Positions 1 through 39,759 of a DNA stretch of 39,759 nucleotides are shown in pieces (position 1 is the stretch's first letter; the number at the start of each line of letters is the position of its first letter). Both the position numbers and the translations under genes were made by a program. Source of the stretch: Candidatus Gastranaerophilales bacterium (GTDB lineage: Bacteria; Cyanobacteriota; Vampirovibrionia; Gastranaerophilales; Gastranaerophilaceae); assembly GCA_944323435.1 (NCBI GenBank), contig CALUSN010000002.1:1-39759 (forward strand), in the 5' to 3' direction. The notes beneath the pieces are model-generated. The model did no database searches. It was not told the origin of the DNA and was given only the letters and a program-made list of their open reading frames with translations.

Positions 1-43
1 GCCTCCCCAACTTGGGAGGTTGGCGCGGTTATTGGGCGCGGAG
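1..43. repeat. Hairpin repeat module, inverted copy at 34017-34055
   Basis: This begins with the palindrome CCTCCCCAACTTGGGAGG and continues with a GC-rich tail containing CGCGGTTATTGGGCG. The reverse complement of 34017-34055 carries the same palindrome and tail with only a few differences. The module may extend beyond the left edge of the window. Confidence 0.75.
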
Positions 44-60
44 GAACGCCAGGTTTGGCG

Positions 61-111
61 TCATTGCGGGGGTAAATATTTGGATTTGTAGGTAAAACTA
101 CAGGTTGGATG
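61..111 (+). repeat. Conserved-gap intergenic repeat unit (TCATTGCG-GGGGTAAAT-N34)
   Basis: TCATTGCG runs directly into GGGGGTAAAT (68-77), followed by 34 bases of lower conservation containing ACTACAGG, and then the next TCATTGCG at 112. The same arrangement recurs at 33717-33870 and 34200-34251, and in reverse orientation within 9340-9665. Its right edge is the left end of the TIR-bounded element. Confidence 0.7.
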
Positions 112-237
112 TCATTGCGAGGAGCGGGAGCGACGCGGCAATCCATATTGTTGTAGAACTCCACACAAACTAATGTTTTTAATTGTATAATTCGTTCAAG
201 ATTGCTTCTGGCTGAATGGCTATTCCCTCGCAATGAC
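111..237 (-). repeat. MITE-like element, 127 bp, with 12-bp terminal inverted repeats
   Basis: The ends are GTCATTGCGAGG (111-122) and CCTCGCAATGAC (226-237), a perfect 12-bp inverted repeat. The interior has no ORF. Its reverse complement aligns along its full length with 34251-34380, sharing CATTCAGCC, GAAGCAATC, GAACGAAT, ACAATTAAAAAC and CAATATGGATTGCC. It resembles the widespread 'TCATTGCGAGGAGCG' intergenic repeats. Non-autonomous mobility is an inference. Confidence 0.75.
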
Positions 238-649
238 ATGAATTTTAGAGGGTGAGGGAAAACGATAAGCCGGAAGTGGGAAGAATAAAATTTTTCTTCC
301 TTCTCAGCTCCTAAACTTCTTAACTCCCCAATATTCCAAAAAGCCCCAAAACCCTTGCTAATAGCGGGATTTACCCCCCCCCCCGAGGGCTAGAAGTAAG
401 GCTGCACAAGGATTACAGCTCAACGCCGCTTTCAACAATCTCCTGTGCTTTTGTTTGAACTTCCCTGTTTGTAACATGTGATACATATCCTTATTGATAT
501 TATATATTATTTATTCCACATGTTCATACTTTTATAACACTTTTGAATATAATTTGTTACAAAATTTTACATTAAATTGTTTTTATCACACAAGCTTTCT
601 TTTGTCTTTTTATGTTTATGTTATTATGTTCATAATTGGAGAGGATATT

Positions 650-3295
650 ATGATAAATTTTTTATTAAAGCTTATTGGCGACCCTAATGAGAAAAAAGTT
701 AAAAAAATCTCAGGGATTATTGATCACATCAACGCGCTTGAGCCGGAATTTGCAAAACTTACAGACGAAGAGTTAAGGGCAAAAACAGACGAATTTAAGG
801 CAATTCTTGCCAAACGCCCGACTTCAGATAACGAAAAAGCTGACAGACTCTTAGAAAAAGAAGCTCTGGATAAAATTCTGCCGGAAGCTTTTGCAACCGT
901 AAGGGAAGCCGGAAAAAGAGTCTTAAATATGCGCCACTTTGATGTACAGTTAATCGGCGGATACTTTCTCCATAACGGGCATATTGCAGAGATGAGAACA
1001 GGTGAAGGTAAAACCCTTGTTGCAACTCTTGCAGCTTATCTAAACGCGCTTACAGGCAAAGGCGTACACGTTGTTACGGTTAACGATTATCTTGCAAAAC
1101 GTGACAGCGAGTGGATGGGACAGATTTATAAATTTCTTGGTTTAAGTGTTGGTGTTATTCTCTCCAACCAGCATGATGCGGATGAATTTAACAGAAAAAG
1201 AGCCGCTTATGCGTGCGATATAACTTACGGCACAAATAATGAATTTGGTTTTGATTATTTAAGAGACAATATGGCGGCATCAAAAGAAATGCTTGTCCAG
1301 AGACCTTTTAACTACGCAATTATAGACGAAGTTGACAGTATTTTAATAGATGAAGCAAGAACTCCTCTTATTATTAGCGGTCGTGTCGAAAAATCGGCAG
1401 ACACTTATACTCTTATGGCTAAAGTTGCGCCTCAGCTTGAAAAGAATAAAGATTATGAAGTAGACGAAAAAAATAAGAACGTTATCCTTACAGAGGACGG
1501 TATTGACAGAGCGCAGGAGATTATCGGCTGCAAAGATTTGTTTGATATAAACAACCAGTACGCGCATGACCTGCTTAACGCTCTTAAGGCAAAAGAATTA
1601 TTCATAAAAGACACGGATTATGTGGTTAAAGACGGCGAAGTAATGATTGTAGACGAGTTTACAGGGCGCTTAATGCCGGGAAGACGCTGGTCTGACGGAC
1701 TTCATCAGGCAATTGAAGCAAAAGAAGGCGTAGAAATTCAGGATGAAACCCAGACTCTTGCAAGCATTACTTTCCAGAACTTATTCAGACTGTACCCTAA
1801 ACTTTCCGGCATGACTGGTACTGCAATGACAGAGGAAGCAGAGTTCGGCAAAATTTATAACCTTGAAGTTACTGTTATTCCGACTAACAAGCCGGATATC
1901 AGAATTAATTACGCTGATGTCATTTATAAAACAGAAAAAGCAAAATATAATGCTGTTGTAGAGGATATTATAGAGCAGCATAAACTTGGTCGTCCGGTTC
2001 TTGTCGGTACGGTCAGTATTGAAAAATCAGAATACATTTCATCACTTTTGAGTAAAAAAGGGATTAAACATAATGTATTGAATGCCAAGCAGCACGAAAA
2101 GGAAGCTTACATTATTGCTCAGGCAGGACGAGTCGGGGCTGTAACTATTGCAACCAATATGGCAGGACGAGGTACAGATATTCTGTTAGGCGGTAATGCT
2201 GAATTTCTAGCCAAGGAAGAGTTAGAAAAGCACAATATTACTCCGGACAGTCCTAATTATGAAGAACTAAAGGATTCAGCGCTCAAAAACGCCGGAGCAA
2301 TTACAGAGCAGGAACACGCAAAAGTTGTGGAACTCGGCGGACTTCATGTAATAGGTACGGAAAGACACGAATCCAGAAGAATTGATAACCAGCTTAGAGG
2401 TCGTGCCGCACGTCAGGGCGACCCGGGCTCTACAAGATTTTTCCTCTCGCTTGAAGATAATTTAATGCGAATCTTCGGCGGAGACAAAATTACCGGCTTG
2501 ATGAATATGCTTAATGTTGAAGAAGATATGGCTATTGAATCAAAGCTTATTTCAAGACAAATTCAGTCTGCACAGAAAAAAGTTGAAACATATCACTTTG
2601 ATATCCGTAAAAACGTACTTCAGTATGACGATGTTATGAATATTCAGAGAGAAAAATTCTATGCACAACGCCGCAAAGTCCTTGAGGGTAAGGATTTGAG
2701 AAGTGATATTGAATATATGATTGATAAGGAAATCGACAGACTCTTAAAGAGTTACATAACTCCTGAAATGAATCCGGAAGAATACATACAAGAGGATTTG
2801 CAGACACTTATCAAGGAGCTTCACTCAAACATCCCGCAGCTATCTTATATTAATGCGGATGATATTAAGAACCTGAGATTTGCAAGAATATATGATTCTC
2901 TGCGTGACGCTGCCCAGAAGGCTTACAAAGAACACGAAGAAGAAATTATCGGATTCTATAATACTATTTCCGAGCAGTATGACCCGTCATTTACAAAGCA
3001 GGAATTATTCTCAGAAAACAATATAATGCGCTCGCTTGAGAGAGATATTCTCTTAAGAGTTGTAGATAATCAGTGGATAGACCATCTTCATAATATTGAT
3101 ATGCTCAAAGACGGCATCGGACTTAGGGCTTACGGGCAAAAAGATCCATTGATTGAATATAAAAAGGAAGCTTATGACCTTTTCAACAAAATGATGTATG
3201 AAATCCAGAGCAATACAGTAAGATATCTCTTCAGAGCAAAGTTCGGAATCCAGTTTGTCGGCGAAGACGGGATAAATACAATAGAACAAAGCTAA
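650..3295 (+). CDS. secA: Protein translocase ATPase SecA
   Basis: SecA is the ATPase motor that pushes unfolded preproteins through SecYEG. The start is taken at 650, giving 881 residues that begin [19 protein letters not shown], because GGAGAGG (638-644) sits five bases upstream. The 52 residues encoded further upstream are AT-rich and unlike SecA. Visible motifs are Walker A MRTGEGKT (GEGKT at residues 118-122), the [15 protein letters not shown] segment, the LSGMTGTA and [11 protein letters not shown] helicase motifs, and [13 protein letters not shown]. The protein ends ...GINTIEQS without the cysteine-rich zinc-binding tail found in E. coli SecA, as in many cyanobacterial and other SecAs. 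Its stop lies two bases from the convergent HAD gene. secE lies at the far end of the window. Confidence 0.98.
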
Positions 3296-3297
3296 CT

Positions 3298-4080
3298 TTA
3301 ACAAAATCTTTCCATTGCTTTTACAAAACCGTCATTAAAAACAGTGTCTGTCGTATAATTTGCAACCTGCTTTAATTCTTCTGTTGCATTACCCATTGCA
3401 ACGCGAATTCCGCCGGCTTTTAAGAGGGCAATGTCGTTGTTTTGGTCGCCAATTGTTAAAGTCTCATCTTCTTTTATTCCCCAATAATTTTGCAGGAATT
3501 GTACAGCGCAGTATTTTGAAGCTTCTTTGTTTGAAAATTCAAGGAAATACGGAGTTGATTTAACTATATAAAGTTCAGGAAAAATCTCCGGCAATTCTTT
3601 TTCTAACCTGTCGATTTTGTCGGGATTAGAATAATCAATTGCAAGAAGTTTATTAACCTTGTCTTTTTTTATATCTTTGAAGGCGCATATTTCATATTCT
3701 GTATGCAAATTATTGCAATAGCGCTCAATTTCATAACATTCTTTTTCTGAATACAAAATATCATCATTATATAAATTTATATGAATGTTTTCCTCTTTTG
3801 CCCAATCGAGAATTTTCTCTGTCTGCTCCGGTGTCAGGCATCTTTCGTAAAGGGTTTTATCCTGATACTTTATTAATCCGCCCTGATAAGATACAACAGG
3901 AGTATCAAGTCCTAAATCTTTTGCAATCCTTGTTGCTGCAGCGTTCATCCTGCCGGTTACAAGGACAACTTTTATTCCTTTTTCGCATAATTTGCGAACA
4001 CACTGTTTTACTCCTTCGGTAAAGTTGCCTTCAGGAATTAAAAGCGTACCGTCAATATCAGTTGCAACAAGTTTTATCAT
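3298..4080 (-). CDS. Cof-type HAD-superfamily phosphatase
   Basis: This 260-residue protein has the HAD motifs in order: DIDGTL (nucleophile D8, acid D10), LVTGR (motif II) and TIGDQNND (motif IV). A large cap domain lies between motifs II and IV, as in the Cof/YidA (class IIB) branch. Members dephosphorylate sugar phosphates, FMN, PLP or similar small metabolites; the substrate cannot be read from sequence. The start codon overlaps the stop of the TolC-like gene by four bases (ATGA), indicating translational coupling as the second gene of that operon. The gene faces secA tail to tail. Confidence 0.9.
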   Translation of the reverse strand: MIKLVATDIDGTLLIPEGNFTEGVKQCVRKLCEKGIKVVLVTGRMNAAATRIAKDLGLDTPVVSYQGGLIKYQDKTLYERCLTPEQTEKILDWAKEENIHINLYNDDILYSEKECYEIERYCNNLHTEYEICAFKDIKKDKVNKLLAIDYSNPDKIDRLEKELPEIFPELYIVKSTPYFLEFSNKEASKYCAVQFLQNYWGIKEDETLTIGDQNNDIALLKAGGIRVAMGNATEELKQVANYTTDTVFNDGFVKAMERFC

Positions 4081-5339
4081 AATAAATCCTCTTCTATCAA
4101 AATATCATGCCCGATATCCTGCATTAATTCCAGATACGAATAAAAATGTCTGGACATAGATGCAAGATACTGGCTCAGAACTTCCTGATGCCCGTTTTCA
4201 TTAATTACTAAATCAGTATAGGAATTTTTGCCCTTAATATACCCTTCTGTTGAAAGCTTAACAATTTTTTCGGAATCTTCAAGTATTTTTTTTGAATGTT
4301 CCATATTCTCGGCAGAATACTTAAAAATATTGTAATCTTTTTTTAGTTCATACTTTAATTGATATTCATAAGCTTTTTTGTTGACTTTGCTTCTTTCAAG
4401 AAATATTTCAGCCTTTTGTATTTCCGGAGTGAAGTTATAAAGAATCGGAACATCCATCCCGAAACCTACATAAGCGCCGCCATAGTTATTTGTTGTGTTT
4501 CTATATGCCTGCCAAGCGTATCCGCCTGCAACACTTATATCCGGAACTCTGTTTCTTTTTGCCTGCAATACTTCATCCTGAGATTTTTTTATATTCATAT
4601 CCGAAAGCTTTATAATATAACTGTATTGAAGCGCAGTATTTTCCAGAAATTTATACTCGGGAAGCTTTATATCTAAAAATGCACTATGTCCGATAAGCGA
4701 ATCTTCCAGTGTATCATACATAACATCATCATTTCCGGTATTCAAGACCTTGTTAAGGTCAAATTGTTTAGCAAAAACATTAGCCTTAGCCCTGTTAACT
4801 TCTATAAGCTGCTGCCCGTACTGAATATCGGCTTTTAAATTATCAATCTCGTAAGAAGGATATTTAGGCTTCTCAGTTGTAATTTTTACAAGGTCTTTAA
4901 ACAGTTTAAGGCGGTCCTCCTGTATTTTATATACAGATTTTGCATACAAAACATCAAAATATGCCTGCATAATCTGCAATTTGTAATTGTGTTCCGCCTG
5001 CATAAGTTCTGTTTCTTTTATAGAATACTCTTTTTCGGCGATTTTTTTTCGAATTCCGCGCTTTAAAACTTCTATCGGAAGATTAACTCCGGCTTGTGAT
5101 GCGTTTCCGAGGGCAACATTACCCAGAACAACATTCGATTGAATCTCGGGGTTCTGCAGTCTGTTTGCAATTTTTATATCTTTTTTTGCAGCATCAAGTT
5201 CAAGACGCTTCATTTTTAAATCACAATTTTCATTAAGCCCTATTTCAATCATTTTGTCTAAATCAACATTCACAACCTCAGCCTGAACATTGATTACAGT
5301 AAATATAAATACAGCTAATGCAAATAAAAATCTCTTCAT
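4077..5339 (-). CDS. TolC-family outer-membrane efflux protein
   Basis: This is a predicted outer-membrane channel component of a type I secretion or efflux system. From the start at 5339 it reads MKRFLFALAVFIFTVINVQA, a clear signal peptide with a likely cut after VQA, then ~400 residues of long amphipathic helices with the two-fold internal similarity of OEP domains (NPEIQSN.. and the VPDISVAGGY segment). An in-frame ATG at 5357 would add six residues, but it abuts the T-tract of the upstream terminator, so the internal start is preferred. No inner-membrane pump or periplasmic adaptor gene is adjacent; partners must be elsewhere. It is coupled to the HAD gene downstream by a 4-base overlap. 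Confidence 0.88.
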   Translation of the reverse strand: MKRFLFALAVFIFTVINVQAEVVNVDLDKMIEIGLNENCDLKMKRLELDAAKKDIKIANRLQNPEIQSNVVLGNVALGNASQAGVNLPIEVLKRGIRKKIAEKEYSIKETELMQAEHNYKLQIMQAYFDVLYAKSVYKIQEDRLKLFKDLVKITTEKPKYPSYEIDNLKADIQYGQQLIEVNRAKANVFAKQFDLNKVLNTGNDDVMYDTLEDSLIGHSAFLDIKLPEYKFLENTALQYSYIIKLSDMNIKKSQDEVLQAKRNRVPDISVAGGYAWQAYRNTTNNYGGAYVGFGMDVPILYNFTPEIQKAEIFLERSKVNKKAYEYQLKYELKKDYNIFKYSAENMEHSKKILEDSEKIVKLSTEGYIKGKNSYTDLVINENGHQEVLSQYLASMSRHFYSYLELMQDIGHDILIEEDLL

Positions 5340-5357
5340 ACAGAAATATATTACCAT

Positions 5358-5378
5358 AAAAAAAACGCCCGGAGGCGT
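5358..5378 (-). terminator. Rho-independent terminator of the 5424-5978 gene
   Basis: On the minus strand, ACGCC-TCCG-GGCGT forms a five-pair stem with a four-base loop and is followed by eight T. It lies 46 bases after the stop of the small membrane protein gene and just before the TolC-like start. Confidence 0.8.
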
Positions 5379-5423
5379 ATAAATTTGGTTAATTAATAAG
5401 GTATTTTAATAAGGTTATTTATG

Positions 5424-5978
5424 CTAAACTTTTGTTTTCTTGAACCAGTTAACCGGATTCAATTTAGAAAAGAAACTTGTTTTTTGAACAGGCGGCTTTT
5501 TCTTGCCCCTGAATACAAGAGCAAGCGAACCTATCATAAGAAGTCCTGCTGCAATTCCTTTTACAGCCTTAGGGATTCTATCAAAGAACGAAAGAGTGCC
5601 GTCTAAATGTGCGGAAACATTTCCGCCTACGTCATTAAACCCGCCCCATGCATTTACACCTGCTTGAGAATTTGTTCCTATTCCGCCGAGTCCGAAAGCG
5701 TTTAATCCGGCGCTTGATTCAGTACCTATTCCCTGCATACCCCACGCATTTTTCCCCGCCTGAGAATTTACGGCAAGCTGCTGCATACCGAACGGGGAAG
5801 AGTATGTAAAACTGTCTCCGTACATTCCGTGATTTTGATATAAAGAGCCCTGCATTGCACTTTGAAGATAAGGATTTGCAATCCCGGAAGATACGTTAAC
5901 TCCATTGCACAAATCATACGGTACATAATCTATGATTCCGTGAGAATACAAATTGTTTAATGTAAACGGGTTCGTCAT
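5424..5978 (-). CDS. Small membrane protein with 16-residue repeats (unknown function)
   Basis: I do not recognise this 184-residue protein. The start at 5978 is chosen because GAAAGG lies nine bases upstream; an ATG at 6005 lacks a ribosome site. Residues ~71-115 contain about 2.5 copies of a 16-residue repeat of the form xSxAGxNAxGxxGIGT. Near the C-terminus a single hydrophobic helix (AVKGIAAGLLMIGSLALVF, ~138-156) is followed by a strongly basic tail (RGKKKPP...KKTKV), which predicts a C-terminal anchor with the tail in the cytoplasm. There is no signal peptide. It is followed by its own terminator, so it looks like a single-gene transcript. Confidence 0.75.
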   Translation of the reverse strand: MTNPFTLNNLYSHGIIDYVPYDLCNGVNVSSGIANPYLQSAMQGSLYQNHGMYGDSFTYSSPFGMQQLAVNSQAGKNAWGMQGIGTESSAGLNAFGLGGIGTNSQAGVNAWGGFNDVGGNVSAHLDGTLSFFDRIPKAVKGIAAGLLMIGSLALVFRGKKKPPVQKTSFFSKLNPVNWFKKTKV

Positions 5979-6033
5979 ATCAAAATACCTTTCACTAACA
6001 CACATATATATAAAGTTATTTTTTGTTAAAAAA

Positions 6034-6062
6034 TTGCTTTATTTGTAAAGCTTTGTTACGAT
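6034..6062 (+). promoter_or_regulatory. Possible sigma70-type promoter, leaderless start
   Basis: TTGCTT (6034-6039), a 17-base spacer and TACGAT (6057-6062). The ATG at 6070 follows after seven bases, so transcription would begin at or next to the start codon. No Shine-Dalgarno is present. Confidence 0.45.
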
Positions 6063-6069
6063 AAGTTTT

Positions 6070-7659
6070 ATGGAGAAGGCTTTTTTTAAAAAACACCGGC
6101 AGATTGTATTAATTAATTTATTAATAATTCTGGCTTTTATACTTGGTTACGGAAGGTTTGGAGATATTATTTTTGACTCCTTCAGGGAAGCTTATATTCC
6201 TGCTCAAATTATTAAAGGTCAGGTTTTGTATAAAAATATCTTTAATATTTACGCCCCGTTTGCGTATCTGTTTAATGCACTGCTTTTTAAAATTTTCGGT
6301 GTAAAACTTTCTGTTTTGTATTTTGCAGGGCTTTTTGCCACTTTAGGAGTTTCTAATCTTACGTTTTTTATATCGAATAAATTTTTTAATAGAAACATTT
6401 CTTTTTGTATAGTATTGTTTTTTATTTGTGCGGCAGTCCTTTCAGGAAATGTTTTTAACTGCTTTTTCCCGTATTCTTACGGAATGCTTTACGGATTATT
6501 GTTTATTCTCTCTTCTCTGTACTTTGCTTTAAATGACAAATATCCTCTCGCATTTCTTATGTATTCGTTTGCAATTTGCTCAAAGTATGAATTTTTGCTT
6601 CTTTTGCCGTTATTATTCTATATTGCTGGCAAGAAGAACCTCCGGAAAAATATTCTTGCTTTGCTTGCTCCCATCGTTGTAACATTTTTACCTCTGCTTA
6701 TTCAGGGTGCAGGTATTAAAAATCTTATAGTCTCATACCAGCTTACGATGGCAATGAGCGCCACAAAAACTCTTTACTGGTTCTATTCCGTAACGGGGCT
6801 TGTATTCAGACCGGAGTTAATTCCTATTTATCTGGAAAATTTTGTTAAATTTGCAATCCCTGCAGCGGTTGTATATTATCTGAAAAATTGGCTGATTTAT
6901 CCGCTGGTTTTCGCTTATTGCTATTATATATTTACGCCGGAAATCTTTATTTATATCCTTCCATTAATTCTATTGTTATTTATAGGAAGATTTACAGAAC
7001 TTTCCCGCAAGGAAAGATTTTTTGTTGCAGCATCTTTATTAATCTCTGTTAAAATATTTTTTGCTCTGACAATGCAGTCATACGGAGTTTATTTTCTGCC
7101 TTTTGCCCTTATTTCAGTATTTATACTTCTTCCAAAACGTATAAAAACACAGGCGCTTATTGTTCTTGTCCTTTGCGGAATTTCTTTCGGGATAAAGAAT
7201 ATTCAAACCCTTTATTCTAAAAACGTAAAAATAACAGCTTCTACAGGCTCAATATACACATCACCTTATAACGGCAATTCCATAAAACCGCTTGTTGAAT
7301 ATATTTCATCAAATACAAAGCCGGAGGATAAGGTTCTTGTGTATCCGGAATGTCTCGGGGTAAATGTTTTAGCCTCAAGAGATTCGGATAACAAATTCTA
7401 TTCGCTTATACCTTTGTATGTGGAAACTTTCGGCGAAGATGTGATAATTAGGCGTCTGGAAATCAAAAAGCCTGAATATATTATTGTCAGCAATTATGAT
7501 ACTTCAATTTATTATTACTCATATTTTGGCAAAGATTATGCCGCAAAAATTATGGAATACGTTTTAAATAATTATGAAAAACAAGCAGAAATCGGTGAGG
7601 GACTGATTTTTACCGTTTATAAACTTAAGTCTCATCATCCTTCTCGGCAGCGCGCCTGA
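6070..7659 (+). CDS. GT-C-fold membrane glycosyltransferase-like protein
   Basis: This is a 529-residue polytopic protein with about ten hydrophobic segments in residues 1-365 and a soluble C-terminal domain of ~150 residues. The first extracytoplasmic loop has DSFREAYIPAQI (D36, E40) followed by YKNIFNIYAPFAYLFNALL, the arrangement seen in lipid-linked sugar transferases of the ArnT/PMT (GT-C) type, where an acidic residue in this loop is catalytic. The donor and acceptor are unknown. No Shine-Dalgarno precedes the ATG, and a promoter-like element lies directly upstream. The last 35 bases overlap the tail of the convergent membrane-protein gene. Confidence 0.75.
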   Translation: MEKAFFKKHRQIVLINLLIILAFILGYGRFGDIIFDSFREAYIPAQIIKGQVLYKNIFNIYAPFAYLFNALLFKIFGVKLSVLYFAGLFATLGVSNLTFFISNKFFNRNISFCIVLFFICAAVLSGNVFNCFFPYSYGMLYGLLFILSSLYFALNDKYPLAFLMYSFAICSKYEFLLLLPLLFYIAGKKNLRKNILALLAPIVVTFLPLLIQGAGIKNLIVSYQLTMAMSATKTLYWFYSVTGLVFRPELIPIYLENFVKFAIPAAVVYYLKNWLIYPLVFAYCYYIFTPEIFIYILPLILLLFIGRFTELSRKERFFVAASLLISVKIFFALTMQSYGVYFLPFALISVFILLPKRIKTQALIVLVLCGISFGIKNIQTLYSKNVKITASTGSIYTSPYNGNSIKPLVEYISSNTKPEDKVLVYPECLGVNVLASRDSDNKFYSLIPLYVETFGEDVIIRRLEIKKPEYIIVSNYDTSIYYYSYFGKDYAAKIMEYVLNNYEKQAEIGEGLIFTVYKLKSHHPSRQRA

Positions 7660-8644
7660 GAATATTTCTGTCTAACTTTTTCTTTCCGTATTTTTTATGT
7701 GATTCTTCCATAAGTTTTTCACTCGGACGCTTTTTTGAAGACTTTTTTGTCTGCGCTCCGGAGACAGGGTTAGAAAAAGAACCGCCGAGTTCTCTATACC
7801 AGAGAGACCATAAAATAGAGCGCAGCGGAAGAGTATATTGAATCAATATTTGCGCTGCAAAAACCTTGATTGTAAAAATTGCAATATCGTATTCTGTCGG
7901 AGATTTTACTCCATATTGCTTTAAATCCGGCATTGGAAGCTCTGAAATAACAGGAATTATTCCTTTTGCAATAAAATCGTTAATCCCTGTTAAATCAAAA
8001 ACTTTTATAAAAAGCTGCGGGATAAATATATAAGTTAAGGCTCCGGCAAGAGCCATCAGCATAAAAGTTGAAGCAAAATGACCTTTCACCAGAGTTAAGC
8101 TTCTTTTTACACACCCGACAGGTGAAAATTCCGGCTCAAAAGTGAATACCTGAAATACCAGTACAAAATAAACCGCAAGTATTCCGCAGATTATCCAGAA
8201 AAGCGGGCAGAATGATACGGCGGAAAAGATTCCGAACAGGAACCATAAACCGATAAATGGAATGGTTCTTCTTTTAATTAATTCCGTATGAGCGCCAAAA
8301 TCATATACCCGTCCGGATTTTTGCATATTATCAAACATAGAATTTATTGCCCCGTACGCAACCAGATATTCCCAGAAAGCTTTTACAAATATAGCAAGCC
8401 CCGGAAGAGTTATAAGAATCGATAGCAGAACAAGTACATTAAAATTATTCAGACCGGAAAACCTGTCAATCAACGGAGGCAGGTTTTTTGTGTAAAGATA
8501 CGTTATTAAAAATACAAGCAAAAGCCCCGCAAGCTGCCCTAATACAGGAAAAGTCATGTACTTCATAAATTTATCAAAGTTAGAAAAATACAATCCGATT
8601 GATTCGGTAAAAATTCCGAGAGGTGTGTTATTTTTTTTAGACAT
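7625..8644 (-). CDS. Multi-pass membrane protein of unknown function
   Basis: I do not recognise a named family with confidence. The 339 residues contain about five to six hydrophobic segments (~27-50, 66-95, 133-168, 190-215, 255-285), with a hydrophobicity pattern reminiscent of the membrane domains found beside glycerophosphodiester phosphodiesterases. The C-terminal ~50 residues are highly charged (KKSSKKRPSEKLMEE...), predicted cytoplasmic. GGAG lies about seven bases before the ATG on the minus strand. The gene is convergent with the GT-C gene (35-base overlap) and divergent from the PHP gene. Confidence 0.7.
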   Translation of the reverse strand: MSKKNNTPLGIFTESIGLYFSNFDKFMKYMTFPVLGQLAGLLLVFLITYLYTKNLPPLIDRFSGLNNFNVLVLLSILITLPGLAIFVKAFWEYLVAYGAINSMFDNMQKSGRVYDFGAHTELIKRRTIPFIGLWFLFGIFSAVSFCPLFWIICGILAVYFVLVFQVFTFEPEFSPVGCVKRSLTLVKGHFASTFMLMALAGALTYIFIPQLFIKVFDLTGINDFIAKGIIPVISELPMPDLKQYGVKSPTEYDIAIFTIKVFAAQILIQYTLPLRSILWSLWYRELGGSFSNPVSGAQTKKSSKKRPSEKLMEESHKKYGKKKLDRNILRRAAEKDDET

Positions 8645-8694
8645 TTTTATCTCCGCTTCTCTTTTCTACCCTATTGTAGTATAAAGATATTATT

Positions 8695-9303
8695 ATGAAA
8701 AATTTAACAAGAGAAGATTTTTTGTCCGGAAAAGTCGATTTGCATATCCATTCAAATTACTCTGACGGAAAAGCCGATTTTAAAGAAATTATAGATAGCG
8801 CAAGAGATAAAGGGTATAAACTTATATCTATTACCGACCACAATACGGTTGAGGGGCATAAAAAGTATCAGGATGAAATTCTTGTAACAGGGGCGGAATT
8901 CGACTGCTGGTTCGGTTATGTTTTTATACATCTTTTAGCATATAATATTGATGTGAATCATCCGGCTTTAAGTCCTTTTCTTGCAAAAACCAAAGCAGAA
9001 ACTGAAGGAGATATAATACGGCTGTTTGCAAGGCGGAATGTCCCTAAACTAATCAAAGCAATTCACGAAGCCGGAGGAATTGCAGTACTTGCGCATCCGG
9101 CATGCTACTGGGCAGTAAGCTTAGAGAGGTTGGTAAAAAAACTTATGAAATACGGTTTAGACGGGATAGAAGTCTACTATCCCTATCCGAGGTTCAGAAA
9201 GATTGTCAAATTCCATTCATCCTGGGACGTTAAAAGAATTGCCGATAAATACCCTGAATTAATCCAAACAGGCGGTACAGACTTCCACGGGGAAAAGTTT
9301 TAA
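8695..9303 (+). CDS. PHP-domain metal-dependent phosphoesterase
   Basis: PHP-domain enzymes of the TrpH/YciV type hydrolyse phosphoester bonds of nucleotides or RNA 5' ends with metal ions. Visible ligands are DLHIHSNYSDG (H17, H19), SITDHNT, the AHPACYW segment in the second half and the terminal GGTDFHG. At 202 residues it is shorter than the usual ~280 of YciV-like proteins: the ~70-residue middle insertion domain looks reduced, and the protein ends four residues after the last motif. All PHP motifs are kept, so it is probably functional. The upstream DNA is AT-rich (GTAGTATAAAG) with no clear Shine-Dalgarno. Confidence 0.85.
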   Translation: MKNLTREDFLSGKVDLHIHSNYSDGKADFKEIIDSARDKGYKLISITDHNTVEGHKKYQDEILVTGAEFDCWFGYVFIHLLAYNIDVNHPALSPFLAKTKAETEGDIIRLFARRNVPKLIKAIHEAGGIAVLAHPACYWAVSLERLVKKLMKYGLDGIEVYYPYPRFRKIVKFHSSWDVKRIADKYPELIQTGGTDFHGEKF

Positions 9304-9722
9304 AATAGATTATTCATTACCTGTAATTTTTAACACAATTATAACCGGAGAAGTTTAACGACACGGACTTGTATTTTTACATTGAGGATAACAGGTAGTT
9401 TTAATACAATTCCGGTCTTTCTACCAATGTCATCCGACCCCATGTCTACGTACGCAGTACTTTACATTTACCCCCTTTTACAATAAGCGGAGTAGTTTAA
9501 CAACGCTATCTCGTAATCAGACATTGAGGATGACTGTTAGTTCAAATACAATTCCGGTCTTTCTACTAATGTCATCCGACCCCATGTCTACGTACGTAGT
9601 ACTTTACATTTACCCCCTTTTACAATAAGCGGAGTAGTTTAACGTCAAACCTACTCTTTACATTTACCCCCTTTTGTCATAAACTTGAAGGGTTAAAAGA
9701 CTTTAATGAGGAGATTTATAAT
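9304..9722. other. Intergenic region holding a 142-bp tandem repeat
   Basis: No gene is visible. Most of the space is a tandem repeat (9340-9665). The final ~55 bases contain the gpmI leader with GAGGAG at 9708-9713. Confidence 0.75.
9340..9665. repeat. Tandem repeat, 142-bp period, 2.3 copies
   Basis: Unit 1 is 9340-9481, unit 2 is 9482-9623 and a partial third begins at 9624. The two full units share long identical blocks (for example ATACAATTCCGGTCTTTCTA and TTTACATTTACCCCCTTTTA) and differ mostly near the GTTTAAC end. Each full unit carries a CTACGTACG-type palindrome (perfect CTACGTACGTAG at 9588-9599). Read in reverse complement, each contains GGGGGTAAATG, a constant 35-base gap after TAAAT, then ACATT, matching the unit at 61-111 and 34200-34251. 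Confidence 0.85.
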
Positions 9723-11261
9723 ATGACTAACAGAGTTTTATTATGTATTATGGACGGCTGGGGAATTTCTGCCGGCTCTGAAAAATATGACGCAACAAAA
9801 CTTTCGCATCCTGTACATGTTCAGGAGTTAATAAAAGATTATCCTTCTACAAGAATCCATGCTGATGGCGAATATGTTGGACTTCCGCACGGTCAGATGG
9901 GCAACAGCGAAGTCGGTCACTTAAATTTAGGCGCAGGAAGAGTGGTTTATCAGGATTTATCTAAGATAAACAGAGCTATTAAAGACGGTTCATTCTTCAA
10001 AAATGAAAAATTCCTTGAAGCAATTGAGCATGCCAAAAAGAATAATTCATCACTGCATATTTACGGGCTTGTATCAACCGGCGGTGTACATTCATCTTTA
10101 GACCATGTTTTAGCATTAATAAAGCTTGCAGCAGATGAAGGTTTGGAAAAAGTTTATGTACACGCATTCCTTGACGGGCGTGACACTCCGCCTTCAAGCG
10201 CCTGCACTTATTTACAGACTGTAGAAGATGAATTAAAGAAATACAACCTGCCTCCTGTTGCAACGGTTATCGGAAGATACTACATTATGGACAGAGACAA
10301 CCGTTGGGATAGAGTTGAAAAAGGGTATAACTGCCTGCTATTTGGAGAAGGCGAACAAGCAGCATCTGCTGTAGAAGGTGTTAAAAAATCTTATGAAAAC
10401 GGCGTTACTGATGAATTTGTTCTTCCTACTGCAATTGGCAGCGAAGAAGGGGTAAATGTAAGCAGAATTCACGACAACGATGCAATTATTTTCTTTAACT
10501 ACAGACCTGATAGGGCAAGAGAAATTACAAAAGCTATCAATTTCAAGGACTTTGACGGATTCAGCCGCAAAAAAGTTCTGAATAACATTTATTACTGCAC
10601 AATGACAAGCTATGATGAGTCATTTAACTTTCCTGTGGCTTTCCCTAAGACTCATTTAAAGAATATTCTCGGGGATGTATTGGAAGCTAACGGAATCAAG
10701 CAGTTCAGAACCGCTGAAACAGAAAAGTATGCACACGTTACGTTCTTCTTTAACGGCGGTATAGACGAACCGCAGCCGCATGAAACAAGAGTTCTTGTTC
10801 CGTCACCTAAAGTTGCAACTTACGATATGCAGCCTGAAATGAGCGCTCCGGCGGTTTGTGAGAATGTATTAAAAGCTATTGAAAATAAAGAATACGGATT
10901 TATTCTGGTTAACTTTGCTAACCCTGATATGGTTGGTCATACAGGCGTAATTGAAGCCGCAACAAAAGCATGTCATGTTGTTGATGAATGTGTAGGTAAA
11001 ATTGCTGAAAAGTGCAAAGAAAATAACGTAACAATGGTACTTACGGCTGATCATGGCAATGCAGAAGTTATGGTTGATGAAACGACAGGCAAACCGCAGA
11101 CAGCACACACAACAAATGAAGTCCCTCTGGTTGTAATTAATGCGCCGGAAAGGGTTGAATTAAAAAATGACGGAGCTTTATGCAATGTTGCGCCGACGGT
11201 TTTGGAGCTTATGGGTATAAAAAAACCGGAAGAAATGGATTGTGACAGTTTAATAAAGTAA
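9723..11261 (+). CDS. gpmI: Phosphoglycerate mutase, 2,3-bisphosphoglycerate-independent
   Basis: GpmI converts 3-phosphoglycerate to 2-phosphoglycerate in glycolysis using a phosphoserine intermediate and two Mn ions. The 512-residue protein has the usual family length. It begins with the metal-binding LCIMDGWG and carries the phosphorylated serine in GQMGNSEVGHLNLG (S62). Later motifs include HAFLDGRDTPP, the RPDRAREI segment, VNFANPDMVGHTG and LTADHGNAE. The start is supported by GAGGAG (9708-9713) nine bases upstream. It stands alone between two repeat-filled gaps. Confidence 0.97.
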   Translation: MTNRVLLCIMDGWGISAGSEKYDATKLSHPVHVQELIKDYPSTRIHADGEYVGLPHGQMGNSEVGHLNLGAGRVVYQDLSKINRAIKDGSFFKNEKFLEAIEHAKKNNSSLHIYGLVSTGGVHSSLDHVLALIKLAADEGLEKVYVHAFLDGRDTPPSSACTYLQTVEDELKKYNLPPVATVIGRYYIMDRDNRWDRVEKGYNCLLFGEGEQAASAVEGVKKSYENGVTDEFVLPTAIGSEEGVNVSRIHDNDAIIFFNYRPDRAREITKAINFKDFDGFSRKKVLNNIYYCTMTSYDESFNFPVAFPKTHLKNILGDVLEANGIKQFRTAETEKYAHVTFFFNGGIDEPQPHETRVLVPSPKVATYDMQPEMSAPAVCENVLKAIENKEYGFILVNFANPDMVGHTGVIEAATKACHVVDECVGKIAEKCKENNVTMVLTADHGNAEVMVDETTGKPQTAHTTNEVPLVVINAPERVELKNDGALCNVAPTVLELMGIKKPEEMDCDSLIK

Positions 11262-11500
11262 CGGGTGAGAGCGGGAATTACCCCTCACCCGCATTCGTAG
11301 CTTTCGCCTTCAGGCTCAAGCACGACTGCTCCCTCTCCCGCAAGGGGGCGAGGGGAATACTATAAGATATCATTGCAATGGATTATCCAAAACAGCCCGA
11401 AGCAATCTTAAACGAGGTTAACTCCTCACCAAAATTTCTAAGTTCGCTAAACGGCGCTCACTATGAAATTCTTCCTTCTCCCGCAAAGGACGGAGGGAAT
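11262..11500. repeat. Mosaic of hairpin repeats between gpmI and the SNF2 helicase
   Basis: Immediately after the gpmI stop, CGGGTGAG (11262-11269) pairs with CTCACCCG (11284-11291). A second hairpin of the type CCCTCTCCCGCAAGGGGGCGAGGG follows at ~11330-11355. The stretch ~11428-11490, with ATTTCTAAGTT and GAAATTCTTCC, is the diverged reverse complement of ~33934-33993. No long T-tract follows the hairpins, so they are not clear terminators. No gene is seen in this gap. Confidence 0.7.
11369..11416. repeat. Decayed fragment of the 130-bp TIR element
   Basis: TATCATTGCAATGG and CAGCCCGAAGCAATC followed by AAACGA match the left half of the 34251-34380 element, with the interior and right end lost or replaced. 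This appears to be a truncated third copy. Confidence 0.55.
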
Positions 11501-11523
11501 ATTACAAAATAAGAGAGAATATA

Positions 11524-14520
11524 ATGTCAGAAACAAAACCTTTAAATATAGACTTATCACTAAAGAAAAACAATGTTGATGAATTTTTCTTCAACTTAAG
11601 CGAAAATCCGGAAGGGTTTAAGAATAAAGATTTCCGCTACACCCTGAGTTTAATTTATCAGCTTGTTGAAGATGAGTTTGAAGGGATTTTTCTCTCTCCT
11701 AATTCTCCGGTCAGAAATACGGATTTTTATCTTATTAATGACGGAACTGCCGAGAATCCAAAGCTAAGCTTTTTTGTAACTCCTACAAACAATTTTCAGT
11801 TTTATTTAAAATCAAAAGGCTCAATGTTCAGGTTTTCTTCTAAAGAAGTTAACGGTGAAATCGGGTATATTATGCCTCTGGATTTGGTTTTAGATTACTT
11901 TGGCGGGTTTGGAGAAATTGTTGATTTTTCATACTTAACAAGAACTTTTGCGTATTTTAACAAACTTACGCATTTTGTTATGAAACTGATTGAAAAATTA
12001 TACTTTATTCCGTCCGTGCACAGAAGAGAAACTTCTGCAGGAAGTTCGTTCAGAATCGTGTACGAGCCGATTATTTCAAACAAAGAGTCCGCAAAAATAA
12101 TAAATGAACTGGAAAAGAATCTTCCCGAGAATTTGTTTATAAAAGGTGTTCAGCCAAAAAACTTTGTTGAGAGGTTTGTAAGAGAGTATTTGAATTACCT
12201 TATATACAAATTTTTAGGAATAAAAGCGTACAGATTCAAAGACATCAAATCAGGACATTATATGATAAAAGACCTTGAGCAGCGCTGTCTGATGAAAGGT
12301 AAAGATGTTGCGGAAAATATAGCCCAGTGGTTTGATGAATTGTATCTCGGCAAATATGATCTCATTCCGTTCTTTAAAGTTAATAAAATAAGTGATGATG
12401 AGTTTGAATTAAAAATACATATCAAAAATAGAAAAACAAATGAATGCATACTTCTTGATGATTTGTACGAAAAAGACAAAATTTGGGATTTGGATACAGA
12501 GGATATCGGTAAGATTATTGAAAAGCAGCTCAATTATGCTGTACGCTATATGCCTGAACTTGAGACTCTGTTTGAAGATGAGGACAAGTTATCGCTGACA
12601 TTAAGCCTGAATGAAGTATACAAAATCATTGCACAAACTGCTTACTATCTTCAAAAAGCCCAGATTGAAGTAATTCTGCCGGATGAATTAACAAATATTA
12701 TTATCCCGAGAGCTTCAATTAATGCAAAAGTCAAAGCTTCACGCTCGGCTGACTTAATGCAGATATTTAATACGGTGTCATCAAGTGCTATTTCACTTGA
12801 TGATATTTTAGAATTTTCCTACGAAGTGTCACTTGGTGATGAAAAAATTTCACTGGAGGAATTTAACAAACTTGTTAATGAGAGCAACGGACTTATTCAA
12901 TACAACGGCAAATACATTCTTGTAGATAAAGCTGAGGGGCTTAAATTAATAGACCAGATAAAGAATGCTAATCACAAGAAAATGACGCGGCTGGAACTTA
13001 TACACGCCTCTATGTCCGGTCAGCTTCAAAATTATGATTTTAATTATGATGAAGCTTATGCAAACGTTATAAAAGACTTTGCAAAACCGGTTGAAGTCTC
13101 CCAGCCGGAAGAATTGAAGGGCGAATTAAGAGCTTATCAGATGACCGGTTTGAAATGGCTCTGGACAAATGTTTCTAAAGGTTTCGGCTGCTGCATGGCA
13201 GACGATATGGGGTTAGGTAAAACAATTCAGGTAATAAGTTTAATTCTGAAACTTAAAGAAGAAAAGAAGCTTAAGGCTCCGGTTCTTGTTATTTGCCCTA
13301 CAACACTTATGGGTAACTGGATGAAAGAGCTGCAGATGTTTGCTCCGTCGCTTAAAGCTGCAACATATCACGGGCTTGACAGAAAACTGGACTTAAAAAA
13401 TGATGTAATCTTAACAACTTATGCAATTATGCGAATTGATGTTGAAGAGATGAAAAAGCAAAGCTGGGGTATGGTAATCGTTGATGAAGCGCAAAACATC
13501 AAAAACCCTGATACAGCGCAGACTCTTGCAATAAAATCTTTGAAATCCGACATTAAAATCGCAATGACCGGTACTCCGGTTGAAAACAGGCTTACAGAGC
13601 TATGGAGTATATTTGATTTTATTAATAAAGGTTATTTAGGCTCTCTAAAAGAGTTTCAGAAGAGTTATGCCGTTCCAATTGAGCGTTTTAAAGAGACCTC
13701 GAGAGCGTCAAAGCTTAAACTCTCAATATCGCCGTTTGTTTTGAGAAGATTAAAAACCGACAAGCACGTTATATCAGACCTTCCGGACAAAATGGTTATG
13801 AATGACTATTGCTATCTGGCTAAACCGCAGGCAATTTTGTATGAAAAAACACTTAATGAAATGATGGAAAAGATAAGCGGGTTTACGGGTGTAAACAGAA
13901 GAGGTAATATTTTTAAACTTATTACTGCCTTGAAACAAATCTGCAATCATCCTTATCATTTCTTAAAAAGCGGTGAGATGTCAAAAGAGCTCTCCGGCAA
14001 AACTGAAAAGTGTGTTTCTCTTGTACAGAGTATTTTAGACAATAATGAAAAGACGCTTATATTTACGCAATATAAAGAAATGGGAGACCTGTTAACAAAA
14101 ATTCTCTCAGAAGAATGCGCAACAGAGCCGTCGTTCTTCCACGGTTCATTAACGGTTCCGCAAAGAGAAAATCTTATTGACGATTTTCAAAATAATGATA
14201 ACAGAAAAATTATGATTCTTTCTCTTAAAGCAGGCGGAACAGGTTTGAACCTTACGAGTGCTACAAACGTTATTCATTATGATCTCTGGTGGAATCCGGC
14301 AGTAGAAGAGCAGGCTACAGACAGAACTTACCGTATCGGTCAGGATAAGAATGTTATGGTGCACAGGCTTATAACATTAGGAACTTTTGAAGAAAAAATT
14401 GACGAGATGCTGAAATCTAAAAAAGAACTGGCAGATATTGCGGTCTATGAAGGCGAAAAGATTATTACAGAGCTTTCTGATCAGGAAATTTACGACATAT
14501 TCTCACTCTCTGCAGGATAG
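11524..14520 (+). CDS. SNF2/RapA-family DNA-dependent ATPase (helicase-like)
   Basis: This is a 998-residue Swi2/Snf2 superfamily 2 ATPase. The N-terminal ~530 residues are a long accessory region without an obvious zinc-binding SWIM motif. The motor follows: Walker A DDMGLGKT (from D560), motif II DEAQ (654-657), MTGTPVENRLTELWSIFDF, the KQICNHP segment, then the second lobe with LSLKAGGTGLNL and ATDRTYRIGQ (~931). Such bacterial proteins translocate on DNA and remodel protein-DNA complexes; E. coli RapA recycles RNA polymerase. Which role applies here cannot be told. AGAGAGA lies just upstream of the ATG. The coding region ends in a run of eight G spanning the stop codon. Confidence 0.92.
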   Translation: MSETKPLNIDLSLKKNNVDEFFFNLSENPEGFKNKDFRYTLSLIYQLVEDEFEGIFLSPNSPVRNTDFYLINDGTAENPKLSFFVTPTNNFQFYLKSKGSMFRFSSKEVNGEIGYIMPLDLVLDYFGGFGEIVDFSYLTRTFAYFNKLTHFVMKLIEKLYFIPSVHRRETSAGSSFRIVYEPIISNKESAKIINELEKNLPENLFIKGVQPKNFVERFVREYLNYLIYKFLGIKAYRFKDIKSGHYMIKDLEQRCLMKGKDVAENIAQWFDELYLGKYDLIPFFKVNKISDDEFELKIHIKNRKTNECILLDDLYEKDKIWDLDTEDIGKIIEKQLNYAVRYMPELETLFEDEDKLSLTLSLNEVYKIIAQTAYYLQKAQIEVILPDELTNIIIPRASINAKVKASRSADLMQIFNTVSSSAISLDDILEFSYEVSLGDEKISLEEFNKLVNESNGLIQYNGKYILVDKAEGLKLIDQIKNANHKKMTRLELIHASMSGQLQNYDFNYDEAYANVIKDFAKPVEVSQPEELKGELRAYQMTGLKWLWTNVSKGFGCCMADDMGLGKTIQVISLILKLKEEKKLKAPVLVICPTTLMGNWMKELQMFAPSLKAATYHGLDRKLDLKNDVILTTYAIMRIDVEEMKKQSWGMVIVDEAQNIKNPDTAQTLAIKSLKSDIKIAMTGTPVENRLTELWSIFDFINKGYLGSLKEFQKSYAVPIERFKETSRASKLKLSISPFVLRRLKTDKHVISDLPDKMVMNDYCYLAKPQAILYEKTLNEMMEKISGFTGVNRRGNIFKLITALKQICNHPYHFLKSGEMSKELSGKTEKCVSLVQSILDNNEKTLIFTQYKEMGDLLTKILSEECATEPSFFHGSLTVPQRENLIDDFQNNDNRKIMILSLKAGGTGLNLTSATNVIHYDLWWNPAVEEQATDRTYRIGQDKNVMVHRLITLGTFEEKIDEMLKSKKELADIAVYEGEKIITELSDQEIYDIFSLSAG

Positions 14521-14637
14521 GGGGGGGAAAATATAAATATAATCAGGTTGATTTGTGTGACTGCAAGTCAAGGGTATTTAATTATAGCGGTTAAACAGTT
14601 ACTCAAAGGATAAAATAGGGGATATACAGGAGAATAC
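14521..14637. other. Short intergenic gap starting with a G-tract
   Basis: The last G of the helicase TAG stop codon and the next seven bases form a run of eight G (14520-14527). The rest is AT-rich with GGAG before the next ATG; no other feature is seen. Confidence 0.5.
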
Positions 14638-15384
14638 ATGATAAATTCTTTAGTTAATTCATATTCGTTTTTGTTTGATAATGTAATTTTTTATTTGTTA
14701 ATAATTTTGCTTATCATTGTTTTTATTACCCTGAGAAAAATAAATCCCAAAACAAAAAGCTATAAGAAAAATAAATTTATTTTAACTTTGATTTTCTTAT
14801 TTATTGTGTACTCTTTTTTCCCGTATTATTTTGAAAACAGAGCAAGAAATTACCTGAAGCAGACCCCTAAAAACATTGAAAAAGCAATACGGAATAGAGA
14901 ATTGGCTGCAAAATTATCTATTAATCCTTTTGAAAAAAATATGCTGTATAACCACCTGACAGCTTTGTATTTTCTAAAAAAAGATTACAAATCAGGAATC
15001 AAAGCGCATGAAAAAGGTTGTAAAATTATTAAAAATCAGGAACTCATAAGCACTTTTATAGTATCTAAAACATACATAAAACTCGGAGATTATGACAATG
15101 CAATAAAAGTGTTATTGAATAAAAATAATGTTGAAAAAAATGATTTAAATAAAATGCTGATTTATAGTGAAATCAGTAAAACATTTATAGAATTAAAATC
15201 TTACAAACTTGCATACAATTATATAAATGAATACTTCAAACTATACAATAAACATCGTTGTTTAATGAATCCGCCCTGTGAGATGGTAAAAAGGCGGGTA
15301 GATCTTTCTAAAAAAATTAACAGGCAGGATTTTGTAAAAAAAGATGAAGAGTATCTAAGCAAATACTGTAAAATAAGGAAATAA
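14638..15384 (+). CDS. TPR-like membrane protein of unknown function
   Basis: The 248 residues start with two hydrophobic helices (~17-32 and ~47-63), then a soluble region built of helix pairs of TPR type (for example LYNHLTALYFLKKDYKSGIKAHEKG and YIKLGDYDNAIKVLL). The soluble part is predicted to lie on one side of the membrane as a protein-binding scaffold. The lysine- and asparagine-rich composition is more AT-biased than neighbouring housekeeping genes. The start is supported by GGAG about nine bases upstream. The stop is four bases before the histidine kinase start, so the two are very likely cotranscribed and may work together. No family name can be given. Confidence 0.75.
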   Translation: MINSLVNSYSFLFDNVIFYLLIILLIIVFITLRKINPKTKSYKKNKFILTLIFLFIVYSFFPYYFENRARNYLKQTPKNIEKAIRNRELAAKLSINPFEKNMLYNHLTALYFLKKDYKSGIKAHEKGCKIIKNQELISTFIVSKTYIKLGDYDNAIKVLLNKNNVEKNDLNKMLIYSEISKTFIELKSYKLAYNYINEYFKLYNKHRCLMNPPCEMVKRRVDLSKKINRQDFVKKDEEYLSKYCKIRK

Positions 15385-15388
15385 TTTT

Positions 15389-16639
15389 ATGCCATTGTTA
15401 ACTCCTGAAAAAATTCTTAAAGCATTACCGTCTTTGTTTGAGATTAATATTACCGAAGCTCAAACAGGAGTAAACTTATTCAGAAAGCTTGAAAAATTTC
15501 TGATTTTTGATGAAGGGTTTATTTATTTTGTAAACCCAGACAGCTTGCAGTTAAAATATACATATAAAAAAAATCGAATAAAAGACGATACAGTATATCC
15601 GGTAAATGAAAGGTTAAAAAAAATTATTTTTTCAAAAGAGGGCTCTATATTAAACCCGTCGGATATGCTTATTAAAACCCTTGGATTAAAAGATTCAGGC
15701 TCTTTTCTGGTTTCTAAAATAGCTATCAAATCAACAGTGTTCGGGATTATTGTACTAGCGAAAAAAGAAATCAACTTTTATAAACATGAGGATTTAGAAG
15801 CACTTGAAGCTGCTTCTGCAATACTTTCTTACGTACTTAAAGATTCAGAACTTTCTAATGTGTTTAAATTGCAGCTAAAAGCTTTAAAAGACGGCATAAT
15901 CGAAAAAAATAAAGCGTACAAGACAATAAAAGAACAAAACGAAAAAATTCTGGAAGCCGATAAAGTCAAAAACGAGTTTCTGGCAAATGTATCGCACGAG
16001 CTTAGAACTCCATTGAATTCAATACTCGGATTTTCTGATATATTATCAACTCGGCTATACGGGAATTTAAATCAAAAGCAGGAAGAGTATATCAATGATA
16101 TTAAGGTTTCAGCGACACATCTTCTCGGGATGATAAATGAAATCTTAGATATGTCTAAAATAGAAGCCAATGCAATGAAGATAGTGAAAAGCTCCTTCTG
16201 GATATCAAGGGCGGTTGATGAAGCCTGCAATATTCTTATGCCGCTTGCTCAGAAAAAAAATATTATATTAAATAAAGATATGCCGGTTGATTTTGAAGTG
16301 TTTGCCGATTATCAAAAAATCCAGCAGATTTTGTACAATCTTATAAGTAATGCTGTTAAATATTCACCTGAAAACGATACGGTCGATATTACAGTTACAG
16401 CGAATGATGAAGCTTTTAAAATCTCTGTTCACGATAACGGCATTGGAATTGATAAAAAATACCACGGTAAAATTTTTGCTAAATTCGTACAATTAGACAG
16501 CGCATATACGAAAAAAGAAAGCTCAACAGGCTTAGGACTTACAATTACAAAAGAGCTTGTGGAGCTTCATGAAGGCAAAATTTCTTTGATGAGTGAGGTA
16601 AATAACGGCTCAACATTTATTGTTGAGATTCCGTTTTAG
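15389..16639 (+). CDS. Sensor histidine kinase with N-terminal GAF-like domain
   Basis: This 416-residue kinase has no membrane segment. Residues ~1-150 look like a GAF-type sensing domain (SGSFLVSKIAIKSTVFGIIVLAKK, ALEAASAILSYVL), followed by a coiled linker. The H-box is NVSHELRTPLNSILGFSDIL, with the phospho-accepting histidine at 203. Catalytic boxes follow: NLISNAVKYSP (N), VHDNGIGID (G1), FAKFVQLD (F) and TGLGLTITKEL (G2). The architecture resembles cyanobacterial cytosolic hybrid-type sensors. No response regulator is adjacent; the nearest two are ~13 kb away at 29223-30493 on the other strand. It lies four bases after the TPR membrane protein gene and overlaps the convergent calpain-like gene by 23 bases. 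Confidence 0.93.
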   Translation: MPLLTPEKILKALPSLFEINITEAQTGVNLFRKLEKFLIFDEGFIYFVNPDSLQLKYTYKKNRIKDDTVYPVNERLKKIIFSKEGSILNPSDMLIKTLGLKDSGSFLVSKIAIKSTVFGIIVLAKKEINFYKHEDLEALEAASAILSYVLKDSELSNVFKLQLKALKDGIIEKNKAYKTIKEQNEKILEADKVKNEFLANVSHELRTPLNSILGFSDILSTRLYGNLNQKQEEYINDIKVSATHLLGMINEILDMSKIEANAMKIVKSSFWISRAVDEACNILMPLAQKKNIILNKDMPVDFEVFADYQKIQQILYNLISNAVKYSPENDTVDITVTANDEAFKISVHDNGIGIDKKYHGKIFAKFVQLDSAYTKKESSTGLGLTITKELVELHEGKISLMSEVNNGSTFIVEIPF

Positions 16640-17387
16640 CAAGATCGCCGTTAAAATACCCGACAATAAATTTAAAGGTTCTTAAAGCCGTATCAATACT
16701 CATTGTTTTCGGATTATTCCCGCGTTTTTCTTTTACTGTTATTGTATTGTTATTCAAATCCACATCCTCTACGACATACACATGCCAGGTTCTGCCGTCA
16801 AGCATTTTTACACCTGTTCCCATTACAAAGCTATGGTCTTTTTCTTTATCCATGCGCTCAAAAAGCGCCATTACCTGCTCTCTATATCCTTCCAAATCTA
16901 CATTAAAATCTGTTTCACCGATAACATGTGGCTCTTTTCCCGTAAGAATTTTCATAAAATGAGAAGGTATATTGTTTTCAAATCTGTATGTTTTAAAATT
17001 ATCCGTCACTCTGCAAATCCACGGCTTTGATTTGTATTTCTTTTCATACTCGGCAACCGATATGTCCATACTTCTGATAATTTCATTTGACTGTTGTTTA
17101 TAGAGTTTCTCATATCCGTCAACGACTGCATTTGTCGGGATTGTATATTTTTCTTTTTCTCCGTTATTTTTGTACAAATAACAATTAATCAATTTTGGAT
17201 TATTGTCATCATATTCAATTTGCTCTTTTAGAATTTTTCTGCCGTTAGGTGTGCGTGAAAGAGTTTCCAGCGTTGTCATAAGATAACAGTCGCTAAAATA
17301 TTGTTTAGCATGCTCAAAACCGTCAATATCCTTATCAGAAATTGACGCCTTAAACACAGGATAAGCAGTATTAATACAACCCAGCAT
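16617..17387 (-). CDS. Calpain-like cysteine protease candidate
   Basis: I assign this from motif resemblance only. The 256-residue protein contains KQYFSDCYLMTTLETLSRTP near the N-terminus, similar to the calpain motif around the nucleophile (QGxxGDCWLLAAIASL), with C34 as candidate nucleophile. The second half has DHSFVMGTG (H185) and TWHVYVVEDVD (H202), followed ~22 residues later by RGNN (N224/N225), like the His and Asn region of calpain and papain folds. There is no signal peptide or membrane helix. No good Shine-Dalgarno precedes the ATG, but a later start would remove the cysteine. It could alternatively be an inactive relative or another papain-like fold. Confidence 0.6.
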   Translation of the reverse strand: MLGCINTAYPVFKASISDKDIDGFEHAKQYFSDCYLMTTLETLSRTPNGRKILKEQIEYDDNNPKLINCYLYKNNGEKEKYTIPTNAVVDGYEKLYKQQSNEIIRSMDISVAEYEKKYKSKPWICRVTDNFKTYRFENNIPSHFMKILTGKEPHVIGETDFNVDLEGYREQVMALFERMDKEKDHSFVMGTGVKMLDGRTWHVYVVEDVDLNNNTITVKEKRGNNPKTMSIDTALRTFKFIVGYFNGDLAKTESQQ

Positions 17388-17417
17388 ATATATATTAAAT
17401 AAAAAAAATGTTCATTA

Positions 17418-17446
17418 TTGATAAATTATTGCAAAAATGTTACAAT
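17418..17446 (+). promoter_or_regulatory. Sigma70-type promoter of rpiB operon
   Basis: TTGATA (17418-17423), a 17-base spacer and TACAAT (17441-17446). Transcription would start about 17453, just before the GAGGG ribosome site (17456-17460). Confidence 0.65.
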
Positions 17447-17469
17447 TGTTACAAAGAGGGAATTTAGAC

Positions 17470-17901
17470 ATGAAAATAATAGTAGGCTCTGACCACGGAG
17501 GATTCAGCCTTAAAACGATAATAGCAGCTCATCTTGAACAGCAGGGAATAGCTGTAGAAGATGTAGGATGCTATAGTGAGGATTCGTGTGATTATCCTGT
17601 TATTGCAAAAGAAGTCGCTAAAAAAGTTCTTTTAGAGGCAGGAAGGGGAATTCTTGTTTGCGGAACCGGTATCGGGATGTCTATTGCTGCTAATAAATTT
17701 AAAGGTATAAGAGCCTCATTATGCAGCGATACTTATTCCGCTAGAATGACAAGAAAACACAATAATTCAAATGTTCTCTGCCTTGGAGAAAGGGTCATCG
17801 GTCCGGGGTTGGCACTGGATATAGTAGATGAATGGCTCGTTACCGATTTTGAAGGCGGTAGACACGAAAGAAGAGTAAATATGCTGGAGCTGGAAGAATG
17901 A
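17470..17901 (+). CDS. rpiB: Ribose-5-phosphate isomerase B
   Basis: RpiB interconverts ribose 5-phosphate and ribulose 5-phosphate in the pentose phosphate pathway. The start at 17470 gives 143 residues beginning MKIIVGSDHGGF, with GAGGG nine bases upstream; an upstream ATG at 17437 would overlap the -10 box. Signature residues are GSDHGG, the catalytic-base cysteine in LVCGTGIGMSIAANK (C64) and TRKHNNSNVLCLG. The length is normal (E. coli RpiB is ~149). The stop overlaps the rsfS start by four bases (ATGA), indicating translational coupling. It heads an apparent operon rpiB-rsfS-TPR-Tic20-like. Confidence 0.95.
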   Translation: MKIIVGSDHGGFSLKTIIAAHLEQQGIAVEDVGCYSEDSCDYPVIAKEVAKKVLLEAGRGILVCGTGIGMSIAANKFKGIRASLCSDTYSARMTRKHNNSNVLCLGERVIGPGLALDIVDEWLVTDFEGGRHERRVNMLELEE

Positions 17902-18305
17902 GTGAAGATATAACTTCTTACAAATTTGCCTGTATTGCGGCAAGATTTTTAGAAGAAAAAATTGCAAAAGATATTTCTATACTAAATATAAGTAATGTTT
18001 CTTCTTTTGCTGATTATTTTGTAATATGCTCAGCCCAGACTAATACACAGGTAAAATCACTTACTGAAAATCTTACAGATAAAGTGAAACAGACTTTTGG
18101 CAGACTGCCGATAGGAAGAGAAAATGATGCTAAAAACCGCTGGAATCTTATAGATTATGGTGATGTGGTCATACATATTCTTCATCAGGAAGAAAGAGCT
18201 GCCTACGCCATAGAAAAATTCTGGAATCACGCTTTCAGCATTCCGCAGGAAAAATGGATGGAAGAATCAAAAGAATACTCAGAATACGAAAATATTGAGA
18301 GATAA
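17898..18305 (+). CDS. rsfS: Ribosomal silencing factor RsfS (Iojap family)
   Basis: RsfS binds ribosomal protein uL14 and blocks joining of the subunits when nutrients are scarce. The 135-residue protein shows the family hallmarks: ISNVSSFADYFVICSAQTNTQ, GRENDAKNRWNLIDYGDVVIHIL and the following REAYxIEKFWNHA-like helix. A C-terminal ~20-residue acidic extension (KWMEESKEYSEYENIER) is present. It is coupled to rpiB by an ATGA overlap and followed after three bases by the TPR gene, so it is part of the same transcription unit. Confidence 0.94.
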   Translation: MSEDITSYKFACIAARFLEEKIAKDISILNISNVSSFADYFVICSAQTNTQVKSLTENLTDKVKQTFGRLPIGRENDAKNRWNLIDYGDVVIHILHQEERAAYAIEKFWNHAFSIPQEKWMEESKEYSEYENIER

Positions 18306-18308
18306 GAA

Positions 18309-19379
18309 ATGGATAAAAAAGAATTAAATAAAGCTATTGAAAAAACCGTATTAAAAATGGCTCTGGAGCCTAAAAATACTGATCATTATCATGAACTTGC
18401 AAAATACTATGCAATGGATAACCAGTATGAGAAAGTTATTTCTGTATATGAAAGTTTACTTGAAATTGATCCGAAGGATTTGCAGACACTTTTGAATCTC
18501 GGAAGCATCTGGTTTTATTCAAAAGACTATAAAAAAGCTTTGAAATACTTTAATCAGGCAATGCTTGTAAATCCGAGCAATTATCTTGTATACTACAATC
18601 TTGCCAATACTTATGCTGAATTAAAAAATTTCCCGAAAGCATTACATTTTTATAACCGGACGCTGGATTTCAATTCTCAGGATCCGGAGATATATAACGC
18701 GATTGCGCTTTTGTATCATGACTTTGAAGATTATGTAGAGGCAAGAGCTTATTATGAAAAAGCACTCTCGCTTGACCCGGAAAACCTTACTGCACTTGTT
18801 GATTTAGGCAATGTATGCTTTAAGTTGTTTGATTACAACAAGGCGCTTGAGTATTATTATAAAGTATTTGCGCTTGCTCCGGATAACAAAACGGTCGCTT
18901 TATGCATTGCAAACACTCTTGCCGTAAACAAAGATAAAAAGAAATGCTACGATTATTTTGAAAAGGCAATTGCACTTCCGGGAGATAATTATAAAGCTTA
19001 TATCTGCTATGCTATAGCAAAATCTGACTTTAAAGATTATGAAGATGCTGTAGAATTATACAAAAAGGCTATTGAAATTAATCCTAAAGAAGCTAATGCT
19101 TATATTCTGGCAGGTAATTTATATTCAAACCTGAAAAAATATAAAGAAGCCGAAACAGAATACAAAGAGGCTTTAAAGATTAACAAACTTGACCCGAGTA
19201 TTTATGTACTTATTGCAAATGTATATTACATGAATAATGAAGTAGAACGTTCTATATATTCATACAGAGCGGCTGTAAATATGCGCCCTGAAAACGATGA
19301 ATATAAGCTTGTATTTATACAGGTTCTGGACGACTTTATTGATGAATACAGAAAGGATGATATCGTTGCAGCCATCTAG
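18309..19379 (+). CDS. Tetratricopeptide-repeat protein
   Basis: This 356-residue soluble protein is almost entirely TPR units of 34 residues, about nine in a row (for example YEKVISVYESLLEIDPKDLQTLLNLGSIWFY, followed by similar units to the C-terminus). There is no signal peptide or membrane helix, so it is probably a cytoplasmic scaffold. Its partner is unknown. The gene is three bases downstream of rsfS and its end overlaps the start of the Tic20-like membrane protein gene, so it may be translated as part of one operon with rpiB and rsfS. Confidence 0.88.
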   Translation: MDKKELNKAIEKTVLKMALEPKNTDHYHELAKYYAMDNQYEKVISVYESLLEIDPKDLQTLLNLGSIWFYSKDYKKALKYFNQAMLVNPSNYLVYYNLANTYAELKNFPKALHFYNRTLDFNSQDPEIYNAIALLYHDFEDYVEARAYYEKALSLDPENLTALVDLGNVCFKLFDYNKALEYYYKVFALAPDNKTVALCIANTLAVNKDKKKCYDYFEKAIALPGDNYKAYICYAIAKSDFKDYEDAVELYKKAIEINPKEANAYILAGNLYSNLKKYKEAETEYKEALKINKLDPSIYVLIANVYYMNNEVERSIYSYRAAVNMRPENDEYKLVFIQVLDDFIDEYRKDDIVAAI

Positions 19380-19773
19380 ACAAATATATCCGATAGAGAG
19401 AATAATATCCGCAGCATCATATTTAACGGCAGGCGGAGCTGGTTTTGTATGGCTTATAATCGCTGCTATACTAAAAAAACATGTAACCCCTTTTCTTCTC
19501 TATCATATTCTGCAGTCAATTTTTCTTTCTATTTTATACTTTTTAATAGCAACTTTTGCGGAATTAATTTATATTATTCTGTATCGAATACCTGTAATAA
19601 ACGCAATTCCTTATTTAATTAATATGCCGCTTCCGGTTGCACATGGATTATCCCTTGTCCAGGTAATAACAACTGCAATTATTTTGTATCTTGCAATAAC
19701 TGCCGGAATGGGACTGTACAGCTATATTCCATGGGTTTCGGATATTATAAATATAAATACAGGCAGAAAATAA
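19366..19773 (+). CDS. Tic20/DUF4870-like small membrane protein
   Basis: The start is taken as the TTG at 19366 because AAAGGA (19352-19357) is eight bases upstream; the in-frame ATG at 19357 lies on top of that site. This gives ~135 residues overlapping the TPR gene by 14 bases. There are four hydrophobic helices. The YHILQSIFLSILYFL segment in helix 2 and the ending YSYIPWVSDIININTG resemble the FIRFNTMQAILL and terminal IPxISE segments of cyanobacterial Tic20 homologues, whose plastid relatives are in the TIC translocon. The assignment is by weak local likeness, and a general DUF4870 protein is an equal possibility. Confidence 0.6.
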   Translation: MQPSRQIYPIERIISAASYLTAGGAGFVWLIIAAILKKHVTPFLLYHILQSIFLSILYFLIATFAELIYIILYRIPVINAIPYLINMPLPVAHGLSLVQVITTAIILYLAITAGMGLYSYIPWVSDIININTGRK

Positions 19774-19775
19774 TG

Positions 19776-19804
19776 TTGCGCAGAAATCTTGTTCTAATTA
19801 TAAT
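19776..19804 (+). promoter_or_regulatory. Possible promoter of mutS2, near-leaderless
   Basis: TTGCGC (19776-19781), a 17-base spacer and a perfect TATAAT (19799-19804). The mutS2 ATG at 19814 is nine bases beyond the -10 box, and no Shine-Dalgarno lies between. Confidence 0.5.
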
Positions 19805-19813
19805 CAATTTAGA

Positions 19814-22180
19814 ATGAGTATTATCCAAAAATCACAAAAATCACTGGAATACGATAAAATATTAGCCGAATTATCAAAGTTTGCGAAGACAGAACAATCC
19901 AAAAAACTTTGTTTTGAGCTGACACCTTTTGTTATGCCGGAAGATATTCAAAAACAGCTTGTTTTAACTCGTGAAGCTAAAGATGTATTAGATTTAGCAA
20001 GAGATATTCCTATAGAAAAAATACCTGATTTTAAAAAGCTTCGAGAAAAAAACGAATATTTTATGGAAGAAGAACTTATAGACATTGCAAAAGCAATGAG
20101 GACTTCCAGAATTGTAAGAAATTTTTTAAAAGAAAATCTGCCGTTTGATGCGCTTATGCAAAATTTAACAGATAATCTTTTATCAAATAAGCAGCTTGAA
20201 GAACGAATTCTTGATACATTTGACGATAATTATACAGTTAAACAAAATGCAAATCCTGAATTAAAAGGGTTGTATGCTTCATTAAGAGAAACTGAAATTA
20301 ATTTAAAACAAAGAGTACAGGAATTGATGAACTCTCCTGAATTTCAGAAGCATTTACAGGAAAATATCTACACTATGCGAGATGACAGGATTGTTTTTCA
20401 GGTAAAAGCATCTTCAAAAAGTAAAGTTGGCGGTATTGTTCATGATGTGTCAGCTACAAATAAAACTTTTTATATAGAGCCGGCGCAAATTGTTCCTGTA
20501 AACAATAAAATCAGAGAATTAAAATCTAAGATTTATGCAGAAATTATTCGGATATTAACCGCATTAAGCTACGAAATCAGAAAAGAAATGGATAATCTTA
20601 TTAAAATGGAAAAAACAATAAGTGAGATAGATTTTCATTTTGCCAAAGCCCGTTATGCAGTTAAGATTCAAGCAACAGAACCTAATTTAAACAAAGAAAA
20701 GAGCATAAAAATTGATTTAATGAGACATCCGTTATTAATCGGAAATGTAGAAAATATTGTTGAAAACGATTTTAGTATAGGAAACGGATATAAGTCAGTA
20801 ATAATTACTGGATCAAATACCGGCGGCAAAACTGTAGCCTTGAAAACCGTAGGTTTATTTATTCTAATGATGAAGTCCGGCATGTTTTTGCCCTGTGCAG
20901 AATCACATATTTACCCGTTTGAAAAAGTCCTTGCGGATATAGGTGATGAACAAAGTATTCTGCAAAATCTTTCAACATTTTCTTCTCATATGACAAACAT
21001 CATTGATATTCTTGAACTGGCTGATAGTGAAACCTTTGTACTTATAGATGAACTATGCGCAGGAACTGATCCGCAGGAAGGCGCTGTCTTAGCAGAAATT
21101 ATACTAAAAGAATTAGCAGCAAAACAAGCATTATCTATTATTACTACACATTATGGAGAATTAAAAACTCTGGAATACACAGATCCTTATTTTAAAAACG
21201 CAAGTGTAGAATTTGATGTTGAGTCTCTCTCCCCTACATATAAATTAATAATAGGCATACCCGGACTGAGTAATGCTATTGCTATTGCTTCAAATCTCGG
21301 GATGTCAGAGGATTTAATCTGGAAAGCTAAAGAACTGTTGATTACACAGCGTGATACATCAAGCCTTGTAGTTGAGAGACTTCAAGACACACAACAAAGG
21401 CTAGATGTAAACCTGAAAGAGGCTGAGTACAGAAATGCAGAAGCTGATGAATTAAAAAAACAATATGAAAAAGAATTAAATACACACAAAAAAGAAAAGA
21501 AGAAAACTCTTAAACTAATAAAAGACAAGTTTGAAGGTGAACTTGAAGAAGCAAAGTCTGAAATTAAAGACATATTATCAGAGCTAAGGCGGGAGAAATC
21601 TGAAAAAATTGCAAGGCGTTCATACGCACGACTTGCAAAACTTGAACAAAATTTTCGTTCGGATATACAGGCATTAGAAGAAAAAGAACAGTATACTGAG
21701 CTTGATTGGACAACAGTTAAAGTAAATGACAAGGTTATGCTAAAAGAACTTAACCAGCAAGTTACTATACTGTCAATGCCTGATAAAAACGAAACTCTTT
21801 ACATTCAAATGGGAATGATTAAAACCAAAGTAAAAAAAGACAGACTTGCAGTTTATAATCCGCAGCTCGCAAAAAAGGTTAATTTGCCGCTGGGAGCCGC
21901 CAAAAAAGAAACTGCTTTTACATTAAAAAAATATGATATCACTAATACGCTGGATTTGCGCGGCGAACGGGTTGAAGATGCGTTGGATAAACTTGAAGCG
22001 TATCTTGATAAAGCAAGCCTTGCAAATCTTTCTCCTGTATATATAATACACGGTCACGGAACCGGAGCATTAAAATCTGCTGTAAGAGATTTTATTGCAA
22101 CATCTCCGTATGTAGCAAAATTCCGGATTGGCGAAAATTCAGAAGGCGGAGATGGAGTGAGCGTAATTGATATTAAGTAG
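19814..22180 (+). CDS. mutS2: MutS2 / RqcU ATPase with Smr domain
   Basis: MutS2 proteins bind branched DNA to restrain recombination, and in Firmicutes they also bind collided ribosomes for quality control. The 788 residues are full length: a MutS core/lever region, then the ATPase with GSNTGGKT (Walker A from G333) and FVLIDELCAGTDP (Walker B), a long charged coiled coil (~520-630), a KOW-like stretch and a C-terminal Smr domain (LDLRGERVEDAL, IIHGHGTGALK). The mismatch-recognition domain of MutS is absent, as expected. No Shine-Dalgarno precedes the ATG; see the promoter entry at 19776. The gene ends with an eight-base overlap with the convergent FAD oxidoreductase gene. Confidence 0.95.
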   Translation: MSIIQKSQKSLEYDKILAELSKFAKTEQSKKLCFELTPFVMPEDIQKQLVLTREAKDVLDLARDIPIEKIPDFKKLREKNEYFMEEELIDIAKAMRTSRIVRNFLKENLPFDALMQNLTDNLLSNKQLEERILDTFDDNYTVKQNANPELKGLYASLRETEINLKQRVQELMNSPEFQKHLQENIYTMRDDRIVFQVKASSKSKVGGIVHDVSATNKTFYIEPAQIVPVNNKIRELKSKIYAEIIRILTALSYEIRKEMDNLIKMEKTISEIDFHFAKARYAVKIQATEPNLNKEKSIKIDLMRHPLLIGNVENIVENDFSIGNGYKSVIITGSNTGGKTVALKTVGLFILMMKSGMFLPCAESHIYPFEKVLADIGDEQSILQNLSTFSSHMTNIIDILELADSETFVLIDELCAGTDPQEGAVLAEIILKELAAKQALSIITTHYGELKTLEYTDPYFKNASVEFDVESLSPTYKLIIGIPGLSNAIAIASNLGMSEDLIWKAKELLITQRDTSSLVVERLQDTQQRLDVNLKEAEYRNAEADELKKQYEKELNTHKKEKKKTLKLIKDKFEGELEEAKSEIKDILSELRREKSEKIARRSYARLAKLEQNFRSDIQALEEKEQYTELDWTTVKVNDKVMLKELNQQVTILSMPDKNETLYIQMGMIKTKVKKDRLAVYNPQLAKKVNLPLGAAKKETAFTLKKYDITNTLDLRGERVEDALDKLEAYLDKASLANLSPVYIIHGHGTGALKSAVRDFIATSPYVAKFRIGENSEGGDGVSVIDIK

Positions 22181-23414
22181 CTAAATATCGTGCAAGCCCT
22201 TCACCCATTGAAAAACAGGATGGAATGATCCTTAGAGCCGCTTGAGCTTCAAAATCTGCAGAGATACATCTTCCTATAACAAATAGATTATCTTTTACAA
22301 TCAAAGATTCTACAGGCAGCTGGTATTCCTGATATACAGTTTCAAGAGTCGAGCTGTCTTTTTGGCTTGAATGCACGTCTATAGGATAATCAGATATAAC
22401 AACAGGATGCTCAAACCGCTTTCCGCTTCTTAAATCGTCTGCTGTATATACATACCTACCCTTGACTCTGTTTGATACTCTTATACCTAAAGAGTTGGCA
22501 ATAGACGAAATGTACGCCTTTTCAAAGCCCGGGAAATACTTTCTGCAAAAGTTTGAGAGCCTAAGTATACTTGCACGCCCTGCTATGTAAGGGTTTTTGG
22601 TATTATTAATCAGCCTCGGACAGTTGAATGCAATAGAATCGGGTGTCCCGGCGACAGAAAATATCTGAAAGTAGTTAGAATCCTCTTCTGTAATGACTCC
22701 ATCAGCCATACCTCGTTCAAATAAAGGTCTTAAAGCCCAATTCTTGTTCTTATCCCACGTATAGGCAGTAGAGAGGTATATCCTGCCGTCTACAGAACAG
22801 CTTGTTGTAACATCCCTGTCTTTATCCAGTTCCATTATCCAGCTTGAAAATTCTTTAACATTCACGCCTGACATAATAAATCTTAAATTAACCGGCTGAG
22901 ATTTTTTTTCTAAAAATTCGCAATTTAATTTTTGACAAATTTTTGCATCACCTGTTGCATCTACTATAAGTCTCGTTTCGATAGGTGATAATAACTCTTG
23001 TTTCAAAGAAAAATTATTATTTCTCTCTATCGTTACGATATATGATGATAATTTTTCTTCTATTTTTGTTATATCAGACTCAAACAAGATTTCTACTCCA
23101 GCATCCATAAGCAGTGAATCCAGCGCAATTTTGGTAAGCTCCGGATTAAACCAGCCTTTATTGCCGTCAATATAAGTAATTGCGCCGTTTATTGAAGACA
23201 ATTTATTATATAAAGTCTCAAAAAAATCTGTATTTATTGCATTTTTAGAGGTTTTCATTGCCGGAACAACTAGCGCAGAAGTAATTGAACCGCCTAAAAA
23301 GGTGTTTTTTTCGACTAATAAAACTTCCAGACCTAATTTTGCTGCAGTATAAGCGCATGCACATCCTGCAGTACCGCCGCCTGCAATTACAATATCATAT
23401 TTCATCATTTTCAT
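22173..23414 (-). CDS. FAD-dependent oxidoreductase next to an MnmD-like gene
   Basis: The 413-residue protein opens with a Rossmann FAD-binding motif (YDIVIAGGGTAGCACAY) and an acidic residue ending the second strand (LLVEKN), then GGSITSALVVPAMKT. A second dinucleotide segment is RLIVDATGDAKI, and the C-terminal FAD motif is NLFVIGRCISADFEAQAA. This layout fits the FAD_oxidored family (PF12831) rather than the DAO family of MnmC. The gene overlaps the end of the MnmD-like gene by 20 bases, so the two are cotranscribed. An oxidation step in wobble-uridine modification is a plausible role but is only inferred from position; the substrate is unknown. Confidence 0.85.
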   Translation of the reverse strand: MKMMKYDIVIAGGGTAGCACAYTAAKLGLEVLLVEKNTFLGGSITSALVVPAMKTSKNAINTDFFETLYNKLSSINGAITYIDGNKGWFNPELTKIALDSLLMDAGVEILFESDITKIEEKLSSYIVTIERNNNFSLKQELLSPIETRLIVDATGDAKICQKLNCEFLEKKSQPVNLRFIMSGVNVKEFSSWIMELDKDRDVTTSCSVDGRIYLSTAYTWDKNKNWALRPLFERGMADGVITEEDSNYFQIFSVAGTPDSIAFNCPRLINNTKNPYIAGRASILRLSNFCRKYFPGFEKAYISSIANSLGIRVSNRVKGRYVYTADDLRSGKRFEHPVVISDYPIDVHSSQKDSSTLETVYQEYQLPVESLIVKDNLFVIGRCISADFEAQAALRIIPSCFSMGEGLARYLAT

Positions 23415-24768
23415 CTTTCTTCATACTCCTGAGTTTCATGTATTTAGAAGAGCTCATTAAGTCACTATGCCGGAATTCATACTCTCTAAAATCAATTATA
23501 TCTTTTTTATCAAATGAAAGGTTCGGATCATGATAAGGGATACCCGCTTTTGTATTGCAAAGACCGATTTCATAAGGTGTAAGCGGATGTTCTATTTTGG
23601 TTTTATCTTTTGAAGCAATTGTTCCTATAATTTTATTTGTTTTTTTATGATAGATATTACCCACGTAGAATTTATTTTCAAGTAACGTATTTCTAACAAG
23701 TGCAGAGGTTGAATACGTCATTAAGAGTCCCTGCGGAGATATTCTTTTGTAGAGTTCTGCTATAAATTCTACCGTCCACAATTGAGGTGCTTTAGTGTAA
23801 GTGAAGGCGTCCAGAAATATGAGGTCATATTCGTTGTTTAGGGTCAAAATGGTCTTTCGGGCATCATCGACATAAAAATTTATGTTAAAAAGGCTCTGAG
23901 CGGTCTTAAAATTCATTTTTTTATACCGTCTCGATAGGGTGGCATAATATATATTATGTAAGAAGGTCGATAAATTGAATCCGGAGGACTTATTATACCC
24001 CCATTTTTGATTAAATTTAGCATACTTAATCAGAGAGTTATCAAAAAATCTCCGATTTTTCTTTTCTCGTATCATTTTTTTGAGTTCTTTTGAGGGATAC
24101 TCTTTTCCAAAATATTCTGAAAGATTATTTAATAAAATATAATTTACGTAGCTATTAATTTTATACTCTTTTTCAATATGCATATTTTTAAATTTTAAAT
24201 CTAAAAGTTCATTTATCTCTTTCTTATTCTTAGGCATAAATTTTGTAAGCAAATCAACAAACAAATTTCTTATTGTATAATAGCTTTCAAAGCAAGTTAA
24301 AATTTGTGGTACCGCGCTATCATATATTTCACCGGGAGTTTTTACTGTTCTAAAAAGCGGAGATAATTGCACAAGTTCTTCATTAATATCTAAACAGTCA
24401 ATTTGAAAAGAGTATTTTTTATTACTACTTACCGATTCGATATATGATAATAATCGTTTATTGTTTCTAAATATTTTATTGATACATATCGCAACGATAC
24501 AAAACAGCTTTTGGAAAATATTTTTCTTTTTAAATTTTATATTATTAATAAAAAAACTCATTAAAGCTTTTGTGTTATATCCGATTCCGTAACAAACATC
24601 AAGAACTTTTAAATTTTCAAAATCATATATATCTAAATTGGCAGGCAGAACAAATTTTTCCCATGCTTCTGTAAGTGCGCCAAATTTAGAGTGAAAAACA
24701 TCCTTCTGGGCATACGAATAAAGCCCAATTGACCCGTCTTCCGTAAAATATGGTTCATAATCCCTCAT
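23395..24768 (-). CDS. MnmD-like tRNA 5-(aminomethyl)-2-thiouridine methyltransferase
   Basis: The family installs the final methyl group in mnm5s2U at the tRNA wobble position using S-adenosylmethionine. Family signatures: TEDGSIGLYSYAQKDVFHSKFGAL with TEAW near the N-terminus, VLDVCYGIGYNTKAL (55-68; SAM loop) and the catalytic-site region FLDAFTYTKAPQLWTVEF (D320), then SPQGLLMTYSTSALVRN. At 457 residues it is long for MnmD because ~180 residues are inserted between the SAM loop and the DAF motif. The insert is lysine-rich and AT-rich. Start codon and promoter nearly coincide (see 24776-24804). It overlaps the FAD enzyme gene downstream, recalling the two-domain MnmC of E. coli. Confidence 0.82.
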   Translation of the reverse strand: MRDYEPYFTEDGSIGLYSYAQKDVFHSKFGALTEAWEKFVLPANLDIYDFENLKVLDVCYGIGYNTKALMSFFINNIKFKKKNIFQKLFCIVAICINKIFRNNKRLLSYIESVSSNKKYSFQIDCLDINEELVQLSPLFRTVKTPGEIYDSAVPQILTCFESYYTIRNLFVDLLTKFMPKNKKEINELLDLKFKNMHIEKEYKINSYVNYILLNNLSEYFGKEYPSKELKKMIREKKNRRFFDNSLIKYAKFNQKWGYNKSSGFNLSTFLHNIYYATLSRRYKKMNFKTAQSLFNINFYVDDARKTILTLNNEYDLIFLDAFTYTKAPQLWTVEFIAELYKRISPQGLLMTYSTSALVRNTLLENKFYVGNIYHKKTNKIIGTIASKDKTKIEHPLTPYEIGLCNTKAGIPYHDPNLSFDKKDIIDFREYEFRHSDLMSSSKYMKLRSMKKDENDEI

Positions 24769-24775
24769 AATGCTT

Positions 24776-24804
24776 ATTATATCAGTATTATAGCTTCACT
24801 GCAA
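24776..24804 (-). promoter_or_regulatory. Promoter of the MnmD-like gene, possible leaderless start
   Basis: On the minus strand, TTGCAG (24804-24799), a 17-base spacer and a perfect TATAAT (24781-24776). The ATG at 24768 lies seven bases downstream of the -10 box, leaving essentially no 5' leader. Confidence 0.55.
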
Positions 24805-24814
24805 GAACATATTT

Positions 24815-24844
24815 TTGACATTTTGTTTACCGGAAGTATATAAT
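24815..24844 (+). promoter_or_regulatory. Sigma70-type promoter of the zincin-like gene
   Basis: Perfect TTGACA (24815-24820) and perfect TATAAT (24839-24844) with an 18-base spacer. The ATG at 24870 has a GGCAGGA ribosome site. It is divergent from the MnmD-like promoter. Confidence 0.8.
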
Positions 24845-24869
24845 ATTTATAAGAATAGAGGGCAGGATT

Positions 24870-25538
24870 ATGAAAAAATTTGCGTATATATTGTTATTAC
24901 TGGGTTTTACAACTTCTTTTGCAGCTGCACGCTCGTATGAACCGGTACCTTCAAATGTTGATTTGCCTGAAAAGTACACTCAGGAGTATATTGACAGCAT
25001 TTCCGATGAGTATAAAAAAGTTTCTAACGAACAAATTTTCCATGTTGCACTGGATATGCTGAAAGACACAACCGGAGAATTCTCCCGTAAAGCCATTTTA
25101 GGCTATAACGTAACACAATATCCGGTTCAAATAATGTTTAAAGATTTGTCTGAAATAGATCAGGCCTATTCGACATTTGATGCTATCGGATGGAAAAAGA
25201 AAGGCAAATTATATATATACATTAATCCGAAGCATGAATACGCTCCCCCGGGGGCTTTAGCAGCTCTTCTTGCGCATGAAGCAATTCATCAGGATGAATA
25301 TAATTCCCTGAGCGAAGAAACTTATGCATGGACAATGGAAGCTATTGTATGGAATGAAATTTTAAAAAAATACCCTGAGTCAAATAATTTAGAATCTCCA
25401 CTTGTCACCCGGGAAAACATATTAAAGCAATTACTTGAAAAAGGAAATTATACGAATAAGTATATAAAGAAAACGGTATTTGCAAATAATGGTTATAAAA
25501 ATTTGCCATTAACTTCTCCGGGATTTAACAACCAATAA
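24870..25538 (+). CDS. Exported zincin-like metallopeptidase candidate
   Basis: The 222-residue protein starts with a signal peptide (MKKFAYILLLLGFTTSFAAA, likely cut near AAA-RS) and contains LLAHEAIHQDEY (HEAIH at 136-140), a HExxH zinc motif, followed by the acidic SLSEETYAWTMEA. The helix with E after a spacer could supply the third zinc ligand. The family is not one I can name; similar short HExxH proteins are common and their substrates are unknown. It has a strong consensus promoter and its own ribosome site (AGGGCAGGA), so it is transcribed separately. The next gene, a CtpA-type protease with its own promoter-like element, is 71 bases downstream. Confidence 0.78.
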   Translation: MKKFAYILLLLGFTTSFAAARSYEPVPSNVDLPEKYTQEYIDSISDEYKKVSNEQIFHVALDMLKDTTGEFSRKAILGYNVTQYPVQIMFKDLSEIDQAYSTFDAIGWKKKGKLYIYINPKHEYAPPGALAALLAHEAIHQDEYNSLSEETYAWTMEAIVWNEILKKYPESNNLESPLVTRENILKQLLEKGNYTNKYIKKTVFANNGYKNLPLTSPGFNNQ

Positions 25539-25574
25539 AGTTTATATTAATCCTCCGGAAATTCCACTTGTATA

Positions 25575-25603
25575 TTGATTAACATTTATTCTTGGTGTTA
25601 AAT
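25575..25603 (+). promoter_or_regulatory. Possible promoter of ctpA-like gene, leaderless
   Basis: TTGATT (25575-25580), a 17-base spacer and TTAAAT (25598-25603). The ATG at 25610 is six bases after the -10-like box. The -10 match is moderate (four of six). Confidence 0.35.
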
Positions 25604-25609
25604 TGAGTT

Positions 25610-26860
25610 ATGAAGAATAAACATCTGCTTATTTTTATATTGTCCGTATTAATTTTGGTGATTTTCAACAAAGTTTTTTTGTCAACATTCACAAGAACTA
25701 ATGCTTTCTTTTCACAGCAAACATTAGTTAACAGCGAAGAAATTGCCCCTCAAAAATTATTTGATAAAACCTGGAAAATAATCGGCAAAGAATATTATGA
25801 ACCGACATTAAATCATCAAAACTGGCAGAGATGGAAATACAGGTATCAGGGGAAGATAAAAACAGACGATGATGCCAGAGTTGCTATTGACACAATGATA
25901 GCAAGCCTGAATGAACCTTATACGAGGTTTATGACAAAAAAAGACTATGCAGATTTAACGACCTCTATAACATCTAAAATTTACGGTATTGGAGTGAATA
26001 TATATTCAAATTCAGGCAAGATTGAAGTTTTTAATGTAATGCCTTCTACACCGGCAGATTTTGCGCAGTTAAAACGGGGTGATATAATATCTGCTGTTGA
26101 CGGCAAAGATACAAGCGGAATGAATGTCTCTGAAGTCGCTGCACTAGTCAGAGGTCCCGAGAACAGTGTTGTAGAGCTTACTATTCTGAGAAACGGTAAG
26201 AAATTTACAAGAACTTTAAAGCGGAAAGAAATCAAGATTAAAACAGTAAAAAGCTCGGTTCTGGATAATCATATTGGATATATTCAAATAATAAGTTTTA
26301 TGAGCGGTTCTACACCTAATGAATTTGTTGAGGCATTAGAAAATACTAAAAATACAGATTCTTTAATATTGGATTTGCGCGGAAACACCGGCGGGCTGTT
26401 AGACAACGCTGTATTTATTGCGGACATTTTTATAAAAAGCGGTACTATTGTTGATATCATATACAGAGACGGGTACAAAAAATCTATAAAAGCACAGGAC
26501 GAGATGATTCCGCTGGATAAGCCTATTGTTGTACTTGTTAACGGTGCGAGCGCCAGTGCAAGCGAGATTTTATCAGGAGCTTTAAAAGATTACCATAGAG
26601 CAACTCTTGTCGGCAGAAAAACTTTTGGTAAAGGACTTGTACAGAAAGTTGTACCGCTTCCTAACCAGACAGGGGTAAATATTACAATTGCAAGATATTT
26701 AACTCCAAAGGGCACAGATATTAATGAATTGGGAATTAAACCTGATGTTGAAATCGGAAATGACTTTGATATCATAATTGATTCAAAGAATGATGTGCAG
26801 CTTGAAAAAGCTAAGGATATATTGAATGATAAAACAAGAATTAGAAGAGCTTCAAAATAA
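25610..26860 (+). CDS. ctpA: Carboxy-terminal processing protease, S41 family
   Basis: CtpA-type serine proteases trim C-termini of exported proteins in the periplasm. The 416-residue protein has an N-terminal membrane anchor (~5-24, HLLIFILSVLILVIF), a PDZ domain (~120-195; GIGVNIYSNSGKI, LKRGDIISAVDGKDT) and the S41 catalytic core. The catalytic pair is S316 in NGASASASEI and K341 in RKTFGKGLVQ, 25 residues apart as in other CtpA/CtpB proteins. The start lacks a clear Shine-Dalgarno. The coding region overlaps bioF by 35 bases in another frame. The symbol is by similarity to cyanobacterial CtpA, where it processes D1; here there is no photosystem, so the target must differ. Confidence 0.9.
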   Translation: MKNKHLLIFILSVLILVIFNKVFLSTFTRTNAFFSQQTLVNSEEIAPQKLFDKTWKIIGKEYYEPTLNHQNWQRWKYRYQGKIKTDDDARVAIDTMIASLNEPYTRFMTKKDYADLTTSITSKIYGIGVNIYSNSGKIEVFNVMPSTPADFAQLKRGDIISAVDGKDTSGMNVSEVAALVRGPENSVVELTILRNGKKFTRTLKRKEIKIKTVKSSVLDNHIGYIQIISFMSGSTPNEFVEALENTKNTDSLILDLRGNTGGLLDNAVFIADIFIKSGTIVDIIYRDGYKKSIKAQDEMIPLDKPIVVLVNGASASASEILSGALKDYHRATLVGRKTFGKGLVQKVVPLPNQTGVNITIARYLTPKGTDINELGIKPDVEIGNDFDIIIDSKNDVQLEKAKDILNDKTRIRRASK

Positions 26861-27959
26861 GGGACAGCTGAGAAAGATTCCGGATATACAGTCTAAAAGC
26901 AACGGAAAAATTGTAATAGCAGGAAAGGAATATATAAATTTTGCCTCAAACGATTATTTGGGCTTAAGTACAAAAGATGATTTAAGAAAAGAATTTCTTG
27001 AACATAATGATTCTTTGCTCTCGACTGCTTCTGCAAGGCTTTTAACAGGCAGCTCTCCTGAATACAAAGAGCTGGAAGCAACTGTTGCCGGTATTTTTAA
27101 TAAAGAGGCTGCATTAATCTTTAATACGGGATACCAGTGCAATTTAGGTGTTATTTCAGCCTTAATCGGGCGCGGTGATGTTGTGTTTTCCGACAAGCTT
27201 AATCATGCAAGCATAATTGACGGTATGCAGCTTGCGCAGGGTGATTTTTTCAGGTATAAACACTTTGATTATGAGAATCTGGAAAAGCTTCTTGAATCAA
27301 AAAGAGGACAATACAAGCGCGCGTTGATCGTATCTGAATCTGTATTCAGCATGGACGGAGATATTGCAGATATTGATAAGCTTGTTGAATTAAAGAAAAA
27401 ATATAACTGTCTTTTAATGATTGATGAAGCGCATGCTTTTTGTACAGCCGGGAATACTCCGGCCGGGATTTCTTACGGCAGAGATGTTGATATTATAACG
27501 GCGACATTCGGGAAAGCTGTAGGCTCTTTCGGTGCTTTTTGTGTCTCAAATGAGGATATAATATCATATTTAATAAATAAAGCGCGTTCTTTTATATTTT
27601 CAACCTCTATTCCGCCTCTAAATATTGCCTGGTCAAACTGGCTTCTGACAGAAAAAAGAGATTTTATTCTTTCTCAAAAGCAAAAACTTACGGATTTAAT
27701 CATCAATGTACATAAACAGCTTAATGAAAGCGGAGTAATGACTCCTTCTGAGTCACAAATTATTCCAATCGTTATTGGCAGTAATGAGGCCGCTCTCAAA
27801 CTATCAGAAAAACTTCTTGCAGAAGGATACTATATTCCTGCAATCCGCCCGCCGACAGTTCCGGAAGGCACGTCAAGGTTAAGGATTTCTTTGACTGCAG
27901 ATAGTTTGCTAAAGGATTTTTCAAAACTTCTGGACATAATAAAAACAGTGGTTCCATAA
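26826..27959 (+). CDS. bioF: 8-amino-7-oxononanoate synthase (class II aminotransferase fold)
   Basis: BioF joins pimeloyl-thioester and alanine to make 8-amino-7-oxononanoate in biotin synthesis, using PLP. The 377 residues include the YINFASNDYLGLS opening, TASARLLTGSSPEY, FNTGYQCNLGV, SESVFSMDGDIAD, DEAHAFC and the PLP lysine in FGKAVGSFGAFCV (K230), with GTSRLRISLTA near the end. Glycine C-acetyltransferase (Kbl) is a close relative, so assignment to BioF is likely but not certain. The start is supported by AAGGA about nine bases upstream, inside the ctpA-like gene; the 35-base overlap implies coupling. No other biotin genes are in the window. Confidence 0.85.
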   Translation: MIKQELEELQNKGQLRKIPDIQSKSNGKIVIAGKEYINFASNDYLGLSTKDDLRKEFLEHNDSLLSTASARLLTGSSPEYKELEATVAGIFNKEAALIFNTGYQCNLGVISALIGRGDVVFSDKLNHASIIDGMQLAQGDFFRYKHFDYENLEKLLESKRGQYKRALIVSESVFSMDGDIADIDKLVELKKKYNCLLMIDEAHAFCTAGNTPAGISYGRDVDIITATFGKAVGSFGAFCVSNEDIISYLINKARSFIFSTSIPPLNIAWSNWLLTEKRDFILSQKQKLTDLIINVHKQLNESGVMTPSESQIIPIVIGSNEAALKLSEKLLAEGYYIPAIRPPTVPEGTSRLRISLTADSLLKDFSKLLDIIKTVVP

Positions 27960-28043
27960 GAATATTGCAGAAAAACTTAAAACACCGACTTTATCAATGG
28001 AAATGATAATGCAAATTTTTTATTTACAGGTTTTAATATAGAT

Positions 28044-28691
28044 ATGAAAATCACCCCCGCAGCAAATACTAATTTTAAAGCAATTCCAATAGCCGGAACT
28101 ACAAACAAATTCAAAGGACTGACTACAAAAATTGATTTGTATGAAATTACTAAATCAGACAGGAAGTTTTTGGAAAAACTTGCTTCTACAGTAGATTTTA
28201 ATACCTCTCTTAAAAAGATGGATGAATTTGACCGTAAGCGTTGGAAAAAGGTCTTTGACTATGCGGTTGAATCGGCTCAAAATCCTGAAAATCAATCAAT
28301 TATTGCTTTTTCTGACAATAAACCCTGCGGTATACTTTCATTTGTTGATGAAGTAAGAACTCTTTTTCTGGATGCAGTTTGCGCCTTCCCGCGCTATGAC
28401 GGCAAAAAAGTCAATCTTGGCGGTACGACTCTTATTTATCAGTTATTTAAGTTTGCAGAGAGCTTTAAAGTCAAGTCTGTCGAGCTTTCAGCAGTAACTG
28501 ACGGTCCTTTTGATGTGATTTCCAAATACAAAAGGCTCGGATTCAAAGATCATGGTATGGATGGGGATTATGTAAAAATGAGCTGCAATCAGTTTAAAGT
28601 TAAAGAAAAACTCGGCGAACTTTCTTCTATTATAGATTACAAACCTGTTAAAAATCCTGAAAATGTTAATCTTGAGGATTTAATAGTCTGA
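28044..28691 (+). CDS. GNAT-like acetyltransferase candidate with an 'NFKA' N-terminus
   Basis: The 215-residue protein starts MKITPAANTNFKAIPIAG, an unstructured-looking leader, followed by a core that looks like a GNAT fold: QSIIAFSDNKPCGILSFVD (beta strands), LFLDAVCAFP, NLGGTTLIYQLFKFAESF in the place of the acetyl-CoA-binding loop and helix, then KSVELSAV and DVISKYKRLGFKDHG, the typical GNAT end strand and helix. The classic Q/RxxGxG/A motif is not clear, so activity is uncertain. I recall similar N-terminal [N/S]FKG/A leaders on many Melainabacteria hypothetical proteins. No Shine-Dalgarno is seen. The tail overlaps the convergent pentapeptide gene by 12 bases. Confidence 0.6.
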   Translation: MKITPAANTNFKAIPIAGTTNKFKGLTTKIDLYEITKSDRKFLEKLASTVDFNTSLKKMDEFDRKRWKKVFDYAVESAQNPENQSIIAFSDNKPCGILSFVDEVRTLFLDAVCAFPRYDGKKVNLGGTTLIYQLFKFAESFKVKSVELSAVTDGPFDVISKYKRLGFKDHGMDGDYVKMSCNQFKVKEKLGELSSIIDYKPVKNPENVNLEDLIV

Positions 28692-29207
28692 TTGCTGGTA
28701 ATCGTCATCATCCTGCAAGGAGGATAAATCTGAAGAATACTTTGTATCGAAGTCTTCCGGCAGATATTCATTATCCGGCCATACTGTTTCTTCATCAAAC
28801 CTGCATGCGCTTAAATTTTCTGACATCGATAAATCGGAATTGGTAAGTTCTGCTCCTTGAAATACCGCTCCTGCCATATCTGCATCGGAGAAGTTACAGT
28901 AATCAACTTTTGAATAGCTGAAATCAGTTCCGTTTAAAACAGATTCATTAAATGATGATTCTACAATTTCCGCCCTTGTAAAGTCTACGGAACTCAAATC
29001 ACATCCTTCAAATTTTACTTCGCTTAAATGGCTGTCAGCAAATGATGATGAGGTTAAATCTACGTTGATAAATTCAGCACCTTGAATATTAGAGTTGCTA
29101 AAATCAGTTTCGCTCAAATCTACGCCGCTCTTTGAGTTTTTAATTTCTTCATTAAATGCGTCTACGTCTGTAAGTACAAGATTTACTAATTCTTCTTTTG
29201 ATAACAT
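28680..29207 (-). CDS. Pentapeptide-repeat protein with acidic tail
   Basis: The 175-residue protein has an N-terminal helical segment (~1-30), then about 20 consecutive pentapeptides of the A(D/N)LXX type (VDLSETDFSNSNIQGAEF and onward, ~30-135), which predict a right-handed square beta-helix. The C-terminal ~25 residues are very acidic (SSLQDDDDYQQSDY). There is no signal peptide. Some family members mimic DNA to inhibit gyrase, but most have unknown roles. AGGAG lies seven bases upstream of the start. It lies 15 bases downstream of the second LuxR-type regulator gene on the same strand, so it could be the last gene of that operon. Confidence 0.88.
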   Translation of the reverse strand: MLSKEELVNLVLTDVDAFNEEIKNSKSGVDLSETDFSNSNIQGAEFINVDLTSSSFADSHLSEVKFEGCDLSSVDFTRAEIVESSFNESVLNGTDFSYSKVDYCNFSDADMAGAVFQGAELTNSDLSMSENLSACRFDEETVWPDNEYLPEDFDTKYSSDLSSLQDDDDYQQSDY

Positions 29208-29222
29208 TAACTGACTCCTATA

Positions 29223-29846
29223 TTAGCTGACTAAATTTATCTGCATTGCAAGCAGCACAGCCTGAGTTCTGTTTGCAACTTTAAGTTTTTTAAAAATACT
29301 GTTCAGGTGTGTTTTAACAGTAACATCTCTTACGCACAATTTATCTGCAATCTGCTGATTGCTGGCTCCTTTTGCAAGAAGCTCCAGAACTTCTTTTTCT
29401 TTTGGTGTAAGAAGATCTATATTAACGTCCTTATTAAGGCTTACGCTTGTTTTCTGGGCAGACTCGCTCTGCCATCTGCATCGTCTTAATACTGCTTCAA
29501 TTCTTGCAAGAAGATTCGGCAGAATAAACGGTTTTACAATATAATCATCTGCGCCGATTTTAAGTCCGGATACAATTTTTTGATCTTCGCTTACTGCTGT
29601 AATCATAATTACCGGAATATACTTTATCTTTTTGTTTGTCCTTATGGCTTTTAAAGTGTCCCAACCGTCCATATTCGGCATCATTACATCAAGCAGGATT
29701 ATATCAAAACCCTGTTCTTTATCCAGAATCTTCAAAGCCTCCAGCCCGTCTTTAGCCACTGTTACATTATAACCGTACATAGGGAGTGCATCGGCTAAAA
29801 ACTTTGGATTATCGTCTACGACAAGTATTGAAGCTATTCCGTCCAT
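29223..29846 (-). CDS. NarL/LuxR-family response regulator (REC-HTH)
   Basis: The 207-residue regulator has a receiver domain (SILVVDDNPKF, phospho-acceptor D53 in DIILLDVMMPNMDG, AVS switch region, conserved lysine in YIVKPF) and a C-terminal LuxR-type helix-turn-helix (LTPKEKEVLELLAKGASNQQIA, VKTHLNSIFKKLKV). It is the downstream member of a tandem pair: its start codon shares one base with the stop of the regulator at 29846-30493 (TAATG), so both are made from one transcript. The receiver resembles the OmpR/PleD type more than NarL, while the DNA-binding domain is LuxR type. No kinase gene is adjacent. Confidence 0.95.
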   Translation of the reverse strand: MDGIASILVVDDNPKFLADALPMYGYNVTVAKDGLEALKILDKEQGFDIILLDVMMPNMDGWDTLKAIRTNKKIKYIPVIMITAVSEDQKIVSGLKIGADDYIVKPFILPNLLARIEAVLRRCRWQSESAQKTSVSLNKDVNIDLLTPKEKEVLELLAKGASNQQIADKLCVRDVTVKTHLNSIFKKLKVANRTQAVLLAMQINLVS

Positions 29847-30493
29847 TATACCAATCTTTCTTTTAATGCTTTTAGTGCTGCTTGTAGTCTATCATCTACT
29901 TCAAGTTTTTGCAATATGCTCGCAACATGGGCTTTTGTTGTATTAATACTTACAAAAAGCTCTTTTGCTATTTCAATATTGCTGTATCCTTCTGTTATAA
30001 GTTTTAAAATCTGGGTCTCACGCGATGTCAGACCGTAATTTTTTTCAGGTTTAGGCAGTGCTGCCTCCTGCGATTTTGTTGCAGCTTCAAGCACAATATG
30101 GGAAATTGAAGGGTCAAACCATGCAGCTCCGTCAAGAACCGATTGCACAACCTGAATAAGTCTTTTAGGGTTAATTTCCTTTGAACAATACGCGTTTGCG
30201 CCGGCTTTAAGACTGTTTAGAACTTCCTGTTCATCGTTGTGAGAAGTCAGGACAACTATCTTTATATCTTTATTCATGTCCTTAATTTGTCTTGTTGCCT
30301 CTATTCCGTTCATACCCGGAAGTCCTAAGTCCATAATGATTAAATTTACATCATTAGAAGCAGCAATTTCTAAACCTTTTTCTGCCGACTCTGCTTCATA
30401 AATTTTGTCTACAAATTCGCATGACTCAAACGCGGTTTTGAGTCCGAATCTTGTTAATTCATGATCTTCAATAATTAAAATACTACTCTTCAT
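29846..30493 (-). CDS. NarL/LuxR-family response regulator (REC-HTH), tandem partner
   Basis: The 215-residue regulator begins MKSSILIIEDHELTR, with phospho-acceptor D55 in LIIMDLGLPGMNG, VVLTSHNDEQEVL, a lysine in YCSKEINP and a C-terminal LuxR helix-turn-helix (LTSRETQILKLITEGYSN, AKELFVSINTTKAHVASI). The ATG at 30493 lies 11 bases inside the end of the upstream TPR lipoprotein gene; a GTG at 30499 is an alternative. It differs from the regulator at 29223 in both domains, so the pair is not a recent duplication. Orphan regulators in tandem suggest cross-talk or phosphorylation by distant kinases. Confidence 0.95.
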   Translation of the reverse strand: MKSSILIIEDHELTRFGLKTAFESCEFVDKIYEAESAEKGLEIAASNDVNLIIMDLGLPGMNGIEATRQIKDMNKDIKIVVLTSHNDEQEVLNSLKAGANAYCSKEINPKRLIQVVQSVLDGAAWFDPSISHIVLEAATKSQEAALPKPEKNYGLTSRETQILKLITEGYSNIEIAKELFVSINTTKAHVASILQKLEVDDRLQAALKALKERLV

Positions 30494-32000
30494 ACACACT
30501 ATGCCCCGGATTTACGTCTGCTGCATAATCAGAATTTAATCTGGAGGATCTTATTAAAGACTGATTAGCAAGTTCTATGTCCCCTTTTGCTCTGAGTACA
30601 AGGCTCAGGTAATAATAATATTTAAAGTTATTTGCGTCAATATAATATGAGTTGTTTAAGTATGTTGCAGCCATATTAAAGTTGTTATCTCTAATCGCAA
30701 GATTTGCTAAACCAAGCCAGATATCATTATTAGAAATATCAATTGAGGCAACTTTCGGCAGATAATAATCCGCTTTTTGAGGGAACACCTGCAGTGATTC
30801 CACCAGGAGTTCTTCATTTGTATTATGTTTTTTTAGAAGTTTTTCGTAAAGTTTTTGTGATTTTTTATCTTTTTCTAATGCAAGGTATGTTTTAGCGACC
30901 CCGACATCAGGTTCTGCATCCTTTGTTAATTTTTGTGCTTTTTTATAATATTTTAGAGCATCTTCAAATTTTCTGTTATCGTAACTTATGTCAGCAAGCG
31001 TGATTGCGGCAAGATAATTATTCTTATCTTCTCTGAATGCGCGTGAAGCAAATTCCTGCGCTTTTAGTGACTCGTCGTTTTCATAATAGATTTTGCCTAA
31101 AAGCGAGAAAATCATCGGGCTGTACTGCTTTGCCTGCAAGACTGACGCTTGAAGGACTTTAGTCGCAAGAAGGCTTTTGCCTTGCAGATGATAGTAATAA
31201 GCAAGGTGATAATCCTTCAAAGGCTCGTCTTTCGAGGTTTTGTATAAAATGTATTCTTCAACAGACCTTACTTTATTTTGAAAATCTACGGTTGCAAATT
31301 CTGTTTTTTTGATTTTATCAAGAACTTTTAGCGCCTGCTTCGGCTTATTCAAATCCGCTAAAACCTTGGCTTTTAATGATAAATAATTTATATTCGTATC
31401 GTTTTCCACAATTGCGTTGTTAATATATTTCAAAGCCTGCTGGAGATTGTTGGACTTATAATACCCTAAAGAAATTAAATAATTCTTATAGTCGCTCTCA
31501 CTTGCCTGATTGCTGTTGAGGAGTTCTGAAGTCGTCTCAATAGCCATATTGTTATACATTATGTTTGAATATGCGTCTGCTAAATATATAATATCTTTCA
31601 GGTTAACCATTGCAGAAGGATAATAATATTTTCTTATGTCTTTAACGTATGAGGAAGTAAAAATATTATTATCAAGCTTTTTGATTAATGCATCGGACAA
31701 GTCAAAAAAGCCGTATTCTGCCATTTTCATTCCGTACACAAGAAAAACATAATCGTCGTGTGAAGCTCTTTGTATTAAATCATTAAAATCGTCATAAGAA
31801 GCTTTTATATTATTCTGGGCAAATCTGTTTTCCGCAGAAGCGTATTTTGACTTCACAAAATTATCTTTTATCACCATATCCATATTGGCAACATTGGTTT
31901 CAGCTTTAACTTTGAGCTGCTTAACCTCTTCTGCGCGGCAAGCCGTAACAGAAGCCAGTATTAATGTTGATATAAGTAATTTTCTGAATACTTTACTCAT
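30483..32000 (-). CDS. TPR-repeat lipoprotein
   Basis: The 505-residue protein starts MSKVFRKLLISTLILASVTAC, a signal peptide ending in a lipobox (V-T-A-C, lipidated C21), so it should be membrane-anchored on the periplasmic side. The rest is a long TPR solenoid (for example LAYYYHLQGKSLLATKVLQ, LLGKIYYENDESLKAQEFASRAF, LADISYDNRKFEDALKYYKKA). Its first eight bases overlap the end of the HD-GYP gene and its end overlaps the regulator gene by 11 bases, placing it in a tightly coupled four-gene operon. A role as a periplasmic scaffold linked to c-di-GMP signalling is inference. Confidence 0.88.
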   Translation of the reverse strand: MSKVFRKLLISTLILASVTACRAEEVKQLKVKAETNVANMDMVIKDNFVKSKYASAENRFAQNNIKASYDDFNDLIQRASHDDYVFLVYGMKMAEYGFFDLSDALIKKLDNNIFTSSYVKDIRKYYYPSAMVNLKDIIYLADAYSNIMYNNMAIETTSELLNSNQASESDYKNYLISLGYYKSNNLQQALKYINNAIVENDTNINYLSLKAKVLADLNKPKQALKVLDKIKKTEFATVDFQNKVRSVEEYILYKTSKDEPLKDYHLAYYYHLQGKSLLATKVLQASVLQAKQYSPMIFSLLGKIYYENDESLKAQEFASRAFREDKNNYLAAITLADISYDNRKFEDALKYYKKAQKLTKDAEPDVGVAKTYLALEKDKKSQKLYEKLLKKHNTNEELLVESLQVFPQKADYYLPKVASIDISNNDIWLGLANLAIRDNNFNMAATYLNNSYYIDANNFKYYYYLSLVLRAKGDIELANQSLIRSSRLNSDYAADVNPGHSVYEE

Positions 32001-33663
32001 GCTCTAAATCTACACCTACGTAATATTTATTAAAGACCTGTAATAACTTGTTACTACAATTATTTACTATTGAGTAATATAAATCAAGTAGGTTGTATTT
32101 TTCCAGTGTAATCAAATCCTCTTTATCAATTTCCATGTGGTTTTCTGTATTAAATACTCCTACTATTTTGTTAAGTTTTATTGATAAAAATTTGTCTACA
32201 ACATTCGGGTCAAAATGGCTGCCGGCGCCGTTTTTAATAATATCAATAACTTTTTCAATAGGCATTTTGTCACGGTAATGCCTTTTTGATGTTATTGCGT
32301 CAAAAACGTCAGAAACTGCAAGAATCCTGCCGCCGAACGGGATTTCTTCTCCTTTCAGGTGTCTATAGTATCCTGTTCCGTCGTATTTTTCGTGGTGAGA
32401 GCAGGCAATCTCGGTGATTTGCTGAAAATCTTTAGACATATGAATTTTTTCAAGAATGTGATGAGTTATTTCCACATGCTGCTGAATGTGCTTGTACTCC
32501 TCCGGCGTAAGCTTGCCTTCTTTTTGCAGAACAGAATCTTTAATCCCGATTTTACCGATATCGTGAAGCGCTGCAGCTTTTTCCAGGATATAAATGTCTT
32601 TCTTTTCCATCCCGAATTCTTGTGCAATCAGGGAAGAATACATTTTAACCCTCGAAGAATGACCGGAAGTAATCTTATCTCTTGCATCAATAGAGGTTGC
32701 AAGTGTTTCAATGAAGCTGTCCAGAACAACTTTCTGCTCTTCAAGAAGTTTTCTCTGTCTTTCGAATAACTGGGCATTCTCCAGTGATATACCGGCACTT
32801 GAGGCTATTGCAACCAGCAAATCCTCATCATCCGGCGTAAAATATTCATCAAACTTATTAAGAACCTGAAAAACACCGATTATTTCCTGATTAAAGTTCT
32901 TTATTGGCATACAAAGAATTGTTTTTGTCCTGTATCCTGTTTTTTTATCAACATCAGGGTTAAACCTCTTGTCTTTATACGCATCTTTGATGTTAATAGT
33001 CTCGCCCGTATGCAGAACATGCCCTGCCAGCCCTTTGTCTGCCGGAATTCTTAACTCTTTAGTGTCAAGTCCGGTTGCAACTTTTGAATAAAGCTCATTA
33101 TGCTCTTTGTCATACATATAAACCGTGCATCTGTCAGCATTAAGCGCGGTTTTTGTCTCTTCTGCAATCTTTTTGATTAACAAATCAATATTTTTTTCCG
33201 CAGCAACTGCCTGTCCGATGTTTACGAGTGCAATCAAAGGGTCTTTTGTCTGATTGTGGTTGCTGTTATAATGCGTAATTGGCGGGCATTTTAAAAGCGC
33301 ATTTAATCTTTCAAAAAAATCTGTTTTCTGGTTCTTAATTGATAATTTACGCGCCTGATTGTAGTTTATTGCATAAAGCGCTGTATTTTTTTCTGTAAAG
33401 TTAATAAACCCTAAAATCATTTCATGAAGAATCTTTGTAATTGAATCTTGCGACTGCTCTACTAAAAATACCGCATCATTCATAAATTGATAAAAACAAT
33501 CATTATCTTTTTTTAAAAATGCAGCAAGAGCAAGCATACTGAAACATATGCCAGAATCATCCTGATATATTTCTTTGTGTTTTTCAATACTTTTTTTTAC
33601 TTCTTCATACCCGCCGTTGAGTATTTCTGAAACTGACTCATAAATGAAATTCTCTAAAGTCAT
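31993..33663 (-). CDS. GAF-HD-GYP-type phosphodiesterase
   Basis: The 556-residue protein has a helical N-terminus (~1-140), a GAF domain (~150-300; NADRCTVYMYDKEHNELYS, TILCMPIKNFNQEIIGVFQVLNK) and an HD-GYP domain (~318-500). Metal and active-site residues: H335 region ITSGHSSRV, HD pair H367-D368 in LHDIGKIGI, and HHEKYDGTGYY (H423, H424). The signature proline of GYP is replaced by tyrosine (GYY, 431-433), while RHLKGEEIP is kept. HD-GYP proteins hydrolyse c-di-GMP, so activity here is likely but the substitution needs testing. GAGAGGG is the ribosome site. It leads the operon with the TPR lipoprotein and two regulators. Confidence 0.93.
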   Translation of the reverse strand: MTLENFIYESVSEILNGGYEEVKKSIEKHKEIYQDDSGICFSMLALAAFLKKDNDCFYQFMNDAVFLVEQSQDSITKILHEMILGFINFTEKNTALYAINYNQARKLSIKNQKTDFFERLNALLKCPPITHYNSNHNQTKDPLIALVNIGQAVAAEKNIDLLIKKIAEETKTALNADRCTVYMYDKEHNELYSKVATGLDTKELRIPADKGLAGHVLHTGETINIKDAYKDKRFNPDVDKKTGYRTKTILCMPIKNFNQEIIGVFQVLNKFDEYFTPDDEDLLVAIASSAGISLENAQLFERQRKLLEEQKVVLDSFIETLATSIDARDKITSGHSSRVKMYSSLIAQEFGMEKKDIYILEKAAALHDIGKIGIKDSVLQKEGKLTPEEYKHIQQHVEITHHILEKIHMSKDFQQITEIACSHHEKYDGTGYYRHLKGEEIPFGGRILAVSDVFDAITSKRHYRDKMPIEKVIDIIKNGAGSHFDPNVVDKFLSIKLNKIVGVFNTENHMEIDKEDLITLEKYNLLDLYYSIVNNCSNKLLQVFNKYYVGVDLEHE

Positions 33664-33716
33664 TTCACCCTCTCTTGTTATGTATTATCATATAATAAAA
33701 TAGGATTTTTGGCAAA

Positions 33717-33870
33717 GGGGGGGGGGAAATGTATTGGTTTGTAAGTGGAGACTACAAGCTTTGCTTTTAGTGGTAAATGAATTGGTCGATAAGTGGAGAC
33801 TACAGGAGCTTTGTCACTGCAGGGGTAAATGAATCGGTTGGTAAGTGGGGCTACGGAATTTGTGTTATCC
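33717..33870 (+). repeat. Tandem repeat, three diverged ~50-bp units
   Basis: Units start at the G-tract plus AAAT near 33727, at 33771 and at 33822. Each has (GGT)AAATG, then GTAAGTGGAGACTACA-like sequence and a CTTTG segment. The middle unit has exactly 35 bases between TAAAT and TCACTG, as in the dispersed copies. The first unit opens with a run of ten G (33717-33726). Confidence 0.75.
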
Positions 33871-33981
33871 CTCCCCCTCTCCAAAGGGGCGAAGAGAACC
33901 TACGCTACCTCTCCTTCCCCTCGCCCTCCTTGTGGGAGAGGGAAGAATTTCAAGTTGAGCTGGGGCGAAACTTAGAAATTC

Positions 33982-34125
33982 GGGTGAGGGGTTTAAATAA
34001 CAAAAAGTTGACCCCTCGCCCAATAACCGCGCTCACCTCCCAAGTTGGGGAGGTCGCAGTTGTGCGAACGCCAGTGAGCTACAAATGCGGGTGGGGATTA
34101 AATAACGTAAAGTCCACCCCCACCC
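33982..34125. repeat. Two related hairpin elements with a shared TTAAATAAC loop
   Basis: Copy one (33982-34021) is GGGTGAGGGG ... CCCCTCGCCC around TTTAAATAACAAAAAGTT; copy two (34089-34125) is GGGTGGGG ... CCACCCCCACCC around ATTAAATAACGTAAAGT. The stems differ but remain paired, showing compensatory change, while the loops are alike. This suggests a selected or mobile hairpin. Confidence 0.65.
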
Positions 34126-34199
34126 TAACCCTCCCCGCAGGAGAGGGAACGCGCGTTGTCGCTCGATTAGCGCATATCCCTCGCCCTCAAAAAATCACG

Positions 34200-34250
34200 T
34201 CATTGCGGGGGTAAATGATTTCAGATATGAAGTAAGCCTACAAGTCTGGC
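34200..34250 (+). repeat. Conserved-gap intergenic repeat unit
   Basis: TCATTGCG overlaps GGGGGTAAATG (34207-34217). There are 35 bases between TAAAT and the next TCATTGCGAGG (34252). It is in direct orientation with the unit at 61-111 and sits immediately left of a TIR element, as that one does. Confidence 0.65.
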
Positions 34251-34380
34251 GTCATTGCGAGGGAACAACCATTCAGCCCGAAGCAATCCCGAACGAATTT
34301 CACAATTAAAAACAGTAGGTTGTGTGAAACCCAACAATAACAATATGGATTGCCACGTCGCTTCCGCTCCTCGTAATGAC
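34251..34380 (+). repeat. MITE-like element, 130 bp, inverted copy of 111-237
   Basis: Ends are GTCATTGCGAGG and CCTCGTAATGAC (one mismatch in the 12-bp inverted repeat). Alignment with the reverse complement of 111-237 is nearly gap-free over the outer ~90 bases and more diverged in the middle. No coding capacity. Confidence 0.75.
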
Positions 34381-34705
34381 GCAAAACTATCCCCCCCCCC
34401 CCCCTACCCCCTTCAGGTACTTCCCCCGCAAGGGACACAACTGTCCATGATAAATTTAGGTATTAAAATTACAGACGTAATGTCTGTATAAAACCCCTCC
34501 CCGAAATCAAAGATTTCGACCCTCCCACATGGGGAGGGTATGCTGAACGCTAAGCGTGATGTTCCATTTGCCCTGTGTGGAGCAAGCCCCACACGATTAT
34601 AGTGGTCAGAGGTGAAAATGTATTTGACAGGTAATGAAACTTCGCAATAATTTTCAAGCATAACATTTTTGTGTATAATATAATAGGGTTTAAAGAAGGG
34701 GAAAT

Positions 34706-35389
34706 ATGAATAAGATATCAATACTTATACCTGTTTATAATGAAAAAGATTTATTACTTGAAATTTTGAAACAGGTCGAAGCTGTAGATTTTGGTCTGGA
34801 AAAAGAAATAATATTGATTGATGATTGTTCTACAGACGGGACAAAAGATTTGTATGAAAAAATTCCGTATAAAATTTTATACCATCAGCGCAATATGGGC
34901 AAAGGCGCCGCTTTAAGAACTGGACTTGCGGAAGCAACCGGTGATATTATCATCATTCAGGATGCTGATTTGGAATATAATCCTGCAGACTATATTCAGC
35001 TTGTTCATCTTATAAAAACTAATGCTGCAGACGTTGTATACGGTTCAAGACTTGCAGATAAAAGAAACCGCGGTAACTTTTTAGTTCTAAGTTATCTTGC
35101 AAATTTATTTTTATCACTCTTAACCCGAATACTCTACGGAACCTCTATGACAGATATGGAAACCTGTTATAAGGCCTTTAGAGCCGATGTCCTAAAAGCA
35201 GTAACAATCAAATCGGACCGATTTGATTTTGAGCCGGAAATTACCGCGAAAATTTTAAAACAAAATGTCCGATTTAAAGAAGTTCCGATTTCATATAATG
35301 CAAGACAAAACAGTGAAGGTAAAAAAATTGGCTGGAAAGACGGTGTACAAGCAATCTTTACCTTGATACAATACCGTTTTTTTGACTAA
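34706..35389 (+). CDS. Family 2 glycosyltransferase, DPM1-like
   Basis: This 227-residue GT-A enzyme resembles dolichol/polyprenol-phosphate mannosyl- or glucosyltransferases: [39 protein letters not shown], the metal-binding [11 protein letters not shown] and [12 protein letters not shown] with RFDFEPEI. It lacks C-terminal membrane helices, so it is a soluble or peripheral type. Such enzymes make lipid-linked sugars that GT-C membrane transferases (like the one at 6070-7659) can use; the link is suggestive only. The ribosome site is AAGGGG. It converges on glmU with only four bases between the stops. Confidence 0.93.
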
Positions 35390-35393
35390 ATTA

Positions 35394-36674
35394 TTATTTT
35401 TTCTTTTGCACCCAGTTTTCAAGAACTCTTAACGGAGCTCTTGTTATTGCTAACGCCCATGCCGGAATATTTTTTGTAATTACACCGACAGCACCTACAT
35501 TAGCTCCTTCTTCTATTGTGACGGGAGCAACAAGAACTGAATTAGAACCGATTTTTACATTGTCTTTTATAATCGTTTTGCTTTTTACTTTTGTTAACGG
35601 ATTATAATTTGCGGTAATTGTGCCGGCTCCTATGTTTACATTTGAACCAATTTCGCTATCGCCTAAATAAGTCAAATGACAGGCATTTGTATGAGATTTT
35701 ATTGTGGTTTTTTTGACTTCAACAAAATTCCCTATCTTTACATAATCCTCAAGCACAACATCTCCTCTTAAGTGGGCAAAAGGACCTATTTTACAATGTT
35801 TGCCTATTTTATTTTTGCCATTTATATAACAACACGGATAAATTACTGTGTCAGTACCAATTTCAGTTTCTCCGCTAATCCATGTAGTTGAAGGATCAAC
35901 TATAGTTACCCCGTTTGACATGAAACGGGAAAGAGTCTGATTGTTCATTATTCTGACTGCTTCTGCAAGATTCTCTCTTGAATTAATACCGAAAATTTCC
36001 TTATTATCTGATAATGTGTACGCATTAACGGATAAATTATGCTCATTTCCCCATTTTACAATGTCTGTTAAGTAATATTCACCTTGAGCATTATTATTCT
36101 TCAATTCTGAAAAAGCCAAATTAACTTTTTCCCAATTAACGCAGTAAATTCCTGCATTAATTTCTTTAACAGCTTTTTGCTCAGGATTTGCATCCTTCTC
36201 TTCAACTATTGAATGTACAGAATCGTCAGGATTTCTGATAATTCGGCCGTAATTGGAAGGATTATCAAAGATCGCACTCATGACCGTTATATCCGAAGAT
36301 TTTTCACGGTGAAAATTGATAAATTTATTTAATGTATCTGAAGTTATTAAAGGTGTATCACCGCATAAGATAATAATATTTCCGTTAAATTTATTGAGAT
36401 ACGGAAGTACCATGCTTACAGCATGACCTGTACCAAGCTGCGGAGATTGCAAAACGCATTTTGTATTTTTGCAGTGATTATTATTTATATATTCCTCTAC
36501 CTGCTCAGCTTTATGCCCTACAATTACAAAATTTTCATCACACATTCCTGTATTGTCAACTGCTTCAATGACATAACCCAGCAAAGGTTTATCAAAAATT
36601 TCATGTAAAACTTTTGGTTTCTCTGATTTCATGCGGGTTCCCTTGCCTGCAGCTAAAATAATTGATTTAATCAT
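35394..36674 (-). CDS. glmU: Bifunctional UDP-N-acetylglucosamine pyrophosphorylase / glucosamine-1-phosphate acetyltransferase
   Basis: GlmU makes UDP-GlcNAc for peptidoglycan and outer-membrane lipids. The N-terminal uridyltransferase shows LAAGKGTRM and KPKVLHEI; GTGHAV, CGDTPL and the NAGIYC segment follow. The C-terminal left-handed beta-helix acetyltransferase has hexapeptide repeats and ACHLTYLGDSEIGSNVNIGA, with the catalytic His at 333. At 426 residues it is about 30 shorter than E. coli GlmU, and the distance from the His to the C-terminus (93) equals that of E. coli, so the shortening lies upstream of the acetyltransferase site. GAGAGGTG precedes the ATG. It is divergent from the flagellin gene. 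Confidence 0.95.
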   Translation of the reverse strand: MIKSIILAAGKGTRMKSEKPKVLHEIFDKPLLGYVIEAVDNTGMCDENFVIVGHKAEQVEEYINNNHCKNTKCVLQSPQLGTGHAVSMVLPYLNKFNGNIIILCGDTPLITSDTLNKFINFHREKSSDITVMSAIFDNPSNYGRIIRNPDDSVHSIVEEKDANPEQKAVKEINAGIYCVNWEKVNLAFSELKNNNAQGEYYLTDIVKWGNEHNLSVNAYTLSDNKEIFGINSRENLAEAVRIMNNQTLSRFMSNGVTIVDPSTTWISGETEIGTDTVIYPCCYINGKNKIGKHCKIGPFAHLRGDVVLEDYVKIGNFVEVKKTTIKSHTNACHLTYLGDSEIGSNVNIGAGTITANYNPLTKVKSKTIIKDNVKIGSNSVLVAPVTIEEGANVGAVGVITKNIPAWALAITRAPLRVLENWVQKKK

Positions 36675-36712
36675 AATTCACCTCTCAGAAAATTTTAACA
36701 TAAATACAATCA

Positions 36713-36741
36713 TTGACAAAAAAATAAGCATGTTATATAAT
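36713..36741 (+). promoter_or_regulatory. Consensus sigma70-type promoter of the flagellin gene
   Basis: Perfect TTGACA (36713-36718), a 17-base spacer and perfect TATAAT (36736-36741). Most flagellin genes use a sigma28 promoter (TAAA-N15-GCCGATAA), which is not seen here. Confidence 0.8.
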
Positions 36742-36763
36742 CAATATATAAGGATATGTGAAT

Positions 36764-38440
36764 GTGGCATTGTCGTTAAATACTAATAATTTATGTAATA
36801 TTGTACAAAACAGCCTTACTGATTCTACTGCAGGGCTGAATATTGCAATAGAAAGATTGACAACCGGCTTTAAAATAAATCATGCAAAGGACAATGCTGC
36901 CGGCTACTCAATAGCGACAAAATATTCCAGCCAATTGACTTCTTATACAGTGGCTCAGGACAATACTGCTATGGGCATGGATTTAATAACAACTGCAACC
37001 GACAGTCTAAATCTTATAACATCACATTTACAGCGCATGCGCGATTTAGCGGAACAAGCATCTAACGGCACATATTCCTCAAACTCTTTAAAAGCAGTGC
37101 AGGCAGAATTTAATCAACGAATGAATGAGATTGACCGATTGATGGTTAATACTGAATATAACGGCGTTAAACTATTTAAAGAGTCAGGCAGCAGCTTTAT
37201 TAATGACGTTGAACCACTTTCAGCAAAAGAAGCGGAAAATGAAGGATATACCGTAATTACTTCTGCCGAGGATTTGCAAAAAATTAATGATAACTTAGGC
37301 GGAAAATACATTTTGATGAGCGATATTGATTTGTCAGGCGAAGTTTGGACATCTATCGGGAGTCTTTCAAATCCGTTTACAGGTGAAATAAATGGCAATG
37401 GCTTCATAATTAGTAATTTATACTTGGAGGATAACGCAAAAGATTATTACGGATTATTTGGCAGAACAGAAGGTGCAAAAATTACAAATTTAGGGATTGA
37501 AAATGCAAGCGTTTCCGGTAAAATGTGGGGCGGAATACTTGCAGGTTATGCATATAATACAGAAATATTAAACTGCTTTGCAACCGGGAGTGTTTCAGGG
37601 TATAGCGATGTAGGAGCCCTGGTCGGTGATAACATTCATAATTCATCTATTGACAGTTGTTACGCAATTGCGGATGTCACCGGAACAAGTTACCGCGTTG
37701 GTGGTCTTGTTGGTTATAATAACGATAACTCGTCAATAGATTTTAGTTTTGCCCAGAGCAGTGTTTCAGGGAATCTTAATGTTGGAGGTTTTGTAGGCGA
37801 AAATGTCTCCAGTACTGTTTCAAATTCTTTTTCAGAAGGTAATGCTTCAGGTAATTCACAAATTGGAGCTTTTACAGGATCAAATGACGGCGGTACAATA
37901 TCCTCAAGTTACTGGAATCAGGAAAAATCACCTTCTCTGCCGGGAATTGCCCACGGTACAAACGCCGGAGCAACAGGAGCAACTACCGCGGAAATCGAAG
38001 AGCAAAAAGTTGAAAACAATTTACCGGGATACAATATTATGCTTTCCGAGGAGGAAACAGAACTAACATTTCAGGTCGGCATATATAGTGCTGAGCCGTC
38101 TAAAATCACTATTGATACAGAGTTTAATCTCAGATTGTCTGCATTAAATGTATCAAATCAAAATTCTGCAAGAAAAGCTTTAGCAAAATTAGATAATATG
38201 CTGGCAATTGTGAGTGCAAAACAAACAGATTACGGGGCTGCGTACAACAGGCTGGAATCTGCACTAGAGACTATCGGGGTTAGTATAGATAATATTACAT
38301 CCTCCCGTTCAACACTTAGAGATGCTGATATTGCTGAAGTTTCAAGCGATTATATTAAAAATCAGATTTTGCAGCAGGCTTCCGCAACTTTGCTTGCAAC
38401 AGCGAATCAGACTCCGTCTATTGCGTTACAGCTGCTTTAA
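36764..38440 (+). CDS. fliC: Flagellin with a GLUG-repeat surface domain
   Basis: The protein (558 residues from GTG at 36764; AAGGA is nine bases upstream) begins MALSLNTNNLCNIVQNSL, the standard flagellin start; a GTG at 36758 is too close to the ribosome site. Residues ~1-138 form the D0/D1 N-terminal helices (NIAIERLTTGFKINHAKDNAAGYSIA, LQRMRDLAEQASNGTYS). The last ~115 are the C-terminal helices (ARKALAKLDNMLAIVS, LRDADIAEVSS, ILQQASATLLATANQ, ending ALQLL). The ~290 residues between carry GLUG-type repeats (GGILAGYA, VGALVGDN, VGGLVGYN, VGGFVGEN, IGAFTGSN), usually found in adhesins and IgA-protease-like proteins. The insert should form the outer face of the filament. It is transcribed alone and ends at a terminator. 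Confidence 0.93.
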   Translation: MALSLNTNNLCNIVQNSLTDSTAGLNIAIERLTTGFKINHAKDNAAGYSIATKYSSQLTSYTVAQDNTAMGMDLITTATDSLNLITSHLQRMRDLAEQASNGTYSSNSLKAVQAEFNQRMNEIDRLMVNTEYNGVKLFKESGSSFINDVEPLSAKEAENEGYTVITSAEDLQKINDNLGGKYILMSDIDLSGEVWTSIGSLSNPFTGEINGNGFIISNLYLEDNAKDYYGLFGRTEGAKITNLGIENASVSGKMWGGILAGYAYNTEILNCFATGSVSGYSDVGALVGDNIHNSSIDSCYAIADVTGTSYRVGGLVGYNNDNSSIDFSFAQSSVSGNLNVGGFVGENVSSTVSNSFSEGNASGNSQIGAFTGSNDGGTISSSYWNQEKSPSLPGIAHGTNAGATGATTAEIEEQKVENNLPGYNIMLSEEETELTFQVGIYSAEPSKITIDTEFNLRLSALNVSNQNSARKALAKLDNMLAIVSAKQTDYGAAYNRLESALETIGVSIDNITSSRSTLRDADIAEVSSDYIKNQILQQASATLLATANQTPSIALQLL

Positions 38441-38534
38441 TATATCCGGAATCTTTATATTAAAAAAACTTCACATATTATTTGCATTTTATTTATGTTT
38501 ATTTTAGGATTTAATCATACGCCGATTTTTTATG

Positions 38535-38560
38535 AAGAATGTGTTTAACACATTCTTTTT
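38535..38560 (+). terminator. Rho-independent terminator after flagellin
   Basis: AGAATGTG (38536-38543), loop TTTAA and CACATTCT (38549-38556) form a perfect eight-pair stem that runs into five or six T. It lies about 95 bases beyond the flagellin stop. Confidence 0.8.
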
Positions 38561-38659
38561 AAAAAGGTTAAAAATGGGGTAAAATTAAAGCGGTAAATTA
38601 CACTAGGTTACTCCAGCAAAATAAAATAGCATTGAAATAAGTTATAAAGGAAAGTCAAA

Positions 38660-38827
38660 ATGGGTATTAAAGGTAAAAATGACAGAATGGTAGTTTTAGC
38701 TTGTGAAGACTGCAAAGAAAGAAACTACACAACAGTTAAGAACAAAAAGAATACAAAGGACAGATTAGAATTAAGCAAATATTGTCCTACCTGCAAAAAA
38801 CATACAACACATAAGGAAACTAAATAG
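38660..38827 (+). CDS. rpmG: Ribosomal protein bL33, zinc-ribbon form
   Basis: The 55-residue reading frame encodes [20 protein letters not shown] and continues with [20 protein letters not shown]. It has two CxxC pairs (CEDC, CPTC), the zinc-binding (C+) type of L33, a structural protein of the large subunit. The start is supported by AAGGA (38647-38651) eight bases upstream. It heads the classic rpmG - tRNA-Trp - secE - nusG cluster; between it and the tRNA lies the heptamer hairpin. Confidence 0.96.
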
Positions 38828-38828
38828 A

Positions 38829-38894
38829 AGTGAACAGTGACTAGTGAATAGTGAGTAGAATTCTATTCACCATTCACTAGTCACTAATCACTAG
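38829..38894. repeat. Heptanucleotide repeats forming a 48-bp imperfect palindrome
   Basis: About four AGTGANN heptamers (AGTGAAC, AGTGACT, AGTGAAT, AGTGAGT) are followed around a central GAATTC (38858-38863) by their complements TTCACCA, TTCACTA, GTCACTA and ATCACTA. Arms 38837-38860 and 38861-38884 pair with about two mismatches. Short tandem heptamers of this kind (STRR) are known from filamentous cyanobacteria; no link is proven. Confidence 0.75.
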
Positions 38895-38898
38895 TTAA

Positions 38899-38971
38899 GC
38901 GTCCTTAGTTCAGTTGGTAGAACGTCGGTCTCCAAAACCGGATGTCGAGGGTTCGAGTCCTTCAGGGCGCG
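38899..38971 (+). tRNA. trnW: tRNA-Trp (CCA anticodon)
   Basis: The 73-base cloverleaf has acceptor GCGTCCT paired to AGGGCGC (38964-38970), D-arm GTTC/GAAC, anticodon arm TCGGT-CTCCAAA-ACCGG with anticodon CCA, and T-arm GAGGG-TTCGAGT-CCTTC. The discriminator base is G and the CCA end is not encoded. Its position between rpmG and secE is the usual place for this tRNA. Confidence 0.97.
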
Positions 38972-38996
38972 AATTATATGAGAATAGGTAATTAAA

Positions 38997-39197
38997 ATGA
39001 ACGACACTTTTGAAACTGCAAAGAAGAATATAGTTACATATTTTAAAGGCGTAAGAACTGAATGGGGCAAAATTACATGGCCTGAAAAAAATCAGGTTGT
39101 TGTAGAAACAGGTTTTGTTGTTGCAATTGTGTTTATATTCACTGTCTTTATTTATGTTGTGGATATTATTTTTAATGCATTGTTATCAAAGTTATAA
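38997..39197 (+). CDS. secE: Preprotein translocase subunit SecE
   Basis: SecE clamps SecY in the membrane channel that SecA powers. The 66-residue protein is the short one-helix form: a cytoplasmic amphipathic part with YFKGVRTEWGKITWPEKNQV (the conserved E-x-x-K-V/I-x-W-P segment) and one membrane helix (~40-60). The start follows AGG and eight bases. It is 26 bases after the tRNA and 17 bases before nusG, and is probably cotranscribed with nusG. Confidence 0.96.
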   Translation: MNDTFETAKKNIVTYFKGVRTEWGKITWPEKNQVVVETGFVVAIVFIFTVFIYVVDIIFNALLSKL

Positions 39198-39214
39198 TTT
39201 GAAGGGTAAAAATA

Positions 39215-39759
39215 ATGACTGAAAAAGATGAAAATATTATGAATGAAGGAACAGCGGAAGAAACTCAGGAAGCTGAAAGCAATAAGTCTTCTGACAAGAA
39301 GAACCAAAAACGCTGGTATATTGTTCACACTTATTCAGGTTACGAAAACAAAGTAAAGAGCAATCTTGAAAAACGTATTGAGTATATGAATATGGGAGAT
39401 AAGATTTTCCGTGTAGAAGTTCCGCAAAAAACTATTACCCAGATAAAAGGCGGAAGAAAGCAGGAAAAAGAAGAAAAGATTTTCCCCGGCTATGTGCTTG
39501 TTGAAATGATTATGGATGAAGACAGCTGGTATGTTGTACGCCATACTGCAGGTGTTACAAAATTTGTAGGCTCAGCTAAAAAACCGATTCCTGCAAAAGA
39601 CAGTGAAATTAAGAAAATTATTCACAGATCTACCGCTCAAACTCAAAAGGTTGAAATGGATGTTAAGGTTGGCGAAAAAGTCAGAATCATATCCGGACCG
39701 TTTGCAGAGTTTGTCGGTGATATTACTGAAGTTTACCCTGATAAGGCTAAACTCAGAGC
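39215..39759 (+). CDS. nusG: Transcription antitermination/elongation factor NusG (cut by window end)
   Basis: NusG holds RNA polymerase in a processive state and links it to Rho or ribosomes. The reading frame starts at 39215 after GAAGGG (39201-39206) and remains open for 181 codons to the window edge, with no stop. Residues ~1-32 are an acidic tail (MTEKDENIMNEGTAEETQEA...), then the NGN domain (KRWYIVHTYSGYENKVKSNL, FPGYVLVEM, SWYVVRHTAGVTKFVG) and the start of the KOW domain (VGEKVRIISGPFAEFVGDI). The acidic N-terminal extension is longer than in E. coli NusG but common in other phyla. Confidence 0.95.
   Translation, partial: MTEKDENIMNEGTAEETQEAESNKSSDKKNQKRWYIVHTYSGYENKVKSNLEKRIEYMNMGDKIFRVEVPQKTITQIKGGRKQEKEEKIFPGYVLVEMIMDEDSWYVVRHTAGVTKFVGSAKKPIPAKDSEIKKIIHRSTAQTQKVEMDVKVGEKVRIISGPFAEFVGDITEVYPDKAKLR

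Follow-up and report, generated by a model that had tools for sequence, protein, structure and literature searches.

A flagellin gene with a predicted GLUG-repeat beta-helix between conserved flagellin ends in a gut Gastranaerophilales genome

Domains inserted between the conserved ends of flagellins have been described before. The survey by Eckhard et al. 2017, which covered 26,587 flagellins, recorded 61 inserted domains, 17 of them labelled Peptidase_M26, and the same work characterised flagellinolysin, a metallopeptidase-containing flagellin (PMC5595980). Melainabacteria, the lineage considered here, were previously described as flagellated (PMC3787301). Insertions into flagellins, including those with Peptidase_M26 labels, are thus already known, and the GLUG-flagellins that we describe are a further variant of them. 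Our search of the open-access literature, outside which most subscription papers lie, returned nothing on GLUG-flagellins, on flagellin inserts of Melainabacteria or on giant FliD proteins.

We analysed a stretch of 39,759 nucleotides, hereafter the window, from the genome of an uncultured Gastranaerophilales bacterium (gut Melainabacteria). This genome is a fragmented MAG of 162 contigs, estimated to be 89% complete. The original prediction, made from the letters of the window, was of a flagellin whose outer domain is an adhesin-like GLUG-repeat region. The features of the locus are as follows.

35394-36674, minus strand: glmU-like gene, divergent neighbour (named from sequence; order shared by four orthologue loci)
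36713-36741, plus strand: sigma-70-type promoter, TTGACA at 36713-36718, 17-nt spacer, TATAAT at 36736-36741 (12 of 12 consensus positions)
36750-36754, plus strand: ribosome-binding site AAGGA (read from the sequence; conserved in orthologues)
36764-38440, plus strand: GLUG-flagellin gene, open reading frame of 558 aa with GTG start
36779-37186, plus strand: Flagellin_N helical region, N-terminal half of D0/D1 (PF00669, E 2e-30, residues 6-141)
37235-38041, plus strand: outer domain, predicted right-handed beta-helix, residues 158-426 (AlphaFold2 and structural matches)
37538-37912, plus strand: GLUG repeats, four significant and one weak at 37850-37912 (PF07581)
38183-38437, plus strand: Flagellin_C helical region, C-terminal half of D1/D0 (PF00700, E 3e-16, residues 474-558)
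38536-38560, plus strand: probable terminator, AGAATGTGT-TTA-ACACATTCT hairpin and T run (read from the sequence)
38660-39757, plus strand: rpmG, tRNA-Trp (38899-38971), secE and nusG (cut by the window end), downstream (named from sequence)

The open reading frame, its coordinates and its GTG start had all been called correctly. The start at 36764 is supported by the AAGGA spaced 9 nt upstream and by the non-ATG codons (TTG, GTG, GTG, TTG) found at the same place in four intact orthologues. The flagellin ends are intact, as claimed: Flagellin_N scored 106 bits (cut-off 26.6) and Flagellin_C 60 bits (cut-off 23), both above the curated Pfam cut-offs. Among the NCBIfam models, the top score was 195 bits for a FliC/FljB-type subfamily model with its own cut-off of 387, and the FlgL model gave 81 bits against a cut-off of 127. 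The insert matched the Pfam Glug family above its cut-off in four stretches (E 2.6e-12, 46.7 bits, cut-off 20.5). At least five repeats had been predicted; the genome search placed four units at or near the cut-off (37538-37597, 37598-37681, 37688-37774 and 37769-37843), but the fifth (37850-37912) was only marginal, with an E-value of 0.5.

The perfect TTGACA-N17-TATAAT promoter held up on inspection, the runner-up site in the region matching 10 of 12 consensus positions as against 12 of 12. All four intact orthologues share both hexamers, letter for letter, with the window gene, and the 16-17 nt spacers diverge. A simple sigma-28 pattern, from which the lineage's own consensus may differ, found no box within 300 bp upstream of the window gene; the pattern does match upstream of a different flagellin gene (L002) in this genome. 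The gene had also been credited with its own terminator. A hairpin of 9 bp at 38536-38556 is followed by T residues, and the same hairpin was recognised by eye in three orthologues, but it scored under the threshold of a terminator scan, so we regard it as a probable terminator. Elsewhere, the window contains a 64-bp near-palindrome between rpmG and tRNA-Trp (38829-38892) and, at 9341-9643, a sequence of about 161 bp that is repeated directly with 88% identity.

Orthologues of the window gene were found in five relatives, with an insert identity of 51-75%. In one of them (L044/L102) the reading frame shifts at a T8 run within the GLUG region. In comparison with the four intact orthologues, the N-domain shows 71-81% identity (dN 0.12-0.21) and the insert 51-75% (dN 0.18-0.44). 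In all domains dN lies far under dS, which is saturated between orthologues (mostly at least 1.6, or not computable), so that dN/dS serves as a rough sign of constraint only. In the four orthologue loci for which longer stretches were read (L099-L102), glmU and rpmG again flank the gene, and those loci that reach far enough also preserve the rpmG/tRNA-Trp/secE/nusG order. Since dN is under dS and both the locus and the promoter hexamers are conserved, the comparison supports a functioning, constrained gene with a housekeeping-type promoter. Along 38340-38960, which spans the 3' end of the gene, the hairpin, rpmG and the tRNA, the window is approximately 100% identical to L100 over some 600 bp, as against 65-80% elsewhere. 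This near-identity may stem from recent recombination or, since L100 ends there, from a contig end that is chimeric.

We modelled the window protein with AlphaFold2 from an alignment of 14 GLUG-flagellins. The mean pLDDT was 81, and the insert, a regular series of strands, was mostly above 90. Confidence was low at residues 1-9 and 547-558 and the pTM was 0.57, for which reasons the model gives no orientation of the helix on the filament. Residues 158-426 aligned with BACOVA_03286 (3n6z) at a Z-score of 32.9 and an rmsd of 2.2 over 260 residues with 25% identity, and with M26 IgA1 proteases at Z-scores of 24-29 (VIA-align); Foldseek concurred. The flanks aligned with many solved flagellar filament subunits at Z-scores of about 18-20, and the long match lists of both programs are filled by this flagellin part. 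The beta-solenoid proposed for the insert was thus recovered as a predicted right-handed beta-helix, closest to 3n6z, which would stand in for the D2/D3 outer domains of other flagellins. We also considered a protease function and rejected it, because the HExxH zinc-peptidase motif was found in none of 89 GLUG-flagellin stretches, a set that includes the window gene and in which some genes are represented more than once. The flagellinolysin model NF033876 scored 36 bits against the window protein, with a cut-off of 205.

Relatives of the insert occur in 45 of the 58 genomes of the genus. The flagellin-GLUG-flagellin architecture was present in at least 33 of the 58 among the loci read, and in 36 when copies that are frameshifted or cut by contig ends are included. 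Five further genera have GLUG-flagellins in full and a sixth in part, and a phylum-wide sample added one more genome, from another family of the same order. A tree built on the flagellin ends separates the genus's GLUG-flagellins from the plain flagellins; judged by sequence, they are a distinct paralogue class. A single GLUG-flagellin clade was not rejected (AU p 0.54), and we therefore do not claim that the insert was acquired independently several times. Flagellin_C genes number 5-21 per genome in the 11 genomes sampled. Five loci (L108, L117, L124, L132 and L142) at first sight placed GLUG-flagellins in Clostridia, a candidate that we rejected: the MAG from which they come, SRR11489792_bin.93, is titled Clostridia, and its SecY is 70% identical to that of the window genome, so it appears to be a relative under a wrong title. 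One contig scan, judged on its best 80 loci, confirmed no GLUG-flagellin outside Gastranaerophilales.

The genome encodes the flagellar export genes on which a flagellar interpretation depends. FlhA, FlhB, FliR and FliP form one cluster on contig 5, and FliF (MS-ring), rod/hook-type proteins and three FliD are encoded as well. Flagellin_N matched eight genes: five plain flagellins of 296-378 aa, the window gene, a second GLUG-type flagellin of 1113 aa on contig 6, and one that is cut by a contig end. The picture of a lone peculiar gene therefore did not survive, with at least two GLUG-type flagellins beside the five plain ones in this genome and dozens across the order. For the same reason, the suggestion of a filament repurposed for attachment is unsupported as stated, and it is more likely that the protein is a decorated subunit, minor or alternative, of an otherwise ordinary flagellum.

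We consider it fairly probable that the window gene encodes an exported flagellin that is built into the filament and displays its GLUG beta-helix there, likely for surface interaction. The flagellar secretion system would export the protein, and the conserved D0/D1 coils would insert into the filament, from whose surface the right-handed helix would project as the sole outer domain. It would probably be a minor or alternative subunit mixed with the plain flagellins. With a promoter of housekeeping type, its supply would not depend on a sigma-28 flagellar cascade, and a constitutively expressed protein could be ready when export switches to late substrates. A position near the filament base is possible, since the protein would already have been made at that switch. 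Its likely job would be binding, with mucus, food particles, host cells or other microbes as candidate targets. Helices of the GLUG type are found in proteases as well as in surface proteins; the adhesive role is putative, and the literature that we found demonstrates no ligand for a GLUG domain.

Some relatives carry poly-G/C tracts in GLUG-flagellin genes. In BRZ_GG__bin60 (G147) we counted 15 G/C tracts of at least 9 nt, of which 12 lie directly behind Flagellin_N, at the boundary of the outer domain; all tract lengths given derive from short-read MAG consensus. Four of the 12 junction copies are in frame; six have a shifted frame, each half being open apart from that; of the remaining two, left unjudged, one is at a contig end and one lacks GLUG in the fetched stretch. 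One extra copy with a G8 tract is out of frame. The tract loci of this genome are:

L123, L131, L140, L141, L144, L145, L169, L173, L240, L243, L246: flagellin/GLUG junction with tracts of 8-13 nt

Frames shifted at a junction C tract were also found in G119 (L135), in BRZ_KF__bin5 (L147) and in L088 (C7). Such junction tracts bear the signature of slipped-strand phase variation. Switching of this kind was rejected for the window gene, in which G and C runs all stay below 7 nt and A and T runs below 9 nt. The G/C runs of at least 9 that we read in the window genome lie in interspersed repeats or elsewhere, none in a GLUG-flagellin. Interspersed repeats occupy 50-584, 11280-11499 and 33716-34390 of the window, one copy matching contig 46 with 95.6% identity over 518 bp, and the associated G/C runs of at least 10 are at 374-384, 33717-33726 and 34391-34404.

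The tracts bear on a different reading of the outer domain, namely that it serves variation instead of adhesion, the exposed face of the filament changing to escape phages or antibodies so that diversity and switching are themselves the function. The many paralogues, as seen in the 5-21 Flagellin_C genes, and the coexistence of in-frame and frameshifted copies at the junction tracts of relatives fit this reading. The window gene itself, however, has no tract, and comparison with orthologues shows purifying constraint on its insert, which makes this explanation rather unlikely for the window gene. We prefer surface binding because the helix is conserved in orthologues and is common to cap proteins, described below; evasion through variation is the chief alternative and may apply to those paralogues that are phase-variable.

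The GLUG module is not confined to flagellins. An open reading frame starting at 2824 on contig 158 of the window genome (L033/L175) encodes a 6137-aa protein with GLUG and other repeats, whose ends match FliD_N (E 1e-15) and FliD_C (E 6e-36). This cap-type protein is more than ten times the usual size of FliD, and the genome also encodes a FliD of normal size, 590 aa, and one of 1927 aa. Comparable giants of 6148, 4640, 4412, 4155 and 2989 aa were found in relatives; two further ones, of 8905 and 11061 aa, have an N terminus that differs by eye, and the larger of them has a FliD_C match above the cut-off. On contig 24 (L032, 172-3207), a 1012-aa protein with a coiled-coil-like start carries the same GLUG module as the window flagellin and had no Pfam match at the threshold used. 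Relatives of this family of about 1,000 aa occur in many genus-mates (L057, L060, L061, L065, L067 and L068). From the presence of GLUG in flagellins, giant FliD proteins and this family, we conclude on sequence grounds that filament subunits, cap proteins and further proteins of these genomes have a single module in common as decoration. We put forward, tentatively, the idea that in gut Melainabacteria a dedicated class of GLUG-flagellins along the filament, with individual subunits switched on and off by poly-G/C slippage where flagellin and GLUG parts meet, together with giant FliD proteins (3,000-11,000 residues) that bear the same modules at the tip, could form a combinatorial, switchable display.

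The distribution of the module also bears on a purely structural role, in which the GLUG domain would thicken, stiffen or sheathe the filament as other D2/D3 domains can and bind no ligand. Outer domains of flagellins can modulate filament mechanics, and this general knowledge, together with the compact solenoid predicted for the insert, would accord with such a role. The same module, however, is found in FliD caps and in the non-flagellin family of about 1,000 aa, where filament stiffness is irrelevant, and we judge a structural role on its own to be unlikely, slightly more so than variation.

It is also conceivable that the protein is a secreted surface protein and no filament subunit, its flagellin ends acting as an export signal for the flagellar apparatus or for a second one that is type III-like. 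The promoter is seemingly uncoupled from flagellar regulation, and the genome contains a second full FlhA-like protein (L037, contig 88, 4703-7723), which adjoins a FliH-like protein, and a second FliF-like match on contig 47, as would suit this explanation. Both ends of the window protein nevertheless have the full D0/D1 length, including the C-terminal polymerisation region, which would be superfluous for an export signal alone, and we consider secretion without assembly improbable. The second FlhA-like and FliF-like proteins may themselves belong to a second flagellar or type III-like system. A 496-aa protein on contig 62 (L036, 3787-5274) has the C-terminal part of FHIPEP (FlhA) only and adjoins a Spore_III_AA/R3H-type ATPase protein. 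Finally, that the window gene is a decaying or unexpressed copy is very hard to believe, since against the one frameshifted orthologue stand an open frame, a promoter and a locus conserved across species and a dN far under dS everywhere.

If the GLUG helix is indeed displayed on the filament for surface interaction, a common and almost uncultured gut lineage would have flagella with an ordered beta-helix surface resembling IgA1 proteases, and its filament subunits and cap proteins would carry the same decoration. The GLUG-flagellin class would also give a concrete reason for the up to about 20 flagellin genes per genome, and flagellar phase variation encoded in the flagellin gene itself would become directly testable.

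The tracts of the relatives resemble the poly-G contingency loci of Campylobacter (PhasomeIt, PMC6321876), which likewise have long G/C tracts within reading frames and on/off states. In the relatives, unlike in Campylobacter, the tract lies inside the flagellin gene itself, at the boundary of the displayed domain; the window gene is without one. Outside flagellins, BACOVA_03286 (3n6z) and the M26 IgA1 proteases (6xja, 7uvk) share the fold of the insert at 24-26% identity and Z-scores of 24-33, but they are non-flagellins, and the proteases contain a zinc peptidase domain. Because M26 IgA1 proteases contain a similar beta-helix, some of the 17 Peptidase_M26 flagellins in the survey (PMC5595980), whose main text names neither the organisms nor the matched part of M26, may by analogy be GLUG-flagellins; the window flagellin has the helix without the catalytic part, and the class suggests that flagellins labelled "M26 peptidase" include non-enzymatic ones. 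With flagellinolysin (PMC5595980), the window flagellin shares a foreign domain between intact flagellin ends, which in the window flagellin would likewise be displayed on the filament surface, and the presence of a plain flagellin beside it. The inserted domain of flagellinolysin, however, is a gluzincin peptidase, whereas that of the window flagellin is a GLUG beta-helix lacking HExxH, and the expansion of GLUG-flagellins, unlike flagellinolysin, was found in one order only within the searches made. Flagellins whose outer domains are large and variable (Hu and Reeves-type survey 2020, PMC7018530) likewise combine conserved ends with a variable middle; in contrast to these, the middle of the window flagellin is an identifiable repeat solenoid, which recurs in FliD caps and in further proteins of these genomes.
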